Assembly (NCBI GenBank): GCA_036273715.1 | Contig: DASUHB010000037.1 | Location: forward strand, 1-64,000 | Direction of reading: 5' to 3' | Length of the DNA stretch: 64,000 bases | Origin: Gemmatimonadaceae bacterium | GTDB lineage: Bacteria; Gemmatimonadota; Gemmatimonadetes; Gemmatimonadales; Gemmatimonadaceae | Shown here: positions 1 to 64,000 of the stretch, one piece after another | Position numbering within the stretch: the first letter of the stretch is position 1 | How the letters are laid out: each line of letters starts with the position of its first letter | The notes under the pieces: model-generated | The model's input: only the letters and a program-made list of their open reading frames with translations | Told to the model about the DNA's origin: nothing | Database searches by the model: none | Program-made: the position numbers and the translations under genes

Positions 1-786
1 CGTGGTGCGCGCACCCAACGTGACCCGGCTCGCTGCACGACGTGCGGCCTCACCCGCGAACGGCAGTCCGCCGCCGAGGGTCGCCATTGCCAGGCCGCCG
101 GCAAGCGGATCGTTCGGCGTGTACGCGGCGCCGACCGGGAATGCGCCGACTGCGCCGCCGGCCGCACGACCGAACAAGGCAGCGCTACCGGCGTCAGTCA
201 CCGGCGTCAGGAGGCGCCGAGCGAACACGCTCGTGCCCTCGGCCAGCGGCAGGCTCGCAGCGTTGGCCACGGTCTGTGTCGCCGCCTGGCGAAATTCCTG
301 CGGCGTGATGCTGCTCGGCGTGTTCGCTGCCGTGACGGTCGTCCCGGGCGTGAGTCGCGGCGTGACACCGGGCACGATGCCCACCTTGCCCCCCAGGTAC
401 TCCGTCGGCGTGATCTGCGTGCCTTGGACCGGCGCGAGAAACGTGCGGTACGCCGATTCGAGCGGCGCCGTAACCATGCCCTCGGCGGTCGTGATGGGGT
501 GCCTAACCGCCCCCGTTGCGAATTCGCCAACCTGCTGGATGGCGCGCTCGGGAAGGTTCGCCGAGGCGGCGTATCGCTGTGGCGTTGTCGGAAGCGCGGC
601 TGTGACATCGGGCCGCACCCCAGGGGCGGAGCCGGTAAGCGAAAGCCGCGGCGACGGGGTCGGCCCTGGCGTTAGCGAGCGATCGACGCCGAGCCCAGCG
701 TACGGATCAGCCCCGCCGCCGGCGGCCGGCGCACTTTGGCCCAGGTCCGCGTAGGGGTCCTGCTCAGGCCTAACCGGAGGACTCAT
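1..786 (-). CDS. Phage-structural-like protein, 5' part, runs off the left edge
   Basis: On the minus strand an uninterrupted frame of 262 codons begins with ATG at 786 and is still open at base 1, so the C-terminus is outside the window. The start overlaps the stop of the upstream gene in an ATGA, which supports translational coupling. The N-terminal ~60 residues are Pro/Gly/Ala-rich and contain a duplicated DPYAxLG motif. The following part is alanine/threonine-rich and ends, near the window edge, in a Gly/Ala-rich possible membrane-interacting stretch (GRAAGGAVGAFPVG). Long, low-complexity proteins of this kind, in tandem with similar genes, are typical of phage internal-virion or tail-associated products, but I see no diagnostic domain. 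The plus-strand frame over the same bases is also open and is rejected because it lacks this gene-to-gene coupling. Confidence 0.55.
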   Translation of the reverse strand, partial: MSPPVRPEQDPYADLGQSAPAAGGGADPYAGLGVDRSLTPGPTPSPRLSLTGSAPGVRPDVTAALPTTPQRYAASANLPERAIQQVGEFATGAVRHPITTAEGMVTAPLESAYRTFLAPVQGTQITPTEYLGGKVGIVPGVTPRLTPGTTVTAANTPSSITPQEFRQAATQTVANAASLPLAEGTSVFARRLLTPVTDAGSAALFGRAAGGAVGAFPVGAAYTPNDPLAGGLAMATLGGGLPFAGEAARRAASRVTLGARTT

Positions 787-2132
787 CGCGGCGCCTTCTG
801 GCGTGCGACGCGCTGCTGGTAGATCGCCGCAGCCTGCTGGAACTGGCGGGCCTGTTCGGCAGGATCGCTGACGTTCTGCGCGATCCGGCGCACGGCCGCA
901 TCGTAGAGCGCCCGCTCAGAGGCGCCACCGGCACCCTGACTGACCGTCGGGTCGCCAGGGCTCCGGGGCAGGTACGTCGCCGTCGGCCGCGTGCTGGTCG
1001 ACTGGTTGGGGACCTGCCGGTTGCCTAACGTCGTGCTCGGCGCAACGCTTCCCATCGGACGAAGCGTCGGCGTGAGGTTCGAGGCCTCCGTGCCGGAACG
1101 CGGAACGTGCGGCGCCACCGACGAGCCGCTCGAGAATGGCCGCGCGCCGGGCGTGGTGACGAGGCCTGTCGGCGCGTTGTTCAGCGAATCCAGCCGCGAC
1201 TGATCGGTCGTGAGTCGTGCCTGCGCTGCGGCGCGCCGGTTGTAGAAGGCAACCGAATCACTCGGGTTGAGGAACCCGAAGGCCGGTGGCTTGGGCATGC
1301 TGCGCGTATCGGCATCCACGGCCTGCTGCGCCGCCCGCACAGCCGCGGCGCTCTCCGTGGCGCGCCGATGGGCAGCGAGATCGCTCTGGGCGGCCTGTCG
1401 AGTCGCGAGTGCCGCCGCTGCGGCCTGTCGCCGCTCATCTAGCACCGGGGCCTGCGTCGCGAGCGTCGACATGGTGCGGGCGCCTAACGGCTGGCCGGTG
1501 GCTGGGTCGACCGGCCCCTGACCGCCGTAGAGAAACTGGTCAGTCTGCCTCGTTTGGTCGCCGCGTGCGTTGATGTCGGCGAGTTGCCCTTGGTTCCGGG
1601 CGTTCACGACGCCGGTTCGCAGGTAGTACTCACTGCCCGGCTGGTAGTTGCCGTTAGGATCGACACCGCCGTAGCGCTGCTCCAATCCCTGATTACGGAT
1701 CTGCCCTCCGTAGATCGCCGCCATGAGCCGCCCGTTGAGTTCGGCCTGGGCGTAGGGCAGCGACTTCGTGATGTCGTAGTAGCCTGGCACGGTCGTGGTC
1801 TTGTAGGAGCCCGTGGTCCGGGCCATCGCGTCGGGTGAGCCCATGACCGTGCCGTTAGAACTCGCGCCCATCGTGGAGGTGCCCGGCGTTGGCGACGGCA
1901 CGTTGCCCACCGAGACCATCGAGGGCTGCGCGAGGCGACCCGGCGTGTAGACCTGCTCTTGGTGCGCGGGCTGGTAGCCCGCCTCGGCTTGCTGGAGCCC
2001 GAACTTCTGCCGCTCCAGGTCCAGCATCCGCCGCTGGTAGATCGCGTTGGCGATCGCGCCCGTCCCTTGCTCCAAGCCCTGCGCCCACGAGGGGTAGGGC
2101 TGCATCGGGGTGACGCCAAAGACTCCGGCCAT
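783..2132 (-). CDS. Phage-structural-like Gln/Ala-rich protein, function unknown
   Basis: This encodes 449 residues. It starts MAGVFGVTPMQPYPSW, then an amphipathic segment around residues 18-50 (IANAIYQRRMLDLERQKFGL), a Ser/Thr/Pro/Gly-rich region to ~120, and an alanine- and glutamine-rich probable coiled coil around residues 225-310. A disordered Ser/Pro/Thr stretch precedes a C-terminal helix rich in Gln, Ala and Arg. No enzyme motif is visible. The composition and the tight arrangement (10 bases after the preceding gene, ATGA overlap with the next) resemble a phage structural module such as internal-core or tail proteins. The role is inferred from character and context only. Confidence 0.6.
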   Translation of the reverse strand: MAGVFGVTPMQPYPSWAQGLEQGTGAIANAIYQRRMLDLERQKFGLQQAEAGYQPAHQEQVYTPGRLAQPSMVSVGNVPSPTPGTSTMGASSNGTVMGSPDAMARTTGSYKTTTVPGYYDITKSLPYAQAELNGRLMAAIYGGQIRNQGLEQRYGGVDPNGNYQPGSEYYLRTGVVNARNQGQLADINARGDQTRQTDQFLYGGQGPVDPATGQPLGARTMSTLATQAPVLDERRQAAAAALATRQAAQSDLAAHRRATESAAAVRAAQQAVDADTRSMPKPPAFGFLNPSDSVAFYNRRAAAQARLTTDQSRLDSLNNAPTGLVTTPGARPFSSGSSVAPHVPRSGTEASNLTPTLRPMGSVAPSTTLGNRQVPNQSTSTRPTATYLPRSPGDPTVSQGAGGASERALYDAAVRRIAQNVSDPAEQARQFQQAAAIYQQRVARQKAPR

Positions 2133-2141
2133 AGTGGCTCC

Positions 2142-2516
2142 TTACGTCAAGAGAGAGTGAAGGGCGACGCCGTTAGGCGAGACGACATCGGCGAGTGCGT
2201 CCCGCACTGCCGCGAGATCGACGTTCTTGGCCAGCCGCCTCTCGATCGGCGTACCCGAGAGTACCGCACCGACCGCCTCGACCGAGGCGTGCAGGGTGCA
2301 GTAGGTGCTGATTACGTCGCCGATGCGATCGAGAAGGCGGGCACGCAGCTCAGCGGTGTGCACGACGACCGCGGCGATTGTACGAAGCGTCGCGGGATCG
2401 CTCAGCGATGCGTCAAGCTCGACGCCGAGGATGTGCAACGCGCTCACAGGGTCATCGAGAATGAGCGCCGTGGCTGCCACGACCTGCGCCTCTTCACGAC
2501 GTTCGGCATCGGTCAT
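2142..2516 (-). CDS. Small hypothetical protein of the phage-like module
   Basis: This encodes 124 residues, MTDAERREEAQVVAATALIL onward, predicted mostly helical with no signal peptide or membrane segment. It is preceded by the purine-rich GGGGAGGGGCGGTGAC, a plausible ribosome-binding site. It lies between the truncated comM fragment and the Gln/Ala-rich gene and is read in the same direction, so it is probably cotranscribed with them. I do not recognise a family. About 30 codons upstream of its ATG stay open in the same frame and contain a CxxC pair (CQHC). The start could therefore be further upstream if a non-ATG codon is used. Confidence 0.5.
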   Translation of the reverse strand: MTDAERREEAQVVAATALILDDPVSALHILGVELDASLSDPATLRTIAAVVVHTAELRARLLDRIGDVISTYCTLHASVEAVGAVLSGTPIERRLAKNVDLAAVRDALADVVSPNGVALHSLLT

Positions 2517-2632
2517 GTCACCGCCCCTCCCCGGCCGCGCGTGCGCGGCGCCCCGTACCGTTAGCCGGCCGCAGTGCTGGCAGCCGAATTACGCGCCGGA
2601 CGAAGCGCCGATCTTTTTGCCGTTGTCCATCC

Positions 2633-2845
2633 GGCCGGTGCGAGGTTCACGGTCACCCGGCGAGGCGGGAGCGTGAAACCGGAGTTGACTAACGCTGCGC
2701 CGACGCGTTCGCGGCTTTCTTTCACCGCGCCGGCGGGGAGGCCGACGATGGTCCAGGCCGGCAGGCCGCGCGCGGCGTCGACCTCGACGGTGATGTCGTA
2801 GGCTTCGATGCCGAGGATGGCGGCGGATTGAATCGCGGCAAGCAT
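2633..2845 (-). pseudogene. comM: comM/yifB 5' fragment, truncated at the element junction
   Basis: The start ATG at 2,845 opens the characteristic N-terminus of the ComM/YifB Mg-chelatase-like AAA+ family: MLAAIQSAAILGIEAYDITV, later the GLPAWTIVGLP block and an RVTVNLAPA block. In the family NLAPA is followed by an acidic residue and a conserved segment leading to the AAA+ core. Here the frame instead runs into unrelated residues from 2,632 and stops at 2,561. Only about 71 of the usual ~500 residues remain, and nothing resembling the rest is present elsewhere in the window. ComM is a helicase that promotes branch migration during natural transformation, and comM is a known insertion site for genomic islands (AbaR in Acinetobacter). 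I read this as insertional truncation. Confidence 0.75.
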
Positions 2846-2960
2846 GGGGGCAACTTGCCGTGCATCGACGCGCGGACCCGCAGCAAATGCGCGCGCGACG
2901 GCGCGAAACATTGCGCTGATGGAACGGCGGCGGACCGCAGTGCGAGCAGTGCGGTCGCTG

Positions 2961-4202
2961 TCAGCCGGCGCCCGCGATCGCCGCACCCGGCGCACCGGCC
3001 GCCTGTGGCTGCTCGGCTTGCGCCGGATCGCGCGGCGCTCGCACGGATGGCGCGTACGCGAAATACCGCTTGAGCTTGAGGAATTGTTTCTCGTAGACGT
3101 TCCAGCTCACGAAGGCAGCCGCGAAGGCGAGCAGCCCGCATAGCACGCCTAACGCAAGCGACGGCAGGATGTGCGAGCCGAACACCGCCGGCACGCGGTT
3201 CCCGGGGAACACCAGCGGCTGCACGTGCGCCCAGATCGGCACGTGGAAGACGTACATCGCATAACTGTACTTGCCTAACGCACGCAGCCAATGGGCGCCG
3301 AGCACGCGCGCCGGAATGGTGCCGCGCACCGCCGTCGCGCCCGCGGCCACGAGCCCGCCCCACCCGATCGCCATGATCGTGTAGCCCGGCCCTTCCTCCC
3401 ACCCGCCGTACGTCCACAACCCGCCGTGCGCGTGGAACACCGCCACCGTGATCGCCGCCGCCATCACGCCAAGCCCGATGAAGATCCGCGAGCCGACGTA
3501 CGCGAGACGGTGGTCGGCCAACACGATCGCCAGGAGCGCGCCCACCGCCAGCGAATCGAGACGCGCCGGCGTGAGCGCATACGGAGCGATCAGCGCCGCG
3601 TGGTGCGCGCGCAGCCACAACCGGAACACGGGCGCGCCGACGATGACGGCGCCGCAGACGATCGCCAGGCGGCGCCGCGTGAGCAGCAGCACGAGCGTCG
3701 GCCACAGCAGGTAGAACTGCTCCTCGACGGCCAACGACCAGAACGGGCCCGTCCAGAAATAGTTAGGCGGCTCGGTGCGCCGCACGAACGCGAGCCACCA
3801 GTTGTCCAGGTAGCTCCACCACCACCCCTGCTCGTGCCACAGGTAATGATCGTCGGCCGTCGTGCCCCGATGGACGACGAGCAGGAAGTACAGCGCCAGA
3901 AATCCGTAATACAGCGGGAAGATCCGCAGCGCCCGGCGGCCGTAAAACGTACGGTAGTAGTGCGGCGCGCCCTTCGCGTCGAGCAGCAAGGTCGTGATCA
4001 GCAGACCCGACAACACGAAGAACAGGTCGACGCCCGCCCAACCGGCGCCTAACACGCGGTGGACAAGGCGGTCGCCCGACGTGGCGTCGGGCATGCGCAG
4101 CGTGAAGTGAAACGCCATTACCGCGAGGATCGCCACGCCGCGCACGCCGTCCAGCGCGGGCACGTGGCGCCGTGCGGGATGCAACTCCGTCGGCTCTGCC
4201 AT
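2961..4202 (-). CDS. Acyltransferase family 3 membrane protein
   Basis: This encodes 413 residues from ATG at 4,202. The N-terminal VPALDGVRGVAILAVMAFHF motif, the later GWAGVDLFFVLSGLLIT and RRALRIFPLYY segments and about ten hydrophobic helices identify an acyltransferase-3 (OatA/NodX-type) integral membrane O-acyltransferase. Such enzymes move acyl groups, often acetyl, onto peptidoglycan, lipopolysaccharide or exopolysaccharide sugars across the inner membrane. The frame stays open upstream to 5,093, but that part lies antisense to the sensor kinase gene, so the start at 4,202 is preferred. The C-terminal tail is Ala/Pro/Gln-rich. The substrate cannot be deduced: no polysaccharide genes are adjacent. 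Confidence 0.85.
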   Translation of the reverse strand: MAEPTELHPARRHVPALDGVRGVAILAVMAFHFTLRMPDATSGDRLVHRVLGAGWAGVDLFFVLSGLLITTLLLDAKGAPHYYRTFYGRRALRIFPLYYGFLALYFLLVVHRGTTADDHYLWHEQGWWWSYLDNWWLAFVRRTEPPNYFWTGPFWSLAVEEQFYLLWPTLVLLLTRRRLAIVCGAVIVGAPVFRLWLRAHHAALIAPYALTPARLDSLAVGALLAIVLADHRLAYVGSRIFIGLGVMAAAITVAVFHAHGGLWTYGGWEEGPGYTIMAIGWGGLVAAGATAVRGTIPARVLGAHWLRALGKYSYAMYVFHVPIWAHVQPLVFPGNRVPAVFGSHILPSLALGVLCGLLAFAAAFVSWNVYEKQFLKLKRYFAYAPSVRAPRDPAQAEQPQAAGAPGAAIAGAG

Positions 4203-4397
4203 GGAGCAGGGTGTCGACTGCCAGGAGCGTGCCGTCCTCGACGCCATTGCCGGGGACGTCGCGCACGATGACGGACGCGTGCCTCTACGCGTCATCTCAA
4301 CGAGAGTCAGCGGAACCCGTCCCGACGTTTCAGCCCGCCACGGCTGGCGCGCTACCCGGTTTCCATCTAGATACACGAGCACTGCCGTGCCTCCACA
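4203..4397. promoter_or_regulatory. Divergent intergenic region between acyltransferase and hybrid kinase
   Basis: These 195 bases separate two divergently transcribed starts and must carry both promoters. A TAGATA resembling a -10 hexamer lies near 4,368-4,373 on the plus strand, about 30 bases before the kinase start. I could not pair it with a convincing -35 element. No inverted repeat stands out. Confidence 0.35.
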
Positions 4398-6764
4398 ATG
4401 CCGCGCCCGTCTGCAATGACCAACGTCCAGCCCCCCTCCGTCCTCGACCGAGCGAACGTTCGCGCGGTCGTCCGCCGGCTGTTCGGGCTCGGTCTCCTGG
4501 CGCTCGGCGGTGTGATTGCGACGCTCTCGTTGATCGCCATCGTTCAACTGGTGAGCCGGAGCGAGATCCTGCAGGGACGCCAGGTGACGCTGCTCGCCCG
4601 CGACATCAACACGCTCCTGATCGACCGACAGGCCGGCGTGCGCGGCTACCTGCTCACCACCGACACGACGGGCCTCGCGTCGGGCATCGCCAGCCGCGCG
4701 CAGCTGTACGCCTCGCTGGATTCGCTGCGCTCGGTGACCGGTGATGATCCCGCATGGCAGGGCCGCATCGATCGGCTGCGGCGGCTCGTCGGACGCTGGG
4801 ACGCGTCCTTCGTCGATCCGGAGCTGGCGGCGGCCGGCCGCGGCGATTTCGACTCGGCGCGGCGCATCGCGGCTCAGAGCACGGCGCTCACCGACAGCGC
4901 GCGCCAGACGTCGGCCGACCTGGTAGCGCGCGCCGTATCGCGGCTGCGAGAACGCGATCGCAGCATGGTCGCCGTGCGTTGGGCCTCTGCCGGGACGCTG
5001 CTGCTCGAGATCATCGGGCTCTTCCTGATCATGCGGCGCATGCGCTCGCGGCTGCTCGCGCAGGCGGAGGAAGTGTTCCAGCAGCAGGAGCACCTCGAGA
5101 TGCAGGCGACGCAGCTCGAGGAACAGCAGGCCGAGCTCGAGCAGCAGATGGCGGCGCTGCAGCAGATGACGGGCGACCTCGAATCGTCCAACGCTGAGTT
5201 AGGCAGCGCGCTCGATGCCGCGGCCGCGGCCGGCGAAGCGCTCCGCGAGCGCGATGCGGAGCTGCGCCGGACCAACGCTCGGCTGGGTGCGCTGTTCGAA
5301 GCCGCGCCGCTGGCGGTCTGCGCCGTGGATGCGCAGGGCGTCGTGCGCCAGTGGAATCCCGCCGCCCAACGCATGTTCGGGTGGACCGCGGCCCAAGCCG
5401 TTGGGCAGCGACTGCCGATGTTTCCCGGCAGCGGCGAGCTGCCCGTGCTCAACGGCGACACGCGCGCCGTGAAAACCGACGTGCCCGGCGTGGCCACCCG
5501 CAGCGACGGCAGCACGTTCGAGGTGAGCATGTCCTGGGGACCGGTCGACGACGACCCGGCCAACGGCTACGTCGTGACCTTCGCCGATATGACCGACCGC
5601 AAACGCCTCGAAGCGCAGCTCATGCAGGCGCAGAAAATGGAAGCGGTCGGCCGGCTCGCCGGCGGCGTGGCGCACGATTTCAACAACATGCTGACGGCGA
5701 TCAAGAGTTACAGCCAGCTGCTGCTGCAGGATGTCGCCGCCGACGATGCGCGCCACAAGGACATCCAGGAGATCGACCTCGCCGCGGACCGCGCCGCCCG
5801 CCTGACGCGCCAGCTGCTCGCGTTCAGCCGCCAGCAGATGCTCCAGCCGCGCGTCCTGGACGTGAATCAAACCGTGAGCGAGCTGGAGAAGATGCTCCAG
5901 CGCCTCTTGCTCAAGGACATCACGCTGTCGACGCGGCTCGCGCCCGAGCTGCACGCCGTGCGCGCCGATGCCGGTCAGCTGGAGCAGGTGATCGTCAATC
6001 TGGTGGTGAACGCGCGCGACGCGATGCCCGATGGCGGGCGCCTAACGGTACGGACGCAAAACGTCACGCTCGATGCGGCATCGGCGCGGGAGGGCTGGTC
6101 GTTCGCGGTGCGCCCGGGCGCGTACGTGTTGATCTCCGTGACCGACACGGGGCTCGGCATGGACGAGGCGACCAAGTCGCGCATCTTCGAGCCGTTCTTC
6201 ACCACGAAGGATCGGCACAAGGGCACCGGGCTCGGCCTGTCCACGGTGTATGGGATCGTGAAGCAATCGGGCGGATACATTCGCGTCATCAGCGCGCCCG
6301 GCGAGGGGTCGACCTTCGAGGTGTTCCTGCCGGTGGCGGACGGCGCCGCCTCGCCCGCCGGACAGCCGCCGCGGCCGCAGACGAGCGGCGGCAGCGAAAC
6401 GGTGCTGGTGGTGGAGGACGACGACGGCATCCGCGCGGTGATCAAGCGCATTCTCGAGCGAGCGGGGCATCGGGTGCTCGAAGCGACCAACGGCGCCGAA
6501 GCGCTTCGGATCTGCGATGCGTCGGGCGACTCGATCGACCTCGTGCTGTCGGACATCGCGATGCCGGAAATGCAGGGTCCCGACCTGGCGCGGCGCATCC
6601 GCGAGCTGCACCCGCACATGGCGATGCTGCTCATGTCCGGCTACGCAGAGTCGGCGAGCCAGCAGGAGGGGTTCCTGACGGACGGCGTGGAATTCCTGGG
6701 CAAGCCGTTCTCGCCGGACGCGCTGACGCGCAAGATCCGGCACATCCTGGACGGAGCCGCCTAA
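4398..6764 (+). CDS. Hybrid sensor histidine kinase (CHASE3-like, PAS, HisKA, HATPase, REC)
   Basis: This encodes 788 residues. Domains in order: a membrane helix (~28-52); a periplasmic four-helix sensor of CHASE3 type with the DRQAGVRGYLLT motif (~76-87); a second membrane helix (~195-212); a Gln/Glu-rich coiled coil (~220-295); a PAS domain (~295-400); HisKA with AHDFNN (His426); HATPase with NLVVNA (~534-539), DTGLGM and GTGLGLS; and a C-terminal receiver with Asp719 and Lys769. An orphan hybrid kinase of this type phosphorylates its own receiver. No separate output gene is adjacent. An alternative start lies six codons downstream. The TAA stop sits inside a tandem pair of the GCCTAAC heptamer. 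Confidence 0.92.
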   Translation: MPRPSAMTNVQPPSVLDRANVRAVVRRLFGLGLLALGGVIATLSLIAIVQLVSRSEILQGRQVTLLARDINTLLIDRQAGVRGYLLTTDTTGLASGIASRAQLYASLDSLRSVTGDDPAWQGRIDRLRRLVGRWDASFVDPELAAAGRGDFDSARRIAAQSTALTDSARQTSADLVARAVSRLRERDRSMVAVRWASAGTLLLEIIGLFLIMRRMRSRLLAQAEEVFQQQEHLEMQATQLEEQQAELEQQMAALQQMTGDLESSNAELGSALDAAAAAGEALRERDAELRRTNARLGALFEAAPLAVCAVDAQGVVRQWNPAAQRMFGWTAAQAVGQRLPMFPGSGELPVLNGDTRAVKTDVPGVATRSDGSTFEVSMSWGPVDDDPANGYVVTFADMTDRKRLEAQLMQAQKMEAVGRLAGGVAHDFNNMLTAIKSYSQLLLQDVAADDARHKDIQEIDLAADRAARLTRQLLAFSRQQMLQPRVLDVNQTVSELEKMLQRLLLKDITLSTRLAPELHAVRADAGQLEQVIVNLVVNARDAMPDGGRLTVRTQNVTLDAASAREGWSFAVRPGAYVLISVTDTGLGMDEATKSRIFEPFFTTKDRHKGTGLGLSTVYGIVKQSGGYIRVISAPGEGSTFEVFLPVADGAASPAGQPPRPQTSGGSETVLVVEDDDGIRAVIKRILERAGHRVLEATNGAEALRICDASGDSIDLVLSDIAMPEMQGPDLARRIRELHPHMAMLLMSGYAESASQQEGFLTDGVEFLGKPFSPDALTRKIRHILDGAA

Positions 6765-6772
6765 CGCCTAAC
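6759..6772. repeat. Two abutting copies of the GCCTAAC heptamer over the kinase stop codon
   Basis: Bases 6,759-6,765 and 6,766-6,772 are two exact, directly abutting copies of GCCTAAC. The first supplies the TAA stop of the hybrid kinase (6,762-6,764). This is the only tandem pair of the dispersed heptamer I found in the window. Confidence 0.9.
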
Positions 6773-6783
6773 GGCGCCCGCCG

Positions 6784-9357
6784 CTATTCGTGGCGGAGGG
6801 CCACCATCGGGTCCACGCGCGTGGCGCGGCGGGCGGGCATGAGCGCCGCCAGCACCCCGACGATCGCCAGGCCGGCCACGGTACACGCGAACGTCGGCAC
6901 ATCCGTCGGGCTCACATCGAAGAGCAACGTACGCATCACGCGCGTGAGGCCGAGCGCGATGACGATGCCGGCCGCGGCGCCGGCGGCGACCAGGCGCAGG
7001 TGCTCGCGCAGCACCATGCGCAGGACGTCGCTCCGCTGCGCGCCTAACGCAACGCGGATGCCGAACTCGCGCGTCCGCCGCGTCACCGTGTACGCCGCCA
7101 GGCCGTACATCCCGATCGCCGCCAGCGTCATCGCGACCGCCGCGAAGAGCGACACCAGCGCCATCGTCAGACGCCGCGCCGCCGTCTGCCGCTCGATCAG
7201 TTGTTCCAGGCTCACGATCTCGCCGATCGGCTGCTGCGGATCGGCGCGCGACACCGCTTCGCGCACGGCCCCGGCGAGCTGCAGCGGATGGCTCGACGCG
7301 CGCACCGACACCCACGCTTGCAGCAGCGGCCCGGACTGCGCCACCGCCTCATAAAGCTCGGGCTGCGGCGGCGCGTCCATGCGACCCGAGCGCAGGGCGG
7401 CGATTTCGCCAACCACCGTCGCCGGCGCCGACCCTCCGCCGCCGCCGTGCAGCGGCATTTGCTTGCCGATCGGCGACTGACCGGGCCACAGCTGTTTGGC
7501 GAGCAGATCGTTCACGATGATGACGCTCGGCGAGCCGGCGCGGTCGGACGGGCCGAAGACGCGCCCGGCGAGCAGCGGGATGCGCAGGGTGGTGAAGTAC
7601 TGCGCATCGACGACATCGAGGCCGATCATCAGCACCTGATCCGGATCGTCGGCGCGCACCTCGCGCGGATCCATGCCTAACATCATCGTCGCGCCGCTGA
7701 GCGGCAGCGTGCGGGAGAGCGAGACGCCCATCACGCCGGGCCGGCGCATCAGGTCTGCTTCCACCTGGTCGAAAAAGTCCTGCTGCTGCTGCACGTTCTG
7801 ATAGCGCGACGGCGTGAGGCGGATGCGCGCCGCGAGCACGTTCTGGGGATCGAATCCGGGGCGAACCTCGCTCAGCCGGACGAAGCTGCGGACGAGGAGT
7901 CCGGCCCCCACGAGCAGCACCAGCGCGAGGGCCATTTCGGTCACCACGAGCACGCCGTGCGAGCGCCGGCGCGCGCCGGTGCTCGCTGCCGAATCGTCGC
8001 GCAGCGTGCGCTCGACATCGGGCGACGCGGCGCGCAGTGCGGGCACGAGCGAGAAGGCGACGCCGGTCGCGAGGGCTAAGGCCAGCGTGAACGCGAGGGC
8101 GCGCCCGTCGATGTCGATTGTGCCGACGCGTGGCAGCACGCCCGGCCAGGTGCCGAGAATCCCGTCGAGGCCCCAGGCGCCTAACGCCAAACCGGCGCCG
8201 GCGGCGGCCAGCGAGAGCACGACGCTCTCGGTGAGCAGCTGCCGCACGATGCGTCCCCGGCCTGCGCCTAACGCTCGGCGGACGGCGATCTCGCGTCGCC
8301 GTCCGCTCGAGCGCGCCATGAGGAGACCGGCGGCGTTCACGCAGGCGATCAGCATCACCACGCCAACGGCGCCGAAGAGCACCAGGATCAAGCTGCGTCC
8401 GCTGCCCACCACCGACCGGCTCAACGCCTGCAGCGTGAAGGACGGCGTGTCGAGTTGGTCCTTGAGGCCGCCCGCCGCTCCGCCCGGCGGTCCGCCGGAC
8501 CGCGCGATCACGACTCGTCGCACGGCGCCGCTCGGCGCTCCGGCGCCTGGTGGCGGACCGGCCGCGGGACCGTTCGCTCCGGCGGACCTGGCATCGCCGG
8601 CTTTCGGCGCGGACGTCTGAGTGGATGCCTCCGCCAATCGCTTGGAGAACAGCGCGAGGTCGGCGCCGGCGCGTTCGACCGACGCGCCAGGCGCCAGGCG
8701 GCCCACCACGCTGAACGCGAAATAATCGGCATTCACTTCGAGGTCGGGATTGTCGGCGAACGCGACGCCGATGGGCAGCCACAACTCGGTGCGCTCATCC
8801 GGAAACCGCGCCGCCGGCGGAAGGACGCCGATCACCGTGTACGCACGGCCGTCGAGCATGATCGTCTTACCTAACACAGAGCGGTCCCCGCCATAGCGGC
8901 CCGTCCAGGTCGCGTAGCTCAGGACCGTCACCGGCGCGTGCACATCGGCCGCCGTGAAAGCACGCCCGATCACCGGATGCACGCCCAGCACCGAGAACAG
9001 GTCCGGCGAGACTACCGCCGCCTGCACCTCGATGGGATCGCCGATGCCGGTCATGTTCGATCGCTGCGTCGTGTAGACCGCAACGCCAGCGAAATCCTGC
9101 CGCATCTTGCGGATGTCTAACGCATGTGGATACGAGAGACCCATCCGCCCCGGAAAATTGCCGCCCAGCCCGTTGGACCAGATATCGACCAACCGGTCGG
9201 ACTGGGGGTACGGCAGCGGCCGCAGCAACACCGCATCGACGACGCTGAAGATCGCGGTACTGGCGCCGATGCCCAACGCAAGCGTGAGCACGGTGACGGC
9301 GGCGAATCCGGGGCTGCGGAAAATCGTGCGGAACGCGTACCGGAGGTCGTTGAGCAT
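6784..9357 (-). CDS. ADOP-family MacB-like ABC permease without a PadR partner
   Basis: This encodes 857 residues beginning [20 protein letters not shown]. The arrangement is a first membrane helix followed by [18 protein letters not shown], a periplasmic MacB core, three helices, a second periplasmic core and three C-terminal helices ending with [11 protein letters not shown]. The duplicated FtsX/MacB architecture, the [20 protein letters not shown] motif and the length fit the ADOP (Acidobacterial duplicated orphan permease) family, which has no ATPase in the polypeptide. An Ala/Gly/Pro insertion lies around residues 245-300. Unlike the other two ADOP genes in the window it has no adjacent PadR gene. 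The transported substrate is unknown. Confidence 0.88.
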
Positions 9358-9577
9358 GTGGATGAATGTCGGCGGCCGGGGTGGACGCGGCGCCGTGTGC
9401 GCCGCGGTAGATCAGTCGCGAGCCTGCGTGTGCGCGAGGGAATAGTCGTGCCGCGCACCGCGCAGCCAGCATCTTGCACGCGCATCAGATGTTACCCGGT
9501 GCAGCCCTCCGTCCGTTGGCAGCACCGGTGTCCGGCTTTGGGATCGGTCGTGCCGGAATCGAACGCCCGTCCGTGCG

Positions 9578-10021
9578 TCACGGCGGCGGCTCGGTGAGTC
9601 CCGATCCGTGAGGCGAGGCGCTCCGCACCTCGATCGGCAGCGCCACGTCACGATCCAGCGCGAGCGGCACGAGCCAGCGCAGATTGTCGATCACGTTCGC
9701 GGGCAGCGCATGCACCGGCGCCCGGAACACGCGCTGATCCTCGGCGGTGCACGCGCTGCTTGCCGCGTCGTCAAAGGCACGAAGCACGTGCATCGTGTAC
9801 TGGGGATCGCGCCAGACGAGCACCGTGTCCCACGCGGCGACATCGACACCTGCTTCCTCGCGCACCTCGCGGCGGGCGGCCTCCGCGGCGCTCTCGCCCG
9901 GCGCGAGCTTGCCGCCTAACGCATTGACGCGCCCGCGCTGCCACGCCGGCCGCGTTTTGTCCATCAGCACGACCTGTTCGCGATCGGGTGTGAAAAGAAG
10001 CGCGAGAACGTAAGCGTACAT
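9578..10021 (-). CDS. Nudix hydrolase
   Basis: This encodes 147 residues with a complete Nudix box at residues ~37-59 (G-x5-E-x7-REVREEAGV), the magnesium-binding helix that hydrolyses nucleoside diphosphates linked to another moiety. The start MYAYVLALLFTPDREQVVLM is typical of MutT-like enzymes, and the ERGRVNALGGK lead-in is present as QRGRVNALGGK. It is separated from the downstream lipoprotein gene by 44 bases on the same strand. The substrate cannot be inferred. The 220 bases between it and the ADOP permease hold no recognisable gene. Confidence 0.85.
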   Translation of the reverse strand: MYAYVLALLFTPDREQVVLMDKTRPAWQRGRVNALGGKLAPGESAAEAARREVREEAGVDVAAWDTVLVWRDPQYTMHVLRAFDDAASSACTAEDQRVFRAPVHALPANVIDNLRWLVPLALDRDVALPIEVRSASPHGSGLTEPPP

Positions 10022-10065
10022 GCCGGAACGGGAGCCGCCCGCGTCGCCGCGCGCGCGTCCCTGCC

Positions 10066-11349
10066 CTACTGGTACATGATGAAGACGGGAATCGGCTTCA
10101 GCCGCAGCACCTGCTCCGGCGTCAACATCGGCTTGTCGTTCTTGTAGAAGACCTTGAATCCGGCGAACTGCACCGGGTGGTCGAATATGTAATGCAGGTA
10201 CGAGCTGCGCTTGAGCGTCGGCGCGCCGAAACCATCCATGTCAATCACCATCTGCACGCGCGGATCGAGGTGGATGCGCTCGTGGTTGGTGAGCATCGGA
10301 CGGGTAAACCGGTGCACGATCAGCATTTTTGGCGGCAGCTGGTACTGCGTGACTAACGCGGCCAGCGTGTCGGCGGCCACGTTCACCTGCGACGCGTCGA
10401 GCGTGCCGATCACGTGCCCTGGCACTTTGGTCGGCAACATCGCGAACTCCGGATCGAGCGCCAGGTGCACCGTCGGGCGCTGCAGATACTTGATGAGCGG
10501 CGCGATCTCGCTGCGCACCGAGCTCCGCCCCACCTGCACGTCGAGGATCAACAGATAGCCGCGGCGCTCCGCCCACGACGCCACTTTGTCGATCACCGAG
10601 TCGGGCATCCGGGCGCGATACATCCCATCGCGGCCCGCCGCCCCCTGGGCAACGGTCACGATCAGCTCGAGCGCCGGCAGCACGGGCGTCGTGCTGTCCG
10701 CATGCACGTACGCATCGGCCTGGCGCTGCAAGCGGTCGAGCATCGAATCGGGATTGATCTCGCCCAGAATCCCCATCCGCTTCGAGAACGGATTGCCGTA
10801 GTACGCCACGACGCGACAGCCCGGAAACAGGGAGCCGGGCAGCGGCGTCTGCCCCAGCGCACGCCGCGCGACTTCGCCGTGCCACGACGCGGGATGCGGG
10901 GCCGCGGCCGGCGTGACGCGGTGCGCGCGGCGGGCCCGGCGCCGCGCCGGCGCGTGCGCCGGATGCGACGCACCGTCGTGCGTGCTGTCGCCCGCGCCTA
11001 ACGAATCGGCCGACGCCAGTGCCATGCTGTCTCGCTGCGCCCCGCGGATCGAGTCCGCGCGGGCCGAATCGCTGTCGGCGCGGACCTGTGCGAGCACGTT
11101 GGTCATCCGCGCATCCGACGCGCAACGCTGCTCGAGGCGCGCCGTCACCGCGTGCGCAGAATCGAGCATCGTGTCGGCGTGCGTCGCCGGCGCCGTGTGC
11201 GATGCGCGGCGCGCCGCGGCGCGCGGCGGATCGCCCCGCGCATCGGCGCACGCAATGACCACCGCGAGCGCCAGCAGCGCTGCAACCCCGCGCGGGATCA
11301 GGCCGCGTCTCGCATGGCGGATGGATCCAACCCCTCGCGGGTGCACCAT
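10066..11349 (-). CDS. Predicted lipoprotein with a C-terminal barrel-like domain, function unknown
   Basis: This encodes 427 residues. After a short basic N-terminus comes a hydrophobic stretch ending in a lipobox (AVVIAC), so the mature protein should be lipidated and exported. Residues ~40-150 are low-complexity, rich in Ala, Arg, Asp and Ser. The last ~270 residues are ordered, with alternating strands and helices (VVAYYGNPFSKRMGILGEI, LPALELIVTVAQG, YLLILDVQVG, VHLALDPEF, MVIDMDGFG) that suggest a TIM-barrel resembling glycoside hydrolases. That fold is only an inference. The start overlaps the upstream gene by about 50 bases, suggesting cotranscription. Confidence 0.6.
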   Translation of the reverse strand: MVHPRGVGSIRHARRGLIPRGVAALLALAVVIACADARGDPPRAAARRASHTAPATHADTMLDSAHAVTARLEQRCASDARMTNVLAQVRADSDSARADSIRGAQRDSMALASADSLGAGDSTHDGASHPAHAPARRRARRAHRVTPAAAPHPASWHGEVARRALGQTPLPGSLFPGCRVVAYYGNPFSKRMGILGEINPDSMLDRLQRQADAYVHADSTTPVLPALELIVTVAQGAAGRDGMYRARMPDSVIDKVASWAERRGYLLILDVQVGRSSVRSEIAPLIKYLQRPTVHLALDPEFAMLPTKVPGHVIGTLDASQVNVAADTLAALVTQYQLPPKMLIVHRFTRPMLTNHERIHLDPRVQMVIDMDGFGAPTLKRSSYLHYIFDHPVQFAGFKVFYKNDKPMLTPEQVLRLKPIPVFIMYQ

Positions 11350-12434
11350 TCCTCGTAGGCCAGTGGTGAAATTTCAGAGGGCTTGATCTCGCTGCGTCCG
11401 CCCCAGAACACGTTCGTGTAACTCACGTCGATCGACGCCTCGGCGAGGTGCGCATCGATCGCCGCCTTGTGCGCCAACACGAGAGCTTTGTCGGTGCCGT
11501 GCGCCACCGCCATGATGTTCACGTTTGCGAACGCCGGGCCCCCCTCCCGCCAGTACGCGTGCGTGAGGATGTGATGACGACCCACCTCGCATCCGGCCTC
11601 GAGCTCGCGTCCCGGCGGCACGCGCCAGTGAAAGAGCGCGTTGTATCGCGTCACGCGCGTGCCTGCCGCCGAGGGTTTCACGTGCTCGAGAAATGTCGAG
11701 AACCGTCCAATCACGCCTCGCTCGTCGAGGGCGCGCGCCACGCGCAGGAATTCATCCAGCGAGACCTGCGCCTCCTCGGCGCGCGCGCGCCAGGGGTCGG
11801 GGACGATCTCGTCCACAGACAGCTCGCGCTTGAGGCGCTCCAGCACCCGCCACTCGATCTCCGTTAGGCGCACGATGTGCGTATCGAGAATCCGGCCCGG
11901 GGCATCCGACCGGCTGCCCGGTTCCATCCCGCGCCGCCGCACGTGACCGACGCCGAGCGTGAACAACGCCTTCGCCGGCATGAGCAGGAACGACTCGGCG
12001 CCGACGCGTCGCGCCAGGTGCTCGGCGTGGCGCGGCATCGAAAACCCTTGCGGCACTTTGAGCGTGGTCCACAGTCGATACGCCGATCCCTCGGTGTCCG
12101 TGTCGGTGGACCGGATCACCACGTGACCCGAGAAGGGATCGTCGCGCACCATGAAATCGAAAGCGGCGTCGAGCCGCGCGGCCGGCACGCGCCACGCCAC
12201 CAGCGCGCCCGGCGCGAGATTGGTGGAGAGCAGCGTTTGACGCACGCGCCGGATGGTGCCGGCGGCCAGCATGGCCCGCACGCGCTCCAGCACCGTGCCT
12301 AACGGAACGCCGGACAGCCGCGCGATCTCGTCGAAGGGATCGGCGTGAAACCCGGCCACGCGGTCCTCGGACACAGCGAGGATGCGCGCGTTGACGGGAT
12401 CGTGTATCTCGGTAATGAGGGCTGGTGCGGCCAT
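11298..12434 (-). CDS. Two-domain Lrp/AsnC protein resembling fused siroheme decarboxylase AhbA-AhbB
   Basis: This encodes 378 residues containing two tandem Lrp/AsnC-like units. Each has a winged-helix-like part (first: FDEIARLSGVPLGTVLERVR) followed by a ferredoxin-like part with a WRVP motif (GALVAWRVPAAR near residue 96; NALFHWRVPPGR near 270). The second half has the HILTHAYWREG and NIMAVAHG strings characteristic of AhbA/AhbB/NirDL siroheme decarboxylases, which make 12,18-didecarboxysiroheme for heme or heme d1. Family resemblance is seen directly; the enzymatic role is inferred. No other tetrapyrrole genes are nearby, so a regulatory or other ligand-binding role is possible. Confidence 0.55.
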   Translation of the reverse strand: MAAPALITEIHDPVNARILAVSEDRVAGFHADPFDEIARLSGVPLGTVLERVRAMLAAGTIRRVRQTLLSTNLAPGALVAWRVPAARLDAAFDFMVRDDPFSGHVVIRSTDTDTEGSAYRLWTTLKVPQGFSMPRHAEHLARRVGAESFLLMPAKALFTLGVGHVRRRGMEPGSRSDAPGRILDTHIVRLTEIEWRVLERLKRELSVDEIVPDPWRARAEEAQVSLDEFLRVARALDERGVIGRFSTFLEHVKPSAAGTRVTRYNALFHWRVPPGRELEAGCEVGRHHILTHAYWREGGPAFANVNIMAVAHGTDKALVLAHKAAIDAHLAEASIDVSYTNVFWGGRSEIKPSEISPLAYEEWCTREGLDPSAMRDAA

Positions 12435-12478
12435 GTTTGCTGCCTACAAGAATAATCACGAAGGAACGCGCGCGCCGG

Positions 12479-13768
12479 TCACCAGAGCCGGGACACCGCG
12501 TAAATGATGAGTCCCGCCAAGCCGCCGACGAGCGTCCCGTTGATGCGGATGAACTGGAGGTCGCGGCCGATCGCCAGTTCGATCCGGCGCGACGTCGCGT
12601 CCGGATCCCAGGCCGCCACCGTGTGCGCGATCAGCTCGCCGACCTCGTGCCGATACTGCTCGACCACCGTCAGCGTCGCGTCGGTGATGAATCGGTCCAG
12701 CTCGCCGAGCATGGCCTCGTTCGAGCGCATCGCCGCGGCGAAGGACACGATGCCGCGCTCGAGCGCGCCCGGCGCCGCGCCTTCGGCCGGCTCGCGATCC
12801 GCATAGCGCACGAGCCCCGTGCGCGCGGTGCGCCAGATCGACGTCGCAATCTCGTCCAACACCGGCGCACTGAACAACTCCTCCTTGAACGCTTCGGCCT
12901 TCTCGATGACGTCGGGCGAGTTGCGCAACTTGTCGGTGAACCGGACCAGCGCCTCGTGGAATTTGGCGCGCAACGGGTGATCCGGCGACTCGCGCACCTC
13001 GTGCAGGAGATTCTCGATCGCGCTCACGATCTTGAGGTAGATCCGCTCGTCTACCACCTCCGGCACCCACCACGGGGTTTCTTCCGTGACCTTCACGCGG
13101 ATGATCTCGCGATTTTCGCGCACGGATTGCTCGATGAGTCCGAGCGCGTCGTCGAGCAGATCCTGGTGCCGGCTATCGGTCGTAATGAATGTGAGAACCG
13201 ATCCCAACACCGGCGCCGCGCGCGTCGCGTGCACGCGCGCCGCTAGGCCTTCGCCAATGAGCCGGCGCGCTTCGTCGTCCGGCAATGCTTCCGCCGAGCG
13301 TGCGAGACCGAGTGCCACTTGATGCGCGATGAGCCGCGCGTGCGCGGGATCCGAGAGCCACGTGACGGCGCGATCGGCGATGCGCATGGACGCGAGGCGC
13401 CGCGCTACGACGTCGCGCGCCAGGAAGTTGAACTGGACGAAGTTGCCTAACGTACGCCCGATCCGGTCCTTGCGTGCGGCGACGATGGCCGTGTGCGGGA
13501 TCGGAAGACCGAGGGGATGGCGAAACAGCGCGGTGACGGCGAACCAGTCGGCCAACCCGCCCACCATCGCGGCTTCGGCGGTCGCGCGGATGAAACCGAG
13601 CCACGGCAGGCGGCTCTCGTACCAGCGCGTCACGCCGAAGATCGCAGTCGCCAGCACCAGCAGGCCCGTGGCCCGCCGCTTCATGCGGTCGAGCTGGGCC
13701 TGCCGGTCCGCGTCGTCCGGCCGCGAAAGCGGCATCGAAACCGTGGGAGGCGCGATCTGATCGGTCAC
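12479..13768 (-). CDS. DUF445 family membrane protein
   Basis: This encodes 429 residues. The N-terminal region contains the DUF445 signature GGLADWFAVTALFRHPLGLP followed by PHTAIV, preceded by a membrane helix (~32-48). The middle is long and helical, and the C-terminus ends with a hydrophobic segment (GTLVGGLAGLIIYAVSRLW), giving a protein anchored at both ends. The E. coli relative is YjiN; its function is not established. It lies 44 bases upstream of the Lrp-like gene on the same strand. Confidence 0.85.
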   Translation of the reverse strand: MTDQIAPPTVSMPLSRPDDADRQAQLDRMKRRATGLLVLATAIFGVTRWYESRLPWLGFIRATAEAAMVGGLADWFAVTALFRHPLGLPIPHTAIVAARKDRIGRTLGNFVQFNFLARDVVARRLASMRIADRAVTWLSDPAHARLIAHQVALGLARSAEALPDDEARRLIGEGLAARVHATRAAPVLGSVLTFITTDSRHQDLLDDALGLIEQSVRENREIIRVKVTEETPWWVPEVVDERIYLKIVSAIENLLHEVRESPDHPLRAKFHEALVRFTDKLRNSPDVIEKAEAFKEELFSAPVLDEIATSIWRTARTGLVRYADREPAEGAAPGALERGIVSFAAAMRSNEAMLGELDRFITDATLTVVEQYRHEVGELIAHTVAAWDPDATSRRIELAIGRDLQFIRINGTLVGGLAGLIIYAVSRLW

Positions 13769-13842
13769 TAATGGAAATCAGTGACTTTTGCCGCGCCGCG
13801 GCAAGCTCGGTTGGCGAGGCGCGCCCGCGGCGCGCCGCGGGA

Positions 13843-14694
13843 TCAGCGCAGGATATAGCCGGCGGCGAATCGAACCGTCGTCACATCCGCGGGCTGCGAG
13901 TACACCTGCGCCGAGAGGTCGAAGAGGCGCGTCACGTGCGCCGTCACCCCGCCGAAGACGACGCCGCGCGTCAGGTTGATCTCGACGCGGGTCGAATCGG
14001 TGAAGCCGGTGGCGTCGGTGAAGCCGACCTGGAATCGCGGCTTGAGCCAGTTCACGCCGCCGCCGGCCCAGAACGCCCAACGCCGGTCCCGCGTGGTGAG
14101 TGAGAATGTGCCTTCCCCGCCAATCATATACGGATGAAACGTGTCCTTCGACGGGTTGGTCCCGAAGCAGGGCGCGTTCGGGTCGTCGGTCTGCAGGCCT
14201 TTCGTGGGACAGGTGATCGGGCCCTGCACCTGGCCCACGGTGCCGTGCGCGCGCAGCAGCAGCGTGAGCGATCCGCCGCCCACCGACGACACCCGTTGGG
14301 CGCGCGACAGCGCGAAGCTGCCGAGGTTAGGCTTGGCATCGTACAACTGGATGGGCGGGACGTAGCTCCCCTCGAAGATGAACCCCGCCGGCAACCCGAT
14401 CATGATGCGCGGACGGCCGAAGATCGGCGATAGCCGCGTGTTCTCGCCCTTGCTCGTGAAGCAGACGTGGGTCTGCTCGATCTGATCGTTAGGCGTGGGC
14501 ATCGGCTCGACGTCGACCGACACGCGGATCGATCCGGGCGCGAGCGTCATCGGCGCGGCATCGATGCCGAAGGCGATCGGCGCCGAGTAGAACGCGAGCA
14601 GCTTCGCTTCGTTGCTGTTCTCCGGCGGCCGGCACTGCGCCGCCGCCGGAACGGCCGCCATCATGAGGCCAAGGACGGCGGCAGCGCCGCACAT
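13843..14694 (-). CDS. Secreted outer-membrane beta-barrel-like protein
   Basis: The chosen start, MCGAAAVLGLMMAAVPAAAQ, gives a clean signal peptide cleaved before CRPPENS. A start 25 codons upstream (14,769) is also open. The mature ~260 residues show alternating polar/hydrophobic strands rich in Gly, aromatic girdle residues (YMIGGEGTFSL, WAFWAGGGVNWL, GVVFGGVTAHVTRLFDLSAQV) and a C-terminal segment ending FAAGYILR, as expected for an outer-membrane barrel. No named family is recognised. Downstream of the cupredoxin gene, it is probably cotranscribed with it. Confidence 0.65.
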   Translation of the reverse strand: MCGAAAVLGLMMAAVPAAAQCRPPENSNEAKLLAFYSAPIAFGIDAAPMTLAPGSIRVSVDVEPMPTPNDQIEQTHVCFTSKGENTRLSPIFGRPRIMIGLPAGFIFEGSYVPPIQLYDAKPNLGSFALSRAQRVSSVGGGSLTLLLRAHGTVGQVQGPITCPTKGLQTDDPNAPCFGTNPSKDTFHPYMIGGEGTFSLTTRDRRWAFWAGGGVNWLKPRFQVGFTDATGFTDSTRVEINLTRGVVFGGVTAHVTRLFDLSAQVYSQPADVTTVRFAAGYILR

Positions 14695-14791
14695 GCGCGC
14701 TTTCGCCGGGCAAACGAGCCGCACGGGATCTGGCAATGACAACTCGTTCGCTCGCGACGGAACACGCATGCGCTCTCCAGAGGTGAAGGAC

Positions 14792-15166
14792 TTACTGCAC
14801 GGTGATCGAGCCCGACATCACGGCTCGTCCATGAATCTGACAGTAGTAGGTGTAGGTTCCAGCCGTCGTGAACGTGCGCGAGAACGTGCCGCTCGATTTC
14901 GCACCTGAACCGGGCGCGCCATCATCGAATGTCACGGTGTGCGCAGTGCCGCTCGAATTCCACGTCCACGTGACGGTGGTGCCCGTGGCGACCGTCGTGC
15001 TCGACGGACTGAAAAAGTCGTTGCCGATCGATATCGCGTTGCTGGTCGAGTTTCCGCCGCCGCCCTGCATGGTTCCACCCGTCCCGCCGTACGGTCCGGT
15101 CGAGCCGCCGCACGCGGCGAGACTCACCAGTCCGACCACCACACACGCACACAGCATTTTCCGCAT
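14792..15166 (-). CDS. Cupredoxin-type blue-copper lipoprotein
   Basis: The start ATG at 15,166 follows a GGGGTGACC ribosome-binding stretch and opens MRKMLCACVVVGLVSLAAC, a lipoprotein signal peptide with lipobox LAAC. After a Gly/Ser/Thr linker comes a plastocyanin-like domain: NDFFSPSSTTVATGTTVTW, AHTVTFDDG supplying the first copper histidine, then YTYYCQIHG with Cys and His ligands, and a C-terminal methionine in GRAVMSGS. All four expected type-1 copper ligands are present, so a periplasmic electron-transfer protein is likely. A paralogue lies at 36,963-37,373. Confidence 0.85.
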   Translation of the reverse strand: MRKMLCACVVVGLVSLAACGGSTGPYGGTGGTMQGGGGNSTSNAISIGNDFFSPSSTTVATGTTVTWTWNSSGTAHTVTFDDGAPGSGAKSSGTFSRTFTTAGTYTYYCQIHGRAVMSGSITVQ

Positions 15167-15366
15167 GGTCACCCCTGGTTCATGGTGTTGCCGTGACGCT
15201 CGGCGCACGGCCGGTCCTTGCATTGGCTGCCGCCCGCATTCGGCGCGGGCCGCACTCAATGTCCAACGAACCACGACGAGACCCTATCGCTGCGCAGCGC
15301 ACTCCACGCGAGCCGGGGCGAGCGCTGCGCACCGTGCGGCCGCAACGCGCTGCGGACGTGTTCGCC

Positions 15367-16137
15367 TTACAGACTCTGCCGCAGAAACCGCTGCACTTGC
15401 GGGCGGTGGCTGCGCCCCGAGGTCAGGCGCGTGCCGTCGCCCAAGATCAGCACGAAGTCGCCGCCGAACCACGGTTGGGCTTCGACCACGCGGCTCACGT
15501 TCACCAGCGTGGACCGATGGATGCGCAGGAATCCCGATGCGAGTCGGCGCTCGAGGTTCGTGAGCGTGCCGCGCACGACGTGGACGCGGCTGCCCAAGTG
15601 GAGCCGCACGTGGTTGTCCATCGCCTCGACCCAGTCGATGTCCTCGATTTTGAGAAAGACGATGCGGCCGTCGACGCGGATGGCCAGGCGTTCCGGGTCC
15701 GACCCCTCTCCGTTAGGCGGACCGGCCGTGTCGGTGAGCCGGATGCCGGCGTCGTCGCGCTGCACGGGCGCCTGGATCGATTTCACGCGCGTCAGCGCCG
15801 CCTGGAGCTGCTCCGGCTGCACGGGCTTGAGCAAATAGCCGACGGCGAACACGCCGAACGCGTCGAGGGCGTAGGCGTCGTGCGCGGTCACGAAGATCAC
15901 CGCGGGCATCGACGCCGGTCCGATCTCCCGGACCACATCGAGCCCGCTGAGCTCCGGCATCTGGATGTCCAACAACACCAGCGAGGGTTCGAGCTCGCGC
16001 ACCATGTTCACCGCGTCGCGGCCGTTGCCGCATTCGCCCGTGATGTGCACGTCGGGGTGCGCCGAGAGCAGCTCGCGGAGGTGCGTCCGCGCCAGCGGCT
16101 CGTCGTCGACGATCAGGGTGTCGAGACGCATCGTCAT
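15367..16137 (-). CDS. LytTR-family response regulator
   Basis: This encodes 256 residues: a receiver domain (DDE at 11-13, phospho-acceptor Asp57 in LLDIQMPE, conserved Lys in LLKPVQ) followed by a LytTR DNA-binding domain (~155-256) with the WVEAMDNHVRLHLG, FLRIHRSTLVN and LTSGRSHRPQVQRF motifs. The ATG overlaps the stop of the upstream LytS-type kinase gene in an ATGA, so the two are a translationally coupled two-component system. LytTR regulators bind pairs of direct repeats. The targets are not evident; the nearest downstream genes, the cupredoxin lipoprotein and the barrel-like protein, are possibilities. Confidence 0.92.
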   Translation of the reverse strand: MTMRLDTLIVDDEPLARTHLRELLSAHPDVHITGECGNGRDAVNMVRELEPSLVLLDIQMPELSGLDVVREIGPASMPAVIFVTAHDAYALDAFGVFAVGYLLKPVQPEQLQAALTRVKSIQAPVQRDDAGIRLTDTAGPPNGEGSDPERLAIRVDGRIVFLKIEDIDWVEAMDNHVRLHLGSRVHVVRGTLTNLERRLASGFLRIHRSTLVNVSRVVEAQPWFGGDFVLILGDGTRLTSGRSHRPQVQRFLRQSL

Positions 16138-17456
16138 GCTACAACCTCCAGAATGGCCGGTGATGTGGACTCCGCGGCATCGCGGAACGGAATTTCGATG
16201 TGGACTTCGAAACCGCCTTCGGGTCGTGCGCCTGCCTCGAACCGGTGCGCGTCGCCGTACAGGTGGCGCAACCGGGCCCGCGTATTGCCTAACCCAACGC
16301 CGCCGCCCGACGAGCTGGGCGCGCCGTCCCCGCCCCGCCGCGCCCGCGCTGCCGCGCCGACGCCGATGCCGTCGTCCGTCACCGTCAGCAGCACCGTGTC
16401 CTCTTCGCGCTCGATCAGCACTCGCACCGACCCGCCCGAGGCGCGCGGCGCGATCCCGTGATGAATCGAGTTCTCGACCAGCGGCTGGAGGAGGAAGCTC
16501 GGGACCAACGCTCGACGCGCGCGCGGATCGACCGACAGCTCGACGCGCAGCCGGTCGGAAAACCGGTATTGCTGGATCTCGACGTACCGCCGGAGCAGCT
16601 CCAGCTCCCGCTCCAACGACACTTCCTGCTGCGCGGCGCCGCGCAGCGAGAACCGCAGCAGCTCGCTCAGGCCGGCCACCACGCGCTCGGCCGCGCGCGC
16701 GTCCGAGCGCAGCAAGGCCGTGATCGTGTTGAGCGTGTTGAAGAGAAAGTGCGGGTGCAGCTGCAGCTCGAGGCTCCGCAGCTGCGCGCGGGCCAGCGCG
16801 CTCTCCAGCTGCTCGCCGTGACGCGTCTGCTCGTGATAGCTGCGCAGCAGCCGCGCCTGCCACGCGGTGGCGTACACGGCGACGCACCCAGACACCGCGA
16901 GCAGCAGCACCTTGGCGCACTCGTCTAACGGAGACAGCCCGAAGCCGACCGCCGCCTCGACCGGACTGGACACGATGCGCGTCCCGCCGGCGAGCAACAA
17001 GCCTAACGCAAGCGCCGTGTACTCGCCCACCGCCAGGGCGGCGGTCGTCGCCGCCAGCCGCGTCGACGAGGTGATGGGCCGCGAGGCGAGCACGGCGAAG
17101 TACGCGAGAAACATCGGCGAGCGCAGGCCAAGCTCCACCCGGCCCGCGAGCGCGTATCCGCCCATGAGCAGCGTGATCCACGTGACGTCGATCAGCGGAT
17201 TGGCCACCGTGAGCCAGCGCGGCAGCTGCGGACGTCCGCGGAACGCGATCCATTGCCCGACCGTCCAGGCGAGAATCGGCGCGAGCAGCAGCAGGTTGAC
17301 CCGATTCACCGCCGCCGGCAGCGACGATGCGTAGAACGCTCCCGTCGCCGCGAGCAGCATGAGCACCACCGCCCGCATGCCGTTGAGCAGCCGCTCGGCC
17401 TCCGAACGGTGTTGGTCGAGGAGCGGCTGAATGCTGGAGTCGTCTTTGGCGGACAT
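16134..17456 (-). CDS. LytS/YehU-type sensor histidine kinase
   Basis: The start ATG at 17,456 gives 440 residues. The N-terminal half carries about six to seven hydrophobic helices (~28-230) with no periplasmic domain. The C-terminal half is a His_kinase (PF06580) unit with LQLHPHFLFNTLNTI, where the phospho-acceptor His lies, then LLQPLVENSIHHGI (N-box) and GVGLGNTRARLRHLYG. This is the cognate partner of the LytTR regulator immediately downstream, whose start overlaps this stop. An open extension of 48 codons upstream is rich in Arg/Ser/Pro and is unlikely to be translated. Confidence 0.92.
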   Translation of the reverse strand: MSAKDDSSIQPLLDQHRSEAERLLNGMRAVVLMLLAATGAFYASSLPAAVNRVNLLLLAPILAWTVGQWIAFRGRPQLPRWLTVANPLIDVTWITLLMGGYALAGRVELGLRSPMFLAYFAVLASRPITSSTRLAATTAALAVGEYTALALGLLLAGGTRIVSSPVEAAVGFGLSPLDECAKVLLLAVSGCVAVYATAWQARLLRSYHEQTRHGEQLESALARAQLRSLELQLHPHFLFNTLNTITALLRSDARAAERVVAGLSELLRFSLRGAAQQEVSLERELELLRRYVEIQQYRFSDRLRVELSVDPRARRALVPSFLLQPLVENSIHHGIAPRASGGSVRVLIEREEDTVLLTVTDDGIGVGAAARARRGGDGAPSSSGGGVGLGNTRARLRHLYGDAHRFEAGARPEGGFEVHIEIPFRDAAESTSPAILEVVA

Positions 17457-17606
17457 GCTCTGTTGGGCTACGAATGCCGGGCGAGGTCGCGATGCACGAA
17501 AAGAATCCGGCCTTGGGGTGAATGGTTCGCGCGATCTGGCGCGAGCGACGCGACCCGGGCGAATGTACGATAGCAAGTGGCAGACGACACTGCTTGCCAC
17601 CCCGCG

Positions 17607-20600
17607 CTAGGCACGCCTCGCCGGGCCGGGAGTGTCGTTTGCCCCGCCTGCCAGCAGATCGACGCGGACGGTCGTGCCGCGATGTTGGTCGCTTACGATT
17701 TCGATCTCTCCGCCCCAGCTCTCCACCAACTGCCGGCTGATGGCGAGACCCAGGCCGCTGCCGGACGTGCGGGTCGAAAAGTGGGGTTCGAAAATACGCG
17801 GCAACACTGTCGCGGGGATCCCTTGTCCGTTGTCCGCGACTTGGATCACGACGCGTCCATCATCGCGACTGAGGCGCACGAGGACGCGGGTCGCCGCGGC
17901 GAGGCGCGCGTTCTCGAGCACGTTGAGCAGCACTTCGCGCAGTTCATCGGTGCGGGCCTTGGCGAGCATCGGCTCATCGGCGCCGTCGAGGCGCCACTCC
18001 ACGGGGCCGCCGCCGGCGGCGCCCATGCGCTCGAGCTCGAGCACGTCGCGGGTGACGGCCGCCACGTCCACGGACTCGGGCGGCTGTCGCTCGGCCGGCG
18101 CGGTGCCGTAGCGGCTGAACGCCCGCGCGATTTCGTCGAGGCGATCGATCTCGGACAGGATGCGGCTGGCGTTCTGATCGAGGATGCGATCGAAGTCGCC
18201 GCGCGCGTCGGCGTAAGCGCGCTTGAGGTGCTGGACGCCTAACCGGATGGGCGTCAAGGGATTCTTGATTTCGTGCGCCACCTGCCGCGCCATTTCGCCC
18301 CAGGCGAGCACGCGTTGGGCGCGGGCGAGGTCGGTGACGTCGTCGAGGGTGAGCACGACGCCGCCGCCGCCCGTGAGGCGGGTGAGCCGCGCCTGGAGCT
18401 GCCGCCCGCCCACGCCCAACTCGAACTCCTCCTCGTCCACGCTGCGCGCGTGAAACGCGCGCAGCCGCTCCGCGATCTCGGGCGCTGCTTGGTCGAGCGT
18501 TGCCCCTGCGGGCAACGCTCGCCCGAGCAGCGCCTCGGCGCGGGGGTTCGAGAGCAGCACGGCGCCCGGCGCGGTGAACGCGACCACGCCGCTCGCCACG
18601 TTGCGCAGCACCTGCGACGTGCGCCGTTGGGCCGACTCCAGCGCGGCGCGGCTCGCCCCCAGGTCCGCGGCCATGCGGCGGAACGCGCTGAACACCGGCT
18701 CGAACTCTTCCGGCGGCGCGCTGGAGAGCGGCGGCTCGGTTTCCTCCGCCGCAATCGCGAGGGCCGCGGCGCGCAACTGCCCGATCGGCTTGGCCAGCGA
18801 GCGCGAGGCGACGCGGCTCAACAGCAGCGCCGCGATCGCGCCCAGCACCGTGGCGAACATGACCAGGACGCCGAGGTCGCGGCGCCGCTGGTCGAGCACT
18901 TCTTCGCTGCCGCGGGCCGGCGCGGCGATGACTAACGGAGCACCGGGCCCGCTCTGCACGGTGAGGTAGCCGAAGAGCGCGCGCGAGCTGCCGACGCGCA
19001 TCGGGCGGGCCACGTACACCTCCCGTCCGTCGCGCAGATCGGCGTATACCTCGGACGGCATGAACCGTCCGGTAGGTGCGAGCGCGTCGAGCATCGGCTC
19101 GCTCGCCTCGCGCAGCTGGCCGTCGGTGTAGGTCAGGAGCGGCGTGTCGAGGCGGCCGCCGGCCGTGGCCAACGACTGCGGGTCGGCGCCGCCCGCATAC
19201 GAGTGGAGCGTGGCCCGCACGAGAAGCTCGCGCGCCTGTTGGTCCTCGAGCTGCAGTCGCTGGTAGCTCCAGAACGCGAACGCGAGCGCCGGCAGCACGA
19301 AGAACGCGAACAGGCCGACCGTTAGTCGCGCACGATAGCTGCGTCGCCACCGCCGTGCGCGACCGCGCAGCAGCCGCCACAGCGCGCGCTCGGGGAACAC
19401 GCTGGCCAGCCACAGCACCGAGAGCAGGATGAGATCGACGAACACGATCAGCGTCCCGCCCTGCACGAGAATCGCCTGCGAGCGGAGATCGATCTCGATG
19501 TGGGCGCGCATCTCGCCCGAGCCCGTCTCGACGAGATGATCGCCGTGGAGCTCGTCGCCCGAGCGATACCATCGCGTGTGTCCTGCCGTGAGGCCCAACG
19601 CAGGATCCGCATCGACGAGTGCGACGGTGTACGGCGGCTGGCCGCGTTCGCGCTCCTCGATGCCGAGCAGCGCGTGAAACGGATCTTCGGGGATGAGGCG
19701 CGTGCGCGGCGCGACGATCACCGCCGTGACCGCGTTGCTCGGATGCGGCACCGCAAGCACCGCGTACATGCCGGGCATGCCTAACACGGTATGGAGCACG
19801 GTCGCGCACGTGATGCGCGCTTCGTCCACGGCGGCGCGCACGCCGGAGTCGGGCGGCATCACCGGGTCGAGGCGCACGGCGGCCTGCAGGCTGTCGTCGG
19901 CCGTCCAGTTCTGCATGGCCGAGGGATACCCGGAGCCCAGGAGGTCCGACTGCATGTAGGCGCGCACGAGGTCGGCCTGCGTGCGCGGCTCCGGCGCATC
20001 GGCAAGGGCGTCGCCGAACCGGCGCAGCGCCGCGGTGACGTCGGACTGCACCACATCGAGCGACGACACATCGCGGTTCGCCAACGCGATGCGACCGCGC
20101 ACGCCGGCGTTCCAGGTGAGCGCCGTTGCGCCTAACGCAGCCACGGCGCCGGCCGCGAGCACCAGCCGCCGGTGCGGCCGCGAGAGCACCAGACACACGA
20201 CGGCGAAGATCCACACCGCGAGGTACCATCCCGGCCAGACGCCTGGCGACTCGAGCGCACCCGGTGCGAGCAAGGCCGCGACCGCCGCGACGAGCGGCGC
20301 AACCACCGGCGGCACGCCGAAGGTGCGGCCACGGATGTGGATGTCACCCGCGGCGCCGGCGATGGCGATGAGCAGCGTTGCCGTCACGAGGAAGAGCGAC
20401 ACCTCCCACGCCAGCCACACGGCGCCGCTCACGCCGCCCGGCGGCGGGGCGACGCCGTCGGCGAGGGCGCGCAGCAGCAGGGGGCCGAGCGCGGCAACCG
20501 CGATCAACACGACGAGGCGGGCCCGTCGCGGCACGGCCAGCGCGCGTCCGTGCCGGCGCTGCAGCAGCAGCAAGCCGAGGAGCACCGCCCCCGCGGCGAT

Positions 20601-21689
20601 GCCTAACGCGCCGACGGTGCCCGTGAGCGGGCCGCCGAGGGGCGCGTAGTACACGGTGGGATCGAACAGCGTCGAGTCGCTGGACAGCGCGCTGAGCGGC
20701 GCCAGCGCCACGGCGATGAGCCACACGCCTAACGGAACGAGCCGCCACCCGAACGCCCGCTCCTCGCGCCACACCGCCGCCAGAAAACAGAGGAGCGCCA
20801 GCGCGAGCGTGACCGTGCCGCTCGTCCGGGCGCCTTCCAGCGCCACCAGCCGCGCCTCCTCGCGTTCCGGGGGCACCGCCCGCGCCGCGAACAGCGTGTC
20901 CTGCGCCGGCGCGAACACGAGCGTGCCCGCGTTCAGTTGGGCATTGCCCGCGTCCAACGCGGCGCGGGCGCGGGCGTCCACCACCACCACGAATCCATCG
21001 AGGCCCACCCGGCTCGCCACACGATCGGCCAGCGCGGACACCAGACTGTCGCCCGGCGACTCGGCGTGGATCACCGCGCTCGCCACCGCGCGCGTCTCCC
21101 CGCGCGAGGCCGCCGCGTACACCGTCACGTAGAACGGCGACTGCACGACGCCCACCGGCGCGACCAGCGTGTCCGTGGACACAACGTTGGTCCCCGCCCA
21201 CGCCGCGGGCCGGCCGCGCCGATACAGCACCACGCCTAACCCGGGCCGGTGATGCACGTCCTGCCGCAGCGCGCTAAACGCGTCCGCCTCGCTCGCCGGC
21301 GACGCGAGCGCGTCGATCGCCGTCGCGCGAATCCGGCGCATCACCGCGTCCAGCTCGTGCGACAGCTCGAGCGTGCCGTGGCGCACGATCGCCATCCGGT
21401 ACATCGACCAGTCGTCGTCGATTCGCCCCAACTGCCGCTGCGTGCGGATCGCCAGCGCGCAGAAGACCACCGCCGCCGTCACCGCCGCGTACGCCCAACC
21501 GCGCGACCGCCTCGGCAGCCCCAACGCGATCAGAATCGCCACCCCCGTGGCGGCGACGCTGGCGAACAAGTAGCGTATGCCGGGATTGCGGAGCCACGAC
21601 GCGTCCGCGACGAGTGCGACGCCCGCACTGAGCGTCCACACGTGCGCGGCAGCACTCCGGATCGCCGGCCATCGCGTCACCGGCTTCAC
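17607..21689 (-). CDS. Giant NtrY-like multi-membrane sensor histidine kinase
   Basis: This encodes about 1,360 residues from GTG at 21,689, which follows AAAGGCGGTGAA. An ATG at 21,752 is possible but would overlap the divergent creatininase-family gene. The N-terminal ~540 residues hold a dozen or so hydrophobic helices with soluble segments between. A second extracytoplasmic region (~560-770), another helix, a further sensor region and a HAMP-like linker follow. Then come a PAS-like unit, HisKA with MARQVAHEIKNPLTPIRLG and HATPase with NVLENARLAA, DNGQGIP and GSGLGLAISRQLVESWGG. The layout matches NtrY-type nitrogen or envelope sensors but is far longer than the usual ~750 residues. No regulator gene is adjacent. 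Confidence 0.85.
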   Translation of the reverse strand: MKPVTRWPAIRSAAAHVWTLSAGVALVADASWLRNPGIRYLFASVAATGVAILIALGLPRRSRGWAYAAVTAAVVFCALAIRTQRQLGRIDDDWSMYRMAIVRHGTLELSHELDAVMRRIRATAIDALASPASEADAFSALRQDVHHRPGLGVVLYRRGRPAAWAGTNVVSTDTLVAPVGVVQSPFYVTVYAAASRGETRAVASAVIHAESPGDSLVSALADRVASRVGLDGFVVVVDARARAALDAGNAQLNAGTLVFAPAQDTLFAARAVPPEREEARLVALEGARTSGTVTLALALLCFLAAVWREERAFGWRLVPLGVWLIAVALAPLSALSSDSTLFDPTVYYAPLGGPLTGTVGALGIAAGAVLLGLLLLQRRHGRALAVPRRARLVVLIAVAALGPLLLRALADGVAPPPGGVSGAVWLAWEVSLFLVTATLLIAIAGAAGDIHIRGRTFGVPPVVAPLVAAVAALLAPGALESPGVWPGWYLAVWIFAVVCLVLSRPHRRLVLAAGAVAALGATALTWNAGVRGRIALANRDVSSLDVVQSDVTAALRRFGDALADAPEPRTQADLVRAYMQSDLLGSGYPSAMQNWTADDSLQAAVRLDPVMPPDSGVRAAVDEARITCATVLHTVLGMPGMYAVLAVPHPSNAVTAVIVAPRTRLIPEDPFHALLGIEERERGQPPYTVALVDADPALGLTAGHTRWYRSGDELHGDHLVETGSGEMRAHIEIDLRSQAILVQGGTLIVFVDLILLSVLWLASVFPERALWRLLRGRARRWRRSYRARLTVGLFAFFVLPALAFAFWSYQRLQLEDQQARELLVRATLHSYAGGADPQSLATAGGRLDTPLLTYTDGQLREASEPMLDALAPTGRFMPSEVYADLRDGREVYVARPMRVGSSRALFGYLTVQSGPGAPLVIAAPARGSEEVLDQRRRDLGVLVMFATVLGAIAALLLSRVASRSLAKPIGQLRAAALAIAAEETEPPLSSAPPEEFEPVFSAFRRMAADLGASRAALESAQRRTSQVLRNVASGVVAFTAPGAVLLSNPRAEALLGRALPAGATLDQAAPEIAERLRAFHARSVDEEEFELGVGGRQLQARLTRLTGGGGVVLTLDDVTDLARAQRVLAWGEMARQVAHEIKNPLTPIRLGVQHLKRAYADARGDFDRILDQNASRILSEIDRLDEIARAFSRYGTAPAERQPPESVDVAAVTRDVLELERMGAAGGGPVEWRLDGADEPMLAKARTDELREVLLNVLENARLAAATRVLVRLSRDDGRVVIQVADNGQGIPATVLPRIFEPHFSTRTSGSGLGLAISRQLVESWGGEIEIVSDQHRGTTVRVDLLAGGANDTPGPARRA

Positions 21690-21705
21690 TTCACCGCCTT
21701 TCGCA

Positions 21706-22446
21706 ATGCCGCTTCCGCCTCCCGCCGCGAGCGCTGCGCCGCGACGACTCAAAGAAATGGGCCCGGCTCAAGTGGCTGCCATCATCGCCGCCGATCCGCG
21801 TTTGATCGTTCCCGTCGGCACGTGCGAGCAGCACGGCCCGCACCTTCCGTTGGGCTGCGCCACCATCATCGCCCAACGATTGGCCGATGATCTCTCCGCC
21901 GCCACCGGGGTCATTGTCGCACCAACCCTCGAGTATGGAGTGAACGGCAACACCGATGTCGTGTTCCCGGGCAATGCAACGCTGCGGAAGAAAACGCTGC
22001 ACCGCATGCTCAACGATCTCTTGGACTCCTGGGAGACGACAGGGTTCCGGGAATTTATCCTGCTCACCGCGCACGACTACGACGCGCATCAAGAAGCGCT
22101 CGACACCGTCATCACACGCGCGGCGCGCGTCCGCGTCGTCGACATTTACGCCGTCAATATGAGCGACATCCTCGAAGGACAGACCGAGCACCTCCACGGT
22201 GGCGAGGCCGACACGTCGCTCCTCCTCTACCTCGCGCCCGAGTTGGTCCACATGGAGTGGGCACGCGACTTCATTCCCTCCGATGCGAAGCGTTACCGCC
22301 GCGGCAAAGTGCGCGTCCCGAAAGACAGTGCGGGATCGGTCGGACGGCCTACCCTCGCCACCGCCGAGAAGGGCAAAGCCCTCTACGAGCGGCTCCGCGA
22401 GCGGATCGGGGATCGCATCTTCCTCGTTCCCGCCCCCGACGCCTGA
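21706..22446 (+). CDS. Creatininase-family amidohydrolase
   Basis: This encodes 246 residues from ATG at 21,706. The motif LIVPVGTCEQHGPHLPLG contains the metal-binding Glu and His of the creatininase family. LEYGVNGNTDVVFPG, LLTAHDYDAHQEAL and HGGEADTSLLL supply further conserved metal/active-site positions. Family members open C-N bonds in cyclic amides such as creatinine or act in cofactor maturation (MftE, ArfB). The sequence does not decide between these. The start lies only 16 bases from the start of the divergent kinase gene, so their promoters must overlap coding DNA. Confidence 0.85.
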   Translation: MPLPPPAASAAPRRLKEMGPAQVAAIIAADPRLIVPVGTCEQHGPHLPLGCATIIAQRLADDLSAATGVIVAPTLEYGVNGNTDVVFPGNATLRKKTLHRMLNDLLDSWETTGFREFILLTAHDYDAHQEALDTVITRAARVRVVDIYAVNMSDILEGQTEHLHGGEADTSLLLYLAPELVHMEWARDFIPSDAKRYRRGKVRVPKDSAGSVGRPTLATAEKGKALYERLRERIGDRIFLVPAPDA

Positions 22447-22476
22447 ACCCTCCTCCCGCCTTCGGGGTACTTTGTT

Positions 22477-23184
22477 GTGACAATGCGCACCCTCGGCTTC
22501 TTGTGCCTTACCGCGCTCGCCGTGCCGATGCCCTCCGGCGCGGCCGCTCAGGTATCCGTCATCGACGAAGGCAGCTTCACGATTACGCGAAACGGCGCCC
22601 GGAGCGGCAGAGAAACGTTCACCATTCGGCGAACGGGCCTCGGCGCTGCCGACGCGTACGTGGCCAACGGGTCGATCGACCTCGATGGACGACGCCTCGT
22701 TCCTGCCTTGCAAGCCGATGCCGACTTTGCGCCGATCAAGTACCAACTGGAAGTGCGCAAAGGCGACGACGTGCTCGAGCGACTCAAGGGAATCGCGGGA
22801 CGCGATCGCTTCAGCACGCAGGTGCGCACCGCGAAGGGCGAATCCACGCGCGAGTTCATCGCGGCGGACAACGCGGTGCTGTTGGACGACGACGTGTTTC
22901 ACCAGTACTATTTCGTCGCGCAGCGTGCGCAGAAGTTGGGCGCCGCGGGCGGAGCGATCCCCGTCATCATCCCGCAGCGCGCCGAGCAGCAGGTGCTGCG
23001 CGCAAAGTGGGACGCGGATGAGACGATCACGATCGCGGGGCGGCCGGTAACAGCACGTCACCTCGTGCTGACGGAGCCCGCCGGCGGCTCGCAGAACGTC
23101 TGGGTCGACGCGACGGGCCACGTGCTCAAGGTGTCGATCGATTCGCGCAGCCTGGTGATTCAGCGCGACCAACTCCCTCACTAG
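22477..23184 (+). CDS. Secreted protein of unknown function
   Basis: This encodes 235 residues beginning with GTG (or an ATG two codons later), with a signal peptide (RTLGFLCLTALAVPMPSGAAAQ). The mature protein is predicted beta-rich, containing FTITRNGARSGRETFTIRR, then a helical segment and strands near ITIAGRPVTARHLVLTEP and VWVDATGHVLKVSID. Such DUF-type periplasmic proteins with a 'VWVDxxGxVLKV' ending resemble lipid- or ligand-binding beta scaffolds (DUF3108-like). I do not assign a function. A strong hairpin terminator follows 31 bases after the stop. Confidence 0.6.
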   Translation: MTMRTLGFLCLTALAVPMPSGAAAQVSVIDEGSFTITRNGARSGRETFTIRRTGLGAADAYVANGSIDLDGRRLVPALQADADFAPIKYQLEVRKGDDVLERLKGIAGRDRFSTQVRTAKGESTREFIAADNAVLLDDDVFHQYYFVAQRAQKLGAAGGAIPVIIPQRAEQQVLRAKWDADETITIAGRPVTARHLVLTEPAGGSQNVWVDATGHVLKVSIDSRSLVIQRDQLPH

Positions 23185-23215
23185 ATTTCGGCGGCGCGTA
23201 CAATCGGTAGGACGT

Positions 23216-23247
23216 GGCGAGCGCCCCTGCGAGACAGGGCGCTCGCC
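23216..23247 (+). terminator. Strong stem-loop terminator
   Basis: GGCGAGCGCCC and its complement GGGCGCTCGCC form a long GC-rich stem with a small CGAGA-type loop, followed by GTTTG. It lies between the secreted-protein gene and the TolC gene. The trailing T tract is weak, so termination may be factor-assisted. Confidence 0.7.
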
Positions 23248-23318
23248 GTTTGCGCACCTGAAACCCAGAAATCCAGCGACCCGTAAGACAGCCAGACACC
23301 GCTCAAAAGGATTCCACG

Positions 23319-24791
23319 ATGCAACTCAGCAAGCTCGTCGCGGCGGCGCTTTGCGCGGCCATCCCGGCGGTCTTCCCGCACATCGCGCGCACGCAGGCGG
23401 CTGACTCGACGAGTGCTCCGGTTTTGACGGTCGAACAGGCCGTCTCGCTGGCAGTGCACCACAACCCGATCCATCTATCGGTTGTGAACGATCGTTCGAG
23501 CGCGACTGCCCTGCGCATGAACGCGTACGGACAGCTCCTCCCCCGCTTGGACGCGCAGCTCAGCGGCAACTACACCAAAGCCGGCGAGGCACCTATCAAC
23601 TCGGTGCAGTTCGCGACGCAGTCTGACGTGTATCAGTCGTTCTATGCGATCGGCCTGACGTACAACCTCAGTTGGGCGACGCTTGTCGGTCCGAGCCGGC
23701 AGAACGCAAACGTTCGCGCCGCCGACGCGGACATTCGGGGCTCAGAAATAAATGTGCAAACGACCGTAACCCAGGATTATCTGACCGTTCTGCAGGACCA
23801 AGCGAAAGTGACGCTGCAAGACACGCTCATCGCGCAAGCACAGCTGCAGCTCGATCTCGCGAAAGCGAAAGTGGCCGTTGGATCGGGAACGCAGTTGGAT
23901 GTGTCGAAGGCGCAGGTCACGCTCGGACAGGCACAGGTAGCTGCCATCCAGGCGAAGAATCAAGTCGATGTCGACAAGCTTCGGCTGTTCCAGGAAATGG
24001 GCGTGCCCGAACCGCAAAACGTTCAGCTCACGTCGCAGTTCACCGTCGAGCCGCCAAAGTTCGGCCTCGACTCGGTGCTCGCGCTTGCTCGGCTGCAGAA
24101 TCCGACGCTCAACGCGCTCAAGGTGCGCACCGACGTGGCATCGTTCGACGTGAAATCGGCGCGAAGCTCGTATTTCCCATCGCTGCAGGTGACAACAGGG
24201 ATCTCGGGATTTACCGACCAATTTGCGAACCCAAACGTACTCATCGGACAGGCCATGCAGAATGCGGCGGGTTGTTTTTCCGAGGACTCACTCCGCGTTC
24301 GCACCGGTCTTCCGAGCCTCGGGTGCGGCCCGGTGACTCCAGAGAGGATCGCGAAGATCCGCGCCGACAACAGCCAGTTCCCGTTCAATTTCTCCAAGCA
24401 GCCGTTGTCGGTCACGGCCACACTGTCACTTCCCATCTTCGACAATTTCCATCGCGAGCAGGCCGTGGAGCAGGCTGAGGCCACGAGAAACGACGCTGAC
24501 TACAAGGCGAAAGCCCAGGAGTTGCAGCTCACTGCTGACGTCACAGCAGCGTATCTGACGTTGCAGGCGCAGGTGCAAACTGTCGCGCTCCAAGAGCAGA
24601 ACGCGGCGCAAGCCCGGCAGCAACTCGATCTCGCCGAAGTCAAGTACAAGGCGGGCGCGGCCACCTATCTCGACATCGCCGACGCTCAGGCGACGTATTC
24701 CACGGCAGAGAACGACCGCATCAACGCGATCTACCAGTACCACAAGGCGTTCGCCGCGCTCGAAGGCGCGGTGGGCCACCCACTGCGTTAA
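23319..24791 (+). CDS. TolC-family outer membrane efflux protein
   Basis: This encodes 490 residues with an AAGGA ribosome-binding site and a signal peptide (MQLSKLVAAALCAAIPAVFP...). Two OEP repeats are visible: the first around residues 40-260 with long Gln/Ala-rich helices (LDLAKAKVAVGSGTQLDVSKAQ), the second around 270-490 with the matching LDLAEVKYKAGAATYLDIADA. This internal duplication is the hallmark of TolC trimers, which form the outer-membrane and periplasmic channel of tripartite exporters. It opens an operon with MacA-like, ATPase and permease genes downstream, 11 bases before the adaptor gene. Confidence 0.93.
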   Translation: MQLSKLVAAALCAAIPAVFPHIARTQAADSTSAPVLTVEQAVSLAVHHNPIHLSVVNDRSSATALRMNAYGQLLPRLDAQLSGNYTKAGEAPINSVQFATQSDVYQSFYAIGLTYNLSWATLVGPSRQNANVRAADADIRGSEINVQTTVTQDYLTVLQDQAKVTLQDTLIAQAQLQLDLAKAKVAVGSGTQLDVSKAQVTLGQAQVAAIQAKNQVDVDKLRLFQEMGVPEPQNVQLTSQFTVEPPKFGLDSVLALARLQNPTLNALKVRTDVASFDVKSARSSYFPSLQVTTGISGFTDQFANPNVLIGQAMQNAAGCFSEDSLRVRTGLPSLGCGPVTPERIAKIRADNSQFPFNFSKQPLSVTATLSLPIFDNFHREQAVEQAEATRNDADYKAKAQELQLTADVTAAYLTLQAQVQTVALQEQNAAQARQQLDLAEVKYKAGAATYLDIADAQATYSTAENDRINAIYQYHKAFAALEGAVGHPLR

Positions 24792-24802
24792 CAGGGACAC
24801 CC

Positions 24803-26104
24803 ATGACTAAAGGGGCGAAGTTAGGCGTTGCCGGTGTGCTTGTCGCGATCGTTGCCGGCGTGCTCGTGCTCGCGGCGGCGACGCGCGGGAACAAACCGAC
24901 GGAGGTCCGCGAAGAGAAAGTGCAACGGCGCGACCTCGTGGCGTCCGTCACCGCCAGCGGCCAGGTCGAACCAAAAACCAAGGCTGACATCTCCTCCGAC
25001 GTGAGCGGTCGCATCGTCAAGCTCGCCGTGAAGGAAGGCGACATCGTCAAGAAAGGTCAGTTCCTGTTGCAGATCGACCCGGCAACCTATGAGGCAGCGG
25101 TCCAGCAGCAGGCGGCGGCCGTCGCGAGCTCGCGCGCCGACCTCATGCGCGCCAAGGCAAACCTCGAGCAGTCGCAGAGCGCGCTCCGCCGATCGCAGGA
25201 AATCAAGAAACAGAATCCCACCTTCGTGTCCGACGACACGATGGAGCAGTTGAGCACCGCCGTCGATGTGAACGAGGCGCTCTACAACTCCGCGCAACAC
25301 GCCGTGGATCAGGCCGAGGCCGGACTCAAGAACGCGCAGGCAAGTCTCTCGAAGACGACCATCGTCGCGCCGATGAGCGGCCAGGTGACGCGTCTCAACG
25401 TGCAGCAGGGTGAAACGGCGATCCAGGGCGAGTTCAACAAGGACGCGGCGCTGCTCCTAACGATCAGCGACATGAAGGCGCTCGAGACCAAGGTCAAGGT
25501 CGACGAAACCGACGTGGCGCGCATCCAGGTGGGCGACTCGGCCCAGGTCGAGATCGACGCGTTCCCGGACACGACGTTCGTCGGGAAGGTGGTCGAGATC
25601 GCCAACAGCTCGCTCACCGACCCCACGGCGACGACCACGGCCAGCACTACGGGGGACCAAGCCGTTGATTACTACGTGAAGGTGCAGCTGCTCAATCCGC
25701 CGCCCGATACGCGGCCGGATTTCTCGGCGACCGCGAAGATCATCACCGACACGCGCAAGAACGTGTTGAGCATTCCGATCATCGCGCTGACCGTGCGCCA
25801 GCACCAGGACACGACGTTAGGCGACACCGCTCAGCTCGCCATGGGCGGCCGCCAGCCGGCGAAGCAGGTGGGCCAGCAGGACGTCGAAGGCGTGTTCGTG
25901 ATCGGCAAGGACAACAAGGTCGTCTTCCGTCCGGTCAAGGTCGGCGTGGCGGGTGAGGAATACTTCGAGGTGCTCAGCGGCTTGAACCAAGGCGACAACA
26001 TCGTCGCCGGCAGCTATCAGGCCATCCGCGACCTCAAGGAGGGCATGCAGGTGAAGGAAACCAAGACGGACACGACGAAGGCGAAAAAGGAGAGTGGCGC
26101 GTGA
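24803..26104 (+). CDS. MacA/HlyD-family periplasmic adaptor subunit
   Basis: This encodes 433 residues: one N-terminal membrane helix (~8-26), a barrel-sandwich entry ([44 protein letters not shown]), a long alpha-hairpin (~95-185), the return half ([22 protein letters not shown]), a beta-barrel domain and a lysine-rich C-terminus. This is the periplasmic adaptor that bridges MacB-type ABC permeases to TolC. It sits between the TolC and ATPase genes, its TGA stop overlapping the GTG start of the ATPase. Confidence 0.93.
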
Positions 26105-26895
26105 GCGCTGACGTACGCGAGATCCCGCTCAGCACCACCGGTGAGCGGCAGGCCGTGGTCGGGAACGCGGGGGCGGTCCCGGGTCAGGACTGGGTGATCG
26201 TGACGCGCGGGATCACGCGCGACTACGACATGGGCGGCGAAATCGTGCGCGCGCTGCGCGGGGTCGATCTGGCCGTTCGGCGCAACGAGTACGTGGCCAT
26301 CATGGGTCCATCGGGCTCCGGCAAGTCGACGCTGATGAATCTGGTGGGCTGCCTCGACACGCCGACCTCCGGCGAATACTGGCTCAACGGCTCGCTCGTA
26401 TCGGACATGAAGGACGATGCGCTGGCGCGGGTGCGCAACCGCGAGATCGGTTTCGTGTTCCAGACGTTCAACCTGCTGCCGCGGGCGACCGCGCTGCACA
26501 ACGTGGAGCTGCCGCTCGTGTACGCCGGCGTCGGGTCGGCGGAGCGGAAGAAGCGAGCCGTGGAAGCGCTGGAGCGGGTGCAGCTCAAGGACCGCATGGA
26601 CCACCGGCCTAACGAACTGTCCGGCGGCCAGCGGCAGCGCGTGGCCATCGCGCGCGCGTTGGTGAATCGCCCCGCGATCCTCCTCGCCGACGAGCCGACC
26701 GGCAACCTCGACTCGGCGACGTCGGAAGAAATCATGCGCGTGTTCGAGGAGCTCGCCGGCGCGGGGCAGACGGTGATCATGGTCACGCACGAACCCGACA
26801 TCGCGTCGCACGCGCGGCGCGTCGTGGTGCTGCGCGACGGCCGCATCTCGTCCGACGAGCGCCGCGAGCACTTCGTCAAGCGGCTGGAGAAGTAG
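26101..26895 (+). CDS. MacB/LolD-type ABC transporter ATPase
   Basis: This encodes 264 residues. Walker [10 protein letters not shown] (69-77), Q-loop Gln121, signature LSGGQ (173-177), Walker B ILLADEP (193-199) and the switch His230 are all intact. A ~30-residue N-terminal extension precedes the usual start of the fold. Start and upstream stop overlap (GTGA), and the first permease starts four bases after its stop. It is the only ABC ATPase in this window, so it may energise the permeases of this operon and possibly the unlinked pair at 34,376-36,852. Confidence 0.95.
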
Positions 26896-26898
26896 CGC

Positions 26899-28143
26899 GT
26901 GCCGCTGTACGAGGCGGTGCGTCTCGCGCTGGCGCAGATCCGTGTGCAGAAGCTGAAGAGCTTCTTCACGCTGTTAGGCGTGACCATCGGCGTGATGTTC
27001 CTCATCGCCGTCGTGTCGATCGTCCAGGGCATGTCGAACTACGTGACCAACGCGGTGGCCGGCAAGTTCCTGGGCGTGAACACGGCCACGCTGCGCAGCT
27101 TCCCCAATTTCCAGACCGGCAACGTCACCGAGGCGATGTGGCGCATGTGGATGCGCCGCCCGCCGATCACGATCGCCGACGCCTACGCCGTGCGCGACGC
27201 GCTCCCGCCGGGCGCCGGTTGGGCAATCGATGACATGCGCTGGGTCAACGCCGAGAGCAAATACACGAACGGCGGGCCGCAATTGCTGGCCCACGCAGCC
27301 ACGCCGCAGCTGTTCGCGATCAAGAACCTCAAGGTCACCGAAGGCCGCATCTACAACGAGGAGGAGGAGCAGTTAGGCCTCCCCGTCGCGGTGATCGGCA
27401 TCGAGGCGCAGCAGTATTACTTCCCGAACATCGACCCGATCGGGCGCGACATCAAAATCGGCGGGCTGCCGTTCCGCGTGATCGGCGTGCTCGACAAGCA
27501 GGGCACGGTGTTCGGGCAGCCGCTGGACCGCGTGGTGTATGCGCCGTTTCACTCGGCCATGCAGCGCTTCACCGGAGCGCGCGTCAACCTGGCCGGCGTG
27601 CTCGTGCAGGCGCCGTCGCCGGCGGCCATGGACGAGATCCAGGAGACGGTCACCGAAGTCATGCGCCAGCGGCACAAGCTGCATCCGTCGCAGGAGAACG
27701 ACTTCGTCGTGGAGACATCGGCGTCGGCGCTGAGCGCGTGGGACAAGATCCGGGGCTACCTGGTGGGCGCGGGCATCTTCCTGCCGGCGATCGGCCTCGT
27801 GGTGGGCGGCATCGTGATCATGAACATCATGCTCGTCGCGGTGGCCGAGCGGACGCGAGAGATCGGGATTCGCAAGTCGTTAGGCGCGCGGCGGCGCGAC
27901 GTGATGGCGCAGTTCCTGGCCGAGGCCACGACGCTCAGCATCGCCGGCGCGGCGATCGGCATCGGGCTGGGATTCGGGCTCTCCCAGATTCTGTCGTCCG
28001 CGTTCAACCTGCCGTCCGGCGTCGCGCCCTGGTCCATCGTCGTGGCGCTTGCGTTAGGCGGCGGCGTGGGCATCGGCGCCGGCATCTATCCGGCCAGCCG
28101 CGCCTCGCGGCTCGACCCGATCGTCGCGCTGCGGGCGGAGTGA
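26899..28143 (+). CDS. MacB-type ABC permease 1 of the export operon
   Basis: This encodes 414 residues from a GTG start. The architecture is the usual MacB/FtsX one: a first membrane helix (~20-42), a ~240-residue periplasmic core (VAVIGIEAQQYYF, FRVIGVLDKQG), then three helices with the NERTREIGIRKSLGARRRDVMAQF-like cytoplasmic coupling segment (here AERTREIGIRKSLGARRRDV), and the C-terminal RLDPIVALRAE. It is cotranscribed with the ATPase and the next permease, with four-base gaps, and probably heterodimerises with permease 2. Confidence 0.92.
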   Translation: MPLYEAVRLALAQIRVQKLKSFFTLLGVTIGVMFLIAVVSIVQGMSNYVTNAVAGKFLGVNTATLRSFPNFQTGNVTEAMWRMWMRRPPITIADAYAVRDALPPGAGWAIDDMRWVNAESKYTNGGPQLLAHAATPQLFAIKNLKVTEGRIYNEEEEQLGLPVAVIGIEAQQYYFPNIDPIGRDIKIGGLPFRVIGVLDKQGTVFGQPLDRVVYAPFHSAMQRFTGARVNLAGVLVQAPSPAAMDEIQETVTEVMRQRHKLHPSQENDFVVETSASALSAWDKIRGYLVGAGIFLPAIGLVVGGIVIMNIMLVAVAERTREIGIRKSLGARRRDVMAQFLAEATTLSIAGAAIGIGLGFGLSQILSSAFNLPSGVAPWSIVVALALGGGVGIGAGIYPASRASRLDPIVALRAE

Positions 28144-28147
28144 CGCC

Positions 28148-29407
28148 GTGAAGATCCTCGACCGGCTCAAGATGCTGTCCGAAGGCATCGCCATCGCGTT
28201 CGACTCCATTCGCGTCAACAAGGTGCGCGCCGCTCTGACCATCCTCGGCATCGCCGTCGGCGTGTTCGTGGTCACCGGCATGTCGGCCACCGTGCAGGGC
28301 ATCAATTCCGGCGTGTCGGCCAGTCTCGCGGCCGCAGGCCCAACGACGTTCTTCGTGACACGTTGGCCGGCTGCGATCAACTCGTGCAACGGCTCGGCCG
28401 ATAGCTGCCCGTGGCGTCACAACGAGCCGCTGAGCCTCGACGACGCGCACGTGATCCAGCGTCAGCCCGGCATCCAGAGCGTGATCGTGCACGTCGGCTC
28501 GTCGGCGCAGGTGAAGTACCGCGGCAACAACCTGCCCTCGGCACGGGTGGATGCCTACACGGCCGACTGGACGGAAGTGAACGGCGGCGACATGGTCGCG
28601 GGCCGCAATTTCACACAGGGCGAGAACACAGACGCATCGGCAGTGGTCGTGATGAACGTCGCCCTGCGCAAGCAGCTCTTCCCCGACCTGGAGAATGCGC
28701 AGGCGATCGGCAAGGAGATCATGATCGGCGCCAATCCGTTCCGGGTGATCGGCATCTGGGACCAGACGGGAAGCCTCTTCGATGACGCCGACGAGCCCAA
28801 GGCCACGGTGCCCTTCGAAGCCGCGTATCGGAAGCTGCGCTTCGGCATCCGCTGGCTGGATCTCACGGTCAAGCCGCGTGATGGCGTTCCGCAGGACGTT
28901 GCCATGGACCAGGCGATCGCGGCGCTGCGCATTCGCCGCCAGCTCAAGCCGGCCCAGGACAACACGTTCTTCGTGAGCACGCCGGAAAAGGTGATGGAGC
29001 TGTACAACGACATCGTCGGCAAGTTCTTCTCGTTCATGATCGGCCTGTCGGCCATCGGTCTCATGGTCGGCGGCGTCGGCGTGATCGCGATCATGATGAT
29101 CAGCGTCACCGAACGCACGCGCGAAATCGGCGTCCGGAAGGCGTTAGGCGCGACGCGCGGCACGATCCTCTGGCAGTTCCTGGTCGAGGCGGCCACGCTC
29201 ACCATGATCGGCGCCGTCGCCGGGTTGGTGGTCGGCGGCGCGCTCACGTACGTCATCCGCGCGAACACGTCGATCAAGGCGTCGATCCCGCCGCTGGCGA
29301 TCGTGCTGGCGTTGGCGGCGGCCGCGCTCACCGGGATCTTGTTCGGGCTGTTCCCGGCCTATCGCGCAGCCCGGCTCGATCCGGTCGAAGCACTCCGCTA
29401 CGAGTAG
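28148..29407 (+). CDS. MacB-type ABC permease 2 of the export operon
   Basis: This encodes 419 residues from a GTG start. It begins MKILDRLKMLSEGIAIAFDS and has the same order of one helix, a periplasmic core containing GPTTFFVTRWP and FRVIGIWDQTGS, and three C-terminal helices with TERTREIGVRKALGATRGTI and RLDPVEALRYE. The first periplasmic part carries two cysteines about ten residues apart (NSCNGSADSCPW) that could form a disulfide. Two different permeases following one ATPase gene suggest a heterodimeric MacB-like exporter. Confidence 0.92.
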   Translation: MKILDRLKMLSEGIAIAFDSIRVNKVRAALTILGIAVGVFVVTGMSATVQGINSGVSASLAAAGPTTFFVTRWPAAINSCNGSADSCPWRHNEPLSLDDAHVIQRQPGIQSVIVHVGSSAQVKYRGNNLPSARVDAYTADWTEVNGGDMVAGRNFTQGENTDASAVVVMNVALRKQLFPDLENAQAIGKEIMIGANPFRVIGIWDQTGSLFDDADEPKATVPFEAAYRKLRFGIRWLDLTVKPRDGVPQDVAMDQAIAALRIRRQLKPAQDNTFFVSTPEKVMELYNDIVGKFFSFMIGLSAIGLMVGGVGVIAIMMISVTERTREIGVRKALGATRGTILWQFLVEAATLTMIGAVAGLVVGGALTYVIRANTSIKASIPPLAIVLALAAAALTGILFGLFPAYRAARLDPVEALRYE

Positions 29408-29439
29408 GAGCGCCTGGCGACCGCCGCCCGGCAACGCGC

Positions 29440-30630
29440 ATGCGCGATCGTCGATTCCCGTTTCTGGCACTGATGGCCGAGGGCGCGACGAGCGCCATCG
29501 ACGCGCTGCAGGCGAGGACGCTCCGCACGACGCTCCTGCTCGTGATCGTAGCCGCGAACGTGTGCGCCGCGTTGGTCGCCGGCGCCGCGACGCGCGGCGC
29601 GGCCGTGCGCGCCCGGGATGACGCGGCCCGCGACGGCGCCCGCGGATTCGTGGTCTATCCGTGGCTCGCGGGCGGCGGCGCCCCGTTAGGCAACGAGGAC
29701 GCGCGCGCGGTTGGCGCCCTGCCCCAGGTCGCGGGCGCAGCGGCCCACCAGGCGGTGCGGCTGCCCGTGGGCGACGACGCGCACGCGGATATCGGGGCGA
29801 TTGTCGATGGCTACGACAGCGCCGGACCCGTGCTCGCCGACGCCGACCTGTTGCGCGGCCGCTGGTTCAGCGCCGATGAAAATGCGCGCGCGGCCCCCGT
29901 GGTGGCGCTCGGCGACCGCCTCGCTGCGCGCGTCGCGCACCCCGGCAGCCCGTTAGGCACGCGGATTTACCTCGCCCATCGCCGGTTCCGCGTCATCGGC
30001 GTGTACCACGACACGGCGCCCGGCTTTCATGCCGTTGTGCCGATCGAGACCGTGCGCCGTCTGCTCGGCGCCTCACCCGAGTGGACCGATATCGTCGTCC
30101 GTGCGCGCGATGGCGTCGCCGTCGACGACGCCGAGCGCGCGGTGGCTGCCCGGCTCGGAAGCGATCGGCGGTCCGGCAACGCGCCGCGCGTCGTCGTCGC
30201 CGGCGCCGATCGCCTGCGGGCCGGCGCCCGCATCGTCCCGTTCGTCTCGCGCATCACCACCCGCGAGCTCGCCGCCATTGGCCTGACGCTGGCCGGCCTC
30301 GCACTCGCCGCCGTCATGATGCGCAGCGTGCGCGACCGCACGCCCGAAATCGGCCTGCGTAAAGTGCTCGGCGCCACACGTGCCGCCATCCTGCTCGAGA
30401 CGGTAGCCGAGTCGACGACGCTCGCGACCATTGGCGGCGCCGCCGGGCTCGCCGCCGGACGCGTGATCGCGATGCTCCTCGCCGGCACGACGCCGATTCC
30501 CGCCGCGGTGAGCGCGGCCGCCGGGCTCACCGCCGTGTGCCTAACGATCGCCGGCGGCGCTGCCTTCGGCGCCCCGCCGGGACTCCGCGCCGCCCGGCTC
30601 GACGCCCTTCAGGCGCTGCGCGCCAGATAG
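29440..30630 (+). CDS. Divergent MacB/FtsX-like permease 3 of the export operon
   Basis: This encodes 396 residues, the last gene of the operon, 32 bases after permease 2. It keeps the overall plan: an N-terminal helix (~30-50), a reduced periplasmic core with FRVIGVYHDTAPGF, and three helices containing RDRTPEIGLRKVLGATRAAI and ending RLDALQALRAR. It is much richer in Ala and Arg than permeases 1 and 2, and its periplasmic part is shorter. It may be an accessory subunit or a decaying paralogue; the frame is intact. Confidence 0.8.
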   Translation: MRDRRFPFLALMAEGATSAIDALQARTLRTTLLLVIVAANVCAALVAGAATRGAAVRARDDAARDGARGFVVYPWLAGGGAPLGNEDARAVGALPQVAGAAAHQAVRLPVGDDAHADIGAIVDGYDSAGPVLADADLLRGRWFSADENARAAPVVALGDRLAARVAHPGSPLGTRIYLAHRRFRVIGVYHDTAPGFHAVVPIETVRRLLGASPEWTDIVVRARDGVAVDDAERAVAARLGSDRRSGNAPRVVVAGADRLRAGARIVPFVSRITTRELAAIGLTLAGLALAAVMMRSVRDRTPEIGLRKVLGATRAAILLETVAESTTLATIGGAAGLAAGRVIAMLLAGTTPIPAAVSAAAGLTAVCLTIAGGAAFGAPPGLRAARLDALQALRAR

Positions 30631-30690
30631 CCGGGCCCGAGTAGACCGCCGCGATTCCCGGCGACCGGCGAGCAGGCGCGCCGGCGAACA

Positions 30691-33408
30691 CTACTCGTTC
30701 CGGATCGCGATCACGGGATCCACGCGAGCCGCCCGGCGCGCCGGCACCGCGGCAGCAATGACGGCGACGACGCCGAGCGCGATCGCCACGCCGGCGAAGG
30801 TGAGCGGATCGTTAGGCCCGACCTCGTACCACATCGACCGGGCCAGACGCGCCAACGCGAACGCCGCGGCGAGGCCGATGACGACCCCGGCACACACCAT
30901 GGGTGCGGTTTCCCGGGCCACGAGGCGGCGCACATCCTTCGGCCGGGCGCCGAGCGCCAGTCGGATGCCGATCTCCCTCGTGCGTTGGGCCACCGCGTAC
31001 GACAGCACGCCGAACACGCCCGTGGCCGCGAGCAGCAGCGCAATGCTCGCGAAGGTTCCGAGCAAAATCGCGATGAGGCTGTCGCCGGCCATGGAGCGGC
31101 TCATCACTTCGTCCATGGTACTGACATTGGCGAGCGCGATGTTGGGATCCATGGCGTGCAGCTCGCGCCGGACGACGTCGAGTGCGTCTCTCGCTCCCCC
31201 GCGAGCGCGCACCGTCACGATTCCTTGATGCCAGGCGTTGTGCTGCGCGTACGGCACCCACACCAACGATCGGCTCGAATCGGCGGCGCCGTAATACTTG
31301 ACGTCGCGGACCACGCCGATGATCTCGCGCTCGACCCTTTCGTCGCGCGAGGACATGGCGCGCCGGCCGATCGGATTCTCCGTGCCGAACATCCGCTTGG
31401 CGAACGTCTGGTTGACGATCATCACCGGCGGCGCCGCGGTGTCGTCAGTCAGGCGAAAGTCGCGGCCCGTTACCAGCGGGAGGCCCAGGGCGGCGAAATA
31501 CCCCGGCGTGGCGACGTTCCAGTTGACCGACACCTCGTTGGCCGGCACCGGATCGCGTCCCTCGGCCACCATCTCGCGGCCCAGGTAGAATCCGCCTCCG
31601 CCTAACGGACTGGCGCTGGCGATGCCGGCCGCCTCGATGCCGGCCGCCGACGCCAGCCGCTCGCGGAGCTGGTACAAGAACCCCACCACTTTGTCCGGCG
31701 TGTCGTACTTGATGCCGGGCAGGGCGATCGATGCGGTGAGGACGTGCTGCCGGTCGAACCCGGGGTCGACGCGGCGCAGATGCTCGATGCTCCGCACCGC
31801 GAGCCCGGCGCCGACCAGCAGGATCACCGACAGCGCCAGTTCCGCCGTGACCAGGATCCGGCGTGTCCTGGCGCTGCCGCGGCCGGCACTGGTCCGCTCG
31901 CCGCTCTCACCCATCACGACGTGGCTCCGCTGCCGCACGGCGTGCAGCGCGGGCGCCAGCCCGAACAGCAGGGACACGCCGGCCGAAATCGCGACGGCAA
32001 AGCCCAGCGTCAACCGATCCAGCGATGCCGCTTCGATGCGCGGCACGTCGGGCGGCGCGATGGCCACGAGACCTTTGACCATCCAGATCGCAACGGCAAC
32101 GCCGAACAGACCGCCGGCCAACCCGAGCGCGCCGCTCTCGACGAGGCTCTGTCTCACGAGCCGCCAGCGGCTCGCGCCCAACGCCACGCGCACCGCGAGC
32201 TCGCGCTGGCGCGCCGCGGCACGTGCCAGCAGCAGGTTGGCCACGTTCACACAGCCGATGAGCAAGAGCAGCGACACGGCGCCCAACAGGAGCCACAAGG
32301 TGCGCGGCGTCGATGAGCCGAGAATCGCCTGGCTGATCGGGATCGGAACGGTCGTCACACCACCGCGGATATCCGGATGCTGGGCGGCCGCGCGCGCGGC
32401 GAGCGTCGCCATGACGGCGCGCGTGCTCCCGAGGGTCGCGCCCGGTGCGAGGCGCGCGACTGCCCCGAAGATGAAGTTGTCGCGTCGCTGCAGGTCGGGA
32501 CCGAGCTCCGACACGATGTGTAGCGGCATCCACAGATCGACGTCGATCGGCCATCGCGCGTCGCGCGGCAGCACGCCGACCACGGTCTGCTTGATCGCGT
32601 TGATCTCGACCGTGTGGCCGATGATATCGGGCCGCGCGCCGAACTGGCCGCGCCAGAGGCGATCGGAGATGACCACCGGATATCCCGCATCCGGCGCGTA
32701 GTCCGACGCGCGCAGCCCTCTGCCTAACTCTTGCCTGACGCCGAGCGCGGCGAAGAACTGCGGGCTCACCGCCGCGGCCGACACACGGATCGGCTCGCTG
32801 GGGCCGGTGAGATCCATGTCCTGCGGCCGGTACACGGCCACGGACGAGAAGACGTGCTGGTCGCGCCAGTCCATGAAGTCGGCGTAGGTGACGGACCAAA
32901 CTTCATCGGTGCCGATTTTGCGGGAGTCGGGCTCCACGACCCGTCCGGCATCGGGGAACGGCAGCGGCGCGAGGAGCACCGAGCGGACCACGCTGAAGAT
33001 CGCGGTCGTCGACCCGATGCCTAACGCAAGGGTGACGATGGCCGCCGCCGTGAACGCGACGCTCCGGCGCAGCGAGCGGACGGCCTGCGCGGCCTCGTGC
33101 AGGATGATCGACATCCGGTCCTCCGCGGACATCCGCGGTACGGGTGATGGGGCCACGCGCCTGGATCGGCGCGCGGCCACCGAGCGCCATCGTTCGATGA
33201 CCACCAACGACACGAGATCGAGCGCGCCGCGGAGCCACACGCGAAACGGCCGCTCGGCCGAGTCGCGCGCATCGATGAGGCGGTCGCGGTGGAACACGGC
33301 GATCGCGGCGCCATAGCGCGCGCGGAACTCGCGCGGCAGCAGCCGGATGAGCCAGCGCCACGCGCGCGGGACACGCACCGGCGTGCGCTCGTTCGGCGTG
33401 CGCGTCAC
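30691..33408 (-). CDS. ADOP-family permease paired with a PadR regulator
   Basis: This encodes 905 residues. A cytoplasmic N-terminal part (~1-95, with LLPREFRARYGAAIAVFHRDR) precedes the first helix of the duplicated MacB-like unit (TLALGIGSTTAIFSVVRSVLL). Two periplasmic cores follow, with eight membrane helices in total, ending RVDPVIAIRNE. The ATG overlaps the PadR stop in an ATGA, so the two are coupled. The N-terminal region is the permease-associated helical domain common to PadR-linked ADOP proteins. It converges with the export operon, separated by 60 bases. Confidence 0.9.
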   Translation of the reverse strand: MTRTPNERTPVRVPRAWRWLIRLLPREFRARYGAAIAVFHRDRLIDARDSAERPFRVWLRGALDLVSLVVIERWRSVAARRSRRVAPSPVPRMSAEDRMSIILHEAAQAVRSLRRSVAFTAAAIVTLALGIGSTTAIFSVVRSVLLAPLPFPDAGRVVEPDSRKIGTDEVWSVTYADFMDWRDQHVFSSVAVYRPQDMDLTGPSEPIRVSAAAVSPQFFAALGVRQELGRGLRASDYAPDAGYPVVISDRLWRGQFGARPDIIGHTVEINAIKQTVVGVLPRDARWPIDVDLWMPLHIVSELGPDLQRRDNFIFGAVARLAPGATLGSTRAVMATLAARAAAQHPDIRGGVTTVPIPISQAILGSSTPRTLWLLLGAVSLLLLIGCVNVANLLLARAAARQRELAVRVALGASRWRLVRQSLVESGALGLAGGLFGVAVAIWMVKGLVAIAPPDVPRIEAASLDRLTLGFAVAISAGVSLLFGLAPALHAVRQRSHVVMGESGERTSAGRGSARTRRILVTAELALSVILLVGAGLAVRSIEHLRRVDPGFDRQHVLTASIALPGIKYDTPDKVVGFLYQLRERLASAAGIEAAGIASASPLGGGGFYLGREMVAEGRDPVPANEVSVNWNVATPGYFAALGLPLVTGRDFRLTDDTAAPPVMIVNQTFAKRMFGTENPIGRRAMSSRDERVEREIIGVVRDVKYYGAADSSRSLVWVPYAQHNAWHQGIVTVRARGGARDALDVVRRELHAMDPNIALANVSTMDEVMSRSMAGDSLIAILLGTFASIALLLAATGVFGVLSYAVAQRTREIGIRLALGARPKDVRRLVARETAPMVCAGVVIGLAAAFALARLARSMWYEVGPNDPLTFAGVAIALGVVAVIAAAVPARRAARVDPVIAIRNE

Positions 33409-33776
33409 GCGCGCCCCGGCGCGATGATCTGCCGCGCGACGGCCAACCGCACCAGCGCTCGCAATCGCAGCATCTCGGCGGCCAGGACGCGATGGCCAAA
33501 CGGCGTCAATCGATGGTAGATGCGGCGTTCATCGCCTTCGGCCTCACGCTTTTCCGGCGCTTCTTCGATCAGCCCTTTCGATTCCAGACGGCGCATGTGG
33601 CGGTACAGGTTGCCCGCCTCGAGCTCGATCGTTCCGTTCGAGTGCGCGAGGATGTCTTGCCGGATGCCGTAGCCGTGCCGATCCCCCGCCGCGAGCATCG
33701 TGAGGATGAGCGTGTCGACGGACTTGAGCGGCAGGAGCGATTCGGGCTCGGGCCCAGCTTTGGGAGGCGGCGGCAT
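33405..33776 (-). CDS. PadR-family transcriptional regulator
   Basis: The start ATG at 33,776 (MPPPPKAGPEPESLL) gives 123 residues. The winged helix includes LKSVDTLILTMLAAGDRHGYGIRQDIL, IELEAGNLYRHMRRLESKGLIEE and RRIYHRLTPFGHRVL, the standard PadR pattern in which the tyrosine-containing helix reads DNA. It is translationally coupled to the ADOP permease behind it, which it presumably represses together with itself. A perfect inverted repeat lies just upstream of its start. Confidence 0.9.
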   Translation of the reverse strand: MPPPPKAGPEPESLLPLKSVDTLILTMLAAGDRHGYGIRQDILAHSNGTIELEAGNLYRHMRRLESKGLIEEAPEKREAEGDERRIYHRLTPFGHRVLAAEMLRLRALVRLAVARQIIAPGRA

Positions 33777-33790
33777 CGGGGGCTCTCTGG

Positions 33791-33809
33791 TATAGTCAAA
33801 ACGACTATA
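33791..33809. promoter_or_regulatory. Probable PadR operator over the padR-ADOP promoter
   Basis: TATAGTC-AAAAC-GACTATA is a perfect 7-base inverted repeat with a 5-base spacer, 15 bases upstream of the PadR start at 33,776. Read on the minus strand it includes TATACC/CTATAG hexamers that could serve as the -10, so bound protein would block transcription. Autoregulation is inferred from PadR practice. Confidence 0.6.
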
Positions 33810-33907
33810 GCACTTTGACACCCAGTCGGCCAGGATGGTTTGTACGGGGCGCCGCCGATCGAGGGCGGGGCGACGGCCCCGGCTGTTCAGCGCGCCCGCC
33901 GAACGCT

Positions 33908-33913
33908 ATGATA
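33908..33913 (+). promoter_or_regulatory. Possible -10 element upstream of the plug-like lipoprotein
   Basis: TATGAT at 33,908-33,913 lies about 60 bases before the lipoprotein start and has a TTCAGC hexamer about 15 bases upstream. The spacing is shorter than ideal, so this is a weak assignment. Confidence 0.35.
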
Positions 33914-33975
33914 GTAGCCGGCCGTGACTAACCCTGTTGGGCAAAGCCACGGCGCCCACCCTTTCTGGAGGTTCC

Positions 33976-34356
33976 ATGCGCGCTCGCGTCGTCGCCTGCT
34001 CCCTCGTACTCGCATTCTCGGCCTGCGCGACGGCCGGCGGCCCCCACACCGGTGGCGGCCGCGACTCCAACCTCATCACGGCCGCGGAGATCGAAAACTC
34101 CCACGAGACCGACGCCTACGATGCGGTCCGCAATCTTCGCCCGAACATGCTGGTCACCCACGGTCAAACGACGTTCAACAACTCCGATCCCGGCATCATC
34201 GTATTCGTGAACGGCTCCCAGTTCGGCACGGTGGAGTCGCTGCACCGCATCGCCGCCTCGGATGTCGACGAGATCCGTTTCTACTCGGCGGGCGAGGCGA
34301 GCATGCGGCACGGCACAGGCTACCCGGATGGCGTGATCGAAGTGAAAACGAAATAG
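33976..34356 (+). CDS. Small lipoprotein resembling an isolated TonB-receptor plug
   Basis: The start ATG at 33,976 follows TGGAGGTTCC, a strong ribosome-binding site. It encodes 126 residues with a lipobox (LAFSAC). The mature part contains YDAVRNLRPNML, IIVFVNGSQFGTVESLHRI, a DVDEIRFYSAGEAS block and a GVIEVKTK ending. This order matches the plug domain of TonB-dependent receptors (cargo name, 'I..IEV', 'NGVI.I.TK') but no barrel follows. It is therefore either a stand-alone plug-fold lipoprotein or a partner for another outer-membrane protein. Two permease genes follow on the same strand, 19 bases later. Confidence 0.65.
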   Translation: MRARVVACSLVLAFSACATAGGPHTGGGRDSNLITAAEIENSHETDAYDAVRNLRPNMLVTHGQTTFNNSDPGIIVFVNGSQFGTVESLHRIAASDVDEIRFYSAGEASMRHGTGYPDGVIEVKTK

Positions 34357-34375
34357 AAAACGTTATGTTGCATCG

Positions 34376-35617
34376 GTGAATCTCGCCGACGTCCTGCGCA
34401 CCGCGCTCGGGCAGATCCGGGCGAACAAGCTGCGGTCGTTCTTCACCTTGTTAGGCATCATCGTGTCCGTCGGCTTTCTCGTGGCCGTGGTCGCGATCAT
34501 TCAGGGGATGAACGCCTACGTCAAAGAGAATGTGGCCGACGCGATCGTCGGCGTGAACACGTTCCAGGTGCGCCGGATTCCGATCAAGATCGGCCTCTTC
34601 ACCGACGACGAGCTGCGCATCATCGAGCGGCGGCCCAAGATCACCATGGCCGACGCGGCGGTGGTGTCGCGCGCCGTGCCGGGCGCCGACGCCGTCGCGC
34701 TGCAGAGCGGCTTTCCGACGCCCGCGGCGCAACTGGTCTGGCACGGCCGCTCGCTCGACAACGTGTTCGTCTTCGGCGTCACCGCGCCGTACCAGACCGT
34801 CCAGGATTACCGCTTCACGAGCGGCAGCCCGATCACCGACGTCGATGTGCGCGAGCGGCGCCAGGTGATCGCCATCGGCGCCGACGTCGCCGAGAAGTTG
34901 TTCGGCGATGCCAACCCGGTTGGGCATAGCCTGCGCATCATGGGCGCGCGGTTCACGGTCATCGGCACGATCGCGCCGAAAGGCCGCGTGCTCGGCCAGT
35001 CATTCGACTCGTTCGTGATCATGCCGATCACGAGCTTCGAGCTCCTCTATGGCCGGCGCAACACGACCACCATTTCAGTCAAGATGCCGAACGCGGAGTC
35101 CATCCCGGCGGGCATGGCGGCGGCGGAGGAAGCGATGCGCATTGCGCACCACCTGCGCCCGGCCCAACCCGACGATTTCACTGTCGAGACGGCCGACGCG
35201 TTGGTGGACTTCTGGCGCAACCTGACGCGGGTGCTGTTCAGCGTCATCCCGGCCGTGGTTGCGATCGGCATCGTCGTGGGCGGCATCGTGATCATGAACA
35301 TCATGCTCATGGCGGTGAACGAGCGGACGCACGAGATCGGGATCCGCAAGTCCGTGGGCGCGCGGCAGCGGGACATCCGGCGGCAGTTCCTGGCCGAGGC
35401 CGTCGCCCTGGCCACATTAGGCGGGCTCTTCGGCGTCGCGTCGGGCTGGGGGCTCGCCTTCATCATCGCCAGCGCGTCGCCGCTGCCGGCGCGCGTCACC
35501 GGCTGGTCGGTGGCCGTCGCCATTGCGTTAGGCGCCGGCATCGGGGTGTTGTTCGGCGTCTACCCGGCCAGCCGCGCGGCGCGCCTCGACCCCATCAACG
35601 CGCTGCGGGCCGAATGA
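34376..35617 (+). CDS. MacB-type ABC permease (pair, first)
   Basis: This encodes 413 residues from a GTG start, MNLADVLRTALGQIRANKLR. One N-terminal helix is followed by a periplasmic core (RRIPIKIGLFTDDELR, FTVIGTIAPKGRVLGQS), three helices with NERTHEIGIRKSVGARQRDIRRQF, and a C-terminal RLDPINALRAE. It is closest to permease 1 of the 26.9-28.1 kb gene in order and motifs. It has no ATPase gene beside it. The stop overlaps the next start (ATGA). Confidence 0.92.
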   Translation: MNLADVLRTALGQIRANKLRSFFTLLGIIVSVGFLVAVVAIIQGMNAYVKENVADAIVGVNTFQVRRIPIKIGLFTDDELRIIERRPKITMADAAVVSRAVPGADAVALQSGFPTPAAQLVWHGRSLDNVFVFGVTAPYQTVQDYRFTSGSPITDVDVRERRQVIAIGADVAEKLFGDANPVGHSLRIMGARFTVIGTIAPKGRVLGQSFDSFVIMPITSFELLYGRRNTTTISVKMPNAESIPAGMAAAEEAMRIAHHLRPAQPDDFTVETADALVDFWRNLTRVLFSVIPAVVAIGIVVGGIVIMNIMLMAVNERTHEIGIRKSVGARQRDIRRQFLAEAVALATLGGLFGVASGWGLAFIIASASPLPARVTGWSVAVAIALGAGIGVLFGVYPASRAARLDPINALRAE

Positions 35618-36852
35618 GAGCGGCCGAACGCCTCAGCGAGAACATCGCGATCGCGATCGACACCCTGCGCGTGAGCAAGCTGCGCAGCGGCCTCACGATC
35701 CTCGGCGTCGTCATCGGCGTCGCGACCGTGATGGCGATGGCGGCCATCGTCCAGGGCGTCCGGCAGCAGATCGTGCACACCATCGAGATCGCCGGCCCAA
35801 CGACGTTCTACGTCACCCGATCGAAGAATCCGGTCAACCCGGGCAATCCTCCGCCGGAGATTCGCGATCGGCCGGAGATCAAACCCGCGGAAGCCGATCG
35901 CGTGCGGCAACTGCCCGGGATCGCGTACGCCGGCATCTGGGGACAGGCGCAGGCGCGCATGTCTTACCAGGGTACGCGCACGCAAAACGTGGCGATCTTC
36001 GGCGCCGACAATCGATTTACCGAGATTCAGGGCGGCGACTTGTCCGAAGGACGCTGGTTCACGCGACCGGAATTGGCGAGCGGCAGCGCGGTCGCGGTCA
36101 TCGAACAGGACATGGCGCGGACCCTATTCGGCCGCGTGGATCCGCTCGGCAAGCTGGTCGACATCGGCGGACGCCCGGCGCGCGTGATCGGCATCTATGT
36201 GCCGCCCGGCAACATCTTCAATCCGCCCGGCCAGTCCACGGGCGCGATCGTGCCGTTCGCGATGCTCGACCACCAGCTGCCGTTCGACCGCACGAACGCG
36301 CTCTGGATCGTCGTCAAGCCGCAGCCTAACGTCACTGTGGCCGATGCCGAAGAAACGGTGATGGTGGCCCTGCGCCGCATGCGGCATCTCCGGCCGGCCG
36401 AGCCCAACTCGTTCGACCTGCTCACGCAGGATCAGATCCTCGACACGTTCAACAAGCTGACGGGTGTGTTCTTTCTCGTCATGATCGTTCTCTCGGCCGT
36501 GGCGCTGCTCGTCGGCGGTATCGGCGTCATGGCGATCATGATGGTGTCGGTCACCGACCGCACGCGCGAGATCGGCGTTCGGAAGGCGCTCGGTGCCACG
36601 CGGCTCGATATTCTGCTTCAGTTCCTCGTCGAGGCGTCCACGCTCACCGGGATCGGCGGTCTGGTCGGCATTCTCTTCGGGTTAGGCTTCGGGCGGATCG
36701 CCACGGCCGCCATGCGGATCGAGGCGACCACCCCGATGCTCTACACGCTCGTGGCCGTGGTCGTGTCGGTCGGCATCGGGGTGGTGTTCGGGTTGCTGCC
36801 GGCCAACCGGGCGGCGCGGCTCGATCCGGTGGAGGCATTGCGGTACGAATGA
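35614..36852 (+). CDS. MacB-type ABC permease (pair, second)
   Basis: This encodes 412 residues, MRAAERLSENIAIAIDTLRV, parallel to permease 2 of the export operon. It shares AGPTTFYVTRSKNP in the periplasmic core and TDRTREIGVRKALGATRLDI and RLDPVEALRYE at the C-terminus. The ATGA overlap couples it to the preceding permease. The two pairs probably arose by duplication of a permease 1-permease 2 unit, one copy keeping the ATPase, adaptor and TolC genes and the other not. Confidence 0.92.
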   Translation: MRAAERLSENIAIAIDTLRVSKLRSGLTILGVVIGVATVMAMAAIVQGVRQQIVHTIEIAGPTTFYVTRSKNPVNPGNPPPEIRDRPEIKPAEADRVRQLPGIAYAGIWGQAQARMSYQGTRTQNVAIFGADNRFTEIQGGDLSEGRWFTRPELASGSAVAVIEQDMARTLFGRVDPLGKLVDIGGRPARVIGIYVPPGNIFNPPGQSTGAIVPFAMLDHQLPFDRTNALWIVVKPQPNVTVADAEETVMVALRRMRHLRPAEPNSFDLLTQDQILDTFNKLTGVFFLVMIVLSAVALLVGGIGVMAIMMVSVTDRTREIGVRKALGATRLDILLQFLVEASTLTGIGGLVGILFGLGFGRIATAAMRIEATTPMLYTLVAVVVSVGIGVVFGLLPANRAARLDPVEALRYE

Positions 36853-36904
36853 CCGGCCCGGCGCACCGCTGCGCCGCGCCTAACGATCGCCGGAACGGAC
36901 GCGA

Positions 36905-36942
36905 AACGGCCAGCCGGCGCGCGATCGGTCCGGCTGGCCGTT
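36905..36942. terminator. Bidirectional stem-loop between convergent genes
   Basis: AACGGCCAGCCGG and CCGGCTGGCCGTT form a perfect 13-base inverted repeat with a 12-base loop. It sits between the convergent second permease and the cupredoxin gene and carries AA/TT at its ends, so it can act in both directions. The GTTAGGC heptamer overlaps its right end (36,940-36,946), and another GCCTAAC lies just before it (~36,878). Confidence 0.75.
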
Positions 36943-36962
36943 AGGCGTCGGCGCCGCGACCG

Positions 36963-37373
36963 TCACGGCATCACGACGATCGTCCCGACGAACGACGGAT
37001 ACTGCGACGGCGGATGGAACATGCAGTGATAGCTGAACGATCCCGCCTGCGTGAACGTGAACTGGAACGTCGAACCGCCCGTGCTCGCGGCGTACGAACC
37101 GGTCCCGCCCGATGGTACCAGCCCGCCCGAGTTCCACAAACCCGTGTCGCTCGTCGTGCTGTGCTCCGATGGACCGTCATTCACCCATTGCACCGTCGTC
37201 CCCACCTTCACCGTGTCCACCGCCGGCGAGAACTTGAAGTCGGCGATCGTGATGTTCACACCGTTCGACGGTGGCGGTGGATTCGTGACGCCGTTCATCG
37301 AACTGCTGCCGCTGCCGCCGCACGCGAGCGCGACGCCGGCAATCCCGAGACTGACGAGATGAAATGCACGCAC
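36963..37373 (-). CDS. Cupredoxin-type blue-copper lipoprotein
   Basis: A GTG start at 37,373 is preceded by AGGAGG five bases upstream. The 136 residues begin with a signal peptide ending in a lipobox (VALAC). After a Pro-rich linker comes a plastocyanin-like domain: IADFKFSPAVDTVKVGTTVQWVN, GPSEHSTTSD (first His), FSYHCMFHPPSQYPSF (Cys and His) and a C-terminal GTIVVMP. The expected axial methionine is replaced by or shifted to the CMFHPPSQY segment. It is a paralogue of the 14,792-15,166 gene. Confidence 0.85.
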   Translation of the reverse strand: MRAFHLVSLGIAGVALACGGSGSSSMNGVTNPPPPSNGVNITIADFKFSPAVDTVKVGTTVQWVNDGPSEHSTTSDTGLWNSGGLVPSGGTGSYAASTGGSTFQFTFTQAGSFSYHCMFHPPSQYPSFVGTIVVMP

Positions 37374-37526
37374 GTGGCCTCCTCTGCTGTGAGGAACGCA
37401 CGCCGCGCGAGCGGTTGTGCTCGACAGCGCCGCGTTCCTCGGGACCAACGACAGGCATATTCGCCGGCTCCGAAGATGGTTCCGCGACTGACGACCTCAT
37501 CGACTCGCTTGGGGCTCGACGCGCGA

Positions 37527-37532
37527 TATATT
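37527..37532 (+). promoter_or_regulatory. -10 element of bshB1, suggesting a leaderless transcript
   Basis: TATATT ends eight bases before the bshB1 ATG (37,540), and no Shine-Dalgarno-like sequence lies between. Transcription would begin at or next to the start codon. The -35 region is not distinct. Confidence 0.5.
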
Positions 37533-37539
37533 CTGCGCC

Positions 37540-38259
37540 ATGACACATGTCGATGTGCTCGCCATCGCCGCGCACCGCGATGACATCGAGCTCACCTGTG
37601 GCGGCACACTCCTCAAATCGCAGTCACTCGGCCACCCGACGGCGATCATCGATCTGTCGCAGGGCGAGACCGGCACCCGCGGCACAGCGGAGGTGCGCGC
37701 ACAAGAAGCCAGCCGCGCCGCGGAAATCCTCGGTGTGAGCGCGCGCGTCAACCTCGGATTTCCCGACGCGGCGATCGTCAACACACCGGCGACACGCATC
37801 GCCGTCGCGAAAGCGATCCGTCAATTCACGCCGCGCATCGTCATCGCGCCATCGGAGCGCGGCCGTCACCCGGACCACCGTGTTACAGCCGAGCTGGTGC
37901 GCGATGCATGTTTCATCGCGGGGCTCGCTAAAGTCGAGCCGGGTGTGCCGGCACACCGTCCGCACAAGGTGATTCACTGCCTCTCGTTTCGAGAGGACTA
38001 CATCAAGCCTACGTTTGTCGTCGACATTTCGGATGTGTTCGAGCGGAAGCTCGAGGCGGTGCGCCAATACGAATCGCAGTTCGCCGGCGTGCGCCAAGCG
38101 GGCGAGGTGTACCCGAACGGAGAGCCGTTGATCGAGATCGTCAGGCATCAGGCGGCCCATTACGGCTCGCTCATTCGGGTGCGCTACGGCGAGCCGTTCT
38201 ACACCGCCGAAACCATGCGCGTCGATGACGTGACCACGCTGGAGGTATCCACCTTTTGA
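37540..38259 (+). CDS. bshB1: Bacillithiol biosynthesis deacetylase BshB1
   Basis: This encodes 239 residues of the PIG-L/LmbE family. The zinc motif AHRDD (11-15; His12, Asp14/15), the QGETGTRGTAEVR loop and RGRHPDHR supply the metal and catalytic groups. LSFREDYIKPTFVVDISDV and KLEAVRQYESQF are typical of BshB1, which removes the acetyl group from GlcNAc-malate to give GlcN-malate. The stop overlaps the kynA start. Bacillithiol use would fit Gemmatimonadota, but bshA and bshC are not in the window. Confidence 0.9.
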   Translation: MTHVDVLAIAAHRDDIELTCGGTLLKSQSLGHPTAIIDLSQGETGTRGTAEVRAQEASRAAEILGVSARVNLGFPDAAIVNTPATRIAVAKAIRQFTPRIVIAPSERGRHPDHRVTAELVRDACFIAGLAKVEPGVPAHRPHKVIHCLSFREDYIKPTFVVDISDVFERKLEAVRQYESQFAGVRQAGEVYPNGEPLIEIVRHQAAHYGSLIRVRYGEPFYTAETMRVDDVTTLEVSTF

Positions 38260-39035
38260 CGCCGCGTACCGTTAGGCATAAGGAGGAAGCGGCCAGCTAC
38301 GGCAGCTACCTGGCCCTCGATGAGCTGCTCGGCCTGCAGCGCCCGCTCTCCGAACCGGAACATCCGGACGAGCTGCTGTTCATCGTCGTGCACCAGGCGA
38401 GCGAGCTCTGGTTCAAGGTCATCCTGCACGAGCTGGATGCCCTCGTGGGAGCGTTCGACGCTGCCGACGTGTCGGCGGCGATGATGGTCGTGAAGCGTCT
38501 CAATGCGCTCGTGCGCATCGTGGCCGATCAGCTCTCCGCACTCGACACGCTACCGCCCCAGCGCTTCGCACAATTTCGCGGGTACCTCGGCAGCTCGAGC
38601 GGGTCGCAGAGCGCGCAATTCCGCGCCATCGAAGCCGCGTCGGGCTTGCGCGACGCGCACTTCGTCCAGGCCATTTCCGAGCATGGGCCGCCGCCGGCTG
38701 TGGTGCAGCGCTGGCTCGACCGGCCAACCCTGCAGTCGTTGTTCGAGCGCCTGCTCGAACGCCGCGGACGCACGCTCGAACAGGTCTACGGCGACGGAAC
38801 GCCCTCGGAGCTCTTTCTCCTCGCCGAGGAATTGCTCGAGTACGAGCAGGGGTTCGCGCGCTGGCGGTTCCTGCACGTCCAACTGGTGGAGCGCATCATC
38901 GGCCCGGGCACGAGCGGCACCGGCGGCACGTTAGGCGCGCGGTACCTCGCCCGCACGGTGTCGCAGCGATTCTTCCCGGTGTTGTGGGACGTGCGCGCGC
39001 GCTTTTTCGGTGCCCCGCCCGCCGCCCGCGGATGA
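38256..39035 (+). CDS. kynA: Tryptophan 2,3-dioxygenase
   Basis: This encodes 259 residues beginning with TTG at 38,256. That start is chosen because GGAGG lies about 10 bases upstream (in bshB1) and no other start codon precedes the conserved SYGSYLALDELL. The heme pocket segment FIVVHQASELWFK (His46) and the later WRFLHVQLVERIIG, with the axial-His helix, are present. The enzyme opens the indole ring of tryptophan to N-formylkynurenine. It overlaps bshB1 before and kynB after, so the three are one operon. Confidence 0.93.
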   Translation: MTPRTVRHKEEAASYGSYLALDELLGLQRPLSEPEHPDELLFIVVHQASELWFKVILHELDALVGAFDAADVSAAMMVVKRLNALVRIVADQLSALDTLPPQRFAQFRGYLGSSSGSQSAQFRAIEAASGLRDAHFVQAISEHGPPPAVVQRWLDRPTLQSLFERLLERRGRTLEQVYGDGTPSELFLLAEELLEYEQGFARWRFLHVQLVERIIGPGTSGTGGTLGARYLARTVSQRFFPVLWDVRARFFGAPPAARG

Positions 39036-39652
39036 CGGGGCGCTGGCACGACATCAGCATTGCGTTAGGCCCGGGCACGCCCGAATGGCCCGGCGACACA
39101 CCGTACTCCTGCCGCTGGACCCAGCAGGTCGCCCGCGGCGACACGGTCAACCTGTCGGCGGTCACGACGAGTCCGCACGTGGGCACGCACGCCGATGCCC
39201 CGCTCCACGTGCACGACGCCTGGCCGCCGTCCGATGCATTGCCGGTCGACGTCTTTGCGGGGCCCGCCGTGGTCTGCTCCCTCGACCGGCTCGATACGCT
39301 TTCGGACAGGCGTGTCGAGCGCCTGCTGCTCCATACCGGCGCGTCGATCGCCGGCGGTGCGTTCCCCGCCGACTGGCCGGCGCTCACCGTTCGCCAGATC
39401 GAAGCGCTTCTCGCCCAGGGGCTCCGCCTCCTGGGAGTGGACGCACCGTCGGTGGATGCGCGGCACAGCACGGCCCTCGAGGTGCACCACGCGCTGTTCG
39501 CCGGCGGCGGGTACAACCTCGAGAACCTCGATCTCCGCGACGTGCGCGACGGCGACTACGATCTCGTCGCGCTGCCGCTCAAGGTGATCGGACTCGACGC
39601 CGCGCCGGTGCGCGCCGCGCTTCGGCCTGACGACCGCACGCCGCTGCGTTAG
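39032..39652 (+). CDS. kynB: Kynurenine formamidase
   Basis: This encodes 206 residues from ATG at 39,032, overlapping the kynA stop in ATGA. The metal motif TSPHVGTHADAPLH (His49, His53, Asp55) and the final GYNLENLDLRDV identify the cyclase-like KynB family, which hydrolyses N-formylkynurenine to kynurenine and formate. With kynA it performs the first two steps of tryptophan breakdown. Its TAG stop (39,650-39,652) lies inside a GTTAGGC heptamer. Confidence 0.95.
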   Translation: MTGRWHDISIALGPGTPEWPGDTPYSCRWTQQVARGDTVNLSAVTTSPHVGTHADAPLHVHDAWPPSDALPVDVFAGPAVVCSLDRLDTLSDRRVERLLLHTGASIAGGAFPADWPALTVRQIEALLAQGLRLLGVDAPSVDARHSTALEVHHALFAGGGYNLENLDLRDVRDGDYDLVALPLKVIGLDAAPVRAALRPDDRTPLR

Positions 39653-39667
39653 GCGCGGCGCGCCGCC

Positions 39668-40066
39668 TCAGCCCGCCCGTTGGGCGAATACCATGGTGTG
39701 GCCGCCGGCCTCCCTGATCCCGATTTCGTCCATCCCATAGAACGTCCGGCGGCGCGGCAGCACCACCGGCTCCCCCGCAATCTGGCGCTCGACCTCATCC
39801 AGGTCCGACACCTCGATGAACAACCCCACCGACGTCCCCGCCGGCCGCACCGGCCTCGTACCCAAATCGTTTTCGATGCTCGCCCAGGTCTGGTACATCA
39901 CCTCGACACCATCTTTCTCCAGAATCACGAACCCCAGACGATCGCCTTCCGGCACCTCCACTGTCTTGGTCCAACCCAGGCGCTCCGTCCACAGCGGCAG
40001 GCACGGTTCGATCGCGTCCACCATGAGCACGGGCGTCAACTTCTTGGTAACGTTGGGCATGGTCAT
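39668..40066 (-). CDS. VOC (glyoxalase/bleomycin-resistance-fold) protein
   Basis: Starting at ATG 40,066 (or 40,060) this encodes about 132 residues. It forms a single vicinal-oxygen-chelate module with the betaalphabetabetabeta pattern: KLTPVLMVDAIEPCLPLW, LGFVILEKDGVEVMYQTW, SVGLFIEVSDLDEVER and GMDEIGIREAGGHTMVFAQ. The glutamates and histidine of a metal site are only partly visible, so a catalytic role is uncertain. It is divergent from the AraC-type regulator, which may control it. Confidence 0.8.
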   Translation of the reverse strand: MTMPNVTKKLTPVLMVDAIEPCLPLWTERLGWTKTVEVPEGDRLGFVILEKDGVEVMYQTWASIENDLGTRPVRPAGTSVGLFIEVSDLDEVERQIAGEPVVLPRRRTFYGMDEIGIREAGGHTMVFAQRAG

Positions 40067-40126
40067 CTCTCTCAGTTCGCGTGATGCAATCAATCTGGCT
40101 GGGAACCGCCTGAGCGTCTTGGAAAA

Positions 40127-40912
40127 ATGGAACCCCACGTGAACGAGAGCGGCGTGCCGGAAGGATACGTCGAGCATGCGCCGCCTCCGGACCTCGCCGC
40201 TGTCGTCGTCTGCGCGTGGACACGTCGCGTCAGCGGCGGCGTCGATGTCGCCGTGCATCGCGTGCTGCCCGACGGGTGCTGCGACGTCCTGTTCGTGGTG
40301 GACGATGGCAATGTCGCGAGTGCGACCGTCGTGGGCGCCATGACGCGACCGATTCTCGTGCACGGTCCGCACCCTCGTTTGTACGTGGGCGTTCGTCTCG
40401 CGCCAGGGTACGCCCAGTCGGCATTTCGCCTTCCCGCATCGGACCTCACCGACCAGAACGTGGAATACGAGCTGCTCGTGCCGGAGGCGGCCGAGCACGT
40501 CGATGCACTCGCTGCAGCGAGCGATGCCCAATGCGTCGCCATCGCCTTCGACATCGTGCGACAACGCCTCGCCCGCGGATCCGCGGTGTCACGCTCCGTG
40601 CTCGCCGCCGTGCGCCGCATCGTCCAATCCGACGGCAACCTCAGGGTCGCCGCGTTGGCCGGCGAGATCGGCGTCACCCGTCAGCAGCTGGCGCGGCAAT
40701 TCGCGGCGCACGTCGGCCTGACTCCCAAAATGTTCGCGCGCGTCGTTCGCGCCCGTGCAGCGCTCGGCCGCGCAAACGCAGCCCGGATGGCGCATCCACA
40801 CAACGTGAATTGGGGCGCGATTGCGTACGATCTCGGCTACTACGACCAGCCCCATTTCATCGACGACTTCAAGGAAATCACCGGGCAAACGCCCGGTGAG
40901 TGGCTCGGCTAG
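40127..40912 (+). CDS. AraC-family transcriptional regulator
   Basis: This encodes 261 residues. The N-terminal ~150 residues form a beta-rich sensory part ([30 protein letters not shown]). The C-terminal AraC unit has two helix-turn-helix motifs, with [21 protein letters not shown] and [20 protein letters not shown], and ends [13 protein letters not shown]. It is divergent from the VOC protein gene with a 60-base gap, and precedes the cysteine desulfurase gene by 51 bases. The likely target is the VOC gene. Confidence 0.9.
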
Positions 40913-40963
40913 GAGGGCGCCCCGAGGGCGGGCAAGACCGGCTCGAATTCGCTAACTTGGAGA

Positions 40964-42127
40964 ATGCCCCAGCCCATCTATCTCGATCACGCGGCCACCA
41001 CGCCGGTGCGGCGCGAGGTGTTCGAGGCCATGGAGCCGTTTTACGGCCCGCGCTTCGGCAATCCCTCGAGCACGCATCGATGGGGACGCGACGCCCGCGC
41101 GGCGCTCGACGATGCGCGCGATCGTCTGGCTCACTGCCTCGGCGGCCAGCCGTCGGAAGTGTTCTTCACCTCGGGCGGCACCGAAGGGGACAACGCCGCC
41201 ATCGTCGGGCCCTTCCTGGCCCTGCACGCATCGGGCAAGCGCGCGGTGGTCACGACGCCGATCGAGCACAAGGCTGTGTTAGGCGCGGTGCACTTCGCGC
41301 ACGCCCAGGGCGCCGAAGAGCGGATCCTCGGCGTGTCGCACCAGGGCGTGGTGGACCGCGCGTCGTTCGACGCGCTCGTCCGATCCGACGTCGCCGTATG
41401 CTCCGTAATGTGGGTGAACAACGAGATCGGCGTCGTGCAGGACGTCCCGGCGCTCGCCGCGGCGGCGAAGGCGCGCGGCGTGCTCTTCCACACCGACGCG
41501 GTGCAGGCGTTCGGCAAGTTGGCGATCGACGCGCGGACGGTCCCGTTCGATCTGCTCACGTTCTCCGGCCACAAAATCGGGGCGCCCAAGGGAATCGGCG
41601 GGTTGTACGTGCGGCAGGGGACGCCGTGCGAGCCGTTGCTGCACGGTGGATCGCAGAACCGCGGCCTTCGCCCGGGGACGGAGAACGTGGCCGCCGCGAT
41701 CGGCCTGGCGCGTGCCGCCGAGCTGGCCGTGGCCGAGCGCGCGGACGAGATGCGCCGGTTAGGCGCGCTGCGCGACCGGCTCGAGCGTGCGCTGCTGGCG
41801 CGCATTCCCGACCTGGTGGTGAACGGCGGCGGCGGACCGCGTGCGCCGCACATCCTGAGCGTGTCGGTGCCGGGCACGGACAGCGAGTCGATGCTCATGG
41901 CGCTCGACCTGGCCGGCGTCGCCTGCTCGTCGGGCTCGGCGTGCACGAGCGGGAGCGTCGACCCGTCGCACGTCCTGGCTGCGTTAGGCGTACCGCGCGA
42001 GCTGGCGGTGTCCGCCGTCCGCATGAGCCTCGGCTCGCTCACCACCGACGCGTGCATCGACCGCGTCGCCGAGCTGTTCCCGGCGCTCGTCACCAAGGCG
42101 CGCCGCCTCGCGGACGCGGTGGCCTGA
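40964..42127 (+). CDS. Cysteine desulfurase (IscS/NifS type)
   Basis: This encodes 387 residues of a class V aminotransferase. PLP-site residues: His102, Asn153 (WVNNEIGV), Asp178 (FHTDAVQ) and Lys204 in [10 protein letters not shown]. The sulfur-carrying Cys327 sits in SGSACTSG, a loop of class I IscS-like enzymes. It takes sulfur from cysteine and hands it to acceptors. Its TGA overlaps the ATG of mnmA, so the pair probably supplies sulfur for tRNA thiolation. Confidence 0.95.
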
Positions 42128-43239
42128 TGCCGGCGGCGCGGGGCCGCGTGCTGGCGGCCATGTCCGGAGGCGTCGACTCGTCGGTTGCCGCGGCCACGCT
42201 CGTCGAGCAGGGCTACGAGGTGATCGGGGCGACGATGAAGCTCTTCTGCTACGGCGACGACGTTCCCGACCGCCCGTGCTGTTCGCTCGACTCGATCGAT
42301 GACGCGCGGCGCGTCTGCGAGCGCATCGGCATCCCGCACTACGTGCTCAACCTCGAGAGCGCCTTCGGCCGGGATGTGATCGAGAACTTCGTCAGCGAGT
42401 ACGCGGCGGGGCGCACGCCGATTCCATGCGTTCGCTGCAACACGTTCACCAAATTCCGCGACCTGCTCCGGAAGGCGGACGCGCTGGACTGCGACTGGAT
42501 CGCCACGGGGCACTACGCGCGCGCCGAGGCCGGCGAGCTGCTGCGCGGCGCGGATCGCGCCAAGGACCAGAGCTATTTCCTGTGGGGCATCGACCGGGCG
42601 GTGGTGCGCCGGATGCTCCTGCCGGTTGGGGCGCTCACCAAGGCGGAGACGCGGCGGCGCGCCCACTCGTTAGGCCTCGAGGTCGTGGCCGAGAAGCGCG
42701 AGAGCCAGGACATCTGCTTCGTTCCCGATGGCGATCACGCGCGCGTGCTGGCGCGGCACCTGGCCGCGGACGCGCCGGCGCTGGCGCGCGGCCCGTTCGT
42801 GGATTCCGCCGGCCGCGCGTTAGGCGAACACGATGGCTACGCGCGGTTCACGGTGGGCCAGCGCCGCGGGCTTCCCGGCGGCTCGCGGGAGCCGCTGTAC
42901 GTGGTCGCGATTCGCCCGGCGACGCGCGAAGTGGTGATCGGCCCCCGCGCCGAGTTGTTGGGCCGCGGCGTGATCGCGCGCGATCTGAACTGGCTGGTCG
43001 ACGCGCCGCCCGCCGTCGGCGCCCACGTTCAGGTGCAGGTGCGGCACCGCGCGCCAGCGGCTCCGGCCGAGATCGTGCGGCTGGACGACGGCGAGATCGA
43101 GCTCGCGCTCGACGAGCCGGTCGCAGCCATCACACCCGGCCAGTCGCTGGTGCTGTTCGATGGGGATCGCGTGTTAGGCGGCGGCCTGATCGCCGCCTCC
43201 CGCGCCGCGCGTCCGACCCTGCCGGTGCTCGCCGCGTAG
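42127..43239 (+). CDS. mnmA: tRNA-specific 2-thiouridylase MnmA
   Basis: This encodes 370 residues. The PP-loop SGGVDSS (13-19), the catalytic cysteines in [13 protein letters not shown] (~101, 104) and QDICFV, the GHYAR and KDQSYFLW motifs and a C-terminal barrel with [10 protein letters not shown] are all present. The enzyme adenylates U34 of tRNA Lys/Glu/Gln and makes 2-thiouridine with sulfur from the desulfurase encoded directly upstream. Length is normal for the family. Confidence 0.96.
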
Positions 43240-43248
43240 GCCGGGTGG

Positions 43249-43278
43249 TGTCCGGCAGTGTCCGGACTTGTCCGTCCT
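43249..43278. repeat. Three tandem 10-base TGTCCG units at the dnaJ 3' end
   Basis: TGTCCGGCAG, TGTCCGGACT and TGTCCGTCCT follow one another directly, the last overlapping the dnaJ stop. They occupy the short gap between the convergent mnmA and dnaJ genes. Confidence 0.7.
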
Positions 43279-44419
43279 AGTACTTCAGTCCGCCCGCCGC
43301 CGCGAACTGCTTGAGCATGTCCTCCTGCTCCGGCGACAGCTTTTCCGGGACCACGATCGACACCTCGACGATCAGGTCGCCGTGCTCGCCGTTCTTCTCG
43401 ATGCCCTGAGCGCGGACGCGAAACCGCTTGCCCGATGGCGTGCCCTTGGGGATCGTGAGCTTGACCCACTTCCCCTCCAGCGTCTTGAGCCGCACCTTGC
43501 TGCCTAACGTTGCCTGCGCGATGTTGAGCGGCACGCGCGCGATTACGTCCAGTCCTTCGCGTCCGAAAAACCGGTCCGCGCCCACCTGGAACGTGATCAG
43601 GAGGTCGCCCGGCGGACCGCCGTTCACGCCCTTCCCACCCTGGCCCGTCAAGCGGACGCGCGTCCCCGTGTCCGTGCCCGGCGGCACCGTGATGTTCACC
43701 GTCCGGCGCGCCCGCGTCTCGCCGGCGCCGTTGCACGTCGGACAGCGCTCGGTGGGGATCTGCCCGCGGCCCAGGCACATGGGGCACGGCCGGTTCACCG
43801 CGAAGCCGCCCTGGCCGAACGAGACCACGCCGCGCCCGTTGCACTCGGGACAGATCTTGAACGAGGCGCCGGGCGCCGCGCCCGAGCCGTGGCAGGTCGG
43901 ACACTCCTCGTTCACCTCGAGCGTCACCGGCACCTTGCCGCCTAACGCCGCGACGCGGAACGGCACCTCGACCGACACCTCGACGTTCTGCCCGCGCTCC
44001 GCCTGCCGGCTGCGCGCCGCGCCCTGACGGCCGCCGCCGCCGAACATCGACGCGAACATTTCGCCTAACCCGCCCAACCCGCCGATGTCGAAATCTTCGA
44101 AGTGGATGCCGCCCGTGTTGGGCGCCCCGCCCGCGCCCGGCGGCGGCCCGCGGCGCGCCGTCCCGGCCGGCCCGCCGCCGCCGAACCCCTGGAAGGCGCC
44201 TAACCGACGCATCTCGTCGTATTGTTTCCGCTTGGCCTCATCGCCCAGCACCGTGTACGCTTCCGAGATCTCCTTGAAGCGCTCCGCCGCCTTCGCATCA
44301 CCCTGATTCGTATCCGGGTGAAATTTCTTGGCCAGCTTGCGGTATTGCTTCTTGATCTCGTCCTGCGACGCCGACGCCGACACGCCGAGGACGGCGTAGA
44401 AGTCCTTGCTCTGCGCCAT
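43277..44419 (-). CDS. dnaJ: Chaperone protein DnaJ
   Basis: This encodes 380 residues. J-domain with HPD at 34-36, then a Gly/Ala-rich linker (~75-135). The four zinc repeats [24 protein letters not shown] and CPTCNGAG are intact, followed by the C-terminal substrate-binding beta domain. DnaJ passes unfolded clients to DnaK. It follows grpE by 16 bases. No dnaK or hrcA gene is in the window. Confidence 0.97.
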
Positions 44420-44435
44420 GCTCGCTACGCGCTCG

Positions 44436-45008
44436 TCACTCGGACCACTGCTTCACCACGACCCGCGCCGGACGCAGCAGCTGCCCCTGAAAGACGTAGC
44501 CCGGTTGGTACACCTGCGCGATGAGATGATCGTCCTCGGGCGACAACGCCCGCTCCGTCGCCACCGCCTCGTGCAGCTCGGGGTTGAACGGCTGATCCAC
44601 CGGATTCACAACCTCGAGCCCAACGTTCGACAGCGCCCGCAACAGCTTCTTCTGCACCGCCTCCACGCCGGTCACGAGCGCCGCCGGATCCACCCGCTCC
44701 GCATCCACCGACGTCACCCGCCCAAGATCGTCGACGGAATCGAGCAGCTGCCGAATCAGGTCACCCTGCGCCCGCACCACCACATCCTGCCGCTCGCGCG
44801 TCACACGCTTGCGGAAGTTGTCGAACTCGGCCGCGAGCCTCAGATACTTGTCCCGCTGATCGTCGAGCTGTTGCTTGAGCGCCGCCTCTGCGGGCGACAC
44901 CGCGGCCGCAGCGTCGCCTCCCGCCTCCGCGGTGTCGTCGCGCGGCTCGTCGTCGGCTGGCCTTCCGCCTTGCTCCTTCGACGCACTCGTTCTGAAATCG
45001 TCTGGCAC
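44436..45008 (-). CDS. grpE: GrpE nucleotide exchange factor
   Basis: The GTG start at 45,008 gives 190 residues. Following an acidic, disordered N-terminus comes the long coiled-coil dimerisation helix ([26 protein letters not shown]) and the C-terminal beta-wing with [16 protein letters not shown] and [16 protein letters not shown]. It releases ADP from DnaK. It sits between cinA and dnaJ on the same strand. Confidence 0.95.
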
Positions 45009-45148
45009 TCTCGATCCTTGTTTGCGCAGTGAACCACGCCGCCCCGCCGAGCAATGCGCCGAGCGACGGGAAATCGTAATCTCCGTCGAGCGGCCGCTGG
45101 GTGCAACGGGTGTGCCCCGCTTGTCTGCCAGAGCGGCAGCGAAAGCCC

Positions 45149-46405
45149 TCAACTCACTCCCTTCGCCGAGCGCCGAACCTGATCGAGCGCTGCCTGCGTA
45201 CTCCGGCGTCGGACATCTTCGCGATCGCCGAGATATCTGCGGCCCGATGCGCGCACGTCACCGCTCACATCGGTCGCGATCCATACCGTCCCGACCGGTT
45301 TGTCCGGCGTTCCACCTGTCGGTCCTGCGATCCCCGTAATGCCAATGCCCACCTCGGTGCCGAGCGCCGACCGGACGCCCGTGGCCATGGCCCGCGCCAC
45401 CTGCTCGCTCACTGCACCGTGCTCGCGAATGACCGACGCGGGCACGCCGAGCTCGGAGGTCTTCACGCGGTCCTCGTAGGCCACCACACCGCCGACGTAC
45501 ACATCGCTCGCCCCCGGAATCGCCGTGATCCGTTCGCCCAACATTCCCCCCGTGCAGCTCTCGGCGGTGGCGATGTGCCAACGTCGCGCCCGACACGCAT
45601 CGAGCACCACGGCCGCGAGGTTGGCGCCGTCGAGCCCGTACACATATCGGTCGGCGTGCGAGCGAAGTTTCGCTTCGGCGCGGTCGAGCGCAGCCACGGC
45701 CTGCTCTCGCGGGAGATCGTGGGCCGTAAGGCGTAAGTCGACGCCTTCCCAACCCGGCAAGAACGCGAGCGGAAGCCCTTCGACCGTGTCGTGGCCGTCT
45801 TCGTCCAACAATTCGGCCAGCGCGGACTCGCCGATACCCGTCGTGCGAATCGTTCGCGACAGGACCACGGCACCGTTGGGCGAATAGCGCCTCGTGAGCA
45901 TCGGGACGATGACCTCGGTGGCCATCGAGCGCATCTCGTGCGGGACACCGGGCAGCATCGCGACCCATCGTCCCCGCTCGTCCTCGATCCAGAGACCGGG
46001 AGCGCTTCCGTTGGGATTCTCGAGAATGGTCGCCCCCTCGGGCACCATCGCCTGGACCGAGTTGGACGCGGGCATGCTCGTGTATCCGTACTTCTGGAAA
46101 CGCGCTTTGATGCGCTCCATCAACGCGTCGTCCATGCGCAGCTCGCGACCGAAGAGCCGGGCGATGGCTGGTCGCGTGCGGTCATCGGCGGTCGGTCCCA
46201 GTCCGCCGGTGGTGATGACGGCGCCGGTTCTGTCCAAGGCATTGCGCACCGCCTGCACGATGCGTTCGGGATCGTCGCCCACCGTCGTGCGCCACGCGAT
46301 TTCGGCGCCGATCTCCGAGAGCGTCCGCGCCAGGAACGCGGCGTTGGTGTCGATGGTGAAGCCGAGCAGCAGTTCGTCGCCGATGGTGACCAATTCGAGG
46401 CGCAT
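45149..46405 (-). CDS. cinA: CinA-type competence/damage protein
   Basis: This encodes 418 residues. The N-terminal MoCF-like (COG1058) half carries TIGDELLLGFTIDTNAAFLA and TTGGLGPTADDRT. The C-terminal half is the nicotinamide-mononucleotide amidohydrolase domain with ATAESCTGGMLGERIT and GVRSALGTEVGIGITGIAGP. Such proteins deamidate NMN and hydrolyse ADP-ribose, and are linked to competence in some bacteria. pgsA lies 33 bases upstream and grpE downstream. Confidence 0.95.
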   Translation of the reverse strand: MRLELVTIGDELLLGFTIDTNAAFLARTLSEIGAEIAWRTTVGDDPERIVQAVRNALDRTGAVITTGGLGPTADDRTRPAIARLFGRELRMDDALMERIKARFQKYGYTSMPASNSVQAMVPEGATILENPNGSAPGLWIEDERGRWVAMLPGVPHEMRSMATEVIVPMLTRRYSPNGAVVLSRTIRTTGIGESALAELLDEDGHDTVEGLPLAFLPGWEGVDLRLTAHDLPREQAVAALDRAEAKLRSHADRYVYGLDGANLAAVVLDACRARRWHIATAESCTGGMLGERITAIPGASDVYVGGVVAYEDRVKTSELGVPASVIREHGAVSEQVARAMATGVRSALGTEVGIGITGIAGPTGGTPDKPVGTVWIATDVSGDVRASGRRYLGDREDVRRRSTQAALDQVRRSAKGVS

Positions 46406-46438
46406 GGGAGCGTCAGTGGGAGAAAGCGCTGCCCGGCC

Positions 46439-47074
46439 TCACGCGAACACGCGGCCGTACCGGCGCAGGTACAGGCCGAGCGAGTAGATGGTGAGCAGCA
46501 CCGCGACCGTCATCGTCACAACGCCGACGACGCCGTTGAAGTTCGCGAACGCCCGCCACACATCGCTATCCCACTGGTAGCGGAATGCGGCGGTCCGGGC
46601 GGCGAACCAGAAATAGGCGGATCCGACCCACACACACTGGAAGCCGGTTTTCCATTTGGCGGGGCCGATGGCCGCGATCACGGTGCCGCGGCGCGCGGCC
46701 GCCTGCCGGAAGACCGTCATGAACAGCTCTCTGCCTAACACGACCACGAGGACCCATAGCGGCAGGCCGGCGTCGCCCCACGGCGTCACGAAGCGCATCG
46801 AGAGGAGGGTGCCGTGTCCCGCCTGCAGCAGATAGATGGGGACGAGCGTGCCGAGGAGCAGCGCTTTGTCGGCGAGCGGATCGAGCAGCTTGCCGAGGTC
46901 GGTGACCAGATTGCGGGTGCGCGCGAGCTGGCCATCCCAGTAGTCGCTCACGGCCGCGATCACGTACACGACGAAGCCGGCCAGCTTGAGCTCCCAGCGG
47001 TCGGCGAACGGCAGCAGAAAGATGAGCGGCGTCGCGATGATGCGGCTCAGCGTCAGCGCGTTAGGCAGGTTCAT
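46439..47074 (-). CDS. pgsA: CDP-diacylglycerol-glycerol-3-phosphate 3-phosphatidyltransferase
   Basis: This encodes 211 residues with five to six membrane helices. The CDP-alcohol phosphotransferase motif is complete: SDYWDGQLARTRNLVTDLGK followed by LLDPLADK, giving Asp44, Asp47, Gly48, Ala51, Arg52, Gly61, Asp65 and Asp69. The enzyme makes phosphatidylglycerol phosphate for anionic phospholipids. It lies between mglA and cinA, the pgsA-cinA order being widespread. Confidence 0.93.
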   Translation of the reverse strand: MNLPNALTLSRIIATPLIFLLPFADRWELKLAGFVVYVIAAVSDYWDGQLARTRNLVTDLGKLLDPLADKALLLGTLVPIYLLQAGHGTLLSMRFVTPWGDAGLPLWVLVVVLGRELFMTVFRQAAARRGTVIAAIGPAKWKTGFQCVWVGSAYFWFAARTAAFRYQWDSDVWRAFANFNGVVGVVTMTVAVLLTIYSLGLYLRRYGRVFA

Positions 47075-47105
47075 GCCGCCCGCGCTCCGGCGCCGCCGCG
47101 AGCCG

Positions 47106-47783
<678 letters not shown>

Positions 47784-47800
47784 CGGCTGCGCACTCCCCT

Positions 47801-48286
47801 CTATTGAAACAGCCGGTCGATTTCATCCTCGGCGCCGGCGAGGATGTTAGGCGGACCCGCTTGCTCCCGCCCCCGCTGGAACATCTCGGCGAACAGACGG
47901 GTGAGCTCCTCCACGGCGTGCTTTACCTTGAGGCGCACCAGGCCCAGCGTGGTTCTGTTGTCGAACAGAATCACAAGGATCACCCGGCGCGCGATGTCCA
48001 CCAGATACATCGACTCCTGCTCGCCCTGGTGGAACAACGAATTGAATTCGGTTTCGCCGATGAGTCGCGCCAGCTGATCGTTGGCGCTGAAATCGGCCGC
48101 GGTCAACGTGGCAAACGCGGTGGGATCGAATTGGGGCGGCTCGCCAACGGTCGCGACCAGCTGGCCCGACCGGTCGACGAGCAGTGCGGACCGTGCGTTG
48201 CTGTCGTAGAGAAATTGCTGGAGCGATCTCAGGATCGCGCCGTAATCATCTTCGGTGAACGACCAACTCGCGGCACCGACGGGCAT
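47801..48286 (-). CDS. mglB: MglB-like Roadblock/LC7 GTPase-activating protein
   Basis: This encodes 161 residues of the Roadblock/LC7 fold: a helix ([34 protein letters not shown]), a central strand set and [35 protein letters not shown]. MglB dimers stimulate MglA GTP hydrolysis. The C-terminal ~25 residues form an acidic tail ending DEIDRLFQ. The adjacent mglA is the expected partner. Confidence 0.88.
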
Positions 48287-48298
48287 GAGCGCTCCGGA

Positions 48299-48574
48299 CT
48301 AAACGAGAGACTTTTCCATGCGGCGCAGTATCCGCTCCCCGCGCCTGCGCAGCCTGGCATGGCGCTCCCACGCGACATAATCGCGCAGCAAACGCACATT
48401 CTGTGGACTTCGTTGTCCGCGCAGGTAGCCAAGCGCCGCCAGCCGGCGCCACGGCTGAATGCTGAAGAGATCGCGCCGGGAGCGTTCAGTCTGTTGACTC
48501 CAGACGATCATCCCCAGCGCGAGGCCACCGACAAAGCCAAGCGACACCGCCACTACGCTCGATCGACGCATCAC
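48299..48574 (-). CDS. Small membrane-anchored hypothetical protein
   Basis: This encodes 91 residues. A single N-terminal membrane helix (VVAVSLGFVGGLALGMIVW) is followed by a strongly basic cytoplasmic tail, WRRLAALGYLRGQRSP and [17 protein letters not shown]. The ATG overlaps the recR stop in ATGA, and mglB starts 12 bases after its end. I do not recognise a family. Its place in the operon suggests it may connect the MglAB pair to the membrane, which is only a guess. Confidence 0.65.
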   Translation of the reverse strand: MMRRSSVVAVSLGFVGGLALGMIVWSQQTERSRRDLFSIQPWRRLAALGYLRGQRSPQNVRLLRDYVAWERHARLRRRGERILRRMEKSLV

Positions 48575-49158
48575 ATCTCCCGCCGGGCACTGATCGCCTG
48601 TGCGATCGTCACCCCGTCCGCGTACTCGAGGTCCCCGCCCACTGGAATGCCGCGCGCGATGCGCGAGACCGTGGGCACATGTCCCGCCAGCTGCCGCTGC
48701 ACGTACAGCGCCGTCGCCTCGCCCTCCATGCTCGGGTTCGTCGCTACAATGACCTCCCGAACCAGGCCGGACGACACACGGTCCACGAGCGACTGAACCG
48801 CCAGATCCTCCGGCCCAACACCGTCCAACGGCGACAAGCGCCCGCCGAGCACGTGATACAATCCACGGAACTCGCCCGCCCGCTCTATCGCGCCGATGTC
48901 CGACGCGTCTTCGACCACGCAGAGAAGGCCAGCGTCACGCCGCGGATCCGCGCAGAGCGCGCAGGGATCCTGCTCGGTGAGGTTGTTGCACACGGAGCAT
49001 CGCCGGACGCGAGCAACGAGCGCCTCGAGCGCGGCCGCGAGACGACGGCTCTGATCCGGATTTTGCTTGAGCAGATGGTATGTGAGACGCAGGGCAGTCT
49101 TCCGCCCAATGCCGGGAAGCTTGGCGAGCTCCGCGGCGAGGTCGTCGATCACCGACAT
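48571..49158 (-). CDS. recR: Recombination protein RecR
   Basis: This encodes 195 residues: N-terminal helix-hairpin-helix (LAKLPGIGRKTALRLTYHLL), four-cysteine zinc finger (Cys54, Cys57, Cys66, Cys69), Toprim domain with VVEDASDIGAIE, and a Walker-B-like C-terminal part ending SRIARGIPVGGDLEYADG. RecR acts with RecO/RecF to load RecA on gapped DNA. It is two bases downstream of ybaB, the canonical ybaB-recR pairing. Confidence 0.96.
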   Translation of the reverse strand: MSVIDDLAAELAKLPGIGRKTALRLTYHLLKQNPDQSRRLAAALEALVARVRRCSVCNNLTEQDPCALCADPRRDAGLLCVVEDASDIGAIERAGEFRGLYHVLGGRLSPLDGVGPEDLAVQSLVDRVSSGLVREVIVATNPSMEGEATALYVQRQLAGHVPTVSRIARGIPVGGDLEYADGVTIAQAISARREM

Positions 49159-49160
49159 GT

Positions 49161-49478
49161 TTACAACGGCAGCTTGAACGGCAGCGACAGGCCTCCGGTC
49201 AGACGCTTCATTTCTTCCTGGGCCAACTCGGCTGCCTTTTTCTGCGCCTCCGTCACGGCCGAGAGCACGAGGTCTTCCAGCATCTCGATGTCGTTCGGAT
49301 TGACGACGGTCGGGTCGATCTTCACCGCGCGCACCTGTCCCTTGCCGTCCGCGGTGACGGTGACCATGCCGCCGCCGCTCGACGCGGTCACGGTCTTGTT
49401 CTCGAGCTCCTGCTGGAGCTCCTGCAGACGGCCCTGCACCTGCTGCGCCTGGCGCAGCATGTTCATGAAATCAGCCAT
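49161..49478 (-). CDS. ybaB: YbaB/EbfC nucleoid-associated protein
   Basis: This encodes 105 residues: MADFMNMLRQAQQVQGRLQE, a helical arm, then the three-stranded sheet VTASSGGGMVTVTADGKGQV and VNPNDIEMLEDLVLSAVTEA. These dimeric proteins bind DNA and usually lie between dnaX and recR. Here dnaX is separated from it by a PadR-ADOP pair. Confidence 0.95.
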   Translation of the reverse strand: MADFMNMLRQAQQVQGRLQELQQELENKTVTASSGGGMVTVTADGKGQVRAVKIDPTVVNPNDIEMLEDLVLSAVTEAQKKAAELAQEEMKRLTGGLSLPFKLPL

Positions 49479-49518
49479 GGTCGGAAAGGTACGTCGACCG
49501 AGCTAGTCTGGGAAAGGC

Positions 49519-52188
49519 TCACTCGGCGCGCAGGGCGTCCATCGGGTCGGCACGACTCGCGCGTTTCGCCGGACCATAACTCGCGGCGAGTGCCGCGGCG
49601 CCAAGGATGAGCACCGCCACCACGTACACCAGCGACTCGCGCGCGCTCACGCCGTACAGCGTGGAGGCGAGCCATTTCGCGGAGAGCGTCGCACCGCCCA
49701 CGCCGAGGACGACACCGATTCCTGCGAGGGCGCATGCGTCGACCATGACCATTCGCGCGACGCGCGATGGCTCGGCGCCGAGCGCGACACGGAGTCCCAG
49801 CTCGCGCGTGCGGCGCGCAACGACGAATGAGATCAACCCGTAGAGCCCGGTCGCAGCCAGCACGAGCGCGATGCCGGCGAACGCGATGAGCAGCTTGCTC
49901 AGCGAGCGCGTCGTGAGCGTCGCTTCGTCGAACACGTCCTGCAGCGTCCTGACGTTGAAGATGGGCATCGTCGGGTCGATCGAACGAACCACACGGCGCG
50001 CGGCCGCCGCTACCTGCGCAAGATCGCCGCGCGCGCGGACGGCGAACACTGCGCGCGTCCAGGGATCTTCAGCGTAAGGCCGGAAGAATTGCGGCTCCGG
50101 CGCGCCGAAAATCGTGGCCTGCTTCACGTCCTGCACGACACCGACGATGGTCGCCTCACCGATGCCGGTGTTGACCTGGTGGCCGAGCGCGTCGCCGTTA
50201 GGCCAATACGTGTTGGCGAGGGTCTGGTTGATCACCATCACGCGCGGCGCGGTCGCATCGTCGCCCGCGGTGAAGGTGCGCCCGGAGAGAACCCGCACGT
50301 GCAGCGTCGCGAAGTATCCCGGCGTGGCGATCGTGCCGGTCACGAACGGCTCGTGTCCCTCGCTCACGGGCCGGCCGTCGATGACCATGGGAAACTGCGA
50401 GCAGCATCCGTCGATCGGCATGCGGTCGGCGGCGCCGGCGTCGATCACGCCGGGGATGGCGCGCAGCTGCGCTTCGACCGCGGCCACCAGCCGTGCCCGG
50501 GCGGCGGGGTGGTCGTAGCGTGCGCTCTGCATGGTGATTTCGAAGGTGGCGACGCCGTCGGGATCGATGCCTAACGGAATGCGGCTCACGCGCCGCACGC
50601 TTTCCAGCGCCAGCGACGCGCTCACCACGAGCATGACCGAAATCGCGACCTGGGCGATCACGAACCCCCGCTGCAGTCCGGAGCGCGATCCGCCGACCGT
50701 CGCGTTGCGGAGCGCCGTGGCGGCGCGAGTGTCGGCCAGCCGCAGCGCGGGGGCGACGCCGAACGCGATGCCGGCCAGGACGGACACGGCGAGCGCGAAG
50801 AGCAGCACGCGCCCGTCAATGTCGAACGTCATCCAGGCCGGCGTGGACGGCGCGACGGCGCGGCGAATGAGCTCGCGCGCCCAGACGGCGAGCACCACGC
50901 CTAACGCGCCGCCGCCGAGCGACAAGACGACGCTCTCCGTGAGCAGTTGACGGACGATGCGACCGCGGCTCGCGCCGATCGCCGTGCGGACGGCGATCTC
51001 GCGGGTCCGCGCCGCCGCGCGGGCGAGTTGGAGCGCGGCGACGTTGGCGCACGCGATGAGCAGGACGAGCAGCGTCGCGCCGATGACGGCGTAGAGACTG
51101 CCTCGAATCTCGCCGACGTACTCGTCGCGCATCGGCCTCACCGCCGTCGTCATCTCCGCATTGGAGCGGGGCCAGCCGCGCCGCAGGCGCGCCGCGACCG
51201 CGGCCAGCTCGCGCCGTGCTCCGTCGAGCGAAACGCCGCGACGCAACGTGCCGAACACCTGCAGATTCCGATTCCCGCGCGATGACGGATTGTCCACGCC
51301 GTTGGTGAATCCGCTGTAGCCGCCGCTGGCGAGCGGGAGCCACGCCTCGCCGTGCGACGGAAATCGCCACCGATCCGGAATCACGCCGATGATCGTGCGC
51401 GCGACCCCGTTCAGCAGCACGCTCTGGCCGAGCGCGGACGACGGCTCGCCGAACTCCTGGCGCGCAAACGCATCGGACACGACCATCACCGGCGCCGCGC
51501 CCGGTCGGTCATCGTTCTCGCTGAACACGCGGCCGAGCTCGGCGGTGACGCCGAAGGTCGGGAAGAAACTGGCGCTGACTAACGATGCCGACACGCGCCG
51601 CGGCTCGCCGTGCAGCATGGTGACGTCCGTCTCGCCGATGGCCGCCATGTCGTCGAACGAGTGCTGCGCCGCTCGCCAGTCGCGATAGTCGAGGTACGAG
51701 CTGACGCCGGTGCTCGAGGACGACCCGATCTGCTTGGTGCTGATCGCCACCAGCCGATCGCCAGTCGGATAAGGCAGCGGCCGGAGCAGCAGCGTGTCGG
51801 CAACGCTGAATATGGCGGTGGTCGCGCTCACGCCCACGGCGATGCAGAGCGCGGCGGCCAACGCGGGCAGCCACTGGCGGCGCAAGACGCGCAGCGCATA
51901 CGTGGTGTCCTGCCTGAGCGCAGCGAGCACCTGCGCGTGGCGCTCGGCGCGCGCCTGTCGCCGATCGATTTCGGTACAGGCATCGCGCGCGCGCGCCACG
52001 CTGCCGAACCGCTGCCCGGCGCGGGACCGGGCGTCGTCAGCCGTTAGGCCGCGCGCCGCGTATTCGGCGGCCCGCATGTCGAGGTGGAATTGCAATTCCT
52101 CGTCGACATCGGCGGCGACGTCGGAGCCCCAGAAGTCGAGGTACCGGCGCCACGCCGGCGGCCGGCCGGGCTTGGATCGGGGGGTCAT
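49519..52188 (-). CDS. ADOP-family permease paired with a PadR regulator, between dnaX and ybaB
   Basis: The start ATG at 52,188 gives 889 residues. The N-terminal helical part (WGSDVAADVDEELQFHLDMR and ARGLTADDARSRAGQRFGSV) is the permease-associated domain of PadR-linked ADOP proteins. It is followed by the duplicated MacB-like unit with [51 protein letters not shown] and a C-terminal RADPMDALRAE. Twenty bases separate it from the PadR gene. Its insertion splits the usual dnaX-ybaB-recR cluster. Confidence 0.9.
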   Translation of the reverse strand: MTPRSKPGRPPAWRRYLDFWGSDVAADVDEELQFHLDMRAAEYAARGLTADDARSRAGQRFGSVARARDACTEIDRRQARAERHAQVLAALRQDTTYALRVLRRQWLPALAAALCIAVGVSATTAIFSVADTLLLRPLPYPTGDRLVAISTKQIGSSSSTGVSSYLDYRDWRAAQHSFDDMAAIGETDVTMLHGEPRRVSASLVSASFFPTFGVTAELGRVFSENDDRPGAAPVMVVSDAFARQEFGEPSSALGQSVLLNGVARTIIGVIPDRWRFPSHGEAWLPLASGGYSGFTNGVDNPSSRGNRNLQVFGTLRRGVSLDGARRELAAVAARLRRGWPRSNAEMTTAVRPMRDEYVGEIRGSLYAVIGATLLVLLIACANVAALQLARAAARTREIAVRTAIGASRGRIVRQLLTESVVLSLGGGALGVVLAVWARELIRRAVAPSTPAWMTFDIDGRVLLFALAVSVLAGIAFGVAPALRLADTRAATALRNATVGGSRSGLQRGFVIAQVAISVMLVVSASLALESVRRVSRIPLGIDPDGVATFEITMQSARYDHPAARARLVAAVEAQLRAIPGVIDAGAADRMPIDGCCSQFPMVIDGRPVSEGHEPFVTGTIATPGYFATLHVRVLSGRTFTAGDDATAPRVMVINQTLANTYWPNGDALGHQVNTGIGEATIVGVVQDVKQATIFGAPEPQFFRPYAEDPWTRAVFAVRARGDLAQVAAAARRVVRSIDPTMPIFNVRTLQDVFDEATLTTRSLSKLLIAFAGIALVLAATGLYGLISFVVARRTRELGLRVALGAEPSRVARMVMVDACALAGIGVVLGVGGATLSAKWLASTLYGVSARESLVYVVAVLILGAAALAASYGPAKRASRADPMDALRAE

Positions 52189-52207
52189 CGGCGCGTGAGC
52201 TCTCCGA

Positions 52208-52552
52208 TCACGCCGGGCGCGGCGGCGCTTCCAACGCGGCGAACACCGCGTAGGCAAACCGCGTCCAGGTGGCGGACTCCAGTCGGAGCTGCGCCCTGCC
52301 CTTGGCCGTGAGGGTGTAGAAGCGCGCGCGCCGGTTGTTGTCGGAGGTGCCCCATTCGGCGTCGATCCATCCGCGGGACTGCAGCCGGTGGAGTGCGGGA
52401 TAGAGCGAGCCCTCTTCGATCCGGAGGACGTCGTCGGTGGCCTGCTCGATCCAGCGGGCGACACCGTAGCCGTGGGTGGGACCCCAGCTCACCGCCTTGA
52501 GGATCAGCAGGTCCAGCGTTCCGCGCAGAACTTCAACGTTGGCTTGTGTCAT
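52208..52552 (-). CDS. PadR-family transcriptional regulator
   Basis: This encodes 114 residues. The winged-helix motif VLRGTLDLLILKAVSWGPTH, followed by GYGVARWIEQ, LRIEEGSLYPALHRLQSRGWI and RARFYTLTAKGRAQL, is classic PadR. It regulates the adjacent ADOP permease in all likelihood. A strong promoter and an operator-like inverted repeat lie immediately upstream of its start. Confidence 0.93.
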   Translation of the reverse strand: MTQANVEVLRGTLDLLILKAVSWGPTHGYGVARWIEQATDDVLRIEEGSLYPALHRLQSRGWIDAEWGTSDNNRRARFYTLTAKGRAQLRLESATWTRFAYAVFAALEAPPRPA

Positions 52553-52610
52553 GTCCTTCCATAGAAACTCTATGTAGGGACATTATCGGTCGGCTTCCAT
52601 AGGAAGTCAA
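52553..52610 (-). promoter_or_regulatory. Sigma-70 promoter and PadR operator
   Basis: On the minus strand TTGACT (52,610-52,605) and GATAAT (52,587-52,582) are separated by 17 bases, a near-consensus pair. Immediately downstream lies the nested inverted repeat ATGTCC...GGACAT around CATAG-AAACT-CTATG, ending at the PadR start. ATGT/ACAT half-sites are usual for PadR, so autoregulation of the PadR-ADOP pair is likely. Confidence 0.75.
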
Positions 52611-52650
52611 TGGGGCTGGCTGCCCGTCGGCGCCGGTGCGCCCGCCGCAG

Positions 52651-54423
52651 CTACTCCATGAGCTCCAGGTCGAGCGTCTCGACGGCGGCATCGAGCGTCG
52701 GATCTTTCTTGCGCAGCATCGACAGCCGGTCGCGGCGGACGCTCTCTTCGGTGAACCGGCGCGCCGACGGCAGCTCGTCCGGCCCCTGATCCGCCAGGCG
52801 GACCGTTAGGCGTGTCGCGCCGTCGAGCAGCGCGCCGATCACCGACAGCACGTCCGGCGCGTTCGAGGCGAGGGGTTGCTGAAAGACCTCGCCGGCGGAT
52901 TCGAGCTCGAGCGCGATCTCGCCGGCGGCCGAGACGGACACCGGCCTGGCGTGCTCGACGGCACCGGCGAGCGCCATGCGGCCCTCGGCGCGCAGCCGCG
53001 ACACGATGTCGTCCCAGTGTTCAGTTAGGCGGTCGAGCGTGACCCCCGCCCGGTCCCGCGATGCCGGCGCGGAGGGCCGGGCGGCGGCCGGCGGAGCGGC
53101 CGCCGGCGGGTCGGGACGCGGCTCTGGGGCACGCGCCGGGGCGTCGGCGAGCGCGGCCTTCGGCGGGGCGGCCGCCGGCGGCGCGGCGCCGCCGCGGTCA
53201 CGCGGCGGCGGCGCGTCGCCTAACGGGGCGGACCGCGGGCCCGACGGGGCCCGCGGGGCCGGCGTCCCGTCGTCCCCCGACGCGCCGCCGGGCCCCATCT
53301 CGCGCAGCAGATCCTCGATCGCCACCGTCCGATCGAGCAGCGCGAACCGCACCAGCAGCGTCTCGAGCAAAATCTGCTGCTGCCCGCTCCGCCGGAACTT
53401 GGGCTCGAGGTCGGTGAGCGCGGTCAGCATCCGCACCAGATCGCCGGGCGTGAAGCGCGATGTGCGCGCCGAAAGCCCATCGCGCAGCGTCTCCGACAGG
53501 TCGCCGCCATCCCCGCCCAACGACATGGCGAGCGCCGCCCGGAGCGCCTCGGCGAACGCGGCGAGGAAGAGTCCGAGATCGGCGCCGGCATCGGCCAGGC
53601 GCGCCACCGCGGGGAACACGTCCGCCGCCCGGCGCTCGGCCACGATGTCGAGCACGCCCAGCACCTCGTCTTCCGGCACCAGGCCTAACGCATCGCGCAC
53701 GCGCTGCGCGGTGAGCGTGCCGTCGCCTAACGATAGCGACTGGTCGGCCAGGCTCAGCGCGTCCCGCATCGACCCGTCCGCCGCGCGGGCCAGCAGCATC
53801 AGCGCGTCCGGCTCCGCCTCGATGCCCTCAGCCGCGAGCACGCTGGCCAACCGCGCGCGCACGTCGGCCGTCCCGATGCGCTTGAAGTCGAACCGCTGCA
53901 ACCGGCTCATCACCGGCGCCGCGGTCTGCGTGATTTTCTGCGGCTCCGTGGTCGCGAACACGAACACGACGCGCGGCGGCGGCTCTTCCAGAATCTTGAG
54001 CAGCGCGTTCCACGCCTCCCGCGTCAGCATGTGCGCTTCGTCAACGATGTAGACCTTGTATCGTTCGTCGCCCGACGGCGCGTACATCGCGCGCTCGCGC
54101 AGCTCGCGCGCGTCATCGACGCCGCGATTCGATGCCGCATCGATCTCGATCACGTCCAGACTCGCCGAGCCGCCCCAGATGCGCGTGCACGATGCGCACT
54201 CGCCGCACGGCTCGCCCTCGGGCGACCGATTCTCGCAATTGAGCGCCATCGCCAGCACCCGCGCGAGCGTGGTCTTCCCGACGCCGCGCGGGCCGCACAA
54301 GAGGTACCCGTGCGCCACACGTCCGCGCGCGATCGCGCCGCGCAGCGTGTTCGACACGTGCGTCTGCACCGCCACGTCAGCAAACGTGCGGGGACGATAT
54401 TTGCGCGCGAGTGAGAGATACAT
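52651..54423 (-). CDS. dnaX: DNA polymerase III subunit gamma/tau
   Basis: This encodes 590 residues. Walker A GPRGVGKT (44-51), four zinc cysteines (63, 73, 76, 79), Walker B/DEAH-like VDEAHML and the SRC-like MSRLQRFDF segment give the clamp-loader ATPase. Domain III follows, then a long Ala/Pro linker (~370-450) and a C-terminal tau-type domain ending LDAAVETLDLELME. It builds the clamp loader and bridges polymerase cores. I see no obvious A-rich slippery site for a shorter gamma form. Confidence 0.95.
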   Translation of the reverse strand: MYLSLARKYRPRTFADVAVQTHVSNTLRGAIARGRVAHGYLLCGPRGVGKTTLARVLAMALNCENRSPEGEPCGECASCTRIWGGSASLDVIEIDAASNRGVDDARELRERAMYAPSGDERYKVYIVDEAHMLTREAWNALLKILEEPPPRVVFVFATTEPQKITQTAAPVMSRLQRFDFKRIGTADVRARLASVLAAEGIEAEPDALMLLARAADGSMRDALSLADQSLSLGDGTLTAQRVRDALGLVPEDEVLGVLDIVAERRAADVFPAVARLADAGADLGLFLAAFAEALRAALAMSLGGDGGDLSETLRDGLSARTSRFTPGDLVRMLTALTDLEPKFRRSGQQQILLETLLVRFALLDRTVAIEDLLREMGPGGASGDDGTPAPRAPSGPRSAPLGDAPPPRDRGGAAPPAAAPPKAALADAPARAPEPRPDPPAAAPPAAARPSAPASRDRAGVTLDRLTEHWDDIVSRLRAEGRMALAGAVEHARPVSVSAAGEIALELESAGEVFQQPLASNAPDVLSVIGALLDGATRLTVRLADQGPDELPSARRFTEESVRRDRLSMLRKKDPTLDAAVETLDLELME

Positions 54424-54554
54424 AGTCAGAAGGGTCCCGCGCTGGGGGAAGTGCGGCTTTACGACCGCGTTGGCAATCGTCGCTCAGGGATGACGCACAT
54501 TGGCTGGGACCACGAGTCCCGACGCGACCGAGGTCGCGATTCCCTGGATCTTCC
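54424..54554. other. Spacer between SRP RNA and dnaX with small inverted repeats
   Basis: These ~130 bases lie downstream of the SRP RNA and contain two short hairpins, GGGAC-CAC-GAGTCCC-like and GCGACC-GA-GGTCGC, either of which could end the RNA. No coding sequence is seen. Confidence 0.4.
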
Positions 54555-54657
54555 CCCAGTGCCCCAGGCCTGACGAAGCTGCGCTCGACACCACGTACCG
54601 CTGCTACCTTTCGGTCCTGACGGAGTTGGTGGGCTGACGCCCTTCGGGACCTGGGAC
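54555..54657 (-). ncRNA. ffs: Signal recognition particle RNA (4.5S type)
   Basis: On the minus strand the conserved domain IV core GTCAGGACCGAAAGGTAGCA is present (54,621-54,602), matching the FtsY/Ffh-binding SRP RNA pattern with its GGAA-type tetraloop region (here CGAAAG). The ends CCCAGG and CCTGGG pair, giving a single hairpin of about 100 bases, the small-SRP form. Position directly upstream of dnaX is frequent for this gene. Exact ends are estimated. Confidence 0.9.
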
Positions 54658-54663
54658 GCGCGA

Positions 54664-54691
54664 AATATAAAGAGCGGACGAAGCCAGACAA
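54664..54691 (-). promoter_or_regulatory. Promoter of the SRP RNA gene
   Basis: On the minus strand TTGTCT (54,691-54,686) and TATATT (54,669-54,664) are 16 bases apart, and transcription would start around 54,657-54,658, at the predicted 5' end of the SRP RNA. Confidence 0.65.
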
Positions 54692-54732
54692 AGCCGGTCA
54701 AACCCGGGCAGGGCCGTCGGCGCCCCGACTGA

Positions 54733-55746
54733 CTACGCGCCGCAGATCACTCTCGCCGCTTTTTCGGTGCCCGCGTCGTCCACGTCCATGTGAAAAACGG
54801 CGCGCAACCGCGTGCGCGTCCACGCCGAAATCAACACGTCCTGCGTCGCCGCGCGCTCGGCGACGGCGCTCGCCTCGCACCCTGGCGGCAAGTCGATCAT
54901 CACAATGTTGGTGTCCGGCGGCACGACGCGCATGCCCTCCACGCCGTCCACCGATTTCGCGAACCGGCGCGCGCGCGCATGGTCATCCGCCAGCCGCTCC
55001 ATGTGCGCGTCGAGTGCGTAGAGCACCGCGGCGGCAAGAAACCCCGATTGCCGCATGCCGCCGCCGAACCGCTTGCGCACCATCCATCCCTCGCGCATGA
55101 GCGGCGCCGGCCCCGCGAGCGCCGCGCCAACGGGGCAGCCGAGCCCCTTCGAAAAGGAGACCATCACGGTGTCGGCGCAGGCCGCGAAGTCCGCCAGCGG
55201 CGTGCCCGACGCGACGTGCGCATTCCACAGCCGCGCGCCGTCGAGATGGACGCCTAACGAGTGCTCGCGCGCCACGTCGCGAATGGCGCGCATCTCGTCG
55301 AGCGGGGTGATCACACCGCCCGCGCCGTTGTGCGTGTTCTCGATGCACACCAGGCTCGCCGACATCGTGTACGGCGTGTATGGCCTGATCGCCGCGCGCA
55401 GCGACTCGGCGTCCATCACCAGGTCGGCGCCCTGCACCGGCCGCACCTGTGCGCCGCACAGCGCGGCGGCCGCGGCGGCCTCGTACATCATCACGTGCGA
55501 CCCCGTGCCGAGCAGAATCTCGGTGCCGGGACGCGAGAGCAGCCACACGCCGGTTTGATTGGCCATGGTGCCGCTCGGGAAAAACAACGCCGCCTCTTTC
55601 CCGAGCAACGAGGCGATGCGCGTCTCGAGTTTTCTGACGGTGGGATCGCCGTCCAGCACATCATCGCCGATTTCGGCGGTGGCGATCGCCTGCCGCATTG
55701 CAGCAGTCGGACGCGTGACGGTATCGCTACGAAGATCGATCGGCAT
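54733..55746 (-). CDS. ltaE: Low-specificity L-threonine aldolase
   Basis: The start ATG at 55,746 (MPIDLRSDTVTRPTAAM) gives 337 residues. Features are the DLRSDTVT N-terminus, DDVLDGDPTVRKLE, SGTMANQ, the HLDGARLWNA block with the cofactor-binding Asp, and the PLP lysine in MVSFSKGLGCPVG. The enzyme cleaves threonine to glycine and acetaldehyde. A start three codons upstream is possible. It lies 43 bases downstream of the YihY gene on the same strand. Confidence 0.95.
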   Translation of the reverse strand: MPIDLRSDTVTRPTAAMRQAIATAEIGDDVLDGDPTVRKLETRIASLLGKEAALFFPSGTMANQTGVWLLSRPGTEILLGTGSHVMMYEAAAAAALCGAQVRPVQGADLVMDAESLRAAIRPYTPYTMSASLVCIENTHNGAGGVITPLDEMRAIRDVAREHSLGVHLDGARLWNAHVASGTPLADFAACADTVMVSFSKGLGCPVGAALAGPAPLMREGWMVRKRFGGGMRQSGFLAAAVLYALDAHMERLADDHARARRFAKSVDGVEGMRVVPPDTNIVMIDLPPGCEASAVAERAATQDVLISAWTRTRLRAVFHMDVDDAGTEKAARVICGA

Positions 55747-55788
55747 AGTACCCAAAGTGAGAACGCAGCAACCGTCCGGGTGCGACGG

Positions 55789-56703
55789 CTACTCCTCGAG
55801 CGTCTCGCGCTGGAGACGCCGCACGCGGCGCAGCTCGTACACCCGGCCGACTTCTCCGCCCAGGATGAAAATCACCGCTGCATAATAGACCCACATCACG
55901 ATCACGACGAGGGCCGTCAGCGCGCCCGTGTACAAGCTGCCCGGATTGAACCGCCCAACGTACGACGTGAACAACGCCTTGGCGAGCTCGAACAACGCGC
56001 TCGTCACGATGGCAGCGAGCAGCGCGTATTGCCATCGGATTTTTCGGTTGGGCAGAAACTTGTAAAGAGAAAAGAACAGCAGCACCATGAAGGCCGATGC
56101 GATCACCGAGCCGATCGCGTACTCGAGGCGGCCCATCACGTCCTTCTGCAAGCCGATCCGCTGCAGCACGGCGACGCCGTGCGTCGTCGCGAGCCGCAGA
56201 TAGGCGTTCACCGCCGTGTATGCCACGAAGAGGATCGTGCTCACCACGGTGATCTCGATGTCGAACACCTTCCCGGCGATGATGCTGCGCTCGTGCTCGA
56301 TGTCGAAGACGTCGGCGAGCACGCTGCGCAGCGTGCCGAACAGTCGCGTCGAGAACCACACGAATCCGATCAGACTGTAGATGCCGACCGAGCGCCGTGC
56401 GCGGATCACATCATTGATGATCTTGTAGATTGGCGAGTTGGCATTCTGGCTGTGCGGCGGCAGGAGCTGATCGATGAAGCGCCACAGATTCGCCGCCGAC
56501 TGCGCCTCGGACTGGTTGAGGAGATAGCCGAGTCCCGAGAACAGGAGCAGCACGAACGGGACGGCGGCCAGCAGGATGTTGAACGCAATGCCGCCGGCGA
56601 GGAAGAAGATGTTGTCTTCGCCCGCGTTGTCCCAGATTCGCTTGGCGTAATCCTTCGTTGCCGCCCAAAAACGTCGGGGCAGAGACACCGGCTGGTTGGG
56701 CAT
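55789..56703 (-). CDS. YihY/BrkB family inner membrane protein
   Basis: This encodes 304 residues with six hydrophobic helices. The family landmarks are DNIFFLAGGIAFNILLAAVPFVLLL near residue 30, FIDQLLPP, GFVWFSTRLFGTLRSVL and the C-terminal YTGALTALVVIVMWVYYAAVIFILGGE. YihY/BrkB proteins are conserved but of unknown function (the name RNase BN is historical). An acidic/basic tail follows the last helix. Confidence 0.9.
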   Translation of the reverse strand: MPNQPVSLPRRFWAATKDYAKRIWDNAGEDNIFFLAGGIAFNILLAAVPFVLLLFSGLGYLLNQSEAQSAANLWRFIDQLLPPHSQNANSPIYKIINDVIRARRSVGIYSLIGFVWFSTRLFGTLRSVLADVFDIEHERSIIAGKVFDIEITVVSTILFVAYTAVNAYLRLATTHGVAVLQRIGLQKDVMGRLEYAIGSVIASAFMVLLFFSLYKFLPNRKIRWQYALLAAIVTSALFELAKALFTSYVGRFNPGSLYTGALTALVVIVMWVYYAAVIFILGGEVGRVYELRRVRRLQRETLEE

Positions 56704-56753
56704 GGCGGGGGCCGCGGTCGTCGGCCCAACGAAGGAAGAAGAGATGGGAGCTC

Positions 56754-57245
56754 CTACTCGGACTCCCGGTCGGCCGAGTTCTTCGCGTCTTCGTTAGGCG
56801 AGAGCGTGGATCGCCGCGCGACCCGTGCCTGGCTGGTGGCGGCGCGGTAGTTCGCCTTCGATTGCGCGATGCGCGCCTCGAGGTCCAGCCGCGCCTGCTG
56901 CGCCGCTTCGCGCCCTGCACGGAAGGCTTCCTGTGCCTGGTGCTTGCGAATCTCGAGCGCCTCGCGGGCCGAGTCGAGCCGGTCTTCCACGCTCCGCTTG
57001 GCTTGCTCGTATCGGTCGACGACGTTGTCCGACAGATCGCCTGCCGCATCGCGGGCCAGGTGTGCCGCGCGGCGCGCGCGCCGGCGCAGTTGGCGGCGAG
57101 TCTCTTCGCCGGTCTGCGGCGCGAACAGCAGAGCAACGCCTGCCCCGACCGCGAGCCCGACGAGGAACGACGTCGCGCCGCTGCCGCGGCGTTCGATCAC
57201 GACGTACGGCTCGTCATCGTCTTCGTAGCGCGTCCTGTGCTTCAT
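56754..57245 (-). CDS. YtxH-like membrane-anchored coiled-coil protein
   Basis: The start ATG at 57,245 follows GAGGAC and gives 163 residues. A single helix in FLVGLAVGAGVALLFAPQTGEETRRQL is the YtxH signature, followed by a long Ala/Arg/Gln-rich amphipathic coiled coil (~55-150). YtxH proteins are general-stress associated in Bacillus, but their role is not established. It lies between the NtrC-type regulator and YihY genes on the same strand. Confidence 0.8.
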   Translation of the reverse strand: MKHRTRYEDDDEPYVVIERRGSGATSFLVGLAVGAGVALLFAPQTGEETRRQLRRRARRAAHLARDAAGDLSDNVVDRYEQAKRSVEDRLDSAREALEIRKHQAQEAFRAGREAAQQARLDLEARIAQSKANYRAATSQARVARRSTLSPNEDAKNSADRESE

Positions 57246-57265
57246 GTCCTCATCTCCATGTCTCT

Positions 57266-58732
57266 TCACCGGCGACCTTTCGATTTCTGTCGGACCACGT
57301 CCTTGTCCTTGACGGATCCGAAGCTCTTCACGTTTCGCGCCGCCGCATCGGGCTCGGCGTCGTCTTCCGCCGGGTCCACCAGCGCGGTGAGTTCGGCGCG
57401 AACCTCTCCCGGCGTGGCGCCCAGCATGTGCGCCGTGCGTTCCACGTCGCCTCCGGTCATCGACAACGTCTTGAGCGTAAGTTGTCGCCGTGCATCGGCC
57501 AATGTCGATCCGACAGGAAGCGACACCGCCGCCGGCGCCTCGGTCGAATTGCGCAAATGGCGTGGAACGACATCGGTCAGCCCGATGGTGGCGGCGCGCG
57601 ACATGATGACCGCCCGCTCCACGGCGTTCTTCAGCTCGCGCACGTTCCCCGGCCACTGATACGAGAGAATCCAATCAATGGCGGCGTCATCGAATCCTGT
57701 CACTTTCTTCCCGTTCTGCTGGGAGAACCGCGCCAGAAACTCCGTCGCCAGCAAGCGCAGATCGCCCATCCGTTCCCGTAAAGGAGGCAAATACAGCTCG
57801 ACGACGGCCAACCGGTAGTACAGGTCCTCGCGCAGCTCGCCTGCGGCGAGCGCCTTCTGCAAGTCTCTATTCGTCGCGGCGACGACGCGGATGTCGACAT
57901 CGATTTCTTTCTTCCCGCCCAGTCTCCGCACCTGACGCGACTCGAGCGCACGCAGCAGCTTGACCTGGATGTCGGGCGCCATTTCCGCGACCTCGTCGAG
58001 AAACAACGTGCCCTCGTGCGCCATCTCGAACGCACCCGGCTTTTCGTTGGTCGAGCCGGTGAAGGCGCCCTTCTCATGCCCGAACAACTCGTTCTCGAGA
58101 ATGTCCTTGGGCAGCGCAGCACAGTTCAGGGCGAGGAATGGCCCGCGCGCGCGCTCGCTCTTCTGATGAAGAGCCCGCGCCACCAATTCCTTGCCCGTTC
58201 CCGACTCGCCGAGAATCAGCACGCTTGCCGTCGACGGCGCAACCGCGTCGATGACCTGATAGACGTTGCGCATCGCATCCGACTGGCCGGTCAGTTCACC
58301 ATAGTGCGTGAGTGCCTGCAGCTCAGATGTCAGTGCGCGGTTGGTTTGCTTCACCTGAAATTTCTCGAGCGCCTTCGGGATGAGCGCTTTGAGGCGATTC
58401 AGCTTTTCCGCGGTGAGCGGCTTCTCGATGTAATCGTACGCCCCTTGCCGCATCGCCTGCACCGCGGAGTCGACGGTGGCCTGGCCTGTAATAATGATGC
58501 ATTCGCTTGGGATCTCGCGCGATTGCATTTCCTGGAGCAAGGCAAGTCCGTCGAGTTTAGGCATCTTGAGGTCGGCCAGGATCACGCCGAACGTGCCCGC
58601 GAGCAGGCTCTCGAGCGCCTTCTGTCCATCGGGAGCGACGTCGACCGCATACCCTTCTTCTTCGAGGACGGCACTCAGGCCGGCCGCGATGCTGCGTTCG
58701 TCGTCGGCGATGAGAATCTTGGGCGTATCCAT
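57266..58732 (-). CDS. NtrC-family sigma-54-type response regulator with altered GAFTGA loop
   Basis: This encodes 488 residues: receiver (Asp54 in ADLKMP, Lys104 in IEKPL), AAA+ domain with Walker A GESGTGKE (175-182), Walker B GTLFLDE (241-247) and arginine finger region, and a C-terminal Fis-like helix-turn-helix (~415-455). The sigma-54 contact loop reads GAFTGS (222-227) instead of GAFTGA. A ~35-residue charged tail follows the HTH. Four bases separate it from the truncated kinase gene upstream. No -12/-24 promoter was identified. Confidence 0.9.
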   Translation of the reverse strand: MDTPKILIADDERSIAAGLSAVLEEEGYAVDVAPDGQKALESLLAGTFGVILADLKMPKLDGLALLQEMQSREIPSECIIITGQATVDSAVQAMRQGAYDYIEKPLTAEKLNRLKALIPKALEKFQVKQTNRALTSELQALTHYGELTGQSDAMRNVYQVIDAVAPSTASVLILGESGTGKELVARALHQKSERARGPFLALNCAALPKDILENELFGHEKGAFTGSTNEKPGAFEMAHEGTLFLDEVAEMAPDIQVKLLRALESRQVRRLGGKKEIDVDIRVVAATNRDLQKALAAGELREDLYYRLAVVELYLPPLRERMGDLRLLATEFLARFSQQNGKKVTGFDDAAIDWILSYQWPGNVRELKNAVERAVIMSRAATIGLTDVVPRHLRNSTEAPAAVSLPVGSTLADARRQLTLKTLSMTGGDVERTAHMLGATPGEVRAELTALVDPAEDDAEPDAAARNVKSFGSVKDKDVVRQKSKGRR

Positions 58733-58735
58733 GGC

Positions 58736-59392
58736 TTAGGTTTGCAACTCCTCTCGCCCGGAATCGGCGCGGGGGAAAATGATAGTAACGCCCTCCACTC
58801 CATCGACCACCCGAAGACCTGCTTCGAGCGCAGCGTCTTTCACGCCATCGCTCAGCCGCAGCGCATTCTCTCCAGTCGGCCGCGCATCGCCCGTGCTTCC
58901 TTTCCGAATCACGGTCACTGCGATCTCATCGTCCCGCTCACCGGGTCGTACGCCGCATTCTGCCTCACCCGCGGGGAGCGTCACCATGTCCACTGCCGCT
59001 GCCAGCACGAGTCGAACGGCGTGCGAATCCGCTTTTGTCTCGAGCGGCACATCCGGTGCCGACCAGACCGAGAGCGATCCACCCTCGGCCGCAACGGCCG
59101 CGCCGTACAGGGTAGCGAGCCGCTTGAGCATCTGGTGCAAATCTATCGGCTCACGTGGCGGACGCGCCAACGCAAGCAGCGCCTCGATTCGCTCGGTCAG
59201 CGTCTCGAGCTCGAGGTACGCCGCATCCGCAAATCGCGTGACGCTCGCCGCGTCGACGCCTCGCGCCAGCCTGGCGCGCAGCACCTCGAGGTTGAGGGCG
59301 AGTCCATTCAGCGGATTCTTGAGCTCGTGTGCAGCGTGCTCGGCCAGGCGCTCGAGCGCCGCATGCCAGCGCGCTTCGACGGCGTTGGTTAT
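58736..59392 (-). CDS. Histidine-kinase-like protein with phospho-acceptor helix but degenerate ATPase
   Basis: The frame gives about 218 residues. LAEHAAHELKNPLNGLALNL carries an intact H-box, followed by a second dimerisation helix. The C-terminal part lacks the N-box asparagine (LVLAAAVDMV in its place) and has no DxGxG or GxGLGL motif. No ATG, GTG or TTG precedes the H-box. The best candidate start is ATA at 59,392, overlapping the aldolase TAA and preceded seven bases upstream by GGAGG; a CTG lies 15 codons later. It lacks any sensor domain, so a role as phosphotransfer or docking partner for the NtrC-type regulator downstream is inferred. Confidence 0.6.
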   Translation of the reverse strand: MTNAVEARWHAALERLAEHAAHELKNPLNGLALNLEVLRARLARGVDAASVTRFADAAYLELETLTERIEALLALARPPREPIDLHQMLKRLATLYGAAVAAEGGSLSVWSAPDVPLETKADSHAVRLVLAAAVDMVTLPAGEAECGVRPGERDDEIAVTVIRKGSTGDARPTGENALRLSDGVKDAALEAGLRVVDGVEGVTIIFPRADSGREELQT

Positions 59393-60795
59393 TCGCCCGC
59401 CTCCGCGTCGTCCGGCGCCGCGTGCACGGCGACCGGCGCCCCCGGCGCACGATGCATCGTCGGCGCCTTGACGAAGCGCGCGACCGTGTCCGCCGTGTTC
59501 GACACGCGCAACTGCTCGAACAGAAAGCCGAAGGTCTGGTCGTAGGCCGTGGCGAGCTCCGATTTCACCGACGCCGGCATATCCCAGATGTCCCGCTTGA
59601 ACGGTCCCAACGCCTTCTTGCGCGTTTTGTAATAGAACTGCTCGTCGGAGTCCTTCGGTTTGCGCTCCTCCTTCGCATTCTCGTCCAGCCACGTGTAGAT
59701 CCGGCTCCGTAAGGCATCCGGCATGTGGTCGTAGAGAATGTTCTGGAAGTTCGTGGCAAGATGGATCTCGCAGGCTTCGACGCGCGGGAAGTTGTTGAAC
59801 GCGTTGTCGGGGAGCGTGGACGCGCCGTGTTGCACGGCGCCCGCCATGCCGTAATCCGTTCGCGCAACCTTCGACAGTTCTTCGAGCGCCGGCAGATCCA
59901 GCTTGACCGCCGCGATGGTGCCGTCGGGCAGCACCACGCCGCCGTGCGACGTGCCGGTCTGCACGCTGATCTTCGAGAGACCATCGACAGCCGCACCGCT
60001 CCTCTCTTTGAGCGTGGCGTTGAATCCATCCATGAACGCCCGCAACTCGGGGACGGTGCTGTTGTGCGCGCCGACTTCTCCGATCTCGCCGCCCACCGAG
60101 ATCGTGATACCATCCGGCTGGATCTCGCGAATGTAGCGCGTGATGTCCACGGCCGTTTGATAGTTGAGCCGCTGCTGCTCGTCGAGTGTCGCGAGCGAGA
60201 CGTCGACTAACGTCGATGTGTCGACGTCGATGTTGAAAAAGCCGGACGCGATCGCTTCCTGTGCCAACTGCTTGACGGCCGCGACTTCGCCCCGCCGGTC
60301 GACGGCAAACTTCTTGGCGTTCACCTGGAAGTGATCGCCCTGCACGAACAGAGGCCCGCGGAATCCTTCGCGCAGCGCCGCGGCCAGCATGACCGCGACG
60401 TACTCGCGCGGGCGTTGGTCCGTGTAGGCAATTTCGGAGCGAGCGATCTCGACGACGAACGCGCCCGCTTTCTGCTTGACGGCAGTGCGAAACACGGCGC
60501 GTGCGGTGTCGTACGCCATGCCGCGAACGTTGATGGCCGGCACGGTGAATCCGTGCGTCTTGCCCTCGCCGCGCGCGAGATAAAAATCGTGGATGCTCGA
60601 CGGACGCACGCCGGCGGCCTGGCCGATCTCCCACAGCAGCCACTGGGCGTGATCTTTCGTTTGTCCCTGCCCGAACACCGCCTCCCGTACCAGCTCGTCC
60701 ATCGCTTCTGTTTGGAGCACGGCCTCGTTCACGAGCGTCACTCGACCGTGTTCGACCTTGACGTCATTGCCGAACTGATGCACCCAGCCCCCCAA
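59389..60795 (-). CDS. Class II fructose-bisphosphate-aldolase-like protein
   Basis: This encodes 468 residues of the class II aldolase fold: FTVPAINVRGMAYDTARAVF, FVQGDHFQVN (metal His), IDVDTSTLVDVSL, GGEIGEVGAHNST and VQTGTSHGGVVLPDGTIA (phosphate loop and catalytic His). It is longer than usual FbaA (~350) by an N-terminal lead and a C-terminal ~100-residue extension. It may act on fructose-1,6-bisphosphate in glycolysis or on a related ketose bisphosphate such as tagatose. Its TAA overlaps the next gene. Pyruvate kinase is encoded nearby upstream. Confidence 0.85.
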   Translation of the reverse strand: MGGWVHQFGNDVKVEHGRVTLVNEAVLQTEAMDELVREAVFGQGQTKDHAQWLLWEIGQAAGVRPSSIHDFYLARGEGKTHGFTVPAINVRGMAYDTARAVFRTAVKQKAGAFVVEIARSEIAYTDQRPREYVAVMLAAALREGFRGPLFVQGDHFQVNAKKFAVDRRGEVAAVKQLAQEAIASGFFNIDVDTSTLVDVSLATLDEQQRLNYQTAVDITRYIREIQPDGITISVGGEIGEVGAHNSTVPELRAFMDGFNATLKERSGAAVDGLSKISVQTGTSHGGVVLPDGTIAAVKLDLPALEELSKVARTDYGMAGAVQHGASTLPDNAFNNFPRVEACEIHLATNFQNILYDHMPDALRSRIYTWLDENAKEERKPKDSDEQFYYKTRKKALGPFKRDIWDMPASVKSELATAYDQTFGFLFEQLRVSNTADTVARFVKAPTMHRAPGAPVAVHAAPDDAEAGE

Positions 60796-60876
60796 GCGCG
60801 AAAGACGACACTGTCATGCCGCGCGCAGCGGCATGAGAAGAACTCTGACCGACCGAGCCAGCGCCCGCAAGGGGCG

Positions 60877-61662
60877 TCACGATCCGTCGACCCTGACCGT
60901 AAGGCCATCGAACGCCGGCGCGATCCCGCGCGGAAGCTCGGCCTCGAGATCGGCGTGGCGATTGTGATGCGTGAGGTGCGTGAAGTACGTGCGCGTTGCG
61001 CCGATTGCCCGCGCGGTTTCGATCGCTTCGGCAACGCTCAGATGGGTCGGATGCGAGGTGCGCAAGAGCGCGTTGAGCACCAACACTTCCACGCCGCGAA
61101 ACGCGTCCATCGCATCGGGCGGAATCCGCTTTGCGTCGGTGACATACGCGATCGGCCCAACGCGATAGGCCAGCACCGGGAGCTCTCCGTGCGGCACGGG
61201 CACCGGAAGCACGACGGCGTCGCCGATCTGCACCGGCTCGCCGTCGCGCAGCGGATGCGCGTGCCCTTCCGGTTTCGAGGTGCCCGCCGGTGGGCGCACC
61301 TCATCGTCGAAAATGTAGGGGAATCGTTGGGCGAGCTGCTCGAGCGTGCGCGGGGAGCCATAGAGCGGCAGCGGCGCACCGCGCCGCACCGAGACCGCGC
61401 GCAGGTCATCGATACCGTGCGTGTGATCCGCGTGCTCGTGCGTGAACAACACCGCATCGACGCGATCGATGTCGTTGGCGATGAGCTGTAGCCGCAACTC
61501 GGGCGCCGTATCGATGAGGAGGCGCGTGCCGCTGTCGGTTTCGATCACCGCGCTCGAGCGCGTTCGCCGGTCGCGCGGGTCCGGCGACCGGCACACGGCG
61601 CAGTTGCATCCGATCTGCGGAACGCCGAAGCTCGTCCCCGTGCCTAAAAATGTCAGCTTCAC
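60877..61662 (-). CDS. PhnP-like metallo-beta-lactamase-fold phosphodiesterase
   Basis: The GTG start at 61,662 overlaps the pyruvate kinase stop in GTGA. The 261 residues include LGTGTSFGVPQIGC, a cysteine cluster (Cys19, 21, 24), the di-metal motif HEHADH (75-80) and later histidines in VPVPHGELPV and THLTHHNRH. The cysteine-bound structural zinc and size match PhnP/YycJ-like enzymes that open cyclic phosphodiesters or nucleotides. The substrate in this organism is not evident. Confidence 0.85.
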   Translation of the reverse strand: MKLTFLGTGTSFGVPQIGCNCAVCRSPDPRDRRTRSSAVIETDSGTRLLIDTAPELRLQLIANDIDRVDAVLFTHEHADHTHGIDDLRAVSVRRGAPLPLYGSPRTLEQLAQRFPYIFDDEVRPPAGTSKPEGHAHPLRDGEPVQIGDAVVLPVPVPHGELPVLAYRVGPIAYVTDAKRIPPDAMDAFRGVEVLVLNALLRTSHPTHLSVAEAIETARAIGATRTYFTHLTHHNRHADLEAELPRGIAPAFDGLTVRVDGS

Positions 61663-63077
61663 ACGTGCTCGACGCGCAGCAGGTTGGTCGTGCCCGGGAC
61701 ATCGAACGGGACGCCGGCGGTGACGAGAATCCGGTCGCCCGCCTTCGCAAACCCCGACGCCTTCACCGCGCGGCTGCCGTGCTCGAACATCTCTTCGTAG
61801 GTCGCGGCCGTCGGCACGAGCTCCGGGTGCACGCCCCACACGAGCGCGAGCTGCCGGTAGGTCCGTTCGACATCCGTGATGGCGCAGATGGGGACGCTGG
61901 GTCGGTGCGCCGACACGATGCGCGCGGTGAATCCGCTCTTCGTGAACACCATGACGACCGGCGCATCGAGCGAGCTCGCCGCGGCCGCCGTCGCCGCTGC
62001 GATGGCGTCTTCGGTGGACACGGCCGCATCGGACTCCCGGCGCGCGAGCACTTTCGCCGCCTGCGGGATGGGGCGCCGCTCGATCTCGAGGATGATGCGG
62101 GTCATCGCGTGCACGGCGAGCTGCGGATACTCGCCCGCTGCCGTCTCGGCCGACAGCATCACGGCGTCGGTCCCGTCCAGGATCGCGTTGGCCACGTCGC
62201 TGGCCTCGGCGCGCGTCGGGCGCGGATGCGTCACCATCGATTCGAGCATCTGCGTGGCCGTGATCACCGGCCTGCCTAACGCATTGGCCAGCGCGATGAT
62301 GCGCTTCTGCGCGAACGGCACTTCTTCGAACGGCAGCTCGACACCCAGGTCGCCGCGGGCGACCATCACCGCATCGGATGCTTCCAGGATCGCGCGGATG
62401 TTCGCCAGCGCGGTGTCCTTCTCGATCTTGGCGACGATGAGCAGATCCTTCGGGAGGAGCCCGCGCAGCTCGGCGATGTCGTCCGCCCGCCTAACGAAGC
62501 TCAGCGCCAGATAGTCGAGCCCCTGTTCGATCGCAAACGTGATGTCGGCGCGATCCTTGTCGGTGATCGACGGCGCCGACACGTCGACGCCCGGCAGGTT
62601 GATCCCCTTGTGGCTCCGAAGCTGTCCGCCGTGCACGACACGCAGCCGGACGCGCGGCTTGGCCACATCCAACACGACGAGGTCGATGAGTCCATCGTCA
62701 ATCAGCACGCGATCGCCGACGCTCACATCATCGGCGAGCGCGTGATAGGTGACGGGGATCTCGCCGTCGCGCACCTGATCCTCGGGGACGAGCACGATGT
62801 CGGCGCCGGGCGCCAGCTCGACCGGCGCCGGCAAATCACCGACGCGAATGCGCGGGCCCTGCAGATCGCCGAGGATGGCCACGGGGCGGTCGAGCTCGCG
62901 TGCGATGCGGCGCACGGTCGCGATCGTCGCCGAGTGCTGCTCGTGCGTCCCGTGTGAAAAATTGATGCGGGCGACGTTGAGGCCCGCATCCATCAGGCTC
63001 CGCAGCACATCGGGCGAGCAGCTGGCGGGCCCAAGGGTGCAGACGACCTTCGTTCGGGCAAAAGGAGATGGCGGCAT
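61659..63077 (-). CDS. pyk: Pyruvate kinase
   Basis: This encodes 472 residues: TKVVCTLGPASCSPDVLRSL, NVARINFSHG, ILGDLQGPRIRVG, DLLIVAKIEKDTALANI and VMVARGDLGVELPFEEVPFAQK, with the catalytic lysine and metal-binding acids, then TATQMLESM and the C-terminal regulatory domain. It converts phosphoenolpyruvate and ADP to pyruvate and ATP. A GTGA overlap links it to the PhnP-like gene. It is divergent from the lipoprotein gene at 63,181. Confidence 0.97.
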   Translation of the reverse strand: MPPSPFARTKVVCTLGPASCSPDVLRSLMDAGLNVARINFSHGTHEQHSATIATVRRIARELDRPVAILGDLQGPRIRVGDLPAPVELAPGADIVLVPEDQVRDGEIPVTYHALADDVSVGDRVLIDDGLIDLVVLDVAKPRVRLRVVHGGQLRSHKGINLPGVDVSAPSITDKDRADITFAIEQGLDYLALSFVRRADDIAELRGLLPKDLLIVAKIEKDTALANIRAILEASDAVMVARGDLGVELPFEEVPFAQKRIIALANALGRPVITATQMLESMVTHPRPTRAEASDVANAILDGTDAVMLSAETAAGEYPQLAVHAMTRIILEIERRPIPQAAKVLARRESDAAVSTEDAIAAATAAAASSLDAPVVMVFTKSGFTARIVSAHRPSVPICAITDVERTYRQLALVWGVHPELVPTAATYEEMFEHGSRAVKASGFAKAGDRILVTAGVPFDVPGTTNLLRVEHV

Positions 63078-63180
63078 GGTGTTTTGAATCGTAAGACCGG
63101 CATAAAGAAAAGGAAGCGCGCATTAACACGCGACCTCTGCCTTCGTCTTACGAGCACAAGCACTCTCTGACGAGGAGCGT

Positions 63181-64000
63181 ATGAACCCGATTTACCGTGT
63201 GGTATGTCTCGGCGCGGCCGCGTGCATCGGCGGCCTCGCGGCGTGCAGCAGCGATGGCGCGACGTCGCCGTCCAGCCTCGTGCCCAACGCATCGATCGAC
63301 AGCGGCGTCGCGAACGATGTCGGCGATGCCATGGCGACCTCCGTCGACCTCATGACCGACGACGAACAATCGGATGGCGTGAACGGCGCGTTGGGCGTTC
63401 CCGCGCCGGGCCTTACGCTGGACGTGAACCGCAGCGTGAGCACCGACTGCAGCGGTCCCGATGGACAGGGATGGTTCACCTGCACGGGCACGTGGCGCGG
63501 TCTGAGCCTAACGAACCGCAAACGCTTCTGGGACGGCACGACGGTCGCGCTCGGCTTCACCACCGCCACCGACTCGGTGAACCACACCCATCAGCTCGCG
63601 GGATCGTACACGCAAGGCTGGTTTCCCTTCCGCACGGTCTGGGTGAACCGCAACGACACCGCCAACCTGAGCATCGACCGCTCGAGCACGCCGGTGACGC
63701 ACATCTGGAACAGGGTCGGCGTCCGGCAGGACAGCACGATGTTCGTTGGGCAGAACGTGACGCGCCACTGGCATTATCTCTCGTACGACACGGCGACGAA
63801 CGTGACCTTCGAGATGCCGCGCTCCCAGAACATCTGGCCGGTGAGCGGAACGATCGTGCACAACCTGACGGTGCACTTCGAAGCCGATCGCGCCACGCGC
63901 ACGCAGACCCGCACGGTGACACGGCGCGCCGAGATCACCTTCAACGGCACCCAGGACGTCACGCTGATGGTTGGCGGTCTCACCTGCACGCTCGATCTCG
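63181..64000 (+). CDS. Lipoprotein of unknown function, runs off the right edge
   Basis: The ATG at 63,181 follows GAGGAGCGT and opens a signal peptide ending in lipobox LAAC. The frame is still open at base 64,000, giving 273 codons so far. The mature part begins with a Ser/Asp-rich linker, then a beta-rich domain: DCSGPDGQGWFTCTGTW, with two cysteines likely bonded, then SYTQGWFPFRTVW, TRHWHYLSYDT and RRAEITFNGTQDVTLMV. It is rich in Thr, Asn and Trp. No family is recognised. It is divergent from pyk, 103 bases away. Confidence 0.7.
   Translation, partial: MNPIYRVVCLGAAACIGGLAACSSDGATSPSSLVPNASIDSGVANDVGDAMATSVDLMTDDEQSDGVNGALGVPAPGLTLDVNRSVSTDCSGPDGQGWFTCTGTWRGLSLTNRKRFWDGTTVALGFTTATDSVNHTHQLAGSYTQGWFPFRTVWVNRNDTANLSIDRSSTPVTHIWNRVGVRQDSTMFVGQNVTRHWHYLSYDTATNVTFEMPRSQNIWPVSGTIVHNLTVHFEADRATRTQTRTVTRRAEITFNGTQDVTLMVGGLTCTLDL

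Follow-up and report, generated by a model that had tools for sequence, protein, structure and literature searches.

The analysed window, 64,000 nucleotides of a Gemmatimonadaceae genome, encodes immediately upstream of an NtrC-type regulator a small kinase-like protein (X) that, judging from its sequence and that of its relatives, is probably a descendant of the regulator's own cognate kinase, now acting as a dimeric histidine phosphotransferase of the DHp type. A phosphorelay step would be the simplest account of X, and the preliminary description of this DNA, which had suggested that X might be a scaffold for phosphotransfer with another kinase serving it, appears to have been on the right track: an invariant His, an intact NtrC receiver, forms of X reduced to the DHp hairpin and an in-frame fusion to the regulator all seem to favour this idea. 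X would be unable to use ATP; its His22 would be phosphorylated from another source, most likely a single-domain receiver or a hybrid kinase's receiver, and would hand the phosphoryl group to the receiver aspartate of NtrC, and the reverse flow, draining NtrC~P, would also be possible. Translation of X would be coupled to the stop of the upstream aldolase-type gene, in this genus from an ATA with a strong Shine-Dalgarno sequence, and such a start would hold X scarce relative to its neighbours.

Table 1. Features of the X locus in the window
Feature	Position	Strand	Remarks
YihY/BrkB-like membrane protein gene (presumed)	55789..56703	-	
YtxH-like gene (presumed)	56754..57245	-	20 nt after the NtrC-type gene
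NtrC-type regulator	57266..58732	-	receiver and AAA+ sigma-54 interaction domain
X, ATPase-less DHp/CA-like protein	58736..59392	-	218 aa; putative ATA start, TAA stop
CA-like domain of X	58739..59158	-	residues 79-218; Bergerat fold without N-box, G1 and G2
HisKA/DHp helical hairpin of X	59159..59392	-	residues 1-78; Pfam HisKA 13-78; helices 4-43 and 48-76
Codon of invariant His22 of X	59327..59329	-	kept in 68/68 family loci
Class II aldolase-type gene	59389..60795	-	upstream of X, 4-nt overlap; start is a mechanical ORF start
Putative ATA start codon of X	59390..59392	-	overlaps aldolase TAA (59391-59389); 6/6 genus genomes
Shine-Dalgarno-like GGAGG	59400..59404	-	7 nt upstream of ATA, within the aldolase gene

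Domain content and predicted fold of X

X is encoded on the minus strand (the preliminary description gave no strand) and does directly precede the regulator gene as described there, the reported gap of four bases having to be corrected to three (GCC, between the TAA of X and the regulator's ATG at 58732). Residues 13-78 matched HisKA (PF00512) with 36.1 bits against a Pfam cut-off of 26.9, and no HATPase family in Pfam matched X at E ≤ 1. The H-box (AHELKNPLNG, with H22 as the phospho-acceptor) is intact, as first reported, and the claimed absence of the N-box asparagine and of the DxGxG and GLGL motifs was confirmed by alignment to intact orthologues, against which the asparagine, D-x-G-x-G and G-x-G-L are all missing from X. 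The HATPase_c domain with N-box, G1 and G2 by which a histidine kinase (autokinase) is recognised is not present. An HPTransfase domain (PF10090) was likewise not detected in X at E ≤ 1 or among 39 homologues at E ≤ 0.1, and in four of ten proteins from two other families of the same class (f5 and f8, discussed below) this domain matched below threshold, the best being L205 with 21.4 against 22.9 bits.

In an AlphaFold2 model based on an alignment of 39 sequences (mean pLDDT 91.3), X is predicted to form a hairpin of two helices and, after it, an alpha/beta domain, with no further domain beyond the hairpin and this CA-like part. The latter resembled histidine kinase catalytic domains, the best match being to VanSA (Z 14.0, 2.3 Å over 117 residues), and the other matches included ThkA (Z 13.8) and NRII (1r62, Z 12.8) as well as structures of DivL and RetS. 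The ChpT structures 4fmt and 4fpp were among the best 50 Foldseek matches (TM 0.44 by query length), and in both the Foldseek and the Z-score comparison ChpT ranked no higher than ordinary kinases. The predicted structure has the DHp hairpin and atypical Bergerat fold of a ChpT-type protein; a fold that X would share with kinases and ChpT is no evidence of function.

The locus and the loss of the ATPase motifs

The regulator looks built for phosphorylation and transcription activation, and it adjoins an X that is not equipped to produce the phosphate. The acid pair, Asp and Lys of the NtrC receiver were invariant in the 58 NtrC proteins examined, GAFTG was present in 58 of 58, and sigma-54 is encoded in the genome. 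The full sigma-54 contact motif (GAFTGS at 58052-58069) ends in S in 37 of these 58 proteins and in A in the other 21. A search with a sigma-54 promoter pattern yielded a single distant match, at chance level. Downstream of the regulator lie two genes that, judging from their sequence, we take to be YtxH-like and YihY/BrkB-like, and both follow NtrC in many loci of three families, where the DNA reaches. The YtxH-like gene was found at 9/9 f5 and 6/11 f8 loci, and the YihY-like gene at 8/9 f5 loci and at 5/11 or fewer f8 loci, where locus ends cut in; the two could belong to the operon or be among its targets. A match to the aldolase lies upstream at five of the eleven f8 loci. Literature searches listed no paper on this locus.

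No ATPase gene adjoins X at the locus, and the whole genome contains 61 HATPase_c and 71 receiver matches, too many to single out a phosphate donor. Those 61 would provide many candidates for a split kinase, in which a separate kinase would use its ATPase domain to phosphorylate the His of X directly, in a heterodimer or in trans; against this stand the lack of an ATPase gene beside X and of any partner that could be singled out, and we consider such an arrangement very improbable.

NtrC orthologues (64-100% identical, E ≤ 1e-150) were identified in 67 of 179 genomes of the family, representing 18 of its 35 genera. In the other 17 genera of the family (f1) this threshold revealed no NtrC orthologue, and genome G026 gave no match at the thresholds used. 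The 68 X loci comprise those of 66 of the 67 NtrC genomes (the remaining one starts at a contig end) and two further loci, and the order aldolase-X-NtrC holds at all 66 family loci showing both neighbours. All 68 have the H-box His; X was recognised by an H-box pattern containing this residue, so that an X without it would have appeared as a pattern miss; none did, and the eight pattern-negative loci, read by eye, all have the His. Position H+1 is E at 46 of the 68 loci, D at 20, Q at one (L112) and A at one (L128), the last two, not being acidic, counting against the transfer model, while H+4 is N at 48 loci, D at 10, G at 9 and S at one.

N at H+4 is part of the HisKA phosphatase motif, and H+4 is needed for phosphatase activity. 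X could be a phosphatase only, its DHp dimer dephosphorylating an NtrC that is phosphorylated by another kinase or by acetyl phosphate, and a bifunctional kinase minus its ATPase could keep such an activity. This fits the members with H-(E/D)-x-x-N (47 of 68 family loci) or HExxN (27 of 27 f5/f8 loci) equally well, but in the 20 of 68 family members with D, G or S at H+4 the His is kept, and there the invariant His with an altered H+4 would favour transfer over pure dephosphorylation, either being possible elsewhere. Furthermore PhyT, a protein once taken for a phosphatase, had no such activity in vitro according to the passages on it in PMC5898713. Based on these points we regard an exclusively phosphatase role as unlikely.

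Of the 67 family proteins open to assessment (L135, cut by a contig end, was omitted), none had intact ATPase motifs. In the 39 long forms of X the N-box, G1 and G2 are absent as aligned, and HATPase_c was detected in 0/39 at E ≤ 0.1, a level at which HisKA was detected in 36 of the 39; for the 28 shorter forms, one of which (L024) was scanned with Pfam, alignment shows the ATPase region to be mostly or wholly gone. The shortest forms, in three genomes of one genus (L024, L127 and L134), have 92-96 residues, little more than the DHp hairpin, and a total of four genera lack most or all of the CA part. A model of a short form, that of L093 aligned to 27 relatives (mean pLDDT 79.7), predicts the hairpin and a small beta-beta-alpha-beta-beta remnant. 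In another genus, X has no stop and continues in frame into NtrC in the three genomes holding the locus (L029, L116 and L121). The product there is a single DHp-receiver-AAA+ protein. L010 was also flagged as a fusion by a script; its X shares only an overlap, in a different frame, with the start of NtrC, and it was not counted.

The dN/dS values of X (0.12-0.26 for six pairs among four close genomes of the genus) indicate purifying selection. For the CA-like part they were 0.10-0.17 in the same genus, and for the DHp part 0.09-0.14 in five pairs and 0.55 in the closest pair, which has few changes. Being under purifying selection, the CA-like part has a role, one that the phosphotransfer model leaves unspecified; in this genus the remnant is perhaps constrained for partner recognition, and to judge by the fusion and the DHp-only forms it may be dispensable in some members. 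DivL and RetS are pseudokinases that work by binding, and X might do likewise, sensing NtrC~P or tuning a partner kinase while carrying no phosphate. Such a role would agree with a CA-like fold that is kept and selected in the genus and that has DivL and RetS structures among its matches, yet the His is kept at 95/95 loci examined and the four genera mentioned do without most or all of the CA part, and we rate it as improbable. That X is the functionless remnant of a dead kinase, or an annotation artefact, is hardly credible: its length varies from 92 to 260 residues and its start is non-canonical in one genus, but the low dN/dS, the invariant His, the gene order kept at 66 of 66 loci and the open frames in diverged sequence all speak for a working gene.

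Families f5 and f8 carry the same locus. X was found there by H-box patterns, with 20 loci aligned and seven (L207-L213) read by eye (L170 and L186 are identical in sequence and were counted once), and the H-box is HExxNP at all 27 readable loci. The N-box, DTGPG and GLGL are intact in two of these 27 proteins, L187 and L188, both from f5, and among ten f5/f8 proteins scanned HATPase_c scored above its cut-off in the same two, with weak matches below the cut-off in two others. The preliminary description had called for an alignment of orthologues, normal starts and complete ATPase domains in which would point to sequencing error or local decay; with complete motifs in only these two proteins and in no family protein, neither explains the missing motifs.

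The NtrC tree covers 20 of the 27 f5/f8 loci, and L167, L174 and L175 were left out of it. L187 and L188 fall within f5 there and share a starred group with relatives that are degenerate. Unordered parsimony on this tree gives two changes of ATPase state; if regain of three motifs is disallowed there are four losses, one in the family of the window, one in f8 and two in f5, and this number holds even where the two intact proteins form one group, as they did in 55% of 200 bootstrap trees. The count assumes a shared history of X and NtrC, which the conserved gene order supports. Upstream of the distant NtrC matches L215-L219 the H-box pattern revealed no X-like gene (L215 has only 476 bases upstream), and L214 was too short.

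The putative ATA start codon of X

The preliminary description had X possibly starting at an ATA that overlaps the aldolase TAA, with GGAGG seven bases before it and no ATG, GTG or TTG between the aldolase stop and the H-box. This anatomy is as described, with GGAGG at 59404-59400, and in all six genomes of the genus examined an ATA overlaps the aldolase stop (TAA or TAG), with no ATG, GTG or TTG in frame from there to the His, the other five X proteins being 40-94% identical to that of the window. The ATA is dictated by the aldolase end GAA-TAA/TAG, and its conservation is therefore no independent proof of its use. The stronger case for an ATA start would be the absence of alternatives, above all in L010, where the start must be non-canonical because an in-frame TGA lies six codons upstream of the ATA and no canonical codon lies between the ATA and the His.

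In the window the frame of X stays open over a long stretch upstream and contains a GTG at 60643, and L011 begins at a contig end, so that the sequence before the overlap is absent. A start inside the aldolase gene is out for L010 by virtue of its TGA; in L001 and its close relatives, whose frames extend without a stop for 111 to 479 codons ahead of the His, such a start could still apply. A frameshift fusion to the aldolase appears unlikely, as no slippery heptamer was seen by eye and the possible normal starts in other genera are against it, and we rejected a start at a CTG six codons before the His, which would cut helix 1. A sequencing error behind the ATA is disfavoured by the agreement of six genomes out of six.

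Outside the genus, possible normal starts, i.e., an in-frame ATG, GTG or TTG close to the aldolase stop or ahead of the His, were present at 60 of 62 loci, which makes the ATA a trait of this genus. The loss of the ATPase motifs is old and widespread, and the ATA is confined, among the possible starts, to one genus. At L018 X is present with a TTG at the overlap, and at L020 the in-frame canonical codon is only five codons before the His. No good canonical start of X was seen in three single genomes outside the genus, L118, L123 and L020. These have GTT, no start and CTG, respectively, at the expected position, which may be other non-canonical starts or draft errors.

In two genomes of a related genus (L086 and L087) there is an ATG at the same spot, in an ATGA overlap with the aldolase TGA, and a single G>A change (TGA/ATG to TAA/ATA) could have given the new stop and the new start together. 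The genus with the ATA, that of L086 and L087 and two more genera make up one starred group in the aldolase tree. Several findings go against a simple ATG-to-ATA step: in g46, the nearest genus in that tree (SH-aLRT 89), the TGA is present with the frame of X shifted, so that X must start downstream (at GTG or ATG in three, with nothing canonical in L123); L012 and L013 have an ATA at the overlap followed right after by an in-frame GTG; and the TAG of L010 requires one further change beyond G>A.

In the five ATA genomes for which upstream DNA is available there is a Shine-Dalgarno match at spacing 7, GGAGG in four and GAGG in one, whereas elsewhere, with the first canonical codon near the stop taken, uncurated, as the start, the mean match was 2.1 bases for 19 ATG starts and 2.5 bases for 38 GTG starts (L011, with too little DNA, and L123, with no start chosen, are omitted from these counts); the GTG start of L089 likewise has a five-base match. 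In this sample of five related genomes the strong match fits a possible compensation for a weak start. According to the passages of PMC13009471 drawn on here, S. aureus AUA starts with an extended Shine-Dalgarno sequence work at about 10% of AUG, and up to 30% for ccpN, and in infC, ccpN and citZ, two of the three lying before a regulatory gene, AUA is likewise combined with a strong Shine-Dalgarno sequence; unlike these, the AUA of X, as proposed from its sequence, overlaps an upstream stop. Another non-canonical start, the GTC of sigR in Streptomyces, is repressed by IF3 in the part of PMC5472188 that concerns it.

Precedents and a proposed route from kinase to phosphotransfer protein

PhyT (formerly PhyP) of Sphingomonas melonis, as portrayed in the relevant passages of PMC5898713, resembles X in being a kinase-derived protein whose ATPase domain is degenerate, in being encoded at its regulator's locus and in using a DHp His, through which it passes phosphate from SdrG to PhyR; the authors suspect that it arose from a kinase whose catalytic domain degenerated, and name Spo0B and ChpT as earlier examples. 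However, PhyT is membrane-anchored, has an HRxxN motif and serves PhyR (same source), whereas X has no extra sensor region, shows HisKA-type HELKN and not HRxxN at its H-box, and adjoins an NtrC-type sigma-54 activator. A dimeric X would be comparable to ChpT of Caulobacter, a helical-hairpin dimer with an atypical Bergerat domain, one that binds no ATP in the account given in parts of PMC3433190. Since PF10090 does not match X, X is by Pfam not in the ChpT family, and a ChpT-like way of working would be our reading of its sequence. The partner of ChpT is CtrA, and its locus is unrelated to that of X. Spo0B of Bacillus is a dimeric His phosphotransferase with a four-helix bundle built from two subunits (sections of PMC3433190 and PMC5898713), which X would parallel. 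HisKA, in contrast, is the sole Pfam match of X. Spo0B also serves another partner, in another phylum. The NtrB/NRII-type kinases share with X the HisKA domain, the NtrC-type partner and, by the match to the NRII catalytic domain noted above, the predicted fold; the ATP-binding motifs are gone from X.

Spo0B, ChpT and PhyT are cited, in the same passages of PMC5898713, as kinases that degenerated to phosphotransferases. We tentatively propose that a Gemmatimonadota kinase-regulator operon, apparently inherited vertically, has repeatedly had its kinase turned into a phosphotransfer module (at least four ATPase losses if these are irreversible), that later stages led from DHp-only forms to a DHp-NtrC fusion, and that in one genus dosage is set by an AUA start that arose together with the upstream stop. 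If the fusion has been read correctly, the regulator there carries its own phosphotransfer domain, covalently. The ATAA start/stop overlap is a candidate natural case in which one substitution alters both where a gene ends and where the following gene begins. As intact, part-degraded, DHp-only and regulator-fused forms occur at one orthologous locus, the route of this conversion, and its repeatability, are directly testable.
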